Below, in pieces: positions 1 through 48,690 of a DNA stretch of 48,690 nucleotides. This DNA comes from Pirellulales bacterium (lineage in GTDB: Bacteria; Planctomycetota; Planctomycetia; Pirellulales; JAICIG01). Numbering within the stretch: the first letter of the stretch is position 1; the number at the start of each line of letters is the position of its first letter. The notes beneath the pieces were generated by a model. That model was not told where the DNA came from and did not search any database. It saw nothing but the letters and a program-made list of their open reading frames with translations. The DNA is taken from contig DATLUO010000047.1 of the NCBI GenBank assembly GCA_035533075.1, positions 1-48,690 of the forward strand, given 5' to 3'. Position numbers and translations under genes: made by a program.

Positions 1-458
1 AATTGCTCAAAGAACAGGCAGCCAGATGACCACTATGCACATCATTTGAGCAGCCGCCCAAAACTCCTCCTGTCAGGTTAATCGATGGGCAAAAACCTCG
101 TGTTTCATCGGTTGGTGTAAATTTACACCCACCGTGCGCGGGGGGTGCGGTCGACCAACAGCCGGCGTCACTGCTCAATGTTGCAGCACGCGCGACCGAC
201 CCATCGGCCACGCTCTTTTTCCCGTCTGCCGGTAATACGCTTGGCGAACGCCGAATATCCACCCGCCGCGGAAAAATTCCGGCAGGGTCGCTGCCACCAG
301 CCACTAACCCTTAGACGCCACGAATGCCAGAAAGTTCCGCGGATGTGGCCTGGGTCTCTTTGCATGGCCGGCGGCTGCTGTACGACGGCCCCGGCACTTT
401 GGCCGGTCGCGGTCGTGCGCGGAGGATGGGCTTCCCAGCCCGTCACGTGAGCGCCATC
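1..458. other. Left-edge region without a convincing gene
   Basis: Several short open frames run here on both strands, but none shows a recognisable family motif, a ribosome binding site or a plausible protein composition. The only distinct structure is the palindrome at 114-129. The stretch around 433-450 (gggcttcccagcccgtc) resembles one arm of the palindrome inside the UPF0261 gene at 13729-13802, so it may be a decayed repeat. Confidence 0.4.
114..129. promoter_or_regulatory. Perfect 16-bp palindrome, candidate operator
   Basis: GGTGTAAATTTACACC reads identically on both strands with no spacer. An AT-rich core with TGTA/TACA half-sites is typical of sites for dimeric repressors. No gene start lies close enough to assign a target, so the role is inferred only from symmetry. 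Confidence 0.3.
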
Positions 459-1475
459 CTACCCTATGCCCGTGAGGCCGGCCTCTTCGCCGTTGCGGAG
501 CATTTCCAGGACTTCGTTTAACCTGCGGTCGAGGTCGTCCTTGAGCTCGTTGGCGCGGTCTTCGATAAACTTGCCGCTGGTCTGAATCGTGCGGGCTTTG
601 GTGGCCATTTCGGCAATGCGATCGACCCAGCCCAGCAACTCCTGCACGTGCTGCTCGATCGCCTCCAGGTCGAGTCCGCCGGCCGCCCCGCGGCGCGCGG
701 CCGCCACGGCGAGCGCCCGCGCGATCTTGTAGGCCGAATCGAGGAACAAAAGCGGCCGGCCGGCTGCGAGGGCGTCTTTATCGACGGTGCAACAAAAGTC
801 CTCGCCGATACGGCGGAAATCGCCGACCTCGGCCGGCTCGCTCCCCTTGGCGAACACGAAGATGCCGATCACCGCCTTGCGGTTCTTTTTCGCGTCGTCG
901 ATCGCCGCCAGGGCATCCTTCAGTTTCCACTCCGACTCCTTGACCTCGACCACGATTTTCAGCCCCGGCGCGCCGGCCGTCTCGCCCAGCGTCGCCACGA
1001 AGTCGCCCTGCTTCGATCGGGCAACGGCGCCGACTGTCCCGCGAACCAACTCCGTCTCGTCGCCCAGCCCGCGGCCCATCGCCGCGAAGACTTTGTACAG
1101 ATCGGCCTCAAACTCGATCCCCTTGACGTGCCCACGGGCAGCCTCGGCGGTGGTGGCTTCTTCGACGCCCAGTGCCCGGTTGATCTTCTGAAAACCGTCG
1201 TCGAGCATCGTCTTGAGCCGCGACATGGCCGACTCTTCCTGGTCGAGCGAGAACTCGGCCAGCACCTCATTGAGGCGGTTTTCCAGCAGCTTCTGCATGC
1301 GGGCTTCGATGAGCATGATGACGCCGTCTTTGTTCTTGGGATCGAGCGACTTGGCGAACAGGCTGTTGGGGCCGACCTGCGCTTCCATCAGGCGGCCCAG
1401 CTTGCCCTCGGCCGGATCGAACCACGCAGGCGTTTGGTCCGCGCGGCACTCCCGCCCGTCGTCGCTGGCCGCCAC
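459..1475 (-). CDS. PD-(D/E)XK-fold nuclease-like protein, probably 5'-truncated
   Basis: The 338-residue product has a helical, probably coiled-coil first part (about residues 25-110) and then a restriction-endonuclease-like core. Visible residues are E121, D158 and the E177-V-K179 triad element following a hydrophobic strand (LKIVVEV), which is the E...D...ExK layout of Mrr-like PD-(D/E)XK nucleases. A second helical segment closes the protein. The first 14 or so residues look like chance coding and family-like sequence starts abruptly near residue 15. I therefore infer that the true N-terminus was lost at the boundary with the defence operon, which is transcribed divergently 145 bp away. 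The substrate is unknown. The fold assignment is moderately sure; activity is not. Confidence 0.6.
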   Translation of the reverse strand: MAASDDGRECRADQTPAWFDPAEGKLGRLMEAQVGPNSLFAKSLDPKNKDGVIMLIEARMQKLLENRLNEVLAEFSLDQEESAMSRLKTMLDDGFQKINRALGVEEATTAEAARGHVKGIEFEADLYKVFAAMGRGLGDETELVRGTVGAVARSKQGDFVATLGETAGAPGLKIVVEVKESEWKLKDALAAIDDAKKNRKAVIGIFVFAKGSEPAEVGDFRRIGEDFCCTVDKDALAAGRPLLFLDSAYKIARALAVAAARRGAAGGLDLEAIEQHVQELLGWVDRIAEMATKARTIQTSGKFIEDRANELKDDLDRRLNEVLEMLRNGEEAGLTGIG

Positions 1476-1620
1476 CGCCGGCCACGACGGGCGATATCAC
1501 GGGGGGCATGGGCGTTGTCGGGTCGAACCTCGCGGGCGTGATGCTCACAAGCTATACTGTCGCCTTCACGAGTGTGAGCATATTCCCTGGCTGGACTGTT
1601 GTGGCGTTTCGGGTTCCTAA

Positions 1621-4600
1621 ATGAACATTCCTCTTCATTCTCGGCTTCTTGGGATCGCCGCCGAACGGTTCTTTGGGCTGGCGCGTAAAATCGCTTCGGC
1701 GCAAAATGGGCAGCCGGTGCCGCGGTTTTCGGATTGGGCCGAAATCGAAGCCGAATGGGCCCGGAATAATTCGGCCCTGAATGGGCAGGCAGGCCAGTAC
1801 GAGGCTGCCGCGAGATTGCTGCTGGACTTGGCAATGCTGAAGTGGCGAGTGCGCGTCGAAGGGAGCGAAATCGAGCTGGAGGCCCCCGCGTTGGGCAGCC
1901 GCCGCAGCATGACCGTTGAAGAGACGAAGGCCGCAAAAGACGCTGTTCGCCGTGAATTGGCTCCAATGCTGTATGAGCAATTCAATGACCCGCGGGTCAG
2001 GCACTTCCTGGACCTGATGGAAACCCCTGGCGAAAACTCTGCCCTTGCGAGCATTCGTCAGTTAATTGCCGACGGCGCAGAGGTCTTCGAGCGAATGCGG
2101 CCAGCGCTGTTAATCACTGGCGACGACCGGGGCAGGGTGTTGTCTCATTGCGTGCGGCCATATTTGCAACTCGTGCCCGATGAAAACGAGGATCCAATCA
2201 GCGATGAGTTCACGGGCCATTCACTAGGCAATATCTGGCGGTATTTTCGCTATTCATGGTCGATTCCAAATACACCGATTCCTGGCCGACGTTTGAACTA
2301 TTTGGTGCGCGACGCCGCACACCCCTGTCACGCGGTGATGGGCATCGCCGCCCTCGGCAATAGCCCGATGCAATCTGGCCCACGTGACGATGCCATTGGC
2401 TGGTCAACTGATGCTTTCCGCTCGCGACTCCGGCAAGCTGGGTCGCGTCGAGATCGCCGCGAGCTCCGGCATTGCCACCGATTTCTCGAGAATACACTGG
2501 AAAACGCCCTGGCGGAAATCGAAACCAAGTCGCTTGTGAAAAAGAACGAACTCGAGCGGCCCACGGAGGTGGTTATCGAGCGGCTGCGTCGTCGCAGCGC
2601 GGAATTTGCCGAGCGACGGCAGGACGTGTTGCAGGCGATTTCCGGCGAGACGACCAACTCCCCCAAGTACCTCCAGGAAATGGAAACGTGTGATGCCGAT
2701 CTGCCGCCCGTGAAGGTAGCCCTGCTGGAGCTCGAGGGACGAGCGATCAACGACGAAAACAAGCTGCGATCCCGACAAATGCTCGTGGCGAAGAAACGCG
2801 CATTTGAACTGAGCCGGCTCTTGCAGGCTCGCCTGACGCTCCAGCGCGAGGCCGACCGTCTGACCGATCCGGCAGCAATTGAGGGCTTGCTGCGCGAGGA
2901 CGCCTTTAACTCGGCTTTGAACACGACTCTAGTAAGCGCAAAGAGCGCTCGAGCGGGCACCAACATGCTGGAAGTCACTACCTGCGGAGCAATCCCCCCG
3001 TACAACCACTTGCTAGCCGGAAAGCTTACGGCCCTCCTTCTACTCAGCCCGCAAGTGGCGGACGACTATCGCCGGCGCTACGGCGACCAGCCATCGGTGA
3101 TCAGCTCCCAACTCAAGAACGCGCCACGCACCAAGGGCTGCACGCTGGCCTGGCTCAACACCACCAGCCTTTTCGCGATCGGCAGCAGCCAGTACGAACG
3201 CTTGCGTCTGCCGGCCGGGATCATTGCCTCCGAGCAGCCGGAAATCCGCTACAAGTTCCTCGGCGAAACTGAGGGCTACGGCACCGTGCAGTTTTCCAAG
3301 GCAACGACGGAAGCCATTCAACAAGCACTGGAAGACGAGACGACTTATCGCCATGTCAATCACGTGTTTGGCGAGGGCCCCAGCCCGAAGTTCCGTAAAC
3401 TCCGCAGTGGGATGGACCTGCTCGGCTTTAACGCTACCGTGTTGATGCGTCATGACCAACCGCGGCGCGTTTACGCGGTTTCGTTTTGGTCGAAGGCGGC
3501 AGAGTTTTTGCGAGGCGAATCGGCTCACGTCCCAGAATTTCTGCGTCACCCCGAAAGATATCGCGATGCCACCGACCGGATCGTGGAATATTGGCGTCGC
3601 CGTTGGCTTGCCAATCGGATTGACTTTGCACCCGCCCTGGAATCGCTTCGGCAGGGTAGGGGTTGGCTCCTGAGCGACCGGCTGCAGCCGACGGGGGAAC
3701 CGACTCATCGCAAACAGCGTCCTGGTTCTGCAGGAAAGCCAGTGCAGAGCCACCCCGAACTCGATTTCTGGCGTGACTTAGCCGTGGCCGGCTCACGAGT
3801 CTGCGCGGATGAACTTACGGACGAGGAACTCTCTCGCCTGCACGTGCCACAACCGCTCGACAAGTTCCTCGTCGATAAGGTGAAAAAAGGCTTCAGTTTG
3901 ATCCTCACGGGCAACGCCGGTGACGGCAAAACACATTTGTTGAAACGGCTAAAGTCGGAGTTCGACCGCGTCAAGGCGGAAGTTGTCTATGACGCGACAG
4001 CGATCATGAAGCCGGGAGACGTGTCGCCGATCCTTAAGCTTTGGAAAAAGGCGATCAAGGCTGGCCGACCGTTCTGTCTTGCGGCGAACGAATACCCTCT
4101 TTTCCTGCTGCGCCGGCACCAGGGACGTGAATTGCCGCAGCACATTGCTGAAATCGATCGTCAGTGCAAGGGTAGGTTGGTCTACGGGCCCGACGAAAGT
4201 CCCGAAGAGGCAGCGCGAGAGAAGGTTCTCGTCGTCGACCTTAGCTTGCGGAACCCTCTCGTATCTGGATTCGCGGAAAAGCTCTTGCAACAGATGCTGT
4301 CTCGACGGGAGGTCCTCGCCGCGGCGAAATCAGACGCCGAAGGTGATCTCGCTTGGAACTTGCGGCGACTCAATCAGCCGGAAATACAGACGAGGTTGTT
4401 GAACCTTTTTCACCGACTTGCTAGCGCCGGACGCCGGGCTACGGTGCGCGAACTGTGGATCCTCGTTGCACGGCTGCTGTTTGGGGAATGTCGCCCTGAC
4501 AATGTCCCTGTACGATCGCCGTCGCGATGGTACTCGGAGCGGCTGTTTCAAACTGACCCGCGTTTCACATTGCCTGGTCTGCTCGCGGATCTTGCCGATC

Positions 4601-5337
4601 CGGCGCGTCACAGCCATCCGCGTTGGGATGCGCGGCTCGAATACAGCCAGACCAACGACGCAGATTGGCTGGTCGACGGTGTTCCAGTGTCTCAGGCTCG
4701 CGACGGCGATCGCTTCCGGGCCCTCAAGCGTCGCTTCTATTTCGAGCATCGGGAAGGGTTGCGAGCATTCGAGTTGGCAGGCACACCCGGTCAGCGGTTG
4801 CTCACGCTGCTGGTCGAGCTCCGTGAGCCCGACCATGGCTTCAAGAATAATCTCGTCGCGGCTATCAACCGCGCGTATTGTGCGGTGCCGTTTCCGGAGG
4901 CCGCGACGAACTTGTACCTATGGATCGGTCACCGGTTCCATGAGCAACCATCGCATGCGTACGTTGCGTGCCAACAAATCCCCGCGTCGACGCTACGATT
5001 CATGTTGCCGCGATTGCCGCGGCGGTTGAGCGGCGCGTTCGGATACCAGCCGGATCACGTCCGAGTCGAGTTCCAGCAATCTGCCGGTCAGTCCGTAAGG
5101 CTCGACGTGGATTACACGCTCTTTGTGGCACTGGAGAAGCTCGAGCAGGGCCTGCCACGGCACCTTTTGCCGGCTCGGGACGTGAATCGCCTCGATGCTT
5201 TCCTCGACGAACTTCGCCGCACGGACGTGTCGCAGACCAACGTGTTCTTCATTCACAACCATGACACACGGACAACCGCCAAGATTATTCTGTCCGCGGA
5301 TGGAAAGCGTTACGAGGAGGTCACAACTTTTGAGTAA
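1621..5337 (+). CDS. DruA/DUF4338 domain fused to a DptF-like P-loop ATPase
   Basis: This 1238-residue protein has two recognisable halves. Residues about 110-690 match the DUF4338 family (Druantia DruA): the IWRYFRYSWS block at 205-214, a PGRRLNYLVRDAA block near 225-240, a GIAALGN block, and a CGAIPPYNHLLAGKL block at 455-469. A helix-rich, charged segment of about 150 residues (roughly 290-440) sits inside this half. After a linker near 700 comes a P-loop NTPase with Walker A GNAGDGKT at 764-771, resembling the GNxGDGKS/T loop of DptF, the ATPase of phosphorothioation-dependent restriction. A convincing Walker B is not obvious. ATG 1621 follows a TAA directly and has no clear Shine-Dalgarno sequence. 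The next gene overlaps by 8 nt, so translation is coupled. Joining a DruA domain to a DptF-like ATPase is unusual to my knowledge. Confidence 0.82.
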   Translation: MNIPLHSRLLGIAAERFFGLARKIASAQNGQPVPRFSDWAEIEAEWARNNSALNGQAGQYEAAARLLLDLAMLKWRVRVEGSEIELEAPALGSRRSMTVEETKAAKDAVRRELAPMLYEQFNDPRVRHFLDLMETPGENSALASIRQLIADGAEVFERMRPALLITGDDRGRVLSHCVRPYLQLVPDENEDPISDEFTGHSLGNIWRYFRYSWSIPNTPIPGRRLNYLVRDAAHPCHAVMGIAALGNSPMQSGPRDDAIGWSTDAFRSRLRQAGSRRDRRELRHCHRFLENTLENALAEIETKSLVKKNELERPTEVVIERLRRRSAEFAERRQDVLQAISGETTNSPKYLQEMETCDADLPPVKVALLELEGRAINDENKLRSRQMLVAKKRAFELSRLLQARLTLQREADRLTDPAAIEGLLREDAFNSALNTTLVSAKSARAGTNMLEVTTCGAIPPYNHLLAGKLTALLLLSPQVADDYRRRYGDQPSVISSQLKNAPRTKGCTLAWLNTTSLFAIGSSQYERLRLPAGIIASEQPEIRYKFLGETEGYGTVQFSKATTEAIQQALEDETTYRHVNHVFGEGPSPKFRKLRSGMDLLGFNATVLMRHDQPRRVYAVSFWSKAAEFLRGESAHVPEFLRHPERYRDATDRIVEYWRRRWLANRIDFAPALESLRQGRGWLLSDRLQPTGEPTHRKQRPGSAGKPVQSHPELDFWRDLAVAGSRVCADELTDEELSRLHVPQPLDKFLVDKVKKGFSLILTGNAGDGKTHLLKRLKSEFDRVKAEVVYDATAIMKPGDVSPILKLWKKAIKAGRPFCLAANEYPLFLLRRHQGRELPQHIAEIDRQCKGRLVYGPDESPEEAAREKVLVVDLSLRNPLVSGFAEKLLQQMLSRREVLAAAKSDAEGDLAWNLRRLNQPEIQTRLLNLFHRLASAGRRATVRELWILVARLLFGECRPDNVPVRSPSRWYSERLFQTDPRFTLPGLLADLADPARHSHPRWDARLEYSQTNDADWLVDGVPVSQARDGDRFRALKRRFYFEHREGLRAFELAGTPGQRLLTLLVELREPDHGFKNNLVAAINRAYCAVPFPEAATNLYLWIGHRFHEQPSHAYVACQQIPASTLRFMLPRLPRRLSGAFGYQPDHVRVEFQQSAGQSVRLDVDYTLFVALEKLEQGLPRHLLPARDVNRLDAFLDELRRTDVSQTNVFFIHNHDTRTTAKIILSADGKRYEEVTTFE
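5314..5320 (+). promoter_or_regulatory. Strong ribosome binding site that fixes a TTG start
   Basis: GAGGAGG lies inside the last codons of the upstream gene, 9 nt before the TTG at 5330. It decides the start of the second operon gene, because the only upstream in-frame ATG (5195) would give a 143-nt overlap with no such signal. Confidence 0.75.
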
Positions 5338-6652
5338 GGAACAGATATACGGCTGCGCGTTCGGGTTCAACACCGAGCGCCGGATCAAGCCGATTCATTT
5401 CGCCTCCGGATTTTTTCTGGCGTTGACGAACCGGTACTATCAGCTTGAGACGCTGAACAAGACCGTCGCGACATCTTCAAACAAAGAGATGAAGGAAGAC
5501 TATGCAACGCCGGGTCTGCGCGAACTGCTCCTCGCAAACGGATGCGTTTGTGCTGATTTCAGCGTGGAGTCCGTTCACAATATGCGCGGACACCTGCAAC
5601 CTGTGGCTGACAACGACGAGGCCGTCTATCCGGCGTTTCGCCCCTACTCCGGCTTCGGAAATGATTATTCTCTCGTCTCCTCTCGTCTCTTGACGAATCA
5701 CAAGCGGAATGACGGCTACGCCGGATTGTTCGTATCGTTAGTGCTCCAACAGTCCGACGCCGGCAAGCGTGTGGCAGAAATGGCTCTCCAATGGTTGGAA
5801 TCGGATCGCTCGGCATTGTATCGACTCTTCCGGCCATTGATTGACGATGAGGATGAAGCTGAGTCATGTGATGAGAAGGAGAGTCACGAGATTCGTTTTG
5901 GAGAACTGAAGACGACGCGGCTGAAGCGGGTTAGCCGGATGATGGTGGATCAAACCTCGGCTTTGGAGTGCCTCTGCAGAAACCTGGAGCGGCTGGTTGC
6001 TCCAGAGACGCGTCTTCGCGGCCTCACAATCGCCTTGCTCATTTGGCTCGTTCAATATTTGATCCGCGAAGGGCAAGGCAAAAAGTCGTCGCCGCTGCTG
6101 CTGATGGACTTCTTGGGGCGAAGACAATCAAGATTGCGGTCACAGAGTCGATGGTGTTTCACCAGAACGACCGAAGACCTCTTGCAAAGCTTTGCGCGGT
6201 TCGACGCCGAGGGCCGTTTCGACGAATGCCACAGTGAATACGAGGCACTCACAGCGAATTCGGCGTCGAAGTTTCCGCCGCTGCAGGAGGTTTTGCGAGA
6301 ACTCAGTCTACGATCAGGGCTGGCGCAGCCACGCGCCAATAATATCCCAAAACACTTTGAATTGCAGCCTGATACTCTTCGCGTCCTCGTCTTGTCGATG
6401 ATGCCGTATGGAGAAGTTCGGTCACTTGCAGAGTTAGCAACCCAGCTTTACATGGTCTGGGGGATTGTCATCGGTGCAAACGCCGACGACTCCGCACGTC
6501 TCGCCTCAAACGGCTACGCGGGTCTTGATCAGAGCGAAGACTTAACGCCAAATGTCGAAGCCTTTGTACGACTGCTGAAGGAGTTGGGTTTAGCAATCAA
6601 TCCAGCCGATGGGCTGGTTCTTTGTTCAACCCATAGCGAGAGTTTTTCATGA
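5330..6652 (+). CDS. Unrecognised middle subunit of the DruA-Dpt-like operon (DptG position)
   Basis: I read the start as TTG at 5330, giving a 440-residue protein that begins SKEQIYGCAFGF. It has no motif I recognise. It appears soluble and mixed alpha/beta, with an acidic patch near residues 170-190 (DDEDEAESCDEKE) and one hydrophobic helix (TIALLIWLVQYLI) too short and isolated to call a membrane anchor. Its place between a DptF-like ATPase and a DptH-like protein matches DptG, but that is position only, not sequence similarity. It overlaps both neighbours (8 nt and 4 nt), so all three proteins are probably made together. One sampled 60-nt line (5521-5580) is 53% GC against 65% at 13921-13980, which hints at a separate origin. 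Confidence 0.7.
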   Translation: MSKEQIYGCAFGFNTERRIKPIHFASGFFLALTNRYYQLETLNKTVATSSNKEMKEDYATPGLRELLLANGCVCADFSVESVHNMRGHLQPVADNDEAVYPAFRPYSGFGNDYSLVSSRLLTNHKRNDGYAGLFVSLVLQQSDAGKRVAEMALQWLESDRSALYRLFRPLIDDEDEAESCDEKESHEIRFGELKTTRLKRVSRMMVDQTSALECLCRNLERLVAPETRLRGLTIALLIWLVQYLIREGQGKKSSPLLLMDFLGRRQSRLRSQSRWCFTRTTEDLLQSFARFDAEGRFDECHSEYEALTANSASKFPPLQEVLRELSLRSGLAQPRANNIPKHFELQPDTLRVLVLSMMPYGEVRSLAELATQLYMVWGIVIGANADDSARLASNGYAGLDQSEDLTPNVEAFVRLLKELGLAINPADGLVLCSTHSESFS

Positions 6653-9600
6653 CCGCCGACGAACTCGCCTCCCAAAGTCTGCTGTGCTGGATTGACGCGG
6701 AGTTAAGCACGCACCGCGCGTTGGCGCGCCAGGAACTGCCCAAAATCGACTTGCCTTATTTCTTCGCTGGGTTGTCACAGCTCGCGTTGCCGGGTCCAGT
6801 TTCGTTGGCCTTGGTCGACTTCGATGCGGACATGGGCAAACTCGTATCTCTGCGGAAGAAGTATAAAGCAAATGGGATCATGCACTTGTCGGACGATCTG
6901 CACATGGCCGGCTCGTGGCGAAACTCACGAGCCTCGCACCCGTTCACGGTTGCACTTGCGCGAGGTCGACATCCTGGTGTCAACACTCTCCAGCACCAGG
7001 AGCAAGTGACTTCGGGGCAGCTTGTCCGCTACCTGTTGAGTTGGACCACGGAACGCGCTCCGTTCGTAAAAACATCGGGTCACAGGAAACTCTTGGAAGT
7101 GCTTACAGACGATGTGCTGCTCGCGGCGTTTTCATTCGAGCAAATTCGAGCGTTTCTCGCGACCTGGGCGACAAACGAGAAGAAGCACGGCAGCAACGCC
7201 CCCCGCGCGTCGTTACCCGCCCTCGGGTTGTTCGCTGATCCGGCTCTGTTTGAGCTCAGTCCGGGGCCGGAACTCCGACTCCAACGCAACTTGGAGACGA
7301 TCCGCAAGATCCGCGACCTGGGCGCCGGATCCTTGACGGCATTGCGGAAGCGCGTCGACAAGTCCAGGGGATCCCGTCTGCGAACCATTTTGGCAAAGAT
7401 TGAGACCGTCCGCCGCGAGCCAACCGTTGCCAAATTGGCTGACGTTACGCTCGCCGATGCGTTGGAGTTGCTAAACCCGCAGCCGGAAAGAAACCGCGAG
7501 CCCCCGGCGGAACCCGAAACAGAGGTCGACGAGGCGCTGGGAACGCTCGACGACCGAACGCTACCGCGAGCCGCCGCGGACGCCTTGCTTGACGACCGGC
7601 GGGACGATCTCCGTGCAAACGCGGAGACCCTTGCGGAACGGCTCCGCGATGCCATTCAGGGTGACGACACCGATGACGAGGTGAGCGGTGAGGTGCTCGT
7701 GGCCGGTGAACCGCAAGAGTTTTCCACAAGGCTCGACCGGAAATTCGTCGGGTGGATTCACAAGTTCTGTTCAGGGGAGGTGTGGGGCGGTTTGGTCCAA
7801 ACAAACCAGCCCGATCTCGCGCGGGCCTTGGCGGACTACGACCGGCCCGGCACACGTGTCACCAACCCGGAAGAACTAACAGTCGACGCAGAAGGCAGCG
7901 AACAGCTTGGGTTGTCGCGGTTCTTCAAGGACTGGGACCAGGAACTGGAGCGACTCACCGGGAAAAACCCTACGATTTCAGTCATTTGGCGCGAATTCGT
8001 CGAGCGGCGCAGCGAGCTGCTGCCAGACCTCGACATGCTGGCCCACTTTCCGCTCGATTGGTTCGCGGGCAATTCGAAGGCGGCCAAAACGGCCGAGAAG
8101 TACCTGAATGTCGCGGGACAACTGTACGGCTCGGTCGCCGCGAACTACGACCGCATGTCCGGCGAGGTGGATCAGCACTGGGCGCGAACGACGCTCGATG
8201 GCTTGCTTGCGCTCGACGTAGTGCAGGTTCGCGTCGAATTGGGACGGGGTGAGGAAGCGTTTAAGGCCGTTCTTCTGCCTACGCATCCGCTGCACTTGTG
8301 GCGCTACTGCCGGCTCAGCGCGATCCTGAGGGGCCTGGGTAAATCACTGCCTCCAGAGGATCGTCGCGCCGTGTTGGAGGAAGTCGGCGAGCCACAGCAG
8401 TTCCTAAGTGTCATCTACGCCAGTCGCTTTCCGGGCAATCGCGGCGCGGATCGCATTCTCCCTGTGTCGAGCGACATCCACCGGCTGGCGACGTTCGAAA
8501 ATCTCCGCAATGCCTGCCAGTCGGAGGACGGGCAGCAATCGCTCGCGTACGCCGTTGAGCGGTTCGCCGCCATTCATCGCCAGCACGTGTTTCCGCTACG
8601 CCTGGTTTTGCTGAACCCACCGCATGCCGGTAAATTGCTGCTCGGCTTGCTCAAGCTGCTCGATGGCCGAAAGCGCGACTTCATCCCTAACCTGTGTATC
8701 GAGATTCGCGGTACGCCTGAGCACGCCGGACGTCTACACGAAGCCCTGCCGTTTGACACCCGCGAACGCGACCTTCTGGAAGAACGGATCGCCAGCGGCC
8801 GCTTGGAATTGCGGGTCGACCGGCAGCCGAAGCCTCTATTGCAACATCTCGCGGCGTTGAAAGACAATCCGTGTCATCTGCTCGCTGTCTTCGACGAATC
8901 GAGCGTCAGTATCCGCCGCGGCGGCGCCGGCCTGCATCTGCCGATGAGCCCGTTCTGTGTTCGTCGGAACCCGAAATTCGACAAGTTTCAAAACGCGCTC
9001 CGATTGGAACCGGCCGATACCGATCCGCCCTTCGGCGAGTTCCTTAAACTGTTGAACAAGGCCGAAGGAGCCGAGAGCGAAGGAAACTCGTACGCGTGGG
9101 GCGATGCCCAAGGTCTTCGGGAGGCTGTGGATGGCACGGTCTGCGGTGACGAGTTTGCGGCGCGCTGGTTTTTCCTTGCTGATCGCGCACTGCCCGCCGA
9201 GGGAGGAATGAACGCCAAACGCCTGCTCCGTCGCCGCGAGGGGCAGCGACACGTATTGCTCACCGCTGGCGACTATCTGGCAATGGTTCGGCTCATGCGC
9301 CCAGTCTTTGAGGAGGACGCTGCCAACTTGCTCGTCTCCGTGCCGCAACTTGAAACGCTGTTGGCTGAGGGTGCTCATCTTGTCGGGGGTGGCGTGCTGG
9401 ATCTCGTAAAATCGAGCGACGGCACAATCGTGAAGCAGAAGGTAATTGGACTGATGGGCCTGTTGCTGGCGGCTCGTGACCACCGGCGGCGACACCCGGC
9501 GAGTCTGGTCGTCTCCACCGACTCGCAATTGGCTCGGCTCTGGCTGCGGCTCGGACAACAGGGGTTGGGCGAAATGGGACAACGTTGTGACTTGCTGGCG

Positions 9601-11277
9601 CTACGCGAGGAAAACCGGCATCTGGTAATCGAATGCCTGGAGGTGAAAAGTTCGCTGGACTCTCCGTTGGGGGCGACCGACTCTCGCATCGGCGAGGCTC
9701 GGGATCAGGTGCTGGCGACTCTGGAGGCGGTGCGCGATGGCCTTAGCGGCGTCAGCCCAGGCGGCGTTGAGGCCACAGTTCTCACCGCGCCGCGCTGTGA
9801 AATGATCAAGGAGGTGTTCGTCGCCGGTTCAATGAGCCGGCATGCAACAAAAGAACAGCGTGCCGTATGGGCTGACTGGCTCATGCGGCTTTTTCGTCCG
9901 TCGCCCGCACTGGTCGAGCTGCGCGGGAGAATCGTCGGCGTGTGGATCCGTAGCAGTCAGCGAGGCACGGAAGAACGACTCGCCGATGCCCCGTATCGCA
10001 TTGACCTGCGGCACCTTGGCGAACGGGAAGTGGAGGAGTTGCTCGCAGGCGACGGAGGGCCCCCAAAGGACGACGACCAGTCAGGTTTGAATGGCTCCGA
10101 CCTTGATGAACCTCCGTGTGGACCTCCGTCTGGTTCGCTTGCGAAATCTTCGTCATCGCCAAACGAGCGGGCCACCCATGCCGTGGCCAGCTCAAAGCAA
10201 GTCACTCGGTCAGCCAAACAACCTGCGTCGGCGCTCACTTCGTCAATTCTGCTTGGCCGTGCAAGCGATGACTCCTCCATTACTTGGGAGCCGAGCATTG
10301 CGGGCAATCCCCACCTGCTGGTCGCCGGCCAACCAGGCACCGGGAAGACGACATGTCTCGTCAACATTTGCTGCCAGTTCGCGGATCACGGTGTGATGCC
10401 GATCGTATTCGACTTTCATGGGGACATCGAGGCCAAGCTTGCTCCGCGCATTCCTCGAATGGTTCGTTCGGGGATGCGGAGTCTGGGCTTCAACCCGATG
10501 CGCGTTCCAATGCATCAGATACACGGCCACGTAGAAGCTGCCGGGTTGCTTCGGGACATTTTCTCCGCGGTCTTTCCCGACCTCGGCGACCTGCAGCTGG
10601 AGGCGCTCCGCACGGCGATCAAGTTGACATTTGAGGCAAAAGGCTGGCCAATTGGTGTCGGCAAGAAACAACCTGAGTCGCCAGAGTTTGGCGAGTTCCT
10701 GGGCTATCTGCGGTCGCTGCCGAAGAAGGACGCGGGAACACGTGCATTGTTGGCACGGCTGACGGAACTAGACGATTATGACTTTTTCGACAGTCACGTC
10801 GAGACGCCCAGCATGTTGGATCAGTCGCAGCCGGTCGTGATTCAGCTCCATCAGACTCAAAACGAAGCAGTCCAACGGGCGTTCGCCGCATTTACCTTCT
10901 ATCGCCTATACCAGGATATGCACCAGCGCGGCCAGCAAGATCGGATCACACACTCTATCATTTTCGACGAAGCGCACCGGGCCGCAAAGTTGAAACTGAT
11001 TCCGACTATGGCAAAGGAGTGCCGTAAGTTTGGGCTATCGCTAATACTGGCATCGCAGGAATCCCGTGATTTCGACCGTTCGCTTTTCGGCAACATTGCC
11101 AATTACCTGCTGCTGCGAGTGACGGAAGACACGGCGCGCCATCTCGCAAAGAACGCTCTACCCTCCGGCCGCCAGCGCGCCATCACGGACAAGCTGAAGC
11201 AGCTTCCGAAGTACGAGGCTCTGTGGCTATGTGAAGGACGAAAATCACCTGTCCACATCAGACTCTCCCCGAAGTAA
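6649..11277 (+). CDS. DptH-like protein: PD-(D/E)XK core plus HerA/FtsK-type ATPase
   Basis: This 1542-residue protein starts with an ATGA overlap. Residues 1-900 are not recognisable in detail. A nuclease-like core follows: D981 in QRCDLLAL, then a strand and E998-V-K1000 in CLEVKSS, i.e. D-X16-E-X-K. A Ser/Pro-rich linker (about 1130-1200) leads into a motor domain with Walker A GQPGTGKT at 1227-1234, a PIVFDFHGDIE block, and Walker B IIFDEAH at 1437-1443, followed by LASQES and NIANYLLLRV blocks as in HerA/FtsK-type DNA translocases. This order resembles DptH of phosphorothioation-dependent restriction. I infer DNA translocation and cleavage by the complex formed with the two upstream products. 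No stop or frameshift interrupts it. Confidence 0.8.
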   Translation: MTADELASQSLLCWIDAELSTHRALARQELPKIDLPYFFAGLSQLALPGPVSLALVDFDADMGKLVSLRKKYKANGIMHLSDDLHMAGSWRNSRASHPFTVALARGRHPGVNTLQHQEQVTSGQLVRYLLSWTTERAPFVKTSGHRKLLEVLTDDVLLAAFSFEQIRAFLATWATNEKKHGSNAPRASLPALGLFADPALFELSPGPELRLQRNLETIRKIRDLGAGSLTALRKRVDKSRGSRLRTILAKIETVRREPTVAKLADVTLADALELLNPQPERNREPPAEPETEVDEALGTLDDRTLPRAAADALLDDRRDDLRANAETLAERLRDAIQGDDTDDEVSGEVLVAGEPQEFSTRLDRKFVGWIHKFCSGEVWGGLVQTNQPDLARALADYDRPGTRVTNPEELTVDAEGSEQLGLSRFFKDWDQELERLTGKNPTISVIWREFVERRSELLPDLDMLAHFPLDWFAGNSKAAKTAEKYLNVAGQLYGSVAANYDRMSGEVDQHWARTTLDGLLALDVVQVRVELGRGEEAFKAVLLPTHPLHLWRYCRLSAILRGLGKSLPPEDRRAVLEEVGEPQQFLSVIYASRFPGNRGADRILPVSSDIHRLATFENLRNACQSEDGQQSLAYAVERFAAIHRQHVFPLRLVLLNPPHAGKLLLGLLKLLDGRKRDFIPNLCIEIRGTPEHAGRLHEALPFDTRERDLLEERIASGRLELRVDRQPKPLLQHLAALKDNPCHLLAVFDESSVSIRRGGAGLHLPMSPFCVRRNPKFDKFQNALRLEPADTDPPFGEFLKLLNKAEGAESEGNSYAWGDAQGLREAVDGTVCGDEFAARWFFLADRALPAEGGMNAKRLLRRREGQRHVLLTAGDYLAMVRLMRPVFEEDAANLLVSVPQLETLLAEGAHLVGGGVLDLVKSSDGTIVKQKVIGLMGLLLAARDHRRRHPASLVVSTDSQLARLWLRLGQQGLGEMGQRCDLLALREENRHLVIECLEVKSSLDSPLGATDSRIGEARDQVLATLEAVRDGLSGVSPGGVEATVLTAPRCEMIKEVFVAGSMSRHATKEQRAVWADWLMRLFRPSPALVELRGRIVGVWIRSSQRGTEERLADAPYRIDLRHLGEREVEELLAGDGGPPKDDDQSGLNGSDLDEPPCGPPSGSLAKSSSSPNERATHAVASSKQVTRSAKQPASALTSSILLGRASDDSSITWEPSIAGNPHLLVAGQPGTGKTTCLVNICCQFADHGVMPIVFDFHGDIEAKLAPRIPRMVRSGMRSLGFNPMRVPMHQIHGHVEAAGLLRDIFSAVFPDLGDLQLEALRTAIKLTFEAKGWPIGVGKKQPESPEFGEFLGYLRSLPKKDAGTRALLARLTELDDYDFFDSHVETPSMLDQSQPVVIQLHQTQNEAVQRAFAAFTFYRLYQDMHQRGQQDRITHSIIFDEAHRAAKLKLIPTMAKECRKFGLSLILASQESRDFDRSLFGNIANYLLLRVTEDTARHLAKNALPSGRQRAITDKLKQLPKYEALWLCEGRKSPVHIRLSPK

Positions 11278-11373
11278 ATCCAGAGGCACGTCGACGCGAA
11301 GTTGTGCGAGCGCACTCGCCATGAGGCTCCCCATCGGACACCCCAATCCACCTCGATCCGCGGCCAAAGTGGC

Positions 11374-11395
11374 TCTCTTTGGACCACGATCAACA
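11374..11395 (+). repeat. 21-nt sequence shared with 35985-36005 (one-base indel)
   Basis: TCTCTTTGGACCACGATCAA and the following CA recur at 35985-36005 with one C missing. Here it lies about 16 nt from the point where the RtcR-like gene loses homology. The other copy lies at the right end of an inverted-repeat element that abuts a truncated ABC ATPase. A chance match of this length in the window is unlikely but not impossible. Confidence 0.4.
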
Positions 11396-12204
11396 GCCGC
11401 CGCAAAAAGGCTCCGATTCGAGCAGCTCGCGCGAGAGGGCCGCGCAATTCACGGCCAGAAAGGGCCCCGTACGCCGCGGGCTGGCCTTGTGAATGGGCTG
11501 CGCGAACATCTCCTTGCCGGTGCCGCTTTCGCCGAGCAGCAGGACCGACACGCCGTGCAGGGCGGCGCGCTTTGCCCGACCTACCGCCACGCGGATGGCC
11601 TGGCTCTCGCCGACAATGTCGCCGAATCCTTCCACCTGGCTGGGAGCGTGCGAGGCAAGGTGCTCGAACTTCGTGTCGGCGCCACGCAATAGTTCGGGCA
11701 AAACGTCGATGGTCAGGTCGAACGGGATCTCCGTCTTCCACGCCTTGCCCTGGTGCGTTTCATAAAAGGTCGCCGGGTAGCGGGTCTTTCCCAGCAGCAG
11801 CCAAACGGCGGCCATGGCGGCGTGCCGGGGCTGAGATGAATGCAGAGTTCGACCGGATTGTCGGCCGTCTCGCGCGCGAGCCTGGCGAGCTCGGCGTCGG
11901 CGCTACGGAAGATGGCCGGGTAGTCGGTCGGCTTTTCCAGTTCGACGCGGATGATCGTGGCCTTCTTGCCGAGCCAATCGCGATACGACTTGTTCCAGGC
12001 AGGCCGAAAATTGCTGAGAAGGCGGATTTCGTCGAACGGCTCCGCGTCAATCAGCGCTTTGATGGGACCAATCTCGCGGGCGGTGGGTTGCGCGCCGCCG
12101 AGCTCGGCGAGAATCTCGGCGCCGGCCGAGTTCTTCCACGAGGCAGCCATGGCCTTGAGGTCGCTGTGCCCGATCCAGGCAACCAGCACCCGCCGCTTAT
12201 TCAT
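11390..12204 (-). pseudogene. RtcR-like sigma54 activator with CARF-like N-terminus, frameshifted and truncated
   Basis: The reading begins at 12204 with a CARF-like domain (RVLVAWIGHSD, later CIHLSPGTP). Near 11817-11822 a single G appears to be missing. Before it the frame reads SPGTPPWPP; after it the other frame continues with MAAVWLLLGKTRYPATF, as expected for this family. Downstream comes the sigma54-activator AAA+ start with Walker A GESGTGKE and a VNCAAL block. Homology stops after LLESE at 11411, where ELFGHxKGAFTGA should follow. The rest of the AAA+ domain and the DNA-binding domain are absent. In other bacteria RtcR activates the rtcBA RNA-repair operon; none is visible here. The gene is dead, probably broken when the neighbouring defence operon arrived. 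Confidence 0.8.
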
Positions 12205-13008
12205 GATGAACCCCGTTTGGTAACACCAGCTTGACGAATACCCAACTTAACGGTGGGCAAGTAAGTGTTCAAGCGGCGGCATCACCAGCTCGAGATCGGC
12301 GAGCATTGAGCGGCTGATGCGGTCCCACGTTCCGCGACCTGCGAACCGCTGCCGAATCCGCTTCCCGGAACGCCACAGGGGGCAAGTCGCTTGCGGCGGC
12401 GGGCAGTACCGTTTAGAAGAAAAAGACGGCGTGGAAGGGTTGGCCTGGACCCGCGACCACGGCCCGCCCCAAACACCTGACGACTGACGCCTGCCATTTA
12501 CAAAGCCTTGCACCGTGGTGGACGGCGTCCGGACCACGCCAACCGCGCCCGCGCGGCCTACGAGCGGCAGGCGCGGATTCCCATCGAGCAAGCGGCGGCA
12601 GGCATCTTGAAACAACGCGCGGCCCGCAAACCACGCCGGACCAAACCCCGGGCCCTGAACCCTGAATCCCGGCCCGCCGACATGCTGCCCCGGCATCGCG
12701 GGGATTGAAACGGGGGCCGGCGACTGATTACCGCGTGCAGGTCGGCGTCGAGCAGACGGCGGGGCACGGCGACCGCCGGCGCCCCGTCAGCCGCCGCCAG
12801 TGCGACGGCCACGATCCACGAAGAATGGCTCGCGGAAGGGACGGTCGGCACGGTGAACCAGAAGATGGGGACCAGAACTACATTCGGGAGATCGATCGCG
12901 ATCTGTCCGGCCGGCTGGCCGAGCCGGGCGGCCGCGACTTTTGGGTGGCGCCGTGGAAAACAAGGAAGCTTGTCCGAAGCCACCTGCTCGTCTATATTCG
13001 GTGGTTTC
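12205..13008. other. Gene-poor stretch between the RtcR-like pseudogene and tRNA-Val
   Basis: Open frames exist on both strands, for example 12247-12696 and 12558-12983 on the minus strand and 12508-12708 on the plus strand. None has a recognisable domain or a clear start. The plus-strand frame ending near 12708 is rich in Arg and Ala with an AYERQARIPIEQAA helix and could be the tail of a decayed gene. Near 12696-12713 a GGGGATTGAAAC string resembles the end of many CRISPR repeats but occurs once. I see no functional gene here. Confidence 0.4.
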
Positions 13009-13082
13009 GGGCGGCTAGCTCAGTTGGTTAGAGCGCCATCCTCACACGGTGGAAGTCACAGGTTCGAGTCCTGTGCCGCCCA
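13009..13082 (+). tRNA. tRNA-Val (anticodon CAC)
   Basis: The 7-bp acceptor stem GGGCGGC pairs perfectly with GCCGCCC, followed by discriminator A; CCA is not encoded. The D arm (GCTC/GAGC with AGTTGGTTA), an anticodon stem CCATC/GGTGG with one T-G pair and loop CTCACAC, and a T arm ACAGG-TTCGAGT-CCTGT are all present. Positions 34-36 read CAC, which decodes GUG. No repeat of its 3' end was seen elsewhere in the window. Confidence 0.96.
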
Positions 13083-13179
13083 TTCCCGAAAACCGAAAAC
13101 CCGCTCCGCGTCACTGGCAGCTATTCCGGCACCGGCCATGTGTATCGTCTCCTTGCTTCAGCGGAGATAACCTGCGGCG

Positions 13180-14508
13180 ATGAGCGTCTACTTGCTGGCC
13201 ACTCTCGATACCAAGGGACGAGAAGCCGACTTCATTCGCGAATTGCTCCGACAGGCCGAAGTTGCCGTCACGTTGGTCGACGCCGGCTGCCTGGGAACCG
13301 CCGCAGTCGCCGCCGACGTCACACGCGAGGCCCTGTTTGCCGAGGGCGGGTATGACCTTGCCAGCCTCGTGTCGGCCGCAGAAAGGGGCCAGGCCGTCAC
13401 CGCCGCCGCGGACAGCGCCGCAAAGCTGATTGCCCGGCTCCACGCCGCGGGCCAGGTCGATGGCGTGCTGGCCATCGGCGGCTCGGCCGGCACGACCATC
13501 GGCACGGCCGCCATGCGCGTGCTTCCGCTGGGCGTGCCCAAGCTCATGTTGAGCACGCTCGCTTCAGGCCAGGTGCGGCAGTTCGTCGGCGACAAAGACA
13601 TCTTGATGCTGAACTCGGTCGTCGATATTTCGGGCGTCAATCGCATCAGTCGGGCCACGCTCGCCAACGCCGCCTGGGCGATGGCCGGCATGGTGCGGTT
13701 CGGTGGTCGACCGCACGAAGGCTCTGCGTGGGGCGGCCTTCCCAGGCCGTCTGAATTCGAAGAAGGCCCGGAAAGAGCGGACGGCCTGGGAAGGCCGCCC
13801 CACGGCGAACAGCACCGGGCGGCGGAGCCGGCCGATCGCCCGCTGATCGCCGCCACCATGTTCGGCGTCACCACGCCGTGCGTCGAGCACGCCCGGAAGC
13901 TGTTGGAGGAGGCCGGCTACGAAGTGCTGGTCTTTCACGCCACCGGCAACGGAGGCCAAGCGATGGAGTCGCTCGTCGCCGACGGGCTGATTGCCGGCGT
14001 GCTCGACATGACCACGACCGAGCTGGCCGACGAACTGGTGGGCGGCTTTTTGACGGCCGGCCCCGACCGCCTCACGGCAGCGGCCGGCCGCGGCGTGCCG
14101 CAGGTGGTTTCGGTGGGAGCGACCGACATGGTCAATTTTTATGCTCCCGAAAGCGTGCCGGCCCGGTTTGCCGGCCGCAAGTTCTATCGCCACAACGCCA
14201 ACGTCACGCTGATGCGGACCACGGAGAGCGAGAGCGCGGCGATCGGCGCCGACATCGGCCGAAAGCTTGCGGCAGCGAGCGGACCGGTGGCGGTGGTGCT
14301 GCCGCGACGAGGAGTTTCGGCCCTCGACTGCGAAGGTCAGCCGTTTTGCGACGCCGCCGCGCGAGAGGCGATGTTTGATGCCCTCCGCTCGGCTGCTTGC
14401 GACCGGTTCGAGATCGTCGAACTCGACCTGCATATCAACGACCGTGAATTCGCCGAGGCCGCCGCGATGAAGCTGCTGCAATTGCTGCGGCCGAGTTGCA
14501 CCGATTGA
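13180..14508 (+). CDS. Tm-1-like ATP-binding domain (UPF0261) protein
   Basis: The 442-residue product starts SVYLLATLDTKGREADF and contains the family blocks LDTKG, VLAIGGSAGTTIGTAAM, GDKDILMLNSVVDI, IAATMFGVTTPCVE, EVLVFHATGNGGQAME and RFAGRKFYRHNANVTLMRT. These are typical of the UPF0261/Tm-1 family (tomato Tm-1 N-terminal domain). The biochemical role in bacteria is not known. Length is somewhat above the usual 400 or so because about 25 residues (roughly 184-208) between the two domains are encoded by a palindromic repeat inserted in frame. The gene stands alone downstream of tRNA-Val. ATG 13180 has no strong Shine-Dalgarno sequence, but homology begins at once. Confidence 0.88.
   Translation: MSVYLLATLDTKGREADFIRELLRQAEVAVTLVDAGCLGTAAVAADVTREALFAEGGYDLASLVSAAERGQAVTAAADSAAKLIARLHAAGQVDGVLAIGGSAGTTIGTAAMRVLPLGVPKLMLSTLASGQVRQFVGDKDILMLNSVVDISGVNRISRATLANAAWAMAGMVRFGGRPHEGSAWGGLPRPSEFEEGPERADGLGRPPHGEQHRAAEPADRPLIAATMFGVTTPCVEHARKLLEEAGYEVLVFHATGNGGQAMESLVADGLIAGVLDMTTTELADELVGGFLTAGPDRLTAAAGRGVPQVVSVGATDMVNFYAPESVPARFAGRKFYRHNANVTLMRTTESESAAIGADIGRKLAAASGPVAVVLPRRGVSALDCEGQPFCDAAAREAMFDALRSAACDRFEIVELDLHINDREFAEAAAMKLLQLLRPSCTD
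13729..13802. repeat. Palindromic repeat embedded in frame in the UPF0261 gene
   Basis: Two perfect 23-nt inverted arms (13729-13751 and 13780-13802, beginning TGGGGCGGCCTTCCC) flank a 28-nt spacer. The reading frame stays open across it and adds a low-complexity Gly/Arg/Pro-rich loop between the two protein domains. Confidence 0.85.
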
Positions 14509-14511
14509 TGC

Positions 14512-15246
14512 TCACGTCGCTTCCAGCACGGTCCGCCAGCGCCGCGGCACACTGTGATAAGCCGCCTGATACGTTTCTTCGAGGGGAACAGGGATATAGG
14601 TCTCCGGCGTGAGAAACAGCGGCATCGGCGGCAGGACGTCTCCCACAGCCAGTGGCTGCACATAGGCCCGCGGAATGTCGTCGGCCGCGTAGGCCGCCAG
14701 GGTCAGTGGCTTGCCCGTTGGAATCGTGTAGGAGTCGTCGCCGAGATCCGCCCAGACCGCGCCATGAACTCCTTGCGGGTCGCGCGGGCCGGGAGGAAAC
14801 AAGTCGACGATCAGCAGGTGCGTTGCCTCCAGGATCAGCCCGGCCGTCTTCTCGACGAACTTTCGCCACGGGCGCCGGCCGGCTTTGTTTCCGGGCGAGA
14901 CCACCTCGATCACCGCGACCACTCGATCGTCGCTCGAATGCCGCACCGTCAACCGCCGTCGGTGCGAGGCGTAATGGGCCGCCTCCAGCGACGCCGTGAT
15001 TTCGACCTCGGGTGGCGCGACGCTCACCGTAATGCCGCCCGGTTCTTCGTGCTCAGCCGCAGGGCCCGCGTCGGTTTGAACAGTCAAGATGTCGGCCTTA
15101 AGGTCACCGGCTGCCTGTTCGACCTGCGCATAGTAACCGGAAGGCAGCAGCCCGTCGTTGAGCCGAATCTTGATCAACGGAATCCAGGTGCAGTGGAAGT
15201 CGTGGAACGCGCCCGCACTCGCGCGAGTCCAGTCGTGTACAGGCAT
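14512..15246 (-). CDS. DUF4058 family protein
   Basis: The 244-residue product begins MPVHDWTRASAGAFHDFH, the characteristic start of DUF4058 proteins. The ATG at 15246 is therefore chosen although the frame stays open to 15339. Other family-like blocks are GLLPSGYYAQVEQ, ITVSVAPPEVEI and VVAVIEVVSPGNK near residues 40-140. The function is unknown; the IEVVSPGNK strand resembles PD-(D/E)XK-like folds such as Uma2, but that is only a resemblance. The gene converges with the UPF0261 gene, with 3 nt between their stops, so antisense effects are possible. Confidence 0.88.
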   Translation of the reverse strand: MPVHDWTRASAGAFHDFHCTWIPLIKIRLNDGLLPSGYYAQVEQAAGDLKADILTVQTDAGPAAEHEEPGGITVSVAPPEVEITASLEAAHYASHRRRLTVRHSSDDRVVAVIEVVSPGNKAGRRPWRKFVEKTAGLILEATHLLIVDLFPPGPRDPQGVHGAVWADLGDDSYTIPTGKPLTLAAYAADDIPRAYVQPLAVGDVLPPMPLFLTPETYIPVPLEETYQAAYHSVPRRWRTVLEAT

Positions 15247-15338
15247 GGAAACGAACTCCCACAAAAAACGAAGCACATCCGACCCGCGAGGCGCGAGTCG
15301 GATGCGTTCAGTATACCCAGTTGCCCAATGACGGAGCA

Positions 15339-16676
15339 CTACCGGCGGTTGAGCTGCTCGGCGGTCACGTCGCGCGCGGCGGGATGCTCGGAGACCAGCG
15401 GCAATTTGTCGCCGTAAATCCGCTGCTGTTGCTCCAACACCGTCATCAGGCGCTTTGCCCGGTCAGGATCGGCCGCGGCCAGGTTGTGCCGCTCGTCGGG
15501 GTCGTCGCGCAGGTTGAACAACTGCGTCTCGTTGATCTTCGGGTAGCGAATCAGCTTCCAATCGGCTTGACGCACGGCCCGTTGCACTTCGCGATAGGCC
15601 AGAAACACCGTGTCTCGCGCCTGCCCCGGTTGGCCGCGGACGATGCCCGCAAAACTTTTCCCGTCGATGGCGGCGGGCGCGTCGATCTTCGCCAGCTCGC
15701 AAAGCGTGGGAAAGATGTCGTAAAGATAAACGAAGGCGTCGGACTCGCCGTGGGCGATTCCCGGCCCGGCGAAGATCAGCGGCGACTTCATGCTGTGCTC
15801 ATAGAGACTCTGCTTGCCCATCAGCCCATGGCTTCCCAAAGCCAGGCCGTGATCCGACGAGAAGACGATGATCGTGTTGTCGTATTGCCCGGCCTCGCGC
15901 AAGGCGGCCAGCACGCGGCCGATCTCACGGTCGAGGTGTGTAATCACGCCGTAATAATCGGCGAGCTGCCGGCGGATCTCGTCTGGCTGCCGCGGCCAAG
16001 GAGCCAGCCGCTCGTCGCGGACCGTCAGCTCGCCGTTGTCGAAGGGGTGCAACGGCAGATAGTTGCCCGGCAACGGCATGTCCGCGTCAAGGTACTTTGC
16101 CCGATCTTCACGGTTGACGACGCGCGGATCGTGCGGGTTGGCGAAGGCCAGATACATCAAGAACGGCTTTTCGCCGGTCTGCTTTGTGAGAAATTCGATC
16201 GCGGCGTCGGCGATTTCTTTGCCCGGCTGGCCGGAGCGGCGTTCCGCCTCGTCGTTGGCCAGATACTTGTTGATCTGGAATCCTTTGTGAATGCCCAGCG
16301 GCGTGTTGCCGCGCTTGCCGTGGTGATAAGTGACGTAGCCGGCCGCGTTGAACGACCGCGGGAGGTTGGCGTCGTAAACCCCGTTGGCGCCCGGCTCGAT
16401 GTGAAACAGCGAGCGACCGCTCAGCAACATGGTGCGGCTGGGCAAGCAAACGGCGGGCGTGGCGAAGCTGCCCATGCAATAGGCGTTGCGGCAAACGAAG
16501 CCCGCGCGCACCAGCCCGTCGAGATGGGGCGTTGCGATCGCGCCGTTGCCCAGGGCATGGATGGTGTCGGCCCGCTGATCGTCGGTGAGCAGAAACAGCA
16601 CGTTGGGCCGTTCCGCCGCATGCGCGAAGCTCGCGGCGAGGAGCAAGATCGACAAGCGAATAAGTAATCGAGTCAT
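15339..16676 (-). CDS. Secreted sulfatase (formylglycine-dependent, Cys type)
   Basis: The 445-residue protein starts with a signal peptide (LLIRLSILLLAASFAHA). The alkaline-phosphatase-like sulfatase fold is shown by RPNVLFLLTDDQR, C77-L-P-S-R81 (the C-x-P-S-R motif whose Cys becomes formylglycine), YHHGK and FSSDHGLALGSHGLMGKQSLYE. It should hydrolyse sulfate esters, probably on polysaccharides, outside the cytoplasm. The frame stays open upstream to 17438, but the signal peptide and the opposite-strand ABC permease show ATG 16676 is the start. The upstream region shared with that permease contains repeat family A. No anaerobic or FGE maturase is in the window. Confidence 0.93.
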   Translation of the reverse strand: MTRLLIRLSILLLAASFAHAAERPNVLFLLTDDQRADTIHALGNGAIATPHLDGLVRAGFVCRNAYCMGSFATPAVCLPSRTMLLSGRSLFHIEPGANGVYDANLPRSFNAAGYVTYHHGKRGNTPLGIHKGFQINKYLANDEAERRSGQPGKEIADAAIEFLTKQTGEKPFLMYLAFANPHDPRVVNREDRAKYLDADMPLPGNYLPLHPFDNGELTVRDERLAPWPRQPDEIRRQLADYYGVITHLDREIGRVLAALREAGQYDNTIIVFSSDHGLALGSHGLMGKQSLYEHSMKSPLIFAGPGIAHGESDAFVYLYDIFPTLCELAKIDAPAAIDGKSFAGIVRGQPGQARDTVFLAYREVQRAVRQADWKLIRYPKINETQLFNLRDDPDERHNLAAADPDRAKRLMTVLEQQQRIYGDKLPLVSEHPAARDVTAEQLNRR

Positions 16677-16686
16677 GCTTACCAGT

Positions 16687-16783
16687 GTAGGGTGGAGAGA
16701 GCGAGCTTGCGAGCGCCGGCCCACCGTAATCGACGTCGCTAATGGTGGGCCGGCGCTCGCAAGCTCGCTCGCTCCCACCCTAC
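16687..16783. repeat. Dispersed repeat family A, inverted pair (copy A1)
   Basis: Left and right arms share GCGAGCTTGCGAGCGCCGGC and are inverted around a roughly 18-nt spacer that contains CGACGTCGCT. It occupies the divergent promoter region between the sulfatase and the ABC permease. Further copies are at 24734, 32756, 41760 and 44201. Confidence 0.9.
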
Positions 16784-16787
16784 CGCC

Positions 16788-16819
16788 AATCCAAAATCCA
16801 AAATCCAAAATCCAGAATC
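16788..16819 (+). repeat. AATCCAAAA tandem repeat (copy 1)
   Basis: About three consecutive copies of a 9-nt AATCCAAAA-like unit. Similar short arrays occur at 33974-34000 and 37716-37740, each directly upstream of a plus-strand gene. Confidence 0.7.
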
Positions 16820-16862
16820 GCTCAGCCTGTCGATCAGGACGCTCGACTGCTAAAATGCCGTT

Positions 16863-17732
16863 ATGTCCGAGGGCATAGCCACATTGACTGAGCCGGCGAA
16901 GAGCGAGCAAACGCCGCTGGCGCCGCGCCCGTGGCTGGCCGCGGGCACGCTTTGCCGGCGAGAGCTGGTGCGCTTCGTGCGGCAGCGCAACCGCGTGTTT
17001 GGGGCGATCGGCCAGCCGATCATCTTCTGGCTGCTGTTCGGGTTCGGCCTCGGCCGCTCGTTTCGCTTGCCGGCCGCCGGCGGACAATCGATGAACTACC
17101 TGGAGTATTTTTTTCCCGGCACGTTGGTGCTGATCCTGCTGTTCACGGCGATTTTCGCGACGATCTCGATCATCGAAGACCGCCGCGAGGGCTTTTTGCA
17201 GTCGGTGCTCGTGGCGCCGCTGCCGCGTTGGTCGCTGGTGCTGGGCAAAGTGCTGGGCGGTACGCTCATCGCCCTGGCACAGGGGCTGGTGTTCTTGCTG
17301 CTGGGCCTGACGGTCGGGCTGAAGTTTTCCGCCGTCTCGCTGGCGGCGATCGGGCTGTTCAGCTTTCTGATCGCCTTCGCCCTGACGGCGCTCGGCTTCC
17401 TGATTGCCTGGCGGCTCGATTCGACGCAGGGCTTTCACGCCATCATGAGCGTTTTTCTGATGCCGATGTGGCTGCTCTCCGGCGCGTTTTTTCCGGCCGA
17501 CCGCGGCGGCCCGGCGGGCACAGTCTGGCTGGCCTGGCTGATGCGGGCCAATCCGCTCACTTACGGCGTGGCCGGTTTGCGGCGGCTGATCTATTGGGGC
17601 GCGCCAACGCCGCCGACCGGCGACCTGCCGGCGATGAGCACCTGCTGCCTGGTTACGCTGGCCTTCGCGGCGGTCACTTTCGCGCTTTGCATGCAGGTCG
17701 TGGGCAAGCGCACGACGGGAGATTTGCTATGA
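16863..17732 (+). CDS. ABC-2 type transporter permease
   Basis: The 289-residue product has an N-terminal cytoplasmic arm (RRELVRFVRQRNRVFGAIGQP) and six hydrophobic segments beginning with IIFWLLFGFG. The sequences EDRREGFLQSVLVAPLPRWSL and MPMWLLSGAFFP are typical of ABC-2 permeases. No ATPase gene lies next to it, which is odd because such permeases need one. In related genomes this type of permease often sits with SCO and DUF420 genes in oxidase-assembly clusters (from memory). It overlaps the SCO gene by ATGA, so they are co-translated. The exported substrate is unknown. Confidence 0.88.
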   Translation: MSEGIATLTEPAKSEQTPLAPRPWLAAGTLCRRELVRFVRQRNRVFGAIGQPIIFWLLFGFGLGRSFRLPAAGGQSMNYLEYFFPGTLVLILLFTAIFATISIIEDRREGFLQSVLVAPLPRWSLVLGKVLGGTLIALAQGLVFLLLGLTVGLKFSAVSLAAIGLFSFLIAFALTALGFLIAWRLDSTQGFHAIMSVFLMPMWLLSGAFFPADRGGPAGTVWLAWLMRANPLTYGVAGLRRLIYWGAPTPPTGDLPAMSTCCLVTLAFAAVTFALCMQVVGKRTTGDLL

Positions 17733-18415
17733 CGAGTCCGGCCGTAAGAGCCTGGCTGAGTTTTTTGCTGGTGGCGCTGGCGCTGTACGGATCGTTTACG
17801 ATTTGGAAGGTCTACAAAGCCAACACCACTGCGGCCGAGACGCGCCGCGAACCGACGACCGGCCGCTCGAAGTCGCTGGCCGAAGCGCTCGGGCCGGTTC
17901 CGCTCGATGAGTTTACGTTCACCGACGGCGAGGGCGAACCGTTCTCGATGCGGCAGCTCGCCGGCAAGGTCTGGGTGGCGAGCTATTTCTTCGCCACTTG
18001 TCCGGGCTTCTGTTTGCAAATGAACCAGGAAATCGCCAAAGTCGTCCGCGATCTGGACGGCGACGAGGTGACGTTCGTCAGCTTCACCGTCGATCCCGAG
18101 AACGACACGCCGGAGGAGCTGAAGAATTATGCCGAGCGCATGCAGGCCGACCCGCGGCGTTGGGTCTTCTTGACGGGCGATATGGAAAAGATTCGCGAGC
18201 TAGGCCAGCAGTATCTGAAAATGCCCGCCACCAAGGAGCATAACGACAAGCTTGTGCTGGTCGGCCGCGACGCCCGGATTCACGGCTTCTTCAGCTCCCG
18301 CGATCCGCGCGATGTAACGCGGCTGAAGCAAGAGATTGCCGAGTGTATGTCTGTGGTACAGCCGCCCTCGGCTGTTACGAAAGATCCGCCTTCGTCCGGC
18401 GAGGTGTCGGAATGA
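17729..18415 (+). CDS. SCO family copper chaperone/thioredoxin-like protein
   Basis: The 228-residue product has an N-terminal membrane anchor (AWLSFLLVALALYGSF) and a periplasmic thioredoxin fold. Copper ligands are visible: C91-P-G-F-C95 (CxxxC) and H171 in TKEHNDKLVLVG. SCO proteins deliver copper to the CuA site of cytochrome c oxidase. The family pattern VSFTVDPENDTPEEL is clear. The last 20 or so residues (MSVVQPPSAVTKDPPSSG) fall outside the fold and are encoded over a short palindromic repeat, probably a recent extension. It is coupled to both neighbours by ATGA overlaps. Confidence 0.92.
   Translation: MTSPAVRAWLSFLLVALALYGSFTIWKVYKANTTAAETRREPTTGRSKSLAEALGPVPLDEFTFTDGEGEPFSMRQLAGKVWVASYFFATCPGFCLQMNQEIAKVVRDLDGDEVTFVSFTVDPENDTPEELKNYAERMQADPRRWVFLTGDMEKIRELGQQYLKMPATKEHNDKLVLVGRDARIHGFFSSRDPRDVTRLKQEIAECMSVVQPPSAVTKDPPSSGEVSE
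18358..18375. repeat. Short palindrome encoding the SCO C-terminal tail
   Basis: ACAGCCG-CCCT-CGGCTGT forms a perfect 7-bp stem with a 4-nt loop. It lies inside the coding region, past the conserved domain. Confidence 0.7.
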
Positions 18416-18894
18416 GCCTGTGGGCGGAGGCCGACATCTGGCGGATCTTGCCGGCGACCGACGCCACGCTGAACGCGATTGCCGCCATGTTGCTCGTCAT
18501 CGGCTATGCGCTCATCAAGCAAGGCCGCGAGACGGCCCACAAATGGACCATGCTGGCGGCCTTCGGCGTCTCCACGGTGTTCCTGGCCTGCTATTTGACG
18601 TATCACATCGGCGGCCGAATTGCCGGAAGGCCCCCCGTACCGTTCACGCAACCGCCGCCGATCAAGTATGTGTACTTTTCGATCTTAATCAGCCACGTGT
18701 TGTTGGCGTTCACGGTGCCCGTGCTGGCGATCCGCACGATCTGGCTGGGCCTGAAAGACCGCCGCGAGTCGCACCGGCGTCTGGCCTGGTGGACGTTCCC
18801 CATCTGGCTTTATGTGTCCGTGACCGGCGTGGTGATCTACGTGATGCTCTACCACGTCTATCCACCGTCGTCGGCCAACCCTATAATGCCGTGA
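18412..18894 (+). CDS. DUF420 membrane protein (CtaM-like oxidase assembly)
   Basis: The 160-residue product has four predicted transmembrane helices with conserved histidines: AHKWTM, YLTYHIGG, SHVLLAF and SHRRLAWWTFPIW. This is the DUF420 pattern. In Gram-positive bacteria the DUF420 protein CtaM is needed for heme-copper oxidase maturation; a similar role here is inferred from the family and from the adjacent SCO gene. The start ATG at 18412 overlaps the SCO stop (ATGA), and its TGA stop shares a base with the next ATG (TGATG). Confidence 0.88.
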   Translation: MSLWAEADIWRILPATDATLNAIAAMLLVIGYALIKQGRETAHKWTMLAAFGVSTVFLACYLTYHIGGRIAGRPPVPFTQPPPIKYVYFSILISHVLLAFTVPVLAIRTIWLGLKDRRESHRRLAWWTFPIWLYVSVTGVVIYVMLYHVYPPSSANPIMP

Positions 18895-19259
18895 TGCAAA
18901 CGCACGCTCGTCTTTCGATGTATGCACGCAACGTCGCTCGCTGGCTGATGCTGGCGGCGGTGCTCGCCGTCGTGATGATGACGGCCAACGATGCGCTTGC
19001 CTGCCCGATGTGCAAGGCGGCGCTCGGCAGCCACGGCCGCGATCATGGCGATCTGGTGGGGGGATTTTTTTGGAGCATCTTGTTCATGCTCTCGATGCCC
19101 TTCCTTATTTTTGGCTCGCTCAGCACGTACATGTATCTGCTCGTGCGTCGAGCACGGCGCGAGGCAGCCCAGCGCAATCCAAACCTGGACAAGCTGGCCC
19201 GTGAGAACGCCGCGAATTCTTCGGCCACCGAGCAACCGACGGCCATGTCGGCGCGATAA
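18894..19259 (+). CDS. Small secreted/membrane protein with CPMCK motif
   Basis: The 121-residue product has a hydrophobic signal segment (WLMLAAVLAVVMMTANDALA) followed at once by CPMCKAALG, a possible metal or redox site. One transmembrane helix follows (FFWSILFMLSMPFLIFGSLSTYMYLLV), then a basic cytoplasmic tail. I do not recognise a named family. As last gene of the permease-SCO-DUF420 operon it may take part in oxidase or copper handling, an inference from context. An alternative start at 18918 would shorten the leader by eight residues. Confidence 0.8.
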   Translation: MQTHARLSMYARNVARWLMLAAVLAVVMMTANDALACPMCKAALGSHGRDHGDLVGGFFWSILFMLSMPFLIFGSLSTYMYLLVRRARREAAQRNPNLDKLARENAANSSATEQPTAMSAR

Positions 19260-19273
19260 GACGGAACGGTTCG

Positions 19274-19546
19274 CTACGACGCCAGGGCCGGCGAACGCAA
19301 GGCCGTGTAGTTGACGTCGATGGCGTCGATGTATCGCACGACGCCGGCCACCCGGCGGCAGACCGCTTGGCAGAGTTGCTTCTCATAAAAACTGTGGACG
19401 CGGCCACGCAACGTGACCGTGCCATTCTGGGCCTCGACCTCCAAGTGCCGCAGTCCGGGCACATGCCGCTCGGCAAGAAAGTTGACGACTCGACGCTCGA
19501 GGTCTCGGTCGGCCAGTTCCGAAATCGACTCCGTGATTGCCTGCAT
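19274..19546 (-). CDS. BON domain protein
   Basis: The 90-residue protein is essentially one BON domain: two short helices, then LRHLEVEAQNGTVTLRGRVHSFYEKQLCQAVCRRVAGV, which carries the conserved strand-turn-strand with the central GxVxLxGxV signature. BON domains usually bind phospholipid or associate with membranes or channels. There is no signal peptide, so it may act in the cytoplasm. It converges with the oxidase-assembly operon (15 nt between stops). Confidence 0.88.
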   Translation of the reverse strand: MQAITESISELADRDLERRVVNFLAERHVPGLRHLEVEAQNGTVTLRGRVHSFYEKQLCQAVCRRVAGVVRYIDAIDVNYTALRSPALAS

Positions 19547-19817
19547 GAAAAGCTCCTGGAAAAAGGGTTCTGCCGGTCGTTCTGCAAGACGTGTGCCAAG
19601 CGGTCAAAACGGGAACAACGCCTAGGACGGTCGCCCGCTCAAGACGCGGAATTGCCGCGATTTCGCGGCCTTCGGCGTCCGCAGCCGCCCTCGCACCCCA
19701 GACAGGGACGCTTGAAAAACAGGCAAGCGTTGTTCAAAACGACTGCCAAAGCGCGCTTCTTCGCTCACTCTGAGGGCGCGCCGACCACAATTTGAGATTG
19801 TGGCCCGGTACATCGAA

Positions 19818-20537
19818 TTAGGTCGCTCGCCGCGCCTGCAACGCGGCCAGGAACTTTGCGTGCTCTGGAGAGGCAATTCCCTCTTGCAGCACGGCAAAAA
19901 CGCGCGCCAGATCCCCTTTGAGCATGGCCGTGGGATCGAGCCAAAGGCCGGGAAGGACTGAACTCTTAAGGATGCCCGCGGCGTCCGGCTGAATCGGTTG
20001 ATATCTGCCGTCGACGAGACGAAACCAATCAAGCTGCGCATCGCGGACGCGGAGAACCAGATATTCGCACACTCCATGCCGGCGGTAGACCTGCAGCTTA
20101 TCGTGCAAATCATAGTTGACGGTCGATTTGGCGACCTCGGCCACGAATTCGGGAGGACCGGCAAAGTAGTCGTCTTCGTCGATACGCGCCTGACCGCCAT
20201 AGACGGGATCGATGCACAACGCCGCGTCGGGCTGAGGTTCATTGTCCCCGTCGAAGCGGACGCTGCCGTTGTTGCCGCCAGGCAAAAACACCGGCGTCGC
20301 AGCCCGATAGTATCCCAGCCATGTCACGATATCTGAGTGGGGACCGGAATGTCCGCTGGTAACCGGCGAAGGCATATAGACTCTTCCCTCGATCAGTTCG
20401 GCTTTTTTCAGATCCGGCATCGCGGCGTAGCGGCGCTCAAATTCGACCCGTGTCAGACGATCGCCCTGCTCCAACGGCGGAATGTCTTCGGCGGGCACCG
20501 GACGGGGCGATAAAGTTTCGGTGATTGCGATGGCCAT
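19818..20537 (-). CDS. Uma2-family PD-(D/E)XK protein, downstream copy
   Basis: The 239-residue product begins MAIAITETLSPRPVP. Uma2 signatures are LTRVEFERRYAAMPDLKKAELIEGRVYM, EPQPDAALC (acidic residue), FVAEVAKST, YDLHDKLQVYRRHGVCEYLVLRV. The family has a restriction-endonuclease-like fold of unknown biological role and is greatly expanded in planctomycetes and cyanobacteria. The next gene upstream is a paralogue of identical length, 5 nt away. The first 55 or so codons are almost identical between the two, while the rest differ considerably. The two genes are probably co-transcribed, this one second. Confidence 0.92.
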   Translation of the reverse strand: MAIAITETLSPRPVPAEDIPPLEQGDRLTRVEFERRYAAMPDLKKAELIEGRVYMPSPVTSGHSGPHSDIVTWLGYYRAATPVFLPGGNNGSVRFDGDNEPQPDAALCIDPVYGGQARIDEDDYFAGPPEFVAEVAKSTVNYDLHDKLQVYRRHGVCEYLVLRVRDAQLDWFRLVDGRYQPIQPDAAGILKSSVLPGLWLDPTAMLKGDLARVFAVLQEGIASPEHAKFLAALQARRAT

Positions 20538-20542
20538 GCAGC

Positions 20543-21262
20543 TTAACCTCTGCCACGCCGCGCCTTTAAGGCTGCGACGAAATCGACGTGTTCTGGGGAG
20601 GCGATTCCTTGTTGGAGAATCTGGAACACCCGCGCAAAGTCCCATTTCACGATCGCCGCCGGGTCGAGCCACAGCCCAGGAAAGACCCTACTTTTGAAAA
20701 GACCGGAAGCGTCTTTCGAAAGGCGTTCGTAGTTGCCATTCACGAGATGAAACCAATCGATTTCCGCGTCCAGCACGCGCCAGACGACGTATTCACGGAC
20801 GCCTTGACGGCGATAGACGTGAAGTTTGTCGTGCAAATCATAACTCACGCTGGATTTGGCAACTTCGGCCACCAATTCGGGAGGTCCGGCAAAATAGTCG
20901 TCTTCGTCGATATGCGATTGACCGCCGCACGCCGCGTCGAGGGCCAAAAGCACGTCAGGCTGAGACTCGTTGTCGTTGTCGAAGCGGACCGTAGTGTTGT
21001 CGCTGAGCGACACGCCCGGCGTGCCATCCTCGTATGCCCCCAGCCAGCGAATCAGCCGTGAGTGAGGTCGGCCATGTGCGGAGGTAACCGGCGAAGGCAT
21101 ATAGACTCTTCCCTCGATCAGTTCGGCTTTTTTCAGATCCGGCATCGCGGCGTAGCGGCGCTCGAATTCGACCCGTGTCAGACGATCGCCCTGCTCCAAC
21201 GGCGGGATGTCTTTCGCGGGCACCGGACGGGGCGATAAAGTTTCGGTGATTGCGATTGCCAT
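20543..21262 (-). CDS. Uma2-family PD-(D/E)XK protein, upstream copy
   Basis: This is the first gene of the tandem pair, also 239 residues and also starting MAIAITETLSPRPVP. The acidic core residues are kept (ESQPDVLLALD, LVAEVAKSS), as are YDLHDKLHVYRRQGVREYVV and FPGLWLDP. Compared with its neighbour, residues about 60-105 and much of the C-terminal half differ, while the N-terminal DNA differs at only a handful of positions. That pattern points to gene conversion or strong constraint of the first third. The biological role is unknown. Confidence 0.92.
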   Translation of the reverse strand: MAIAITETLSPRPVPAKDIPPLEQGDRLTRVEFERRYAAMPDLKKAELIEGRVYMPSPVTSAHGRPHSRLIRWLGAYEDGTPGVSLSDNTTVRFDNDNESQPDVLLALDAACGGQSHIDEDDYFAGPPELVAEVAKSSVSYDLHDKLHVYRRQGVREYVVWRVLDAEIDWFHLVNGNYERLSKDASGLFKSRVFPGLWLDPAAIVKWDFARVFQILQQGIASPEHVDFVAALKARRGRG

Positions 21263-21310
21263 GGGAAAGTCCCAGTTGGGTTCGGGAACTTCTTTATTCT
21301 ACCCGGTTCG

Positions 21311-24300
21311 TCACGGAGCGACGAGGTCGAAGTCGCGCAACTGGCGGCCGAGATAGATGTGGTCGAACAGCGCAAAGTCGCCGTCCAAGGGCGCCAAGGC
21401 GAGACCCGTGAGCGTGAACTCACCGAAGTCGGCGAACAGATCGCGCGTCACCAGCACGAAGCCGCCGGGTAGTTGGCCGTCGATCCGCAGCGCGCCGCCG
21501 AAGCTGGCATTGGGCGCCGGTCCAGCGTCGTAGCGGTATTGGGCCGGACTCGGCGCTTGCGGCCCGAACTTGCCGTCGTGCCCAAGCTGCACGCCGATCC
21601 GCTGGCCCCCTTTCTTCTTCCAAGCGAATTGCAGGTATCGGTATTCGCCGGGGCCGGGGTTCTGGCGAATCTTGGCGGCCAAGCCGGGCAACATGCCATT
21701 GAACCGTTGCCCCGGCGTCACCTTCACGCTCGCCGCGCCGCTGAACTTTTCGTCCGTCGCCAGCGCGGGCGTGCCGTTCCCTTGGCTGAGATTCGTGACA
21801 AACTCCGCTTGGTCCTCGAAGATCGCCAACGGTTGCTCGGCCGGCAGCGGCGCGGGGCAGCCCTTCAGGTCGTCGAGCGTCCGCGCCAGATAGATGTGGT
21901 CGAACAGCGCGATTTCGCCGTCGCCGGGCGTTAATGCCAGTCCGTCCAGGCGGAAGGCCCCGAAATCGGCGAACAGATCGCGGGTCACCTCGGTCCAGCC
22001 GCTGGGCAAATTGTCGTCGATCTTGACGGCGGCCGCATTGAAACCGTTGGGCGCGGGACCGGCCTCATAGCGGAACGCCGGACCCGCCGCGCCGCGCAGC
22101 GGCCCGAACGAGCCGTTGGCGGCAAGCTGCAACAAAATGTTTTGCCCGCCGCGCTTCTTCCAGGCGAATCGCAGATAGCGGTATTGTCCCTCGCCGGGAG
22201 TCTCCGCGATGTTGACACCCAGCCCCGGCAGCTTCGCGCGGAATTTCTGGTCGGGCGTCACGCGCAACGCCGCCTGGCCGGCGTAACGGTCGGTCGTTTC
22301 CATGCTCGCCTTGCCGCCGCCCTCCGTCAGCAAACCGGCAAACGGGCCTTCGTCTTCGAACAGCCGATAAAGCGCCGGCGGCGGTCCGCCCGCAACCACA
22401 TTGACCGCGACCGGGATCTCGTTCGACTTGATCGCCACCGCCGCCGAACGATCGACCGCCACCAGCCGCACATTGGCCGCCGCGCCCGGCGGCGCATTGA
22501 AAGGGAACGAGACGGAGAACGCAAACTCGCTTTGTTCCGGCGGCAGCGTCAGCTCCGGCGAAGGGAGGTCGGGCGGCAGCCCTTCCAGCGTGAGCACCAC
22601 CGGAGACTTGAGCTGCCCGATACGGCTCAGCGAACCGGTGAGCTTGCCCGTCTCGCCGGAGCCGGCCTTGGCTTCAACTTTCGCGTCGCCCGAAAGCGTC
22701 AACACCAGCGGCGAAGTGACGGTCATTCGCCGTGCCGGCGTGACGGCCGTGGCCACCACGCCCTTGCCGTCGGCCGTCAACAGTTCGGCTTGCACCGCCA
22801 GATCGAAAGGCAGCCTTGGCAGGTCGCGAGGGACCAGCACGCTCACGGTGGACGACGACTGGTCGGCCGCGATCGTCGGCGCGCCGTCGAGCCGCAACGC
22901 GCGGTCGAGATCGTCGACCTGTTTATCCTGGTTGTTTTCCTTGATCGTCTTCTTGGGAACGATCTGCGTCGTCAACAGCGACAGCCGGACCGGGCCGGCG
23001 ACGCCCGCCGCGCGCGGCGTCTGCACTTCCAGCGGCAGCGACGAACCAAGCGGAAGCTGGTTGGCGGGCGTGCCCGGCCCCCAGTTCGCGGCCAGCGGCA
23101 AAGCTTGCGTGCCGGCCAGCGCCAACTCGTTGGCCAGCCACGGCTGATACTTGGCCAGCGGGCCGTCGGTCAGCCGGGCAAGACGCTTCAGCGACGTGTT
23201 CGGTCCGGTGCTCTCACCGATTACCGTCGCCAGCACGGGCGCGGGCTGCTGATCGCCGGCTTGCAACGTGACGAGCGCATCGGTGGCCCCGGCGGGAATC
23301 TCTTCGCCGGTCATGGTCACACCCGCCGGCAAACCGGCGACGCTGAGCTTGATCGGGCCGTTGTAGCCGGCGCGGTTTGCCCGCACGCGCATCACCGTCA
23401 CACCTTGACGCGGCAGCGGCTCGCGATCGGCGAACAGCGTGAGGCTGAAGTCAGGCTGGGCGACCGGCGTGATCGCCAGCCGATAGACGAAGTTGTCGCC
23501 GCCGCGGCCTTCCAGGTCTCTCAAAACGACGACCAAAGATTCGACGCCATTCGGCACAGTGAAATCGAGACCCGGATCGGCGGTCTGCGGACGGTCGTCG
23601 TTGCCGGCCAGTTCGCCGCCGGCCTTGTTGCGGACCGACAGCACGCCGTCGAGCGGTGAGCCGATGCGGGCGGCCAGCACGTCGAACCGCAGGGCCGTGC
23701 CCGGCGTCACGGCCACCTCATAACGATCTTCTTCCTTGGCCGCCGCCAGCCGCCCGCTGACGGCCATCGGTACCGCCAGCCGCTGCAGAGAATCGCCCGC
23801 CTTGGGCAGTTCCGCGACTTCGTCGAAGTCGCTGTAGATCACGCGCGGCCGTCCGCCGGCAAGCAGCCCCACGGCCGGCCAGGCAGCCGGGAACTCGCCG
23901 GGGACGGGAACGTCGGTCGATTCGACTTTGGTGCCCGGCGGCAGGTTGGTCGAAATCAACTCCAGCGGCGACTTGACCCCACGGCGCACGCCCAAGGGAA
24001 ACACCAGGTCGGCGTAATAGAACGTGCCGACCTTGAGCCGAAAGGTGCCCGGCCCCGGCCCGCGATAGAGAGCGTCGTGCAGCTCGACGGTGTAGCGTCC
24101 GTCGGCCGGCAGCGGCACGACAATCCGGGCGTCGCCCGCCAACGCGGCGGTCGGTGGAGCGTAGGCAATCTGCACGCCGCGAGCATCCAGCAGGTGCAAG
24201 ACGGGGTTCAACTCGATGCCCAACCGGCGGCCCTCGACGTCGATCACCACCGGTTGACCTTTTTGCCCGGTGAAGGACGTTCGCAGCACCGCACTGCCTT

Positions 24301-24703
24301 GCAGTGTTCCGGTGAGGGCGACGGGCAGCGAGCCGATCTCGGGCGAGAAGGGCAACTCCGGCAAGGCGTCAATGCCGACGCCAACGGGGGAGGAGATGCC
24401 TTGCGACGTCGCCAGCCTGAGCGGGTAGATGCCCGGCGAAACGGACCCGTCGAGCACCAGCTCGATCTGCACCTGCGTGGCGGTCGCACCCTCTTTGACC
24501 TTTTGGCTGGCGATCGGCACTGGAAGAACCAGCCGCGGATCGGGCAAGAGGTCGCTGCCGCTGACCATCACGGTTGATGTACCCAGCGGCAGTCCGCGTG
24601 CGGCGAGGCTGGAGATGGCGGGTGCTGCCGCGTGGGCCTGGGCCGCGAACAAAACGAGGAGCAGCAACGACCAAGCGCGCTGCCCTGAAAAAGAGCATTT
24701 CAT
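21311..24703 (-). CDS. Very large secreted beta-rich protein with duplicated C-terminal module
   Basis: The 1130-residue product starts with a signal peptide (RAWSLLLLVLFAAQAHAA). The next part resembles planctomycete secreted proteins with pre-peptidase C-terminal-like beta domains: FTGQKGQPVVIDVEGRRLG, DGRYTVELHDALYRGPG, EDRYEVAVTPGTALRFDV. Ig-like stretches follow around residues 450-770. Two homologous modules of about 170 residues end the protein (roughly 780-950 and 955-1130); both contain an FED start, a YRYLxFAWKKxGGQ block, a GPAPN block and a closing VTRDLFADFG...ALFDHIYL. The latter looks like a carbohydrate-binding type beta-sandwich, by inference. No catalytic motif is seen. It probably acts at the cell surface. 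ATG 24703 is chosen because the signal peptide starts there. Confidence 0.85.
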   Translation of the reverse strand: MKCSFSGQRAWSLLLLVLFAAQAHAAAPAISSLAARGLPLGTSTVMVSGSDLLPDPRLVLPVPIASQKVKEGATATQVQIELVLDGSVSPGIYPLRLATSQGISSPVGVGIDALPELPFSPEIGSLPVALTGTLQGSAVLRTSFTGQKGQPVVIDVEGRRLGIELNPVLHLLDARGVQIAYAPPTAALAGDARIVVPLPADGRYTVELHDALYRGPGPGTFRLKVGTFYYADLVFPLGVRRGVKSPLELISTNLPPGTKVESTDVPVPGEFPAAWPAVGLLAGGRPRVIYSDFDEVAELPKAGDSLQRLAVPMAVSGRLAAAKEEDRYEVAVTPGTALRFDVLAARIGSPLDGVLSVRNKAGGELAGNDDRPQTADPGLDFTVPNGVESLVVVLRDLEGRGGDNFVYRLAITPVAQPDFSLTLFADREPLPRQGVTVMRVRANRAGYNGPIKLSVAGLPAGVTMTGEEIPAGATDALVTLQAGDQQPAPVLATVIGESTGPNTSLKRLARLTDGPLAKYQPWLANELALAGTQALPLAANWGPGTPANQLPLGSSLPLEVQTPRAAGVAGPVRLSLLTTQIVPKKTIKENNQDKQVDDLDRALRLDGAPTIAADQSSSTVSVLVPRDLPRLPFDLAVQAELLTADGKGVVATAVTPARRMTVTSPLVLTLSGDAKVEAKAGSGETGKLTGSLSRIGQLKSPVVLTLEGLPPDLPSPELTLPPEQSEFAFSVSFPFNAPPGAAANVRLVAVDRSAAVAIKSNEIPVAVNVVAGGPPPALYRLFEDEGPFAGLLTEGGGKASMETTDRYAGQAALRVTPDQKFRAKLPGLGVNIAETPGEGQYRYLRFAWKKRGGQNILLQLAANGSFGPLRGAAGPAFRYEAGPAPNGFNAAAVKIDDNLPSGWTEVTRDLFADFGAFRLDGLALTPGDGEIALFDHIYLARTLDDLKGCPAPLPAEQPLAIFEDQAEFVTNLSQGNGTPALATDEKFSGAASVKVTPGQRFNGMLPGLAAKIRQNPGPGEYRYLQFAWKKKGGQRIGVQLGHDGKFGPQAPSPAQYRYDAGPAPNASFGGALRIDGQLPGGFVLVTRDLFADFGEFTLTGLALAPLDGDFALFDHIYLGRQLRDFDLVAP

Positions 24704-24733
24704 CGTGAGCGTGGGAGATTCGAGAGGCGGGAG

Positions 24734-24774
24734 GTAGGGTGGGAGCGAGCGAGCTTGCGAGCGCCGGCCCACCG
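24734..24774 (+). repeat. Dispersed repeat family A, single arm (copy A2)
   Basis: TAGGGTGGG followed by the GCGAGCTTGCGAGCGCCGGC core and CCACCGT, then a CGACGTCG tail as in other copies. It lies just upstream of the large secreted protein gene and directly abuts repeat family B. Confidence 0.88.
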
Positions 24775-24787
24775 TAGACGACGTCGA

Positions 24788-24930
24788 TTATACTTCACGC
24801 GGCCGAGAATGAGACATTTTGCCTCGAGGAGAAGCGGTGGCTGGGGCAGAGCTTGGCCAGATAGCGGCCGGTGCCTTTCAACAGCGTGGCGGCCAAGCGA
24901 TGCCCCGGTGCGTCCAACCGGGGCATCGCC
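24788..24930 (+). repeat. Dispersed repeat family B (copy B1)
   Basis: Begins TATACTTCACGCGGCCGAGA, then GGTGGCTGGGGCAGAG, and ends in a hairpin with GATGCCCCGGT and ACCGGGGCATC arms. The same order occurs at 27549-27663 and 30001-30295. Together with A2 it fills the gap between the large secreted protein and the TPR gene. Confidence 0.85.
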
Positions 24931-24980
24931 CGGCCGCCAAGATGAACGAAGTGCCAGCCTCCACTCGGCCAGGCTCTGCC

Positions 24981-25814
24981 TCAGCCACTCTTCTCGTCGT
25001 CGCTTTTTTCATCGGCCGGCATGTCTTCGTCGCCTTCCTCGGTCACCTTTTCGGCCGGCTTTTTCTCGTCGGCGCCTTCTTCGGCGGCATCGTCTTCCTT
25101 TTCGGCCGGCATTTCATCGGCGGCGTCTTTTTCGTCGGTTTCCTGCTCAGGCTTTTCTGCGAACGGATCGGTCTCGTCGTCGGCCGCCGGCTTCTTCGCC
25201 GGTTTCTCGTCGGCCGGCTCCTCGTCGGCCATTTCCGGCTTGGGCTCTAAAGCGTCAGGTTTTTCGGCCTCGGGTTTTTCGTCCGCTTCCTTGGCCGGCG
25301 AGGGGATTTCCGTGGCTTCTTCCGGCATGAGCACGTTTGGCTCGTTCTTGCGGATCCGCTCATACCGCTCGAACCGCCGCCGCTCGCGACTCTGGTAAGC
25401 GACCAGCCGGGCATTCGAACGGTAACGCTCGATCTGCGCCCTGGCTTGGCCCTGCACCCGCTCCAGCGCCTTGCTCACGGGATAGAAGCGGTCGGTGTCG
25501 GCCATTTCCAATGATGCGCCCGTTTGGAAATCGCGGTGGGCTTCCTGTGGCCGGCCAAGCTTGAAATAGGCCAAGCCGCGATAATAGTAGACCCGCGGAT
25601 CTTTCGAGCCGTTGCGGACCGCCATCGACAAGTCGTCGTAAGCCTCGCGATACGCGCCGGAGTTGTAAGCGTGAACTCCGCTGCCATAAAGTTCGTTGAG
25701 CACATCGAGCTGCGCCTTGGCCGGCCCGACGGTCGTCAACGTCAATCCAAGTGCCAAAGCCCAACCCCAAACGGCCGGCAATCCATAAGCGACGGGGCGC
25801 ATACAGCGAGGCAT
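24981..25814 (-). CDS. Secreted TPR protein with long acidic low-complexity tail
   Basis: The 277-residue product has a signal peptide (LPAVWGWALALGLTLTTVGPAKA) and about two TPR units (YGSGVHAYNSGAYREAYDDLSMAV and RVYYYRGLAYFKLGRPQEAHRDF). An Arg/Tyr-rich helix follows (RSRERRRFERYERIRK-like), then about 110 residues dominated by Glu, Asp, Lys, Pro and Ala in irregular repeats such as EKPE and DEKPA. The start at 25814 is set by an AGGAG 9 nt upstream, not by the earlier in-frame ATG at 25871. TPR domains mediate protein contacts; the acidic tail may bind cations or cell-wall material. Specific function is unknown. Confidence 0.82.
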   Translation of the reverse strand: MPRCMRPVAYGLPAVWGWALALGLTLTTVGPAKAQLDVLNELYGSGVHAYNSGAYREAYDDLSMAVRNGSKDPRVYYYRGLAYFKLGRPQEAHRDFQTGASLEMADTDRFYPVSKALERVQGQARAQIERYRSNARLVAYQSRERRRFERYERIRKNEPNVLMPEEATEIPSPAKEADEKPEAEKPDALEPKPEMADEEPADEKPAKKPAADDETDPFAEKPEQETDEKDAADEMPAEKEDDAAEEGADEKKPAEKVTEEGDEDMPADEKSDDEKSG

Positions 25815-25940
25815 GAAAGAGTGCTCCTGCGATGGAGTCGGTAAAAGAGGCAACTGAAGCATCGGAAACAAAATGGTAATCCGCCCTTACAACGATTTCA
25901 AGCTTCTTCTCGGCAATCGGGACGCCGACACCACCCAGAG

Positions 25941-26567
25941 CTACGGCAACGGCTTGACCATCACGTTCTTGTAGCGCACCCGGCTGCCCGGATCGTGCTG
26001 CTGGAAGGCAAACAGGCCCTTCGAAAGCTTATGCGGCCCGTTGACCCCCTCTGGTTCGACATATTCATACAGCGTCTTGCCGTTGACCTTCATGGTAATC
26101 CGCTTCCCTTGCACGAGGATCTCCTGCGTCCACCACTCGTCGTCTTGGGCGGCCGACTCGAAGAGCTTGACCACGTAATACAGGCTGCCGGTCTTCACGG
26201 GGTCGAGGTGGGTGTTGTTCACCTGCGACTCATAGCCGGCCGTCGGCCAACCTTCCTCCAGCTTGCTGTGGAAAAAGATGCCGGAATTGCCGCCCCGGTT
26301 GATCATGACGTCGGTCTTGAAGTGGAAGTTCTGAAACTCCCGGCCGACGTAGAACAGGTGGCTGCGGCTGCCGTGCCCGGCGAGGGCACCGTCTTCCACC
26401 GTCCAGTTCTCCGGGTTCTCGCTCGCCTGCCAGCCAGCGAGACTCTTGCCGTCGAACAGCACGATCCAGCCTTCGCCGTCGCCCTGTTCGTCGGCGGCCC
26501 CGGCGGCCGCCGCCAGCACGGCGAACACCGTCAGGGAAAGTGCGAACCAACGCGACCTCATCATCAT
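25941..26567 (-). CDS. DUF1080 family secreted protein (3-keto-disaccharide hydrolase fold)
   Basis: The 208-residue product has a signal peptide (WFALSLTVFAVLAAAAGAA) and the DUF1080 signatures: WIVLFDGKSLAGWQ, WTVEDGALAGHG, FKTDVMINRGGNSGIFFHS and a late FAFQQHDPGSRVRYKNVMVKPL. The concanavalin-like fold belongs to the family now described as 3-keto-disaccharide hydrolases, which process oxidised sugars outside the cytoplasm. It is widely expanded in planctomycetes. Start may be at 26567 or two codons later (MMM). No oxidoreductase partner is adjacent. A 240-nt upstream gap has no convincing gene, although a minus-strand frame ending at 26572 reads RVLPSSDGTYSLYRTLRGI and may be a gene remnant. 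Confidence 0.92.
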   Translation of the reverse strand: MMMRSRWFALSLTVFAVLAAAAGAADEQGDGEGWIVLFDGKSLAGWQASENPENWTVEDGALAGHGSRSHLFYVGREFQNFHFKTDVMINRGGNSGIFFHSKLEEGWPTAGYESQVNNTHLDPVKTGSLYYVVKLFESAAQDDEWWTQEILVQGKRITMKVNGKTLYEYVEPEGVNGPHKLSKGLFAFQQHDPGSRVRYKNVMVKPLP

Positions 26568-26807
26568 GGTTTCAAATTCCTCTCAGCGTGCGGTAAAGCG
26601 AATAAGTCCCGTCCGAGCTTGGCAGAACGCGGCCAATCACGCCCACGTGGTCTCGGCGGACGAACCGGGCCCCGCGCTTCGCTCTAGTTTGATGACCGGG
26701 CGGCGTCTTGTAAATGAAAATCCGGCCCGCGGAGCTCATTTTCAAGGCATGACGTCCCGTTCGTGCCGATGAACACGCCTGGATGGGTCGGTCGCTGGGG
26801 CAGAGCA

Positions 26808-27461
26808 CTAAGGATCATCGTCGTCCAAATCGAACGGCATCGACCCACTGACGGGGATCAGGAAATGCCCGCCGGCGGCGTTGATGCGGCCGGCGAGCAT
26901 GTGGGCGATGGCGGGCGAGTCGTTCGGCCCGGCCATATAGCACGGTTTCCCGTTTTGCCCGAACTCGAACTCGTCGGTGCAGAGCGAAGGGTCGATGCCG
27001 TCCATCAAATGGCGCGTCGTATGGAAGTCGGGGTGCGGTGAAATGCCCAGCGACTGGGCATAATCGACCGCGCAGTAGACGAGCTTGGCAAAGCGCTCCG
27101 GCGCAATCGCTCGCTGCGGACGCCCGTGGGACGTCAGCTTGTCGAGCATGGCCTTATATTCGGCCTCGCCGACATCCCTCCAAAATGCATCCTTGACGCC
27201 CAGGCAAAACACGTCTACCAGATAAATGCCCACCACCAGGCGTCCGCCCGGAGCGCGCCGGGCAATGAGTAAACTGCCGATGCCCACGTCCCAAAGCTGT
27301 TCTGGCTCGAGCGTGACGACAAGGGGCCATGAGGCGGCTGAAAGCAAGCGTACGGCCGGGTTATTTGAGGTGGCGCGGGCCACTTGCCGGCGTTTTTCGT
27401 CGCGTTTCGACTTGTGCTTGGCAGCACGCTTTTGTTCCCGCGATCCATGCCGCTTTGACAT
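26808..27461 (-). CDS. Conserved-looking hypothetical protein with basic N-terminus
   Basis: The 217-residue product begins MSKRHGSREQKRAAKHKSKR, an Arg/Lys-rich, probably disordered head of about 30 residues. An alpha/beta body follows with LGISPHPDFHTTRHLMDGIDPS and a very acidic end (FDLDDDDP). The start at 27461 has AAGGAG 7 nt upstream, preferable to the earlier in-frame ATG at 27509. I do not recognise the family. The basic head could contact nucleic acid, but that is speculation. It has no signal peptide. Confidence 0.75.
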   Translation of the reverse strand: MSKRHGSREQKRAAKHKSKRDEKRRQVARATSNNPAVRLLSAASWPLVVTLEPEQLWDVGIGSLLIARRAPGGRLVVGIYLVDVFCLGVKDAFWRDVGEAEYKAMLDKLTSHGRPQRAIAPERFAKLVYCAVDYAQSLGISPHPDFHTTRHLMDGIDPSLCTDEFEFGQNGKPCYMAGPNDSPAIAHMLAGRINAAGGHFLIPVSGSMPFDLDDDDP

Positions 27462-27548
27462 AGACGACTCCTTTCTTGGTTCTTGTTCTGCCGAGATCCT
27501 TTTCTGCAAACGCCCCGAGCTATTTTATGCAACCACCCGCCAAGTTGC

Positions 27549-27663
27549 TATACTGCACGCAATCGTCGGTGGCTGGGGCAGAAGCTGGCCGAGATCGATC
27601 CGGCCCCTGCAATACGCGCCGCCGGCCAGCGATGCCCCGGTGGTGGCGCTACCGGGGCATCAC
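27549..27663 (+). repeat. Dispersed repeat family B (copy B2)
   Basis: TATACTGCACGC, GGTGGCTGGGGCAGAAGC and a terminal hairpin GATGCCCCGGT/ACCGGGGCATC with loop GGTGGCGCT. The reverse complement of this loop is the empty form of the site into which an element has inserted in copy B3. Confidence 0.85.
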
Positions 27664-27669
27664 TGAGAA

Positions 27670-28542
27670 TCAGGCCAGTCCGAGCAGTGCCAGCAGCTCG
27701 TCCTGGCAGCGGTAGTCGCCGATGATCAGGTCGGCCCCCGCCCGCAGTAGCCGCTGGCGCTTCCAGGCGTTGACGCCCGACCGCGTCTCTTCTTCGCTGG
27801 CCACGCCCACCGCCACCCCGCCCACGCGGCGCGTTTCTTCGATTTCGACGTAGCCGTCGCCAAAGGCCAGCAATTCGTCGCCGCTGACTCCCATTTCGGC
27901 AATCATCCGCTCGATAATCAGGGCCTTGGAAAACGCCAGATGGTTATCGAGCGCCCCGTATACGCGCGGGCCGAAAAAATGTTCGAGCTTGAGCGACCGC
28001 AACTCGCCTTCGACATATTTCAAGTCCGTGCCGGAGGCCAGCCACAGCGTCAAGCCGCGCTGGCTCAGCCGCTCGAGCAGCCGGTGCGTGCCCGGCACGG
28101 TCAGATCCTCCGGGTCAATGGCGCCCGATTTCAGCCCGGCCACGCGACCGCCAATTTGCGCCCACAGCAGATCGTGGTATTGGTGCTTGTATTCCAGCGG
28201 GGGCCGCGGCCGGCCGCCACGCAATTCGACCTCTTCGGCCAACTGCATCATCTGGTAGATCGTCTGCTTGCCGTTGAGCCGCATCACGTACTCTTCGACG
28301 TGAGCGTGCAGCTCCTCGCGGGTTTCGACGGTCTCGGTGCTCGCCAGCACGTCGACCATCATCGGAATCATGACGTTCTGCCAGTTGCGGCGGATCAACG
28401 ACAGTGTGCCGTCGAAATCGAACAGCACGGCGCGAAACCGCCCACGAACAAAGTCGGGGCGCTTTAGCTCGACGGAGCCGGTGGAAATCGGCACGACGCG
28501 ATCAGGCGGCAACATTCCGCGAAAAGAAGCTCCAAAAGTCAT
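27670..28542 (-). CDS. HAD family hydrolase (phosphatase-like)
   Basis: The 290-residue protein carries HAD motif I at AVLFDFDGTLS (D42 and D44), a helical cap with KQTIYQMMQLAEE, motif II near LWLASGTD, a lysine region, and motif IV in LAFGDGYVEIEETRRVGG. It resembles phosphoglycolate-phosphatase-like enzymes; the substrate is unknown. The chosen ATG (28542) overlaps the anti-sigma-like gene by 41 nt; ATG 28515 would reduce this to 14 nt and is equally possible because residues 1-30 are not conserved. It is probably the third gene of the sigma/anti-sigma operon. Confidence 0.88.
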   Translation of the reverse strand: MTFGASFRGMLPPDRVVPISTGSVELKRPDFVRGRFRAVLFDFDGTLSLIRRNWQNVMIPMMVDVLASTETVETREELHAHVEEYVMRLNGKQTIYQMMQLAEEVELRGGRPRPPLEYKHQYHDLLWAQIGGRVAGLKSGAIDPEDLTVPGTHRLLERLSQRGLTLWLASGTDLKYVEGELRSLKLEHFFGPRVYGALDNHLAFSKALIIERMIAEMGVSGDELLAFGDGYVEIEETRRVGGVAVGVASEEETRSGVNAWKRQRLLRAGADLIIGDYRCQDELLALLGLA

Positions 28543-29314
28543 GTTCGCCGCCCCTGACCACCATCACATAGGCGTTGCTGTCGTCGGCCCACACCGCCAC
28601 GGTCACTCCCGCCGTGCCATGAGGAACGGGCCTCAGCGGCAGATCGTTGAGCTTCGGACCCCAGAACGACCGCAATGCCACGACGTACAGCGTGCCTTGC
28701 ACGCGGCGTCGGCCAGACAACTCGTAGGCCACGCCGTCGCGATTCAAGAAAGTGGCCTCGCGCCAACCGCGAATGGCGTTTGCCGCCAGGCCGGGAAGCA
28801 AAGTGGGAAACTCGCCGGAGGCCAGCGGTGCGCGGTGGTCGTCGTCTTGGTACAACGTTCTGGCCTCGGCCTGCACCTCCGCTACCTCGACCGAGCCGCG
28901 AGATGTCCACAGCGTCGCGGCGACGAGCAGACCGGCAGCCATCGACAATCCCACACCCGCCACCAGCGACCATCGCCGGCGGGCCCGTCTGCCGGGTCGC
29001 TGCTCGCGGCTCGCTATTTCGACGGCATCGGCGCTTGCTTCGGGAACAGCCACGTAGGTCGCCGGTCCGATGGGCGAGGTAGGAAGGTTGGCAAGGATGC
29101 GATCGGCCAGCCCCTCCGGCACGGGCAATTTCTGAGTGGCCGCCATGATGGCGCGGTCGACTCGCTGGACCGATCGCCTCAGTTCCGCCACGCGCGCCGG
29201 CGGCTCGCTCTCCAAGATTGACGCCACCTCGGCGAGCAACGCGTCGTCACTGTCGGGACGGCAAACCTCGATCGCCAAGATCGCATCGCTGGACAGATTG
29301 TGTTTGGGGTGCAT
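28502..29314 (-). CDS. Putative anti-sigma factor (single-pass membrane protein)
   Basis: The 270-residue protein lies 4 nt after an ECF sigma gene. It has a cytoplasmic N-terminal part of about 110 residues, a basic stop-transfer region (RRARRRW), one transmembrane helix (about 115-137) and an extracytoplasmic domain. This topology and the gene order match planctomycete membrane anti-sigma factors. A clear zinc-binding HxxxCxxC motif is absent: only H2, H5 and C18 are near the start. It would hold the sigma factor inactive until an envelope signal is sensed. The function is inferred mainly from context. Confidence 0.75.
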   Translation of the reverse strand: MHPKHNLSSDAILAIEVCRPDSDDALLAEVASILESEPPARVAELRRSVQRVDRAIMAATQKLPVPEGLADRILANLPTSPIGPATYVAVPEASADAVEIASREQRPGRRARRRWSLVAGVGLSMAAGLLVAATLWTSRGSVEVAEVQAEARTLYQDDDHRAPLASGEFPTLLPGLAANAIRGWREATFLNRDGVAYELSGRRRVQGTLYVVALRSFWGPKLNDLPLRPVPHGTAGVTVAVWADDSNAYVMVVRGGEHDFWSFFSRNVAA

Positions 29315-29318
29315 AAAC

Positions 29319-29852
29319 CTACTCGGCCCTGGCGGCTAACGACACGGGTATTTCGTCCGGTTCCGTGAGTTTTGCCCGCAACCGTGCTTTGGCCCGTGCC
29401 AACCGGCTCATCACGGTTCCCGCCGGCAGCCCGAGCCGCTCGGCGATCTCGCGGTAAGAGCATTCTTCGAAGTAGAACATCAGCACGACGATCTTGAAGT
29501 CATCCGGCAGTTCATCGATGGCCTGCTGCAAACGTTCCGGATCGACGACCAGCTCGGTAGGGACTTCCTCCGCAACGGCATCGAGGTCGACATCGAACCC
29601 GCTGGCCGACAGCGGCAATCGCTTGCTTCGGAATTTGGCATAGTTGTGGCGTAGGATGGTAAACAACCAGCCCCGCGCATGTTCCGCTTGGCGGAGTTGC
29701 GCCAGATTCACATGCGCGGCCAGAAACGTCTGCTGCGTCAGGTCTTCGGCATCGCAGACCGCACCGGTCAGTCGGAAAGCATAGCGATAAACCGAGGCAT
29801 GGTGTTCGGCCACGAGTTGACCGATATCCACGGTTGGCATTCTTTCCGTCAT
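29319..29852 (-). CDS. ECF-type RNA polymerase sigma factor
   Basis: The 177-residue protein has region 2 (HHASVYRYAFRLTGAVCDAEDLTQQTFLAAH, then HARGWLFTILRHNYAKF) and region 4 (LQQAIDELPDDFKIVVLMFYFEECSYREIAERLGLPAGTV, then SRLARAKARLR). It directs RNA polymerase to a specific regulon. The next gene encodes its likely membrane anti-sigma partner. ATG 29852 is used; an alternative in-frame ATG lies four codons later. No typical autoregulatory promoter could be picked out by eye in the upstream gap, which is filled by repeats. Confidence 0.94.
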   Translation of the reverse strand: MTERMPTVDIGQLVAEHHASVYRYAFRLTGAVCDAEDLTQQTFLAAHVNLAQLRQAEHARGWLFTILRHNYAKFRSKRLPLSASGFDVDLDAVAEEVPTELVVDPERLQQAIDELPDDFKIVVLMFYFEECSYREIAERLGLPAGTVMSRLARAKARLRAKLTEPDEIPVSLAARAE

Positions 29853-30000
29853 AGGCCGCCTATATCAATAAGAGTCATCCGCGGACCGATTTATTCCCGC
29901 GCCGGAGAAAAACCCCGGATTTCTTCCCCGGACGTATTGTATCGCTTGGGGCGTTGGAGCGCAACTGGCCTTTCGCACGAGTTGGGAGCATAAAACCGGG

Positions 30001-30295
30001 ATATACTTCACGCGGCCGAGAATGAGGCATTTGGCCGACAACTGATGGTGGCTGGGGCAGAGGCTGGCTAGGGCTAGGTTGCGGTTGAGAGTGCCTAAAA
30101 GCGCTGCGGCCAGCCGATGCCCCGGTAGCGCCACCGTAAAGCTTCGCCGAACCCGGTACGCAGGTGCCGTACACCAACCCGAAGCGCTAGCGAGGAACGT
30201 GAAAAAGGCGACAAAACCTCGCTTGCGCTTCGGGTTAGTGTGAAATGGGAACGGGTTCGGCGAAGCTTTACGCGCCACCCACCGGGGCATCGCTG
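30001..30295 (+). repeat. Dispersed repeat family B (copy B3), interrupted by a nested element
   Basis: Starts ATATACTTCACGCGGCCGAG like B1 and continues GGTGGCTGGGGCAGAG. The GATGCCCCGGT arm (30116-30126) and ACCGGGGCATC arm (30281-30291) of its terminal hairpin are separated by a 136-bp insertion plus an 8-bp duplication. With the nested element this fills the 29853-30406 gap, where I see no gene. Confidence 0.85.
30136..30271. mobile_element. 136-bp MITE-like element with 20-bp TIR and 8-bp target duplication
   Basis: Perfect 20-nt terminal inverted repeats (GTAAAGCTTCGCCGAACCCG at 30136-30155, its complement at 30252-30271) bound the element. GCGCCACC directly flanks both ends (30128-30135 and 30272-30279), a target-site duplication. 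Inside is a second hairpin with arms related to CCAACCCGAAGCG...GCGAGG. It has no coding capacity, so a transposase would have to act in trans. Confidence 0.85.
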
Positions 30296-30406
30296 GCCGG
30301 CAGGACGTGTTCGTGATTCCCCAGTCGAACTCGGCCAGCTTTTTTTCCCAAGCCACCGAAAATGTTTCGTTTCTGCCCGCGAAAGGATGACGTCCGGAAC
30401 GAGCGG

Positions 30407-32200
30407 TCAGTGCGCGGCGGCGCCGGTCTGGAACTTATACACGACCGCTTCCAGCGGCACGCCCCACTTGCTCTGGAAGTTGTTGTGGCTCACGCTGTTC
30501 AGCCCAAGCTGGTAGCCGTGCTCCGGTTCCAACGAGACGGGCAGAGTACACGTCAAACCGTCGTCCGACCAGCTCGCCGTTTTCCCGACGGGAATCTTGG
30601 GAAACTCTGCCCCACCGCCGGTCCACGACATTCCTTCGCCCATCGGCACGCTGAAGGTGACACGAAGCGACGCCGTAGTCGGCTCGACGTCGTTGGAACC
30701 GTTTGGCGGATCGAGCGAAACGATGGCCGGCACGCGCACCCGCCGCTCGACCTCCTCCGTCGCGCCTTTCGTGCTGAAGTAGATGGCCGCCGCCGCGGCC
30801 GCCGCGCCCCCTTTGCGGCGGAAGTTCTGATGACTGGAAGAATTGATGCCCAAACGATAGAAGGCGCCTGCTTCCAGCTTGACCGGCAAGACGCACGTTC
30901 GTTTGTCGGCCCAGCGGGCTTGCCGGCTCTTGTCAACCGGTGGAAACAGCGGCGGTCCGCCGGTCCAGCTCATGCCTTGCTCCATGTCTCGATCAAAAGT
31001 GACGGAAATCTCCTTCAACGCGGGATCGACTCCCGTCGCGCCCTGCGGCGGAGATGACTTCACCATGCGCGGATGGGCATCCTTGGGCTTCGCGTTGTCG
31101 GCCGGCGCGGCGGCTTCCTGAGCGATCGCAGCCGGACGGTCGCCGGCGCCGGGCGCCATCGGCAGCAGCAAAACGGCGGTGGCAACGATCGCCAGACGGC
31201 TCGGCCAACCAAAGCGGCGTTTCAGCGGATGGTAGTTCATGATCTCCTCCAATCGGTGTTGCAGGTTTGTGCCCACTTCGAAAATTCCCACCAAGCTGCC
31301 CGACACAAGCGATCGCCCGCGTAACATCGTCAACATACGGACGATCGCTTCGCCGTATGGTTCCGGGGCAATCCCTTCCCGCCGCAGCACGGCTTCGTCG
31401 CACGCGCACTCGCGCTGGTGCCGAAGCTGGCCGTTGGCCCACCACAGAAAGGGATGAAACCAAAACAGGCCCTGGGCGATCGTTTGCAACCAGCCCAGCC
31501 ACGTGTCGCCGCGCTGCCAATGCACCAGTTCGTGGGCCAGTACCGCCCGCAACTCCACGTCGGTCCATCGGGCGAGCAGCCCTTGCGGCAAGACGATCGT
31601 TGGGCGGATGACGCCGAACAGGAAGGGACTCGTCACCATGTCGGCCGCCACAACGTCGGGAACCCGCCGCAGGCCAAGATCGATCGCTATTCGCTCCAAA
31701 GCAATCCGCAACGGGCCTTCATCGACGGTCGGAAAACTTCGCACGGCGCGGACGAGCCGCGCGTACCGGCCCACGACGAAGGCCCAGAACAACAGGCAAC
31801 CCGCGGCCCATAAGCCAAACAGCAGAGGCAGCGACGAGCGAGCATGGCCGGTAATGCGCGGGCCTTGCTGGAACTTCGGCGCGCTTCGAGATTTGTTTTC
31901 GAGCGAGCCACTCGACTCCGCGAGGTCGGGCAACGGCGAGCGCCCTTGGACGTCCCAAGCAGGGAGGCCGATTGCGTCGCGCAACGGGCCGACGCCCCAC
32001 CGCCCGACGCTCACGGGCGTCGCCAGACCGGGCGGCAAAAAGACCTTGGCCAGCACCAGCAGCCAGAGCGCGTGGCGCAGCCGCGGCGACGCCGATCGCA
32101 GCAGCCACGTCAAGGCGGCAACCAACGCGACCAGCAGGGCCAACTGCCAACTCGCCGCCACGATCCATACCCACCAGTGCCGCAGAACAGGATCGAACAT
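30407..32200 (-). CDS. BlaR1/MecR1-like M56 membrane metalloprotease with Ig-like tail
   Basis: The 597-residue protein has an M56 domain: helices near 10-35, 40-60 and 120-145, zinc motif H223-E-L-V-H227, and RQREC-like segment with E264 followed by CDEAVL. A helix near 365-385 ends the peptidase part. Instead of a penicillin-binding sensor, the C-terminus has two related domains of about 90 residues (starting near 405 and 500) with SPPxGATGVDP/DPPNGSNDVEP and ISVTFDRDMEQGMSWTGG-like blocks, as in bacterial Ig-like (SbsA/Big_5 type) domains. It lies 2 nt after a BlaI-type repressor gene. I infer that it cleaves or inactivates that repressor on sensing an envelope signal. ATG 32200 follows a GAGGTGA. 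Confidence 0.88.
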   Translation of the reverse strand: MFDPVLRHWWVWIVAASWQLALLVALVAALTWLLRSASPRLRHALWLLVLAKVFLPPGLATPVSVGRWGVGPLRDAIGLPAWDVQGRSPLPDLAESSGSLENKSRSAPKFQQGPRITGHARSSLPLLFGLWAAGCLLFWAFVVGRYARLVRAVRSFPTVDEGPLRIALERIAIDLGLRRVPDVVAADMVTSPFLFGVIRPTIVLPQGLLARWTDVELRAVLAHELVHWQRGDTWLGWLQTIAQGLFWFHPFLWWANGQLRHQRECACDEAVLRREGIAPEPYGEAIVRMLTMLRGRSLVSGSLVGIFEVGTNLQHRLEEIMNYHPLKRRFGWPSRLAIVATAVLLLPMAPGAGDRPAAIAQEAAAPADNAKPKDAHPRMVKSSPPQGATGVDPALKEISVTFDRDMEQGMSWTGGPPLFPPVDKSRQARWADKRTCVLPVKLEAGAFYRLGINSSSHQNFRRKGGAAAAAAAIYFSTKGATEEVERRVRVPAIVSLDPPNGSNDVEPTTASLRVTFSVPMGEGMSWTGGGAEFPKIPVGKTASWSDDGLTCTLPVSLEPEHGYQLGLNSVSHNNFQSKWGVPLEAVVYKFQTGAAAH

Positions 32201-32202
32201 GG

Positions 32203-32625
32203 TCACCTCGGTCTTTCCTGGCCGCGTTTCGTGCCCGGTAGACTTCGTTTCTCGTCGAGCCGGCGCTTGAGCTCGCGGATTTCGACGTCGGAGAGATCGG
32301 CCTCGTCGATGAAATGGGCCAGCACCGGCGACAACGCCTCGCTGGCCAGTTTTTGGAACACGCCGCGCACCTCCTGGCGGGTCATGGCTTCTCGATCGAC
32401 GGCCGGCCGATAGAGATACGAATTTCCCACCTGATCGTAGGCCAGCGCCTCCTTGGCGACGAGACGGGAGAGGAGCGTCTTGACGGTCTTGTAGGCCCAG
32501 CCGCGCCGCTTTGGCAGCGCGGCGTAGAGGTCGCGGGCGGCCATCGGCCCGCGCTCCCAAAAGAGCTTCATCACTTCCCATTCCGCGGCCGAGAGGGCGA
32601 CCGGCGGTTTTTCGCGCGAGGACAC
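32203..32625 (-). CDS. BlaI/MecI-family transcriptional repressor
   Basis: The 140-residue protein has the winged-helix start LSAAEWEVMKLFWERGPMAARDLYAALPKRRGWAYKTVKTLLSRLVAKEAL and the dimerisation/cleavage region (YLYRPAVDREAMTRQEV...VLAHFIDEADLSDVEI). Such repressors silence their own operon until the M56 partner acts. The partner gene follows within 2 nt. A basic tail (KRGQERPR) ends the protein. A weak dyad 47-62 nt upstream of the start could be its operator. No beta-lactamase gene is nearby, so the regulon is unknown. Confidence 0.93.
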   Translation of the reverse strand: MSSREKPPVALSAAEWEVMKLFWERGPMAARDLYAALPKRRGWAYKTVKTLLSRLVAKEALAYDQVGNSYLYRPAVDREAMTRQEVRGVFQKLASEALSPVLAHFIDEADLSDVEIRELKRRLDEKRSLPGTKRGQERPR

Positions 32626-32671
32626 CGGACGCTCCGGAATCGTGGTTGTGGACTACATCAGCACGTCATTA

Positions 32672-32687
32672 GACTACGACAGTAATC
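32672..32687. promoter_or_regulatory. Weak dyad upstream of the BlaI-like gene, candidate operator
   Basis: GACTAC-GACA-GTAATC is an imperfect palindrome with TAC...GTA half-sites. BlaI/MecI operators are usually built on TACA/TGTA half-sites, so the fit is partial. Position just upstream of the repressor start is appropriate. Confidence 0.3.
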
Positions 32688-32755
32688 CATTGTCAATAGC
32701 GCAGGGCAATTGCCCTCGTGATCCGGTGAAGAAACGGGCCTGCGCGGCAGATCCG

Positions 32756-32797
32756 CAGGGTGGGACCAGCGAGCTTGCGAGCGCCGGCCCACCCTAC
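32756..32797 (+). repeat. Dispersed repeat family A, single arm (copy A3)
   Basis: CAGGGTGGGACCAGCGAGCT leads into the shared core and ends CCACCCTAC, so the unit is itself nearly bounded by inverted GGGTGGG/CCACCC. It lies between the 3' end of the DUF1559 gene and the BlaI-like gene. Confidence 0.88.
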
Positions 32798-32835
32798 GAG
32801 TTCATGCACGATCTGCTTGAAGGACGAACCCGAGA

Positions 32836-33867
32836 TCACGGCGCGGCGACCGCTTCGCCGCCGGCGCGGCTGCCCAGGGCCCACCAGATGGGCAAGCTGA
32901 TGCCGTCGGTCACGAACTGCACGTGGCCGTCGCAGGAAAGCGCGTTCACGCCGCCCGGATGATTGCTGTGAGTGGTCACGTTGTGCGAATCGAGGTTCCA
33001 GACGCTCGGCCCCAGCTTGCTGAGCGTCCCGCCGCCGCGGCAGTCGATATTCGGGTCGTTCGGCGCGCGAATGTGGTTGTACATTGTGTGCCCGGGAGCG
33101 CCGAAAATCCATTTGCAGCCGCGCCCCTGTTCGAGCTGGCCGCCTGGCGCGCACTGGCCGGGATAGCTCGTCAGCTCCGGCGCGCTCCAGGCGTTGTTGT
33201 TGCCGGTGGTCAGCACGAAACCCTTCGTCGGCTTCCCGTCCCACACGCCCTTTGGGTTTTCGCCCATACCGGCCACCGAGATCACGGTCTCGCCGATGCA
33301 GATGGTGTTGCTGCTGCCGTCGAGCACGTCTTTGATGCCGATCGTCGAATTCTCGAAGAACACGCCCGTCACCGGCACGCCGCCCGGATTGAGCGTCGAC
33401 ACCGGAAAGGTCGTGCCGGTATTGAGAGGATAGTTGTGGACCTCGAAGCCGGGCATGGGGGTGGTGTGCTGATCGCTGGCGCAGAGCAGCACCGGCAACT
33501 GCTCCAGGCAGGCGGCCGCGTTCACGCCGGGCCACACCGGGTCGGGCGAGTCGGCGTTGGCCAGCAGGTTGAACATTTGCCGCACGTTCGCCTGCTCCAG
33601 GTAGGGCAGCAGAAAGACATAGGTCGAATAGCAGCGCCCTTGGTTGGGAATCGTCTCGCACCGCAACCGGCCCGGCGGAAAGGAGCCGACGGCCGAATGA
33701 TAGTTTTGCAAGGCCAAGCCGATCTGCTTGAGGTGATTGTTGCAGTCGGCGCGGCGGGCGGCTTCGCGGGCGGCCTGCACCGCCGGCAGCAACAGCGCCA
33801 CCAGCAAACCGATAATGGCGATCACCACGAGCAACTCGACCAGCGTGAAGGCCCGGCGGCGTGACAT
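32836..33867 (-). CDS. DUF1559 protein with type IV pilin-like N-terminus
   Basis: The 343-residue protein starts MSRRRAFTLVELLVVIAIIG, a prepilin cleavage site and hydrophobic helix, followed by LLLPAVQAAREAARRADCNNHLKQIGLALQNYH. The C-terminal DUF1559 region includes DGSSNTICIGE and a final SCDGHVQFVTDGI (H-x-G...DGHV type) block. These proteins are a planctomycete hallmark with dozens of copies per genome; they are secreted or surface-exposed through pilin-like processing, with unknown role. The frame stays open upstream to 34302, but the prepilin start at 33867 is clear. The gene is divergent from the ModE-like regulator and shares the region holding the ModE-like box. Confidence 0.95.
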   Translation of the reverse strand: MSRRRAFTLVELLVVIAIIGLLVALLLPAVQAAREAARRADCNNHLKQIGLALQNYHSAVGSFPPGRLRCETIPNQGRCYSTYVFLLPYLEQANVRQMFNLLANADSPDPVWPGVNAAACLEQLPVLLCASDQHTTPMPGFEVHNYPLNTGTTFPVSTLNPGGVPVTGVFFENSTIGIKDVLDGSSNTICIGETVISVAGMGENPKGVWDGKPTKGFVLTTGNNNAWSAPELTSYPGQCAPGGQLEQGRGCKWIFGAPGHTMYNHIRAPNDPNIDCRGGGTLSKLGPSVWNLDSHNVTTHSNHPGGVNALSCDGHVQFVTDGISLPIWWALGSRAGGEAVAAP

Positions 33868-33904
33868 GGCTTGGTTTCCTGCGAGGGTCGAAAAAATCCG
33901 GTCC

Positions 33905-33936
33905 GAACCGTTATATACGTTCGGATATAGCGGTTC
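33905..33936. promoter_or_regulatory. ModE-like binding site (dyad)
   Basis: GAACCGTTATAT and ATATAGCGGTTC are inverted around an 8-nt spacer with 11 of 12 positions matching. The CGTTATAT...ATATAGCG core closely resembles the ModE box known from E. coli (CGnTATAT...ATATAnCG). It lies 88 nt before the start of a ModE-domain gene and 38 nt before the divergent DUF1559 start. Confidence 0.65.
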
Positions 33937-33973
33937 GTCAAGTGGCCCGTTGCATTCTCGACTCTGGGAATCG

Positions 33974-34000
33974 AAAATCCAAAATCCAAAATCCAAAATC
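33974..34000 (+). repeat. AATCCAAAA tandem repeat (copy 2)
   Basis: About three consecutive AATCCAAAA-like units lie just upstream of the Shine-Dalgarno sequence of the ModE-type gene. Confidence 0.7.
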
Positions 34001-34024
34001 GCAACGGTCGGTCTGGAGGTTTCC

Positions 34025-35101
34025 GTGCAAAACGCCCCCGCGTGGGAAAACGACTGGTCGATACGGCTGCGGATTTGGGTGGAGCGCAACGGCGAGGCGC
34101 TGTTGGGTCCGGGGCGGCTGGAATTGCTGGAAGCCATCGACCGCTGCCAAAGCATCAGCGGCGCCGCCCGGCAGGTGGGCATTTCGTACCGGCACGCCTG
34201 GCTGCTGGTGCAAGGCATCAACCGCGCCGCCGGCAAACCGCTGGTCACCAGCGCCGTGGGGGGCCAGCGAGGCGGCGGCGCGCGGCTGACCGAGCTGGGC
34301 AAGCACGCCGTGGCCAGTTTCTGCCAGCTTCAGCAGGAGATGCATACGGCGGCGGCGCAAATTCTGCCCCGCGTTCTCGACCTCGGCCAGCGCACCGCCG
34401 CCGTCCACGTCGCCGCGGCCATCAGCCTGGAACAAGTTTTGGGGCAATTGCTGGCCGACCACGTTCTGCGGCAACCCGCGGTGCGTGTTCGGGCGATTTA
34501 CGGCGCTTCCAACGAGCTGGCCGACCATACCTTGGCCGGCGCGCCGTGCGATCTTTTCATCTCGGCCGACGCCGCGCAAGTCGAGCGGTTGCGGCGAGCG
34601 GGCTTGTGCCAGGCCAACGCCCCGCGTGTGCTGGCCCGCAACGGTCTGGCAATCGTCGCCCCGGCCGACGCAACCATCGCCTTGCGGCATCCCAAAGACC
34701 TGCTGCGTGCCGACGTGGGCCGCGTCGCTCTGGCCGATCCCGAATCGCCGCTGGGCAGCTACACGCGCGACTACCTGACGCAGCTCGGCCTCGGCGAGGG
34801 CCTGCGCGACCGGCTGGTGACGGCCGACAGTTCGGGCGGCGTGCTGGCCACGTTGGAGTCCGGCGGAGCGGAGGTGGGCCTGGTCTACACCAGCGACGCG
34901 GCGCGGTCGAATCGCATCCGCGTCTTATCGCAGCCGCGGTCGGAAGCGGTGGTGGCGGAGTACTGGGCGGTGGTGCCCGAAAATGCCGCATCGGCCGGGC
35001 CGGCCCGCCGCTTGCTCGACTTCCTGCAGTCGCCGGCCGCTCGTCGCCGGTTCCGCTCCTTTGGTTTTCACCCCGTCAAGTCTACGTCCCGAACCGCTTG
35101 A
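34025..35101 (+). CDS. ModE-type regulator fused to a ModA/TupA-like substrate-binding domain
   Basis: I choose GTG 34025, with GGAGG five nt upstream, giving 358 residues. The first 110 or so form a ModE/LysR-type winged helix (GRLELLEAIDRCQSISGAARQVGISYRHAWLLVQGIN, then GGQRGGGARLTELG). The rest is a periplasmic-binding-protein fold without signal peptide: VHVAAAISLEQVL, CDLFISADAAQVERL, VLARNGLAIVAP, GRVALADPESPLGSYTRDYL and AEVGLVYTSDAARS, as in ModA-like oxyanion binders. It is probably a one-component molybdate or tungstate sensor, using the binding domain in place of the Mop/TOBE domains of classical ModE. A ModE-like dyad lies upstream. No modABC genes are adjacent. Confidence 0.88.
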   Translation: MQNAPAWENDWSIRLRIWVERNGEALLGPGRLELLEAIDRCQSISGAARQVGISYRHAWLLVQGINRAAGKPLVTSAVGGQRGGGARLTELGKHAVASFCQLQQEMHTAAAQILPRVLDLGQRTAAVHVAAAISLEQVLGQLLADHVLRQPAVRVRAIYGASNELADHTLAGAPCDLFISADAAQVERLRRAGLCQANAPRVLARNGLAIVAPADATIALRHPKDLLRADVGRVALADPESPLGSYTRDYLTQLGLGEGLRDRLVTADSSGGVLATLESGGAEVGLVYTSDAARSNRIRVLSQPRSEAVVAEYWAVVPENAASAGPARRLLDFLQSPAARRRFRSFGFHPVKSTSRTA

Positions 35102-35543
35102 TGTAATTCCGGTGCCAGCGCTGCGGCTTGTGGCTTTGCCAGCCCCAACGTGCCAGCAGCCGGTCGGAGATCCGCCAGTTCGCCGCATCGCACACGATGG
35201 CCTCGGTCCGCTTGATGTCGGCGATTACGTCGAGCACGGCCAAGGCGCCGCGCAACGTGGCCAGCGTCGTGTGCCGCGTCGACATCACGAACTTCAGCGA
35301 CAGAAACTGCTCCAGGCCGCGAGGCTGGTTGAAATAGAGCCAGCAACGGTTTCCGGCCACCGCGCGGTGCAAGAGTTGGCCCCAGGGCAGGTCGAACGGC
35401 CCGGCCAGCGACGGCAACGGGCGAAACACGATCCGCCGCAGCCGGCCGTCGACCGTTTCGATCACGCCGTATCTGCGGCGACGCGCGACGGCACGTTGCC
35501 GCTCGTCGCTCAGGTCGGTGATGGTCTCGAACCAGCGGGCCAT
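35082..35543 (-). CDS. Conserved-looking hypothetical protein, MARWFETI start
   Basis: The 153-residue product begins MARWFETITDLSDERQRAVAR and is rich in Arg and Trp, with LPSLAGPFDLPWGQLLHRAV and a closing WHRNYIKRFGT. I do not recognise a domain. There is no signal peptide. The start at 35543 is preferred over the ATG at 35585, because the intervening residues look non-coding. It converges on and overlaps the end of the ModE-type gene by 20 nt, so the two transcripts are antisense there. Confidence 0.65.
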   Translation of the reverse strand: MARWFETITDLSDERQRAVARRRRYGVIETVDGRLRRIVFRPLPSLAGPFDLPWGQLLHRAVAGNRCWLYFNQPRGLEQFLSLKFVMSTRHTTLATLRGALAVLDVIADIKRTEAIVCDAANWRISDRLLARWGWQSHKPQRWHRNYIKRFGT

Positions 35544-35699
35544 AGACAAATCTAGCCCAAAAAATCCTGGTGAGGATGCGGCCAACCAATGCGGCAGTTC
35601 CTGCTAGTGATTCCATTTCAGGCGATGTCAAATCTAATCCGTGCGTTTTAGTGTGGTTCGTAGCGGTGCCCAAGGAATAAGCAAGCTGGCATAGGTTCG

Positions 35700-35790
35700 C
35701 GGTGCCAGTCTATTCTGGGCGACTGATCGACGCGCGGCACATAGCGGGGATCGAGCCGCCCAGGTCTGAGCGACCTGGGCGGCTTTTTTT
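35700..35790 (+). ncRNA. Possible short structured RNA ending in an intrinsic terminator
   Basis: A strong plus-strand terminator stands more than 650 nt beyond the nearest plus-strand gene end, with no plus-strand reading frame in front. The sequence before it can fold into a nested stem (GTGCC with GGCAC enclosing AGTC with GACT). I saw no clear promoter and recognise no RNA family. The alternative is a leftover terminator of a deleted gene. Confidence 0.3.
35755..35790 (+). terminator. Rho-independent terminator
   Basis: A perfect 12-bp stem, GCCGCCCAGGTC (35755-35766) with its complement (35772-35783), a 5-nt loop and seven T residues (35784-35790). It is directional for the plus strand; the minus strand has no T tract after the stem. 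Confidence 0.88.
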
Positions 35791-35897
35791 GGAGTTCGCG
35801 CGACTGTGCGTTTTAGCTCATCCCACAATTGCGGACCGACGATAGGCGCCATAGGCAGGGTAGAGGGGGGAGGCCATTACCCCGTTACTGGTAGTGT

Positions 35898-36015
35898 CCT
35901 AATAATGTGTTGCTGGCCCACACTAACCCGAAGCGTCAGCGAGGAAATGCGGTGATTCTGCCTCGCTGACGCTTCGGGTTAGTGTCTCTTTGGACACGAT
36001 CAACACACTATTAGG
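35898..36015. mobile_element. 118-bp inverted-repeat element abutting a truncated ABC ATPase
   Basis: The ends are CCTAATAATGTGTTG (35898-35912) and CAACACACTATTAGG (36001-36015), inverted with 14 of 15 matches. Inside is a 24-bp perfect hairpin with arms starting CACTAACCCGAAGCGTCAGC, the same hairpin family found inside the element at 30136. The right end touches the first surviving codons of the ATPase fragment. No target duplication is visible, consistent with a deletion on the left. Confidence 0.7.
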
Positions 36016-36448
36016 CGCCCAGTCTCGGGTGCGGCTGCTGGAGGTCGTGCGGCAGCAGCTCGCCGATGGGACGTGCGTCTTGTATACCACGCATTACCTG
36101 GAAGAAGCCGAGACGCTCTGCGATCGGATCGCGATCATCGATCACGGCCAGATCATTGCCGCAGGGACGTTGGCCGAATTGCGTGGCAGAGTCGGCGAAC
36201 GGGACGCGGTCCGGCTGGCCGGCCGGTTCGACCCGGCCCGTGAGGCACTGCAGCAGATTGAGGGCGCCGACGTGGTTCAGGCCGAAGCGGTAGAATTGCG
36301 GCTCGCGCTGGCAGACGCCTCCCGCAAACTGCCCGAACTGTTTACCGCACTGGCCGGCGCCGGCGCGGAAATTCGCGAGACGACCGTGACCCGGCCGAGC
36401 CTGGAGAGCCTGTTTATCCACCTCACGGGCAAAGAACTGCGGGAATAA
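36016..36448 (+). pseudogene. ABC transporter ATP-binding protein, C-terminal fragment
   Basis: Homology begins at about PQSRVRLLEVVRQQLADGTCVLYTTHYLEEAE, i.e. the D-loop/H-loop part of an ABC-2 exporter ATPase (H-loop His in TTHYLEEAE), and continues through DRIAIIDHGQIIAAGTL and the C-terminal domain. The Walker A, Q-loop, signature and Walker B parts are missing, and no trace of them is seen to the left. It ends 2 nt before the permease gene, which must have been its partner. The frame is open from an ATG at 35990 inside the element, but such a product could not bind ATP. Confidence 0.85.
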
Positions 36449-36450
36449 GC

Positions 36451-37683
36451 ATGAACTTCGTCTTCAACGCCGCCGTCAAGGATCTGCGGCGCCACCTGCG
36501 CGATCCGCTGGGGCTGGTAATCTGGCTGGGAATGCCCCTGATGATCGGCGGACTGCTGTCGCTTTTGTTCTCTGGTGTTGAGAAGGCGCCACCACGACCG
36601 CATTTGCTCGTCGCCGACGAAGATGGAGGACTGATCGGAGACCTGTTGGTGCGGGCCTTCGCGGCCGGCACAGCGAAGACGTTTCTGGAGGTTGAAGAGG
36701 CGAATACCCGCGAAGGCCGCGAGCGGATGGGGCGTGGCGAGGCGTCGGCGCTTCTGATTGTTCCGCCCGGCTTTCGCAGCGCGGTGCTTCGCGATCGGCC
36801 CACCAGGCTCGTGCTCGTCACCAATCCCGCCCAGCGCATCCTGCCTGGCATCGTGCAGGAAGCGCTGGAAATGGTTGTGGAATCAATCTTTTACCTTCAC
36901 CGCTTGGCCGGTCCCGAAGTACACGAGCTGCTGGCCGATCGTGCGGACGCTGCGCAACAACTGACACAGGAAGATATCTCGCGAATCAGCCAGTCGATCA
37001 ATGAAACGATGCAAGGCGCGCGCAAATACCTCTTTCCGCCAGTCATCGAGCTAGGGAGCTCGCTGGATCAGGCGCCGACCGCCGAGCAGGTCAATCCGGC
37101 GAAGCTGCGGCTGCCGGGCATTCTGTTCATGGCCCTCCTATTCATGGCAGGAAACCTGAGCGGTGACGTGTGGCGCGAGCGCGACCTGGGAACGCTGCGA
37201 AGGGCCGCCTGCACGCCTGCCTCGACCTCGGCGCTGCTCGCCGGCAAACTGCTGGCCGCCGCGGTGGTGATTTTCGGCGGAGCCCTAGTGGTGCTGTCGG
37301 CCGGCATGCTGTACCTCAAACTGCCGCTGGCGAAGCTCCCCTTGTCCGCCCTCTGGTCGGCGATGGCGGGAGTCACGTTCTTCTTGCTGTTTCTCAACAT
37401 TCAACTCTATGCAACCAATCAGCGGGCGGGCACGGTGCTCACCAACTGCATCGTGATTCCTCTCATGTTCCTGGGTGGAAGCTTCGTTCCGTTCGACTCC
37501 ATGCCCGCCTGGATGGCAGCCATCGGACGCAAAACCCCCAACGGCTGGGCACTGCAACAACTCGAAGACATCCTGTTCGACTCCACCGGCGCGGGGTCGC
37601 TGGCAACCGCGATTACGATCGTGCTGGCCAGTTGCGTCATCTTGTTCCTGATCAGCGAACGCCGCCTGCGTCGGCTTATATAA
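36451..37683 (+). CDS. ABC-2 type transporter permease, intact
   Basis: The 410-residue protein has an N-terminal helix (LGLVIWLGMPLMIGGLLSLLF), a large extracytoplasmic domain of about 180 residues (including SALLIVPPGFRSAVLRDRPTRLVLVTNPAQRI), and five C-terminal helices with WRERDLGTLRRAACTPAS and the late IPLMFLGGSFVPFDSMP. This is the YhgE/Pip- or DrrB-like ABC-2 exporter layout. Its ATPase partner is truncated and the next permease is broken, so the exporter is probably non-functional even though this gene is intact. Confidence 0.88.
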   Translation: MNFVFNAAVKDLRRHLRDPLGLVIWLGMPLMIGGLLSLLFSGVEKAPPRPHLLVADEDGGLIGDLLVRAFAAGTAKTFLEVEEANTREGRERMGRGEASALLIVPPGFRSAVLRDRPTRLVLVTNPAQRILPGIVQEALEMVVESIFYLHRLAGPEVHELLADRADAAQQLTQEDISRISQSINETMQGARKYLFPPVIELGSSLDQAPTAEQVNPAKLRLPGILFMALLFMAGNLSGDVWRERDLGTLRRAACTPASTSALLAGKLLAAAVVIFGGALVVLSAGMLYLKLPLAKLPLSALWSAMAGVTFFLLFLNIQLYATNQRAGTVLTNCIVIPLMFLGGSFVPFDSMPAWMAAIGRKTPNGWALQQLEDILFDSTGAGSLATAITIVLASCVILFLISERRLRRLI

Positions 37684-37715
37684 AGCTAAGCGGATATTGT
37701 TTTTCCCCAGTCCCC

Positions 37716-37740
37716 AATCCAAAATCTAAAATCCAAAATC
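37716..37740 (+). repeat. AATCCAAAA tandem repeat (copy 3)
   Basis: Nearly three units of AATCCAAAA-like sequence directly upstream of the broken permease gene. Confidence 0.65.
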
Positions 37741-37749
37741 CGTCCGGCC

Positions 37750-38388
37750 ATGTTTCGAGACGCCTGGTTCATTGCCCGCAACGATCTGCTGCACGCCCTG
37801 CGCGAAAGGGAGACGATCCTCTGGGTCTTCATCATGCCGATCATGTTCTTCTATTTCATCGGCACCATTACAAGCGGCATGGGACGACAGGGCACGGGCA
37901 AAGACCGCCTGGGCGTGCAGATACCCGAGGATGCGGGGCTCCTCGCCGCCGAAATCACGCGCCGCCTCGACGCGGCAGGCTTTCAGATCGTGCCGATCAA
38001 TGGAGATAAAGAGCTCGATGCCCAACCGCGTTGGCTGACGATCCCGAGCGGTTTCACCGAGAACGTGATTTCGGGAAAGAAGGTTGTCGTGAAATTCTCT
38101 CGCAAGAACGCCGACCAGTCGGGGCAATACGATCAGGTGCGGGTCGCGCGGGCCGTGTACACCGTCCTCGCCGACCTCGTGGCAACCACGTCGGCTGCCG
38201 AACAACCGGAACCTGAAAGCTTCAAACGCCTTGCTGAAAAGCCCCGCCATCTGCGGCTGGAGGTGGTGCCGGCGGGCGAGCGCAAAGAAATCTCCAGCGG
38301 CTTCGAGCAGGCGATTCCAGGCACGATGGTCATGTTCACATTGGTCGTGCTCCTCACGAGCGGTACTGCAACCGTCATTAACGAACGC
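37750..38388 (+). pseudogene. Second ABC-2 permease, 3'-truncated
   Basis: The fragment contains the N-terminal helix (ETILWVFIMPIMFFYFIGTITSG), an extracytoplasmic domain and the start of the next helix (MVMFTLVVLLTSGTATVINER). Homology stops exactly after INER at 38388. In intact relatives this is followed by GxLRRL and four more helices. The frame then runs by chance to 38436 through NagA-like sequence. It was the third component of the exporter cluster. Confidence 0.85.
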
Positions 38389-38792
38389 TGCTGCTGGCCC
38401 GCAAGATCAAGGGACCCGACCGGCTGGCACTGGTGACCGACTGCAACCGCGCGCTCGACTTGCCCGACGGGCAATACATCTTCGGCCCGCTCGACGGCGG
38501 CGAGCCATTCCTGCGGCGCGACGGCGTGGGCCTGATGCCGGACGGGCAAGCCCTGGCGTCCGGCGTGCAGGGCATGGACCACATGGTCCGCACGTTCCGC
38601 GAGCTGACCGGTTGCCCGGTCTGGGAAGCGGTCCGCATGGCGAGTCTGACGCCCGCCCGCATCGCCGGCTTCGATCGCGAGCTGGGAAGCATCGCACCGG
38701 GCAAGCGGGCCGATTTGCTGGTGCTCGACGCGGATTTGCGAGTGCGGCAGGTGTTTGTGGACGGTCGTTCGTCAGATTCGACATGCTGTTAA
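38388..38792 (+). pseudogene. NagA-like amidohydrolase, C-terminal fragment
   Basis: In a different frame from the permease, homology begins with LLLARKIKGPDRLALVTDCNRALDLPDG and continues through SGVQGMDHMVRTF, VRMASLTPARIAGFDRELGSIAPGKRADLLVLDADL. This is the C-terminal third of N-acetylglucosamine-6-phosphate deacetylase-like proteins. The metal-binding N-terminal HxH region is absent. The junction with the permease is a sharp recombination or deletion point. Confidence 0.85.
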
Positions 38793-39148
38793 GATTTTAG
38801 CCAAAGCTGGCACAGTGCTTCCGGGCTCTCGGCTTGCTTGATCGCGCCGAGTATCTTCCGCAGCAGGTCCACATCTTCGATTTCTCGAATCTCGGGCAAA
38901 AGCGTGAGACCAGGCGCGGCGAATCTCAGTTCCAGCGCCACCTCGATGCCCGCGAGCAAGCTTTGCCGTGCGCCGATCGCCCGGCCCTCCTCCCGGCCCT
39001 CCTCCCGGCCCTTCGCCAGACCCTCGGCCAGCCCTTCTTCGCGGCCAACACGCTCCGCAGCAGTGATGTACGGCATGTTTTTCTCCTTTGCAAAATCGCG
39101 AATCTCTTTCCAGGCAAGCTCCGCCAGCGGCTCCGGCAGGCTCATCAT
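38789..39148 (-). CDS. C-terminal remnant of a Rpn/transposase-like nuclease-family protein
   Basis: The 119-residue product has KEKNMPYITAAERVGREEGLAEGLAKGREEGREEG, the MPYxTxxER plus EG-repeat region that follows the PD-(D/E)XK domain in Rpn-like and DUF4351-type proteins. It ends with a small helical domain (LELRFAAPGLTLLPEIREIEDVDLL). The nuclease domain is missing, so this is probably a remnant. A tandem 12-nt unit (gaggagggccgg-like) codes for the REEG repeats. It overlaps the end of the NagA fragment by 4 nt in convergent orientation. Confidence 0.6.
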   Translation of the reverse strand: MMSLPEPLAELAWKEIRDFAKEKNMPYITAAERVGREEGLAEGLAKGREEGREEGRAIGARQSLLAGIEVALELRFAAPGLTLLPEIREIEDVDLLRKILGAIKQAESPEALCQLWLKS

Positions 39149-39175
39149 GCCTTCGATCAGACGTAGACCGGTATC

Positions 39176-39334
39176 TCAAGGAGGGAGTGCCCGCAGTAGC
39201 TCGTCGGCTCGATCGTATACGTCGTCGGGGTCGAGCCGGTCGACTTCCACCGGCTTGGCCCAGTAGCGGCCGTGGCCGACCCAGTCCAGCGTCTGCGGCT
39301 CGGCAGACGGTTGACCGACTAATGGCAGAGGCAT
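39176..39334 (-). CDS. Small hypothetical protein, 52 residues
   Basis: The frame runs from ATG 39334 to TGA 39176, five nt after the stop of the gene upstream. The product starts MPLPLVGQPSAEPQTLDWVG and is acidic in its second half (VDRLDPDDVYDRADELLRAL). The composition looks protein-like, and the tight spacing suggests an operon of two. I do not recognise a family. It could also be a surviving piece of a larger protein. Confidence 0.5.
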   Translation of the reverse strand: MPLPLVGQPSAEPQTLDWVGHGRYWAKPVEVDRLDPDDVYDRADELLRALPP

Positions 39335-39339
39335 TGGTC

Positions 39340-39795
39340 TTAATCCCGCATTACCAGCCGCAGCACTTCGGCAAGCGTTGACTCATCGAAGGGAACAACG
39401 GTCACCTTCGGTTGGCGAGACTGCACGAACCCCCACCCTGAATCGTCTCGCAGAATAAGGATCGCCTCGCCGCGCTCGCCAACGACGTCAATACGGCCTT
39501 CGGCACCCGCGATATTCCGCCCCCGAGGCGAAAAGCGGACCTGCTCATCTCCAATCCGCAAGATAAGGTCCTCGATTGCATACGTTCCGATGTAACTCTC
39601 GCTCAACTGTTTCTCGCGCCTTTGCAGCGAGACACTGTTCTGGCCGATTGCCTCGGCGAGCATGCCCTGCATCTGCTCATACAAGGCGTTCACGGCCGCA
39701 ACGTATTTGTCACGACGGTCGTCCCAGTCGACACCATCGCCGGCGCTCAACTGCTTCTGCTTCTTCTGAACTAGATCCGCAAGTTTTTGATCCAT
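39340..39795 (-). CDS. Hypothetical protein, 151 residues
   Basis: The product starts MDQKLADLVQKKQKQLSAGDG. It is helical in its first 60 residues, then beta-rich with YAIEDLILRIGDEQVRFSPRGRNI, IDVVGERGEAILILRDDSGWGFVQSRQPKVTVVPFDESTL. The start at 39795 is chosen because the preceding frame to 39942 looks non-coding. I do not recognise a family. The fold might be a small beta-barrel following a helical hairpin; this is guesswork. It probably forms an operon with the 52-residue gene. Confidence 0.65.
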   Translation of the reverse strand: MDQKLADLVQKKQKQLSAGDGVDWDDRRDKYVAAVNALYEQMQGMLAEAIGQNSVSLQRREKQLSESYIGTYAIEDLILRIGDEQVRFSPRGRNIAGAEGRIDVVGERGEAILILRDDSGWGFVQSRQPKVTVVPFDESTLAEVLRLVMRD

Positions 39796-40027
39796 CGTTC
39801 CGGTCCTATAAACGCGAACGGTTGCCCACGTGCATTTTATCACGTTGGCTGATCGTCGTCGCCGGCCGAAGTTGCTGGCCAATCTGCGGTGCCGCACCAG
39901 CAACAGTTCGTCGACGGCTGCCACGAGCGACGCCGCACGCAACAGAATTTGCGTGGCACTTTCGCACGGTCGGTCCGCCGATTATGCTGCGCTACAGCCA
40001 CAAATGATCTCCTTCGAGTCACCCGCC

Positions 40028-41746
40028 ATGCTACGCCGCAAGCTGCTCGCCCTCGCCGCCTTCCTTCTCGCGGGCCCCACCCTCGCCGCGGAGGCCGATC
40101 TCATCTTGCACCGCGGCAAGATCGTGACCGTCGACCGCGACTTTTCGCTGCACTCGGCGATGGCCGTCAAAGACGGCCGTATCCTGATGGTCGGTTCCGA
40201 CGACGACGTGCTGAAAACTCGCGGCCCGATGACGAAGATCGTCGATCTGTCGGGCAAGACGGTGCTGCCCGGCCTGGGCGATTCGCACGTTCATCCGGCC
40301 GCGGCCTGCCTGACCGAGTTCGATCATCCCGTGCCCGACATGGAGTCGATCGCCGATGTGCTGGCCTACATCACGTCGCGGGCCAAGGCGCTGCCGGAAG
40401 GTGAATGGATCGTCGTGCGGCAGGTGTTCATCACGCGCCTACGAGAGCAGCGGTATCCAACCAAGGCCGAGTTGGACGCCGCCGCCCCGCGTCATCCGGT
40501 CGTGTTTTCCACCGGCCCCGACGCTTCAGCGAACTCGCTGGCCCTCGCCAAGAGCGGCATTGACAAGGATTTCCAGGCCACCGGCGCCGGCAAGATCGAA
40601 AAAGACCCGGCCAGCGGCGAGCCGACCGGCATCCTCCGCGGCGCGATGCAATACCTCAAGGTGTCGTCGCCCGACAAAAAGGCCACGCCGCAAGAGAGAG
40701 ACGAGCGTCTGCTGGAGCTGCTCAACGATTACACGTCGGTCGGCATCACGTCGATCATCGACCGCGACGCCAAGGCCGATGTGGTCGAACAATACCGCCG
40801 GTTGCACGCCGCCGGCAAGCTGCCGCTGCGCGTGCGGCTTTCGCAGGATCTCGACACGTCGGGCAAGACAGCCGACATCGTGGCGACCATCGCTCGCATC
40901 GCCGCCGACCCGCTGTGCCAGGGCGACGACCGGCTGCGGATCATCGGACTGAAGACCTTCCTGGACGGCGGCATGCTCACCGGCAGCGCCTACATGCTAC
41001 GGCCGTGGGGCGTCAGCCGCATCTATTCGATCGACGATCCGGGCTACCGCGGCATGCGTTATATACCCGATGAAACGCTGCTGTCGATCGTCCGCGCGGC
41101 AGTGGAGCATGGCTTGCAGTTCACGGCCCACAGCGTCGGCGACGGCGCCGTGCAGGCCCTGATCGACGCCTACGAAGAGGTGAACCACAGCACGCCGGTG
41201 GCGCCCACGCGGCCCTGCGTCACGCACTCGAATTTCATGACGCAGCAAGCGATCGACCAAGCCGCCAGGCTGGGCGTGATGGTCGATATTCAACCGGCCT
41301 GGCTATATCTCGATACGCGGACCTTAGTGGCCCACTTCGGCTACGACCGGCTGCGTTATTTCCAACCGCTCAAGACGCTGTTCAAGGCCGGCGTGACGGC
41401 CGGCGGCGGCAGCGATCACATGCAAAAGATCGGCTCGTTGCGGGCGATCAATCCCTACAATCCCTGGCTGGGAATGTGGGTCACGCTCACGCGCCGCGCC
41501 CGCTGGCACGATGAGCCGCTGCACCCCGAACAAGCGCTGTCACGCCAGCAGGCGATTCGCCTTTACACCGCCAACAACGCCAAGATCATGTTCCTCGACG
41601 ACCGCACGGGCTCGCTTGAGCCGGGCAAGCTGGCCGACTTCGTCATCCTCGACCGCGACCTGCTGGAATGTCCGGTCGATGAGATTCGCCAGACGCAGGT
41701 CGTGGCGACGTACATCGATGGCCGGGCCGTCTACGAGCGACGCTGA
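40028..41746 (+). CDS. Secreted YtcJ-like amidohydrolase (amidohydrolase 3 family)
   Basis: The 572-residue protein has a signal peptide (RKLLALAAFLLAGPTLAAE) and the composite amidohydrolase fold: beta domain with LILHRGKIVTVDRDFS, metal motif GLGDSHVHP (H87, H89), a central FLDGGMLTGSAYMLRPWG block with the metal-bridging region, FTAHSVGDGAVQALIDAYE, VTHSNF, and the closing YTANNAKIMFLDDRTGSLEPGKLADFVILDRDLL. The family hydrolyses amide or cyclic-imide bonds; the substrate is unknown. Other in-frame starts lie at 40004 and 39830, but the signal peptide begins at 40028. It is followed by repeat A4, which could act as a terminator. Confidence 0.92.
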   Translation: MLRRKLLALAAFLLAGPTLAAEADLILHRGKIVTVDRDFSLHSAMAVKDGRILMVGSDDDVLKTRGPMTKIVDLSGKTVLPGLGDSHVHPAAACLTEFDHPVPDMESIADVLAYITSRAKALPEGEWIVVRQVFITRLREQRYPTKAELDAAAPRHPVVFSTGPDASANSLALAKSGIDKDFQATGAGKIEKDPASGEPTGILRGAMQYLKVSSPDKKATPQERDERLLELLNDYTSVGITSIIDRDAKADVVEQYRRLHAAGKLPLRVRLSQDLDTSGKTADIVATIARIAADPLCQGDDRLRIIGLKTFLDGGMLTGSAYMLRPWGVSRIYSIDDPGYRGMRYIPDETLLSIVRAAVEHGLQFTAHSVGDGAVQALIDAYEEVNHSTPVAPTRPCVTHSNFMTQQAIDQAARLGVMVDIQPAWLYLDTRTLVAHFGYDRLRYFQPLKTLFKAGVTAGGGSDHMQKIGSLRAINPYNPWLGMWVTLTRRARWHDEPLHPEQALSRQQAIRLYTANNAKIMFLDDRTGSLEPGKLADFVILDRDLLECPVDEIRQTQVVATYIDGRAVYERR

Positions 41747-41759
41747 GTTTCTTCACGTG

Positions 41760-41855
41760 TAGGGTGGGACCAGCGAGCTTGCGAGCGCCGGCCCACCGTG
41801 AACAACGTCGCGCCGATGGTGGGCCGGCGCTCGCAAGCTCGCTGGTCCCACCCTA
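41760..41855. repeat. Dispersed repeat family A, inverted pair (copy A4)
   Basis: Two 38-nt arms (41760-41797 and 41818-41855) starting TAGGGTGGGACCAGCGAGCT are perfect inverted repeats around a 20-nt spacer. In RNA this would be a very stable hairpin between two genes of the same direction. Confidence 0.92.
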
Positions 41856-41869
41856 CATGACCATAACCC

Positions 41870-42625
41870 ATGTCCCCCAAAAAACATCTTGAAGTTGTCG
41901 ACCTGCGAGGGCACGCGTGCCAGGTTTACGAGCCTGCGCAGCGAAACCCGCACGGCTGGTCGCTGATCTTCCTGCACGATGTCGACGCCGCCGGACTCGA
42001 AGGACGCGAGGCGTATCTCGAACAGTTTGCACGACATGGCCTGCCTTGCATCGCGCCCAAGAGCGGCCGAAGCTGGTGGACCGAGCGGATTTGGCCCGGC
42101 TTCGATGCCGCGCTCTCGGCCGAGCAATACGTGATGGATCACGTGCTGAGCTACGCGGCCGAACAATGGGGGTCGCGCCCGACGCAGATTGCGCTATTGG
42201 GCATCGGTATGGGCGGACAAGGCGCACTGCGGTTGTCGTTCAAGTACCCGAATCGGCTGCCGATTGTGGCGGCCATGTCGCCGGCGATCGATTTTCAGCT
42301 CGCCTATTATGACGAAGACGAGCTTGCCTTGCCGGCAATTTATGCCGAGCCGGAAGCCGCCCGGCAGGATACGGCCACGCTGCACGTTCATCCGCTGAAT
42401 TGGCCGCGGAACATCTACTTCGCCTGCGACCCGGCCGACGACCCTTGGTTCGCCAGCGCCGAGAGGCTCAAAATGAAACTCTCGGCGCTGGGCATTCCCC
42501 ATGACGCCGACATGCAGACCACGGCCCAAGGACGGGCAAGGGCCTATAGCGAGTTGATGGCAGCCAAGGCGTTGGATTACGTCGCCGAGCGTCTCGAGCG
42601 CGAGCGGCTCCGCGTGGCCCCGTAG
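41870..42625 (+). CDS. Alpha/beta-hydrolase-fold esterase-like protein lacking the nucleophile
   Basis: The 251-residue protein resembles the esterase D/S-formylglutathione hydrolase group: WSLIFLHDVDA, PKSGRSWWTERIWPGF, a nucleophile-elbow region LLGIGMGGQGALRLSFKYPNRLPIVAAMSPAID, and a C-terminal part with YFACDPADDPWFASAERL. The elbow reads G111-I-G113-M-G115, so the catalytic Ser of GxSxG is Gly. Unless another residue substitutes, it cannot be a classical serine hydrolase; a binding or structural role is possible. Late Asp (CDPADD) is kept. It stands between repeat A4 and a convergent small secreted-protein gene. Confidence 0.85.
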   Translation: MSPKKHLEVVDLRGHACQVYEPAQRNPHGWSLIFLHDVDAAGLEGREAYLEQFARHGLPCIAPKSGRSWWTERIWPGFDAALSAEQYVMDHVLSYAAEQWGSRPTQIALLGIGMGGQGALRLSFKYPNRLPIVAAMSPAIDFQLAYYDEDELALPAIYAEPEAARQDTATLHVHPLNWPRNIYFACDPADDPWFASAERLKMKLSALGIPHDADMQTTAQGRARAYSELMAAKALDYVAERLERERLRVAP

Positions 42626-42630
42626 ACGAG

Positions 42631-42987
42631 CTACCTGGCAGCCGGCGCATCAATGGGCGAAGGGGCTTCAGGAGCATTCGGCGGCGTTGCCATGCCGGGT
42701 GCGGGAGCCGTCGTGTAAGGCGCCGGTCCGGACGTGCAGCTTCCGCAGCCGCAGGCCGGCTGGCAGCAGCGTGCGTGATGATGGTGACGGCAGGCGTTGC
42801 GATGGCCGCAGTGCGACTTGTGGCATCCGCCGCAGGCTGGCCGGCAAGCGTTGCATGCCGTCTGGCAACACGCGGTGCCGCACTGGGCCTTGGAACAACA
42901 GCCGCGAGCGTGCGCCTCGGCCCGCTCCGTGGATGCCACCAACAACGCCGCCGCCAAAATGCCCAAAAACATTCCGATTCGTTGCAT
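42631..42987 (-). CDS. Small secreted Cys/His-rich protein
   Basis: The 118-residue product has a signal peptide (MFLGILAAALLVASTERAEA) and then a core packed with Cys and His (ARGCCSKAQCGTACCQTAC, ACGGCHKSHCGHRNACRHHH). A Pro/Ala-rich tail follows (APAPGMATPPNAPEAPSP). The cysteine spacing is irregular, so metal binding or dense disulfides are both possible. AAGGAG six nt before ATG 42987 fixes the start. I know of no named family; planctomycetes encode several such Cys-rich exported proteins. Confidence 0.8.
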   Translation of the reverse strand: MQRIGMFLGILAAALLVASTERAEAHARGCCSKAQCGTACCQTACNACRPACGGCHKSHCGHRNACRHHHHARCCQPACGCGSCTSGPAPYTTAPAPGMATPPNAPEAPSPIDAPAAR

Positions 42988-43407
42988 GGCCTTCTCCTTA
43001 AGTGCCCGGCATGACGCCGGTGTTCGAGTCCGTGACACGATGCGTTGTAAAAACACTCGGCTATGCCTCCGCCCAACGATGAAGCATGGCCTGCGGCCTA
43101 TGCACCGGCGGCACAAGCCGTAACTTGCGAACGAGAGCCCGAATTGATACACCAGTAGCAGAACCGCGACAGTCGCCGACGCCTGGCGAATGCGGCCGAG
43201 TGCCAGGCTGCCGGCCTAAGTAGGTGTCGGAGCAAGGTTTAAGCGATCGGCGGAACGCGCCGGCACACAAGCTGCGTTTGTTGTTGAAGCGACACGGAAC
43301 CGGAGAATGAGACCAGGGGCGAACAACCGACCACGGGCTGCCTTGGCGTTACACGTTGCTTTCCCCCCATGCCAGGCGGCCCAAGAAGACAACAGGAGTA
43401 CCTGATA

Positions 43408-43683
43408 ATGAAACGCGTTTTGATGATCGGCGCTCTGCTGGGCGCCTTGGTTTTCGGTGCGGCCTCGACTTCGCAGGCTTACCCCTATCCGCGCCCGTTT
43501 GTGCGTGGTCCCGTGCGGGCCGCCATGTTGGCCCCCTATGGACCTCGCGTCTATGCGCCGCGGGTATACGCGCCGCGGCCGTACTATCGTCCCTACTACG
43601 GTTATCGGGCCTTTGGACCGGCCTTGTATGGTCCGGGCTTCTACGGCCCCGTCGGCCCTGGCTTCGGCTTCGGCGTGTATTGA
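43408..43683 (+). CDS. Small secreted Tyr/Pro/Gly/Arg-rich protein
   Basis: The 91-residue product has a signal peptide (KRVLMIGALLGALVFGAASTSQA) and a mature part dominated by Tyr, Pro, Gly and Arg in short repeats (PRVYAPRVYAPRPYYRPYYG, then YGPGFYGPVGPGFG). GGAG nine nt upstream fixes ATG 43408 over the earlier in-frame ATG at 43369. Such YxP-rich exported peptides are common in planctomycetes and of unknown function; a surface or matrix role is a guess. The 250-nt region upstream has no visible gene. Confidence 0.82.
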   Translation: MKRVLMIGALLGALVFGAASTSQAYPYPRPFVRGPVRAAMLAPYGPRVYAPRVYAPRPYYRPYYGYRAFGPALYGPGFYGPVGPGFGFGVY

Positions 43684-43725
43684 CGTTCTTGGCGATCCAT
43701 CCATCAATCGACGCATGACAAAGCG

Positions 43726-44154
43726 CTATTGCTTGGCGGCCACCTGCTCGCGCAACCGAGCCTCGGCTGCCCGCAGTTCACCGGAGGGGTCGATCGGTGC
43801 GAAGTCCTCCGGATCAAAGACTTGGCGAATCTCGACCTCGCCCTCGTCGAGATGGGGATTCGGGCAACGCATCATCCATGCGACGGCTTCTTCCATTGAC
43901 TTCACCTTCCACAACCAGAAGCCGGCGACCAACTCTTTCGTCTCGGCAAACGGCCCGTCGATCACGGTCCGCTGCTGGCCAGAGAACCGGACGCGCTTGC
44001 CCTTGGAGCTGGGATGAAGGCCCTCGCCCGCCAGCATCACGCCCGCCTTGACCAGCTCTTCATTGAACTTACCCATTTCCGCCAGCAACTGTTGGCTGGG
44101 CATCACGCCCGCCTCGGAACCGTTGCTGGCTTTGACAAGAACCATGACTTTCAT
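43726..44154 (-). CDS. YCII/DGPF-domain protein 1
   Basis: The 142-residue protein has the ferredoxin-like YCII/DGPF fold: MKVMVLVKAS start, the DGPF motif at 66-69 (IDGPFAETKELVAGFWLWKVKSMEEAVAWM) and a late EVEIRQVFDPEDF. The family often accompanies ECF42-group sigma factors. A second DGPF gene and a sigma pseudogene are close by. The biochemical role is unknown. A charged C-terminal helix (RAAEARLREQVAAKQ) extends the usual domain. Confidence 0.92.
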   Translation of the reverse strand: MKVMVLVKASNGSEAGVMPSQQLLAEMGKFNEELVKAGVMLAGEGLHPSSKGKRVRFSGQQRTVIDGPFAETKELVAGFWLWKVKSMEEAVAWMMRCPNPHLDEGEVEIRQVFDPEDFAPIDPSGELRAAEARLREQVAAKQ

Positions 44155-44200
44155 TCGAACAACCTCCGTTGGGAAAACATCTCGATCAAAAATAGCTGCG

Positions 44201-44253
44201 TAGGGTGGGACCAGCGAGCTTGCGAGCGCCGGCCCACCGTCAACGACGTCGCT
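44201..44253 (+). repeat. Dispersed repeat family A, single arm (copy A5)
   Basis: TAGGGTGGGACCAGCGAGCT plus the shared core, CCACCGT and a CGACGTCGCTT tail. It separates the two parts of the DGPF/DoxX cluster and may weaken co-transcription. Confidence 0.9.
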
Positions 44254-44270
44254 TCAGGGTCCAACAACTG

Positions 44271-44681
44271 TCACGTGTCGCTCCGCCAAGGAACCAGCGA
44301 GCACAACCGCTCGTCCCGCAGCGCAAGCCCTCCCCAGAGCAGAACGCCGAAGATCACGGGGAAGAAAATCGGGAACCAACCGTCTCCGGCGCGGAGATGG
44401 CTGGCCACCGCCCCGCCGAGATAGCCGGTGAGCAAAATCGCTCCGAGAACCGCGGTGCGCGGCAGCAGATAGAGCGCCGTGCAGACGAGCGCGACGACCC
44501 CCAAGGGAAGAATCACGTTTTCGGAATATCCAAGTTTAGTGGTCGCCTCGACGACGGGGGCCGGCTTGACCAGCTTCATGACACCGTCCAACAGCATGAA
44601 CAGCGCCGGTATGAGGCTCATCGCCCAACCAGTCCAGAGCTTGCCTTTCGAGACAGGCGCTTGTGGGGTTTCTGGTTGCAT
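44271..44681 (-). CDS. DoxX-family membrane protein
   Basis: The 136-residue protein has four hydrophobic helices: WTGWAMSLIPALFMLLDGVMKL, VILPLGVVALVCTALYLLP, TAVLGAILLTGYLGGAVASHL and FPIFFPVIFGVLLWGGLAL. The pattern GYSENVILPLGV and TGYLGGAVASHLRAG is typical of DoxX-like proteins. It sits 12 nt downstream of a DGPF gene, so the two are probably one transcription unit. Function unknown; DoxX proteins have been linked to redox and stress functions. Confidence 0.9.
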   Translation of the reverse strand: MQPETPQAPVSKGKLWTGWAMSLIPALFMLLDGVMKLVKPAPVVEATTKLGYSENVILPLGVVALVCTALYLLPRTAVLGAILLTGYLGGAVASHLRAGDGWFPIFFPVIFGVLLWGGLALRDERLCSLVPWRSDT

Positions 44682-44693
44682 GTGGATTCCTTT

Positions 44694-45050
44694 CTAATCG
44701 GTCGGAAGACCGGGAATCTCGAGGACGGGGCGGATTTCGATCGTGCCCACCGTCGCCGCGGGAATCCGCTCCGCGATGCCGACGGCCTCATCCAGGTCAC
44801 GCGCATCGACGATGTAGAATCCGCCAAGCTGCTCGCGCGTCTCGGCAAAGGGGCCGTCGGTCACCAGCCGCTTCCCCTCGCGCAGCCGCACGCTCGTCGC
44901 GGTCGAGACGGGGTGCAACGGCGAGGCCGCGACGAAGTTTCCCTTCGCGTGCAGGTCTCGCGCAAGCTTCGTCGATTTGACGTAGCACTGTTCTCGCTCC
45001 GCGTCGTTCAACGCCTTTTCTTCCCGGTAAACCAGCAACATGTATTTCAT
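44694..45050 (-). CDS. YCII/DGPF-domain protein 2
   Basis: The 118-residue protein has MKYMLLVYREEKALNDAERE, SVRLREGKRLVTDGPFAETREQLGGFYIVDARDLDEAVGIAERIP and VGTIEIRPVLEI, with DGPF at 65-68. This is the standard length for the family. It is divergently oriented from the remains of an ECF42-like sigma gene (116 nt apart), the usual genetic partner of DGPF proteins. It is probably the first gene of the DGPF-DoxX transcription unit. A Shine-Dalgarno-like GGAGG stands upstream of ATG 45050. Confidence 0.93.
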   Translation of the reverse strand: MKYMLLVYREEKALNDAEREQCYVKSTKLARDLHAKGNFVAASPLHPVSTATSVRLREGKRLVTDGPFAETREQLGGFYIVDARDLDEAVGIAERIPAATVGTIEIRPVLEIPGLPTD

Positions 45051-45165
45051 GATATTCCTCCAACGGTAACGATGGCCCCATTTGATTTCGCCTGAGATCA
45101 GCAGTAAGTCGAACGGCGGCTGCCCGAATCGACAACCCGGCCAAAAAATTGTTTACAATGTGCCG

Positions 45166-45540
45166 ATGCTTGCCAATTACCGACGCCGCGGTCGACGCGG
45201 TCTACCGCTCTGGGGCCGGACCATGGCCGCCCTGATCCGGCTCGTCGGCGATTTCGACGTGGCCGAAGAGGCGGCCCAGGAAGCCTTCGCGGCGGCCGTC
45301 GACCAGTGGCGGACCACCGGCGTGCCCCGTTCGCCGCGCACCTGGATCATACAGACCGCCAAGCACAAGGCAATCGACCGCGCTGCACTGTCAGGAGGCG
45401 CGGGCCGAAGACACCGATTGGCCGCAAATCCTTCAGCTTTACGATCTTCTCCAGCGCGTGCGGCCATCGCCCATCGTCTCGCTGAACCGTGCGGTGGCCG
45501 TTGCGATGGCGGAAGGACCGCAGCCGGCAACGCTCATGGG
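45166..45540 (+). pseudogene. ECF42-like sigma factor, frameshifted and internally deleted
   Basis: Region 2 is clear (GRTMAALIRLVGDFDVAEEAAQEAFAAAVDQW, RTWIIQTAKHKAID). Just before it the N-terminal piece (ITDAAVDAVYRS) lies in another frame, so an indel occurred near 45208. After HKAIDR, at about 45380, the sequence jumps to the C-terminal TPR-like part in a third frame: LHCQEARAEDTDWPQILQLY and PSPIVSLNRAVAVAMAEGPQ. Region 4 and most of the C-terminal domain, perhaps 200 codons, are deleted. The sigma factor is not functional. Confidence 0.85.
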
Positions 45541-45625
45541 ACGTGAGCTTCCGATCTTGACCGCCTGCGTTTAAAGCACTACAAGAATCGCCTTCACTAA
45601 CGATCTCGCCGCGAGCGATTCACGG

Positions 45626-47014
45626 ATGTATCGCCGGCACGGACAAAAACTGGGCCTGGTTTTCTTGGCGGGCGATCTGGCGGTGACCGCCGGAAGCTGG
45701 CTGGCGGCTTACTATTTGCGCTTCGCGCTCTGGCCCTCGACGCACGGCGTGCCCGAACTGCCGCTCGTGCTGCGCTCGTTGCCGCTGCTGCTGGTGCTGG
45801 CCGGCGTGGCCTACCGCGCCTGCGGCCTTTATGAGATCCATCGCCTGCGCGAATTGCCGCGCGAACTGGGCGTGGTTTGCCAGGCGAGCGGACTGTTGTT
45901 CGTGCTGGCCATCACGGCGGCCTTCTATCGCCGCGACGATTACGAGTCGCGCCTGGCCCTGGCATTGTTTCTCTGCCTGAACGCCTTGGCGCTGATGCTC
46001 GTGCGGCGGCTGGTGTGGGGCATTTTGAAAGCGGCCCGGCAGCAGGGGTTGAACTACGGTCGGGCGGTGATCGTCGGCACGGGCCGCACCGGCCGCCTGG
46101 TGGCCGAAACCATCCTCCACAACAGTTGGACCGGACTGGAGGCGGTTGGCTACGTCGATGCTCCGCCCAAGGTCGAGCCTCGCGATCTGCCGCGGCTTGG
46201 CTCCATCCACGCCTTGGGCACGATCGTGGACCGGCACGACATCGACCATGTGTTCATCGCCCTTCCGCTGGCGCGCTACGGAGAGTTGCCCGCCGTTTAT
46301 CGGGCACTGGAAGATTTGTTGGTGGAAGTGCAGCTTGTGCCCGACTTGCCGAACCTGGCGGGCATGCGCATCCGCACGCTGGAGATCGACAACGTGGCCT
46401 TTCTCAGCCTGCGGGGCAATCCGCACTACGGCTGGCGCAAGGCGGCGAAGCGGGGCATGGACCTGGCGATCGCCGCGCTGGCCCTGATTGCGCTCTCACC
46501 GCTGTTGCTGGCCATTGCCGCGGCGATCAAGCTCACCAGCCGCGGGCCGGTGCTCTATCGGCAGCCGCGGACCGGCCTGGGCGGGCACAGCTTCGAGATG
46601 CTCAAGTTCCGCAGTATGGACGCCGACGCCGAGCGGCAGACCGGCCCGGTTTGGGCCGCGCGCAACGACTGCCGCTGCACGCCGCTGGGGCGGGTGTTGC
46701 GGCGTTGGAGCCTCGATGAGTTGCCGCAGTTGTTCAACGTGCTGGCCGGCGACATGAGCCTGGTGGGTCCGCGGCCCGAGCGCGGAGCGCTGGTCGAAAA
46801 GTTCCGCGACCAGATACCGAACTACTTGCAGCGGCATCAGGTGAAGGCCGGCATCACCGGTTGGGCGCAGGTCAACGGCTGGCGCGGCAACACGTCGCTT
46901 CGCCGCCGGCTGGAGTGCGACCTGTACTACATCAGCAACTGGTCGCTCTGGCTCGACTGCCAGATTCTCTGCATGACCGTCTGGCGCGGCCTGCGGCACC
47001 GAAACGCCTATTGA
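45626..47014 (+). CDS. Polyprenyl glycosylphosphotransferase (WcaJ/UndPP-sugar transferase type)
   Basis: The 462-residue membrane protein has four N-terminal helices, a CoA-binding-like domain (YGRAVIVGTGRTGRLVAETILHNSWTGLEAVGYVD) and a C-terminal bacterial sugar transferase domain from about residue 270 (KRGMDLAIAALALIALSPLLL, GPVLYRQPRTGLGGHSFEMLKFRSM, WSLDELPQLFNVLAGDMSLVGPRPE near 362, VKAGITGWAQVNGWRG, DLYYISNWS). It transfers a sugar-1-phosphate to undecaprenyl phosphate, the first step of exopolysaccharide or capsule synthesis at the inner membrane. It carries all core motifs and looks functional. No other polysaccharide genes are adjacent. Confidence 0.95.
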   Translation: MYRRHGQKLGLVFLAGDLAVTAGSWLAAYYLRFALWPSTHGVPELPLVLRSLPLLLVLAGVAYRACGLYEIHRLRELPRELGVVCQASGLLFVLAITAAFYRRDDYESRLALALFLCLNALALMLVRRLVWGILKAARQQGLNYGRAVIVGTGRTGRLVAETILHNSWTGLEAVGYVDAPPKVEPRDLPRLGSIHALGTIVDRHDIDHVFIALPLARYGELPAVYRALEDLLVEVQLVPDLPNLAGMRIRTLEIDNVAFLSLRGNPHYGWRKAAKRGMDLAIAALALIALSPLLLAIAAAIKLTSRGPVLYRQPRTGLGGHSFEMLKFRSMDADAERQTGPVWAARNDCRCTPLGRVLRRWSLDELPQLFNVLAGDMSLVGPRPERGALVEKFRDQIPNYLQRHQVKAGITGWAQVNGWRGNTSLRRRLECDLYYISNWSLWLDCQILCMTVWRGLRHRNAY

Positions 47015-47109
47015 GGCGGCGGCGCTGTCACTGCAAACGGCGGCGGGTTACAATGACCGGGTCGTCCGACGCATTGCTTCCGGTCTCGGCTCTTATCCAA
47101 GCCTGCCCG

Positions 47110-48585
47110 ATGATCGACCTGACGTCCATTCTTACTCCCAACGGTGTTCGTGCGCGGCTGCTGGTCCGCCGCGCGAAAGCGTGTTTGCAGCGCGGTGACT
47201 TCAATGCGGCGGTCGCATACAACACGCGCGCCATCGGGCTTCGCCCCAAATGGGCCGCCGCCTATGCCTACCGAGCGCACGCCTGGCTGTTGTTGAAAAA
47301 GCACGAGCAAGCGATCGATGATTGCACCGTAGCCCTATCGCACGACCCTCGCTGTGCCTTGGCGTACAACAACCGGGCGGTCGCATACTCGGGGCTCAAT
47401 CGCATCGAAGAGGCGCTGGCCGACGTCGACCGCGCGATCGAACTTTCGCCACACGATGCGCAATACCTGGTGAATCGCGGCATGGAGCGTCACAAGGCGG
47501 GCAACATGGCCGGAGCGATCCACGACCTGCAGAGCGGACTGCGGCTGAATCCTGCGCATGTCTTTGGCCGGGTCGAGTTGGCGTGGGCCTACGTATCGCT
47601 AGGCAAGGACGCCGCCGCATTAGAACAGCTTCAGCGAGCGATTCAACTCAGCCCGGCCAATGCAACCGCTTATAAGCTGCGTGGCGAAATCCACGCGCGC
47701 GGGGGCAGACCGGCGGCCGCCGTGCGAGACTTCACCGCGGCCTTGCAACGCGGCATCCCGCCGGCCATCAGCCTGATCGGACGGGCACGGTCGCTGCACG
47801 CATTGGGGCACGATGACGCGGCGATACGGGACCTCAATCAGTCGATTGAGTTGTCTCCGACCTTTGTGGCATTTCTGCTGCGGAGTGGTGCGTTTGCGGC
47901 GCGCGGCGAAACTGCCAAAGCGGTCGCCGATGCCCACGACGCCCTGCGCCTGATCGGCGACACGACCACGAATTACGGTCAGCGGGGGCTCGCCTACCTG
48001 CGGGCCGGCGATTTCGAACATGCTTTGGCCGATTTCGACCGGATGATCGAGCGCGAACCCGATTCAGGCCTGCACTACAACAATCGCGGATATGTCTGGC
48101 ATCAACGCGGCGAATCTGACCGCGCCATCGCCGATTATGAGACCGCGATTCGATTGTGGCCCGATCATCCGAACGCCTACAAGAATCTGGCCACTCTGCG
48201 TGCCAATTGCGCCGTGCCGACTTATCGAGACGGCGCCAAGGCAGTCGCCGCGGCGCAGCGCGCCCTGGAGCTTCGTGGCCCACGACCAAGGGACTGCCTT
48301 TCGGTGCTCGCCAACGCTTACGCCGCGTCGGGCGATTTGGCAGCGGCGGAACAATGGCTGCTAAAAGCAGCGGAGCCGCCGCCCCCGGTGGCGGCGCCGG
48401 CATTTGCCGTGGCGCCGCCGCCCCCGGTGAGGCCCGCGCGCGTAGAATACGCAGGGTTTTGGTTGAGACAGGAGGTCGTCTTCGCGGAGGAGAATGGATG
48501 CGGAAGTCGTTTTCACAGCAGCAGCGGTTGGATTGTCCAAGCATCGGTGAGGTGGAACTCAATCTGGAGTGTCGTCACGAACTGA
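47110..48585 (+). CDS. TPR-repeat protein, C-terminus probably altered by an insertion sequence
   Basis: From ATG 47110 the protein has 491 residues; ATG 47053 in the same frame is also possible and neither has a clear Shine-Dalgarno sequence. About eleven TPR units run through residues 15-440 (for example ALAYNNRAVAYSGLNRIEEALADVDRAIELSP). There is no signal peptide, so it is a cytoplasmic scaffold by inference. After a Pro-rich linker (PPPPVAAPAFAVAPPPPV) the last 45 or so residues are encoded across the leader and start of a transposase gene in another frame. The original C-terminus has probably been replaced. Confidence 0.85.
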   Translation: MIDLTSILTPNGVRARLLVRRAKACLQRGDFNAAVAYNTRAIGLRPKWAAAYAYRAHAWLLLKKHEQAIDDCTVALSHDPRCALAYNNRAVAYSGLNRIEEALADVDRAIELSPHDAQYLVNRGMERHKAGNMAGAIHDLQSGLRLNPAHVFGRVELAWAYVSLGKDAAALEQLQRAIQLSPANATAYKLRGEIHARGGRPAAAVRDFTAALQRGIPPAISLIGRARSLHALGHDDAAIRDLNQSIELSPTFVAFLLRSGAFAARGETAKAVADAHDALRLIGDTTTNYGQRGLAYLRAGDFEHALADFDRMIEREPDSGLHYNNRGYVWHQRGESDRAIADYETAIRLWPDHPNAYKNLATLRANCAVPTYRDGAKAVAAAQRALELRGPRPRDCLSVLANAYAASGDLAAAEQWLLKAAEPPPPVAAPAFAVAPPPPVRPARVEYAGFWLRQEVVFAEENGCGSRFHSSSGWIVQASVRWNSIWSVVTN

Positions 48586-48690
48586 TTCCGATTCTCAAGG
48601 CGCTGCAGCACGTTTATTCGCGCCCCGAAATACGGGACCGCATCTTGGATCTGATCGCCCAGGACATCAACCAGGATTCCCGCACCGATT
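48498..48690 (+). mobile_element. ISNCY-type transposase, 5' part, runs off the window
   Basis: ATG 48498 follows GGAGGA. The product begins MRKSFSQQQRLDCPSIGEVE and continues LNLECRHELIPILKALQHVY and REI-type helix RDRILDLIAQDINQDSR. This closely resembles the N-terminus of ISNCY-family DDE transposases as I remember them. The catalytic part lies beyond 48690. The left end of the IS is probably between 48440 and 48490, inside the coding region of the TPR gene. Confidence 0.72.

Follow-up and report, generated by a model that had tools for sequence, protein, structure and literature searches.

Gene content and layout of the operon

The window, as we call the complete stretch of 48,690 nucleotides analysed here, carries an operon of three genes for a DruA-DndF fusion protein, DndG and DndH. 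The operon and its parts are the following:

1621-11277, + strand: three-gene operon (fusion gene, dndG and dndH); intact, overlapping open reading frames
1621-5337, + strand: DruA-DndF fusion gene; open reading frame intact, stop codon included
1621-3690, + strand: DruA (DUF4338) part, residues 1-690; PADLOC PDLC00001, Pfam PF14236, model pLDDT 88.6
3745-5337, + strand: DndF part, residues 709-1238, with a P-loop NTP-binding domain and a C-terminal domain; SspF/DndF profiles
3907-3933, + strand: Walker A motif of DndF, TGNAGDGKT, residues 763-771; conservation in 70 homologues
5195/5330-6652, + strand: open reading frame of gene 2, intact, with its probable start at 5330
5330-6652, + strand: dndG, 440 residues; model pLDDT 90.4, structure match to 7exx, profile match over positions 8-508 of 510
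6649-11277, + strand: open reading frame of gene 3, intact; dndH, 1542 residues; PADLOC DndH (E 2.1e-22), profile match over positions 1-1580 of 1582
9589-9648, + strand: nuclease core of DndH, D981 / E998-x-K1000; conserved in 50/50, 49/50 and 49/50 homologues
10216-11274, + strand: HerA-type motor of DndH, residues 1190-1542; HerA/TrwB/CedB profiles

The initial annotation of this DNA had described three overlapping genes, the second encoding 440 residues, and had placed them in an order like that of DptF-DptG-DptH. Both points are borne out, as are its coordinates. The probable start of gene 2 is a TTG codon at 5330, which lies nine bases after GAGGAGG and overlaps the stop codon of the fusion gene, and gene 3 starts within the stop codon of gene 2. 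An overlapping tandem of dndF, dndG and dndH is a feature of the DndFGH restriction module and is present in the window; the identities proposed for genes 1 and 3 are supported by profiles, that of gene 2 by its structure match to DndG, and the nuclease and HerA/FtsK-type motor read from gene 3 by the conservation and profiles listed above.

Further features of the window are the following:

459-1475, - strand: divergent gene adjoining the operon; it contains a stretch of the D-x-E-V-K type, nuclease-like on inspection by eye, and no family match was found for it
11390-12204, - strand: piece of a sigma-54 activator (Pfam, 71.6 bits) in two frames, apparently truncated, directly after the operon
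13009-13082, + strand: tRNA-Val (cac), 1.7 kb past the operon
19818-20672, - strand: Uma2-family putative restriction endonuclease (Pfam, 101 bits)

The tRNA gene was considered as the boundary of an island and rejected, given that no 14-base repeat of the tRNA region occurs elsewhere in the window.

The DruA-DndF fusion protein

Residues 54-691 of the fusion protein match DruA1, the long DruA model of PADLOC, with an E-value of 1.6e-120; the Pfam DruA family is reached with 112 bits at a cut-off of 27, and 44 positions of the DruA part are invariant. DUF4338 has been called a GNAT domain (PMC10853773; Rakesh, Aravind & Krishnan, NAR 2024). When the DruA model was compared with the 390 PDB chains ranked highest by Foldseek, nearly all top rows were GNAT acetyltransferases, spanning residues ~178-624, with SpeG first (Z 8.9, 143 aligned residues, rmsd 3.0) and GCN5 at Z 7.8. 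In the model, a long helical insertion would divide the GNAT-like core into two stretches, residues ~178-261 and ~445-624. Because Foldseek alone gave no significant match for the DruA model, this moderate resemblance of the predicted core supports the published assignment without proving it. A search of PDB sequences with the DruA profile returned chance matches only, and the loop past the GNAT-like beta strand, read by eye, is N-x-x-L-x-G-K-L, as opposed to the classical Q/R-x-x-G-x-G/A. In three genomes of the window's phylum (G122, G088 and G217), DruA/DUF4338 proteins, often of ~300 aa, are present in at least seven copies per genome, as if borne by insertion sequences.

From about residue 730 onward, the fusion protein matches the SspF/DndF models of PADLOC (best E 1.4e-13). 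The score against TIGR03238 (DptF, NCBI) is 18 bits, under the cut-off of 50, and the assignment to DndF therefore rests on the profile matches, the P-loop, the gene order and the homologues together. By sequence, the DndF part is weakly similar to the reference families, though profile and gene order agree; the DndF profile built in this analysis is matched over positions 5-535 of 537. Residues T763, G764, G767, D768, G769, K770, T771 and D791 are conserved in 70/70 aligned homologues, N765 in 67/70 and N823 in 69/70. The published signature of DndF combines a canonical Walker A motif with N in the Walker B position (PMC10853773), which is the pattern given here by T763-T771 and N823.

DndG, DndH and exchange of the DndH motor

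Gene 2 has no match above cut-off in the family libraries; the nearest is MAD7 (E 0.035), far under its curated cut-off. Its structure was modelled from 29 homologues and compared with 996 chains, among which solved DndG (7exx) stands out with Z 15.6 over 335 aligned residues, the next match having Z 3.6. The predicted structure thus confirms gene 2 as having the DndG fold. Haloarchaeal and other homologues of gene 2 match SspG profiles. As a single-sequence query in 294 genomes of the window's phylum, gene 2 found the window alone, and distant relatives were therefore reached via DruA.

Gene 3 matches, in addition to DndH, mad8 (2e-19) and HerA. The operon resembles MADS (mad7/mad8) in this similarity of the motor to mad8 and in the weak likeness of gene 2 to MAD7, but the scan of four proteins revealed no further component of MADS. 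For DndH, a nuclease followed by a HerA/FtsK motor with a Q sensor and an arginine finger has been described (PMC10853773), and the window DndH has the expected residues: next to the nuclease core, D1440-E1441, R1459 and Q1470 are invariant in 50/50 homologues.

The motor of the window DndH shares 52% identity with its counterpart in a Rhizobium system that has a NERD-kinase on DndF; the DndH body of that system shows no significant match. Compared with a relative at locus L035, identity amounts to 50% for DruA, 47% for DndF, 39% for the DndH body and 13% for the motor. The C-terminal part of DndH is an AAA+ domain in L035 and in L030, L032, L034 and L036 (Pfam AAA above cut-off in 5/5). RuvB_N exceeds its cut-off of 27 in L032, L034, L035 and L036 and reaches 23.9 in L030, and the C-terminal part of L035 has sequence matches to solved RuvB across nearly its whole length (1e-12). 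The D...E-x-K motif is found in the DndH body of L030, L032, L034 and L035. Judged from these similarities, close relatives of the window operon have swapped the HerA motor for a RuvB-like AAA+ motor. Other loci have FtsK motors (L039, L046, L060) or HerA motors (L053, L037). RuvB is absent from the text of PMC10853773, and we found no open-licence paper pairing it with DndH; DndH with a RuvB motor extends the published idea of HerA/FtsK capture to another class of DNA motor.

Linkage of DruA to DndF across genomes

The DruA alignment was scanned against one genome per species, covering 84,980 species, and the best 80 of 251 relatives yielded 79 loci. All of these have DruA by design of the query, and they were ranked by similarity to the DruA of the window, which favours linked forms. 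In 63 of the 79 loci from these best 80 relatives, DruA is either fused to DndF (38 loci) or encoded directly upstream of it (25 loci, one of which also has DruE). DndF, DndG and DndH occur together in 54 loci, a number of the remaining ones being interrupted by the end of a contig, and all four parts, DruA included, match the profiles built in this analysis over their full length across lineages. Represented among the loci are Bacillota, Pseudomonadota, Acidobacteriota, Verrucomicrobiota, Chloroflexota, Spirochaetota, Nitrospirota and one MAG labelled as Muribaculaceae, together with plasmids of Hymenobacter and of haloarchaea. Among the plasmid records listed, each one that is matched over the DndF part is matched over DruA too. 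When the fused state is mapped on the DruA tree, 5 changes are required, as compared to a mean of 29.6 when shuffled, which implies that fusion or fission occurred several times.

Linkage was also examined from the side of DndF, by searching its profile against 299 genomes of a single family, that of a Lachnospiraceae MAG. Four strong matches (at least 470 bits) were obtained and all of them are linked to DruA: three have frames as long as the fusion, 1202-1231 aa, and the fourth, of 518 aa and from the L091 genome, forms an adjacent pair with it. The same 299 genomes gave five weak matches (100 bits or less), and the surroundings of three of them were read and showed no DruA. Given that DruA is fused to DndF or directly upstream of it in most of the surveyed loci and in many phyla, it seems to be a regular component of this DndFGH subclass, not one that is added now and then.

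The published reading differs in this respect, as the variable N-terminal domains of DndF, DUF4338 among them, have been proposed to serve as backup effectors (PMC10853773). Transferred to the window, DndFGH would restrict and DruA would act only as a backup, its GNAT domain acylating proteins of the host or the phage once the nuclease has been blocked. Relatives from Rhizobium, with motors 52% and 46% identical to that of the window, speak for such a role in that they carry NERD or NERD-kinase on DndF instead. We nevertheless consider it rather unlikely: 25 of the 63 linked loci keep DruA as a gene of its own next to DndF, the strong DndF matches are all DruA-linked in a family sample chosen without DruA, and the 44 invariant positions of DruA suggest a more central role. 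This published view and the possibility that DruA writes a DNA mark, discussed below, are the main rivals to the reading of DruA as a standing subunit.

A gene for an SfsA-like protein is found near druA-dndFGH in 32 loci, close after dndH or close before druA (for example L040:9286-10014 and L039:17052-17741). The protein matches Pfam SfsA and SfsA_N, and its conserved D110 and E122-x-K124 would make it a putative D/ExK-type nuclease. Nearly all of the 32 loci belong to Bacillota, the exceptions being one Treponema, one Muribaculaceae-labelled MAG and two contigs of a viral catalogue. The window has no SfsA-like gene, and no open-licence paper mentioning SfsA together with Dnd was found. Two loci from viral_contigs (L104 and L105) are catalogued as viral and contain the fused system in full; L104 and Muricomes intestini (L045) have identical DruA proteins.

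Modification genes

The initial annotation had noted that neither dndBCDE-type genes nor DruE are visible in the window, and our searches of the window likewise found neither. Absence elsewhere in the window's own genome rests on profile searches. In this genome, contig C38 (L018, ~6.6-10.5 kb, - strand) holds truncated remnants of dndC, dndD and dndE. The dndC piece covers positions 45-245 of 447 of the model and has a frame change, the dndD piece is a C-terminus (459-621 of 650), and dndE is likewise represented by its C-terminus only; dndB was not found by the profile searches. Intact dndBCDE was therefore found neither at the locus nor in the genome. DndC scores above cut-off in four of the 49 genomes with DruA-linked loci, and its absence from the others is uncertain because many are MAGs. 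In the survey of homologous neighbourhoods, which had been suggested alongside the initial annotation and which returned the DruA-DndF linkage described above, tblastn of four full DndC proteins found none in any fetched locus.

The C38 remnants are what a phosphorothioate-dependent DndFGH could draw on, if it used marks made elsewhere in the genome. A simple version of this arrangement was rejected, since the dnd genes of the genome are fragments; with dndB missing and no dndC above cut-off in 45 of the 49 related genomes, many of them MAGs, we regard any dependence on such marks as very improbable.

The modification partner that is otherwise missing could be DruA itself. As a GNAT-fold enzyme acting in the manner of Mom of phage Mu, DruA would replace DndABCDE by writing a mark, and DndFGH would cut unmarked DNA. 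The GNAT-like fold of DruA is in line with this idea, and since dptFGH has been found harmful without dptBCDE (PMC12707154), a protective partner would be expected. Against it, DruA has no sequence similarity to Mom, in a comparison of one sequence against a profile that does not amount to an exclusion, and DruA also occurs in Druantia I loci that lack DndFGH. We judge a mark-writing DruA to be unlikely, and the same applies to the fuller proposal that DruA marks DNA in place of the phosphorothioation module in a complete modification-dependent system, with HerA, FtsK and RuvB freely interchanged as motors among lineages. If true, DruA-DndFGH would be a complete restriction system of a new type, dependent on modification.

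Relation to Druantia

Similar to Druantia type I (DruABCDE), the window operon has a long DruA; it differs in that this DruA is joined to DndFGH and that DruE is missing. The search for the DruE1 helicase in the window was negative, and DruB, DruC and DruD did not come up when the three operon proteins and that of the divergent neighbour were scanned with PADLOC. The reading as a full Druantia I was dismissed because DruE is missing. Across DruA loci, DruE occurs in 14 of 93, mostly where DndFGH is absent, and both are present in five: four haloarchaeal plasmids and L032, which has an N-terminal part of DruE1 at the end of the locus. On the plasmids (L005-L008), unfused druA-dndF-dndG-dndH adjoins genes for DruE-type helicases; L006 has a full-length match to DruE1 and a weak match to DruD1, and L006-L008 have two further divergent genes, one of them weakly DruD-like.

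These five loci, as well as a DruE3-type fragment on contig C136 of the window's own genome, could be taken to indicate that the operon is a reduced form of Druantia I, aided by a DruE helicase whose gene lies elsewhere. In the majority of DndF-linked loci, however, DruE is missing from the surrounding 10 kb, and the fragment is of another DruE type and on another contig, so that we attach almost no credence to this explanation. The term hybrid, by which the initial annotation had connected the operon to Druantia, was too strong: DndF-linked DruA is usually without DruE, and the two meet in five loci only.

Proposed mechanism and relation to described systems

The view we favour, and consider fairly likely, is that the operon encodes a standalone restriction complex of the DndFGH type, with DruA as its standing subunit. 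While the gene identities, the catalytic residues, the conservation of the operon and the lack of a phosphorothioation module close by are established by the data above, we infer that the operon probably cuts up invading DNA, with phages as the presumed target. DndFGH has been reported to possess nickase and translocase activity (PMC11662687). In the proposed sequence of events, DndG, a winged-helix DNA binder, and the body of DndH would engage DNA, the HerA motor of DndH would translocate it, and the D-ExK domain would introduce nicks. DndF may bind nucleotide and thereby gate the reaction. DruA, with its GNAT-like fold, its place as the first part of the operon and, in many cases, a single polypeptide shared with DndF, may license or trigger this gate, most likely by an acyl-transfer-like modification or by ligand binding. 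DruA would then take the role in distinguishing self from non-self that is held by phosphorothioate marks in classical DndFGH.

Parts of this arrangement have been described before. DUF4338 is listed among the N-terminal fusions of DndF, and DndFGH is treated as a standalone system (PMC10853773). This passage covers the same fusion and the same three-gene system with no modification genes required; fusion and lack of modification genes are therefore published. The initial annotation, which had named an already published system with the same fusion and gene order as grounds against its proposal of a new and undescribed combination, held with regard to gene identities, gene order and the absence of nearby dnd modification genes and DruE, but not with regard to novelty or to a hybrid with Druantia. 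The published account gives the domain one clause, as an occasional co-effector, and makes no link to Druantia, the words Druantia and DruA being absent from its text; the present survey, in contrast, shows a partner that recurs, at times as a gene of its own, with variants that have an SfsA-like gene, DruE or a RuvB motor. In the titles and abstracts of open-licence papers, we found no account that unites DndFGH with Druantia or DruA in a single system, and we also came upon no experiment with a DruA-DndFGH operon. What is new is DruA as a recurrent partner across many phyla. Compared to the DndFGH (DptFGH) module of E. coli and Salmonella, the operon is alike in gene order, in the predicted DndG fold and in the nuclease and HerA/FtsK motor of DndH, whereas it has no adjoining dndBCDE, includes DruA and stays below the cut-off of the DptF profile.

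These results unite Druantia and Dnd, two defence families with separate annotations, in a single type of operon that is widespread. In RefSeq-style annotation, the fusion is named 'Druantia anti-phage system protein DruA' and its DndFGH part stays nameless; annotation tools will thus mislabel DruA-DndFGH operons. The versions of DndH with HerA, FtsK and RuvB motors form a natural motor-swap series in which the contribution of the motor can be tested. The operon also poses a testable question, namely how DndFGH separates self from foreign DNA without a phosphorothioate module, and whether it is DruA that supplies this ability.

What the first reader, a model, noticed from the sequence alone, without database searches (positions are those of the whole stretch)
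30128..30279. Element caught inserted in a family B hairpin, with empty site preserved in copy B2
A 136-bp element with perfect 20-nt terminal inverted repeats is flanked by GCGCCACC duplications inside the hairpin loop of B3. The reverse complement of the B2 loop (AGCGCCACC between the same arms) shows the site before insertion. This proves mobility and gives exact ends and an 8-bp target duplication.
Basis: seen in the sequence. Interest (0 to 1): 0.65.

Follow-up and report, generated by a model that had tools for sequence, protein, structure and literature searches.

The report
IS66-type miniature transposon in a hairpin
A 136-base mobile DNA fragment with no genes of its own, apparently moved by an IS66-type transposase encoded elsewhere in the same planctomycete genome, has landed inside another repeated hairpin, and it carries in its middle a third kind of repeat that a second, unrelated miniature transposon also carries.

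Summary
Window 30136-30271 is a 136-bp element with perfect 20-nt inverted ends, flanked by an 8-bp duplication (GCGCCACC) in the loop of a dispersed hairpin. Both refutation tests were passed. The genome (8.54 Mb) holds 35 full-length copies; 24 have exact and 26 at least 7/8-matching 8-bp duplications, and seven copies are identical. The autonomous partner was found: one 1,864-bp insertion sequence with the same 20-nt ends, an 8-bp duplication and a single 556-aa IS66 transposase. So this is a MITE of the IS66 family. The better empty site is not B2, which lacks one C beside the site, but a paralogue on contig C280. Movement is inferred from sequence; present activity was not tested.

The parts
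30128..30135 (.). left target-site duplication GCGCCACC
   Evidence: empty-site paralogue with one copy of the octamer
30136..30155 (+). left terminal inverted repeat GTAAAGCTTCGCCGAACCCG, identical to the ends of the autonomous IS66 element C288:22812-24675
30156..30170 (.). spacer between left end and palindromic core
   Evidence: lies outside the stretch (36-107) that most matches in other genera cover
30171..30242 (.). palindromic core ACACCAACCCGAAGCGCTAGCGAGG..CCTCGCTTGCGCTTCGGGTTAGTGT, homologous to free-standing palindromes in this and related genomes and to the core of a second MITE family
   Evidence: folds with the ends into one long hairpin, -85.1 kcal/mol, z -11
30252..30271 (-). 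right terminal inverted repeat
30272..30279 (.). right target-site duplication GCGCCACC
30048..30127 (+). left part of the host repeat (family B copy B3)
   Evidence: 44 places in the genome, nine of them over the full 88-base query at 80% or more (the window included)
30280..30316 (+). right part of the host repeat, continuing the family B hairpin after the insertion
   Evidence: aligns on from the left part in L095, L096 and L098 once the insertion is taken out
27611..27661 (-). copy B2 of the host hairpin, uninterrupted; differs from the B3 empty site by one C at the junction
35915..35990 (.). second copy of the palindromic core in this window, outside any IS66-type ends

Best explanation
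Window 30136-30271 is a non-autonomous miniature transposon (MITE) of the IS66 family. It codes for nothing of its own. A transposase of the kind encoded by the single intact IS66 element of this genome (C288, 556-aa DDE transposase, identical 20-nt ends) binds the ends and inserts the element, which makes an 8-bp staggered cut that is filled in as the duplication. Between the ends lies a palindrome of a dispersed family that also occurs without these ends, so the element is a chimera of IS66 ends and a REP-like hairpin. Here it jumped into the loop of a family B hairpin. Shown: ends, duplications, copy number, autonomous partner, empty-site paralogues, homology of the core. Inferred: that this transposase does the moving, the order of assembly, and the mechanism of cutting and filling.
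For: 35 full-length copies 92-100% identical to the query; 24 of 35 with exact and 26 of 35 with at least 7/8 8-bp duplications, whereas no cross-pairing of left and right flanks from different copies (1,190 pairs) reached 8/8 and 5 reached 7/8. IS66 element C288:22812-24675: 1,864 bp, same 20-nt ends, left flank AACCAGCG and, across the contig break, C226 right flank AACCAGCG, the 140-base overlap being identical. Its protein matches PF03050 (1.1e-57) and NF033517 (3.9e-89), and a search with it finds no other full-length relative in the genome. Empty site: L095, 125 nt. Core homology: the listed matches outside this genome lie in the interior (mostly query 36-107), none over the full element.
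Against: The autonomous element shares only its outer 20-22 bp with the MITE, so the MITE may descend from, or be moved by, a lost relative. No copy of the same locus with and without the element was seen in related strains; no second genome with the family was found. Nine of 35 copies have weak duplications (1-6 of 8), which fits age or recombination but was not resolved. The assembly is in 296 contigs, several of which end in this repeat.
Confidence: 0.92

Rival explanations
1. The element is a REP/REPIN-type palindrome spread by a RAYT (Y1) transposase, and the 8-bp repeats are incidental.
For: The interior is a dispersed palindrome, and the genome has 12 Y1_Tnp places.
Against: None of the 12 Y1_Tnp loci holds a core arm within 2 substitutions. 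REP elements are not known for target duplications (general knowledge), whereas 24 of 35 copies have exact 8-bp ones.
Confidence: 0.03
2. Palindrome or recombination artefact: a long hairpin produced by slippage or assembly, not transposition.
For: The copy is a near-perfect foldback, sits within another palindrome, and contigs break in this repeat family.
Against: 35 copies with duplications of constant length 8; the base beside the octamer matches in only 5 of 24. An uninterrupted paralogue with a single octamer exists.
Confidence: 0.02
3. It is a MITE, but of another DDE family with 8-bp duplications, and the IS66 match of the ends is secondary capture.
For: The MITE and the C288 element agree only over the terminal 20-22 bp.
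Against: Twenty of 20 identical bases at both ends, equal duplication length, and it is the only intact element with these ends that was found in the genome.
Confidence: 0.03

Closest known systems
IS66 family, single-ORF (ISBst12) group
   Same: One DDE_Tnp_IS66 transposase gene, GTAA ends, 8-bp duplications. ISDge4 of Deinococcus geothermalis (PMC12898284, passages read) also has one ORF, ends starting GTGAC/GTAAC and an 8-bp repeat.
   Different: The window element has no gene. The autonomous one here is 1,864 bp with perfect 20-nt ends.
Bacterial MITEs with a named parent, such as MITEPsy1 (100 nt, parent ISPsy2)
   Same: Small, non-coding, with the ends of an autonomous insertion sequence (PMC3189936, passages read).
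   Different: MITEPsy1 makes 4-nt duplications at CTAG or YTAA and is marked 'IS5?' there; here the parent is IS66 with 8 bp. In-vivo transposition was shown there, not here.
QMITE2 of Coxiella, a MITE holding a GTAG-type REP that served as a target of IS1111
   Same: A MITE combined with a REP-type palindrome and used as a landing site (review PMC10969869, passages read).
   Different: Different ends and palindrome; here the same palindrome is shared by two MITE families with different ends.
IS66 element of Singulisphaera sp. GP187 (L196)
   Same: 66% protein identity over 556 aa; ends GTAAGCCTTCGCCTAACCCG resemble these.
   Different: Flanking octamers there match only 2 of 8; no MITE was looked for in it.

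Membership tests
MITE | short, multi-copy, no coding capacity, terminal inverted repeats | tested here: met
   136 bp, 35 full-length copies, perfect 20-nt ends. The 163-aa minus-strand frame over 29865-30356 spans host DNA and is taken as chance; it was not tested further.
MITE | target-site duplication | tested here: met
   24 of 35 exact, 26 of 35 at least 7/8; cross-pair control 0 of 1,190 at 8/8
MITE | autonomous element with matching ends in the genome | tested here: met
   C288:22812-24675
IS66 (autonomous partner) | IS66-type DDE transposase | tested here: met
   PF03050 1.1e-57, NF033517 299.4 bits against a cut-off of 180; catalytic residues were not checked one by one
IS66 (autonomous partner) | ends starting GTAA and 8-bp duplication | tested here: met
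   37 of 90 planctomycete IS66 loci scanned gave 7-8 of 8 duplications, but that scan required GTA..TAC ends
IS66 (autonomous partner) | actual transposition of the MITE by this transposase | not testable with these tools
   needs an assay
REP/REPIN with RAYT | association of the palindrome with a Y1 (RAYT) transposase gene | tested here: not met
   0 of 12 Y1_Tnp loci hold a core arm
Second MITE family (CCCGGATTATTCA ends) | constant-length target duplication | tested here: met
   10 of 13 copies with exact 4-bp duplications, mostly YTAR; cross-pair control 14 of 156

The most novel reading that the evidence does not exclude
The palindromic core is a cargo that has been taken up more than once by different transposon ends. 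In this genome it fills an IS66-type MITE (8-bp duplications) and a second MITE with unrelated ends (4-bp YTAR-like duplications), while in related genera it stands alone or, in one sister genus, within ends like those of the second kind. If so, hairpins of this family either make good MITE cores (for example by aiding foldback formation or transposase assembly) or confer something that keeps such MITEs, such as acting as an RNA terminator or stabiliser.
Probability: 0.3. Interest if true: 0.55.

Novelty: new variant of a known kind. Interest (0 to 1): 0.38.

Why it matters
It supplies a MITE family with its likely transposase, exact ends, duplication length and 35 sites, in a family (IS66) for which my literature searches showed no MITE (listings, and passages of a few papers). 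It makes target choice of this IS66 element testable: TTRC four bases outside the duplication. The shared core suggests how a dispersed bacterial palindrome can spread by riding in DDE transposon ends, with no RAYT seen beside it.

Tried and rejected
Rfam search of the window: only a tRNA. RAYT origin of the core: 0 of 12 loci. Hairpin loops as the preferred target: of 26 rejoined sites the window's is the only one with strong folding (z -4.86; next -1.96; mononucleotide shuffles), so the hairpin insertion looks like an exception. Target motif: orientation-free information in the 20 bases beside the octamer was 6.82 bits against 2.84 +- 0.38 for 27 sites, and 5.97 against 3.47 +- 0.51 for the 20 sites left after dropping 7 with homologous flanks; 0 of 1,000 controls reached it in either. 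TTRC/GYAA at offset 8: 14 of 27 and 8 of 20, against at most 1 at any of the 16 other offsets. Against it: in 9 held-out copies with poor duplications 2 had it, one of these in flanks related to a used site; in other planctomycete IS66 elements 1 of 37, so it is not a family rule; the wider resemblance of targets to the element's own end was not significant against flank controls (z 1.6 and 1.2), though 3 and 4 of 500 shuffled ends did as well; the window's own site lacks it. Spread outside this genome: the 18-nt end, up to 1 mismatch, occurs once each in 5 of 395 other genomes of the order against 83 places here, and the reversed control does about as well in the others; no plasmid match, no viral contig. 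The transposase of the second MITE family was not sought.

Full report
What is there. Window 30128-30279 reads GCGCCACC, a 136-bp element with perfect 20-nt inverted ends (GTAAAGCTTCGCCGAACCCG), GCGCCACC. The 20-mer is found nowhere else in the window even with three mismatches; 0 expected. As a single strand the element folds into one long hairpin (-85.1 kcal/mol, z -11).

The host. The insertion splits a dispersed repeat (family B). The left half of B3 finds 44 places in the genome. With the element and one octamer taken out, the 125-nt site aligns over its full length at 86.4% to C280 (L095), where GCGCCACC occurs once and runs straight into CACCG; C268 (L106) has the same junction. B2 in the window is a near match but one C short. 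The site lies between the 177-aa sigma-70-like gene (29319-29852, minus) and the 724-aa BlaR1/M56-peptidase-like gene (30407-32581, minus).

Other copies. The genome search gave 42 + 46 end matches (up to 3 mismatches; 1 + 2 for the reversed control). Thirty-five copies are full length or nearly so; seven, the window's included, are identical over 136 bp. Of 35, 24 have exact 8-bp duplications and 26 at least 7 of 8; the other nine have 1-6 of 8. Pairing left and right flanks of different copies gave none at 8/8 and 5 at 7/8 of 1,190 pairs. Truncated copies and copies cut by contig ends also exist and are not in the 35.

The autonomous partner. C288 ends in a 1,864-bp element with the same ends. 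It encodes one 556-aa protein matching the IS66 transposase families. Its left flank is AACCAGCG; contig C226 starts with the identical last 140 bases of the element and continues with AACCAGCG. A search with the protein finds no other full-length relative here, only three partial matches, one of which (C226) is the end of this same copy. The closest named relatives are planctomycete: Singulisphaera sp. GP187, 66% identity, with similar GTAA ends but no matching octamer. The MITE and the autonomous element agree only over the outer 20-22 bp.

The core. In 57 genomes searched (this one and 56 relatives), 18 match, but the listed matches outside this genome cover the interior, mostly positions 36-107, and none is full length (the list was cut). 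Of 11 loci inspected, most show palindromes with unrelated flanks, and G001 (L079, the one genome of the same family) shows second-family-like ends around the core. In this genome the core arm occurs 102 + 100 times at up to one mismatch, control 0 + 0. Sixteen second-family elements with ends near GGATTATTCAYGGCC all carried the core (16 of 16); with stricter ends, 10 of 13 have exact 4-bp duplications, mostly YTAR (CTAG, TTAG, CTAA, TTAA), against 14 of 156 cross-pairs. That YTAR recalls IS5-type elements is from memory plus MITEPsy1 (PMC3189936, passages); no transposase was sought for it. On C182 a second-family element lies in the arm of an IS66-MITE with CTAG on both sides, and the related contig C183 has the same MITE uninterrupted. 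The two contigs differ by other bases, so they are paralogues or strain variants.

Target choice. Among 27 sites with good duplications (26 MITEs and the autonomous copy), TTRC (or GYAA on the other side) stands exactly four bases outside the octamer in 14; among 20 with unrelated flanks in 8. At the other 16 offsets tested the count is 0 or 1. The motif shares TTAC with the element's own end, but a wider resemblance test was not significant against flank controls. It is not a rule of the family: 1 of 37 other planctomycete IS66 sites. The window's site lacks it.

How it most likely works. The IS66 transposase recognises the 20-nt ends, inserts the MITE with an 8-bp stagger, and repair duplicates the octamer (inferred from the anatomy and from what is known of DDE transposases). 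The MITE arose when IS66 ends came to flank a palindrome of the dispersed family; the order of assembly is unknown. Present activity is not shown; seven identical copies suggest recent spread.

Literature. Searches of the held library for IS66 with MITE terms, with Planctomycetes and for IS66 ends or target choice showed no IS66 MITE and no report of this palindrome in the listings; passages read in PMC9769881, PMC3189936, PMC12898284, PMC3733652 and PMC10969869 did not either. The family review 'Route 66' (Gourbeyre 2010; seen only as a reference, not looked up) and the IS679 paper (Han 2001; not held) were not read, so an earlier description there or in ISfinder cannot be excluded.

Noticed in passing
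window 24837-24988, 27569-27665, 30048-30316; L095 1426-1582: Family B matches itself on both strands at about 70% over roughly 110 nt, so each copy is itself a palindromic unit of about 157 bp; its own means of spread is unknown.
   Followed up: partly
window 24789-24823 and 30002-30036: A 35-nt repeat (TATACTTCACGCGGCCGAGAATGAG..) lies just upstream of two family B copies, 94% identical, perhaps a promoter-like or longer repeat unit.
   Followed up: no
window 35880-36030: The core copy here is bracketed by CCTAATAATGTGTTG / CAACACACTATTAGG, possibly a third set of transposon-like ends around the same palindrome.
   Followed up: no
L077 (C182:191-462) against L032 (C183:18367-18502): Two closely related loci with and without a second-family MITE inside the IS66-MITE arm, a ready-made filled and empty pair.
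   Followed up: partly
flanks of MITE copies: Many MITE copies sit in or beside other related repeats, so repeats of several families cluster in this genome.
   Followed up: partly
window 16680-16787, 24728-24788, 32748-32808, 41752-41857, 44193-44253: Another dispersed palindrome (AGGGTGGGACCAGCGAGCTTGCGAGCGCCGGCCCACC), five copies in register in the window plus inverted ones.
   Followed up: no
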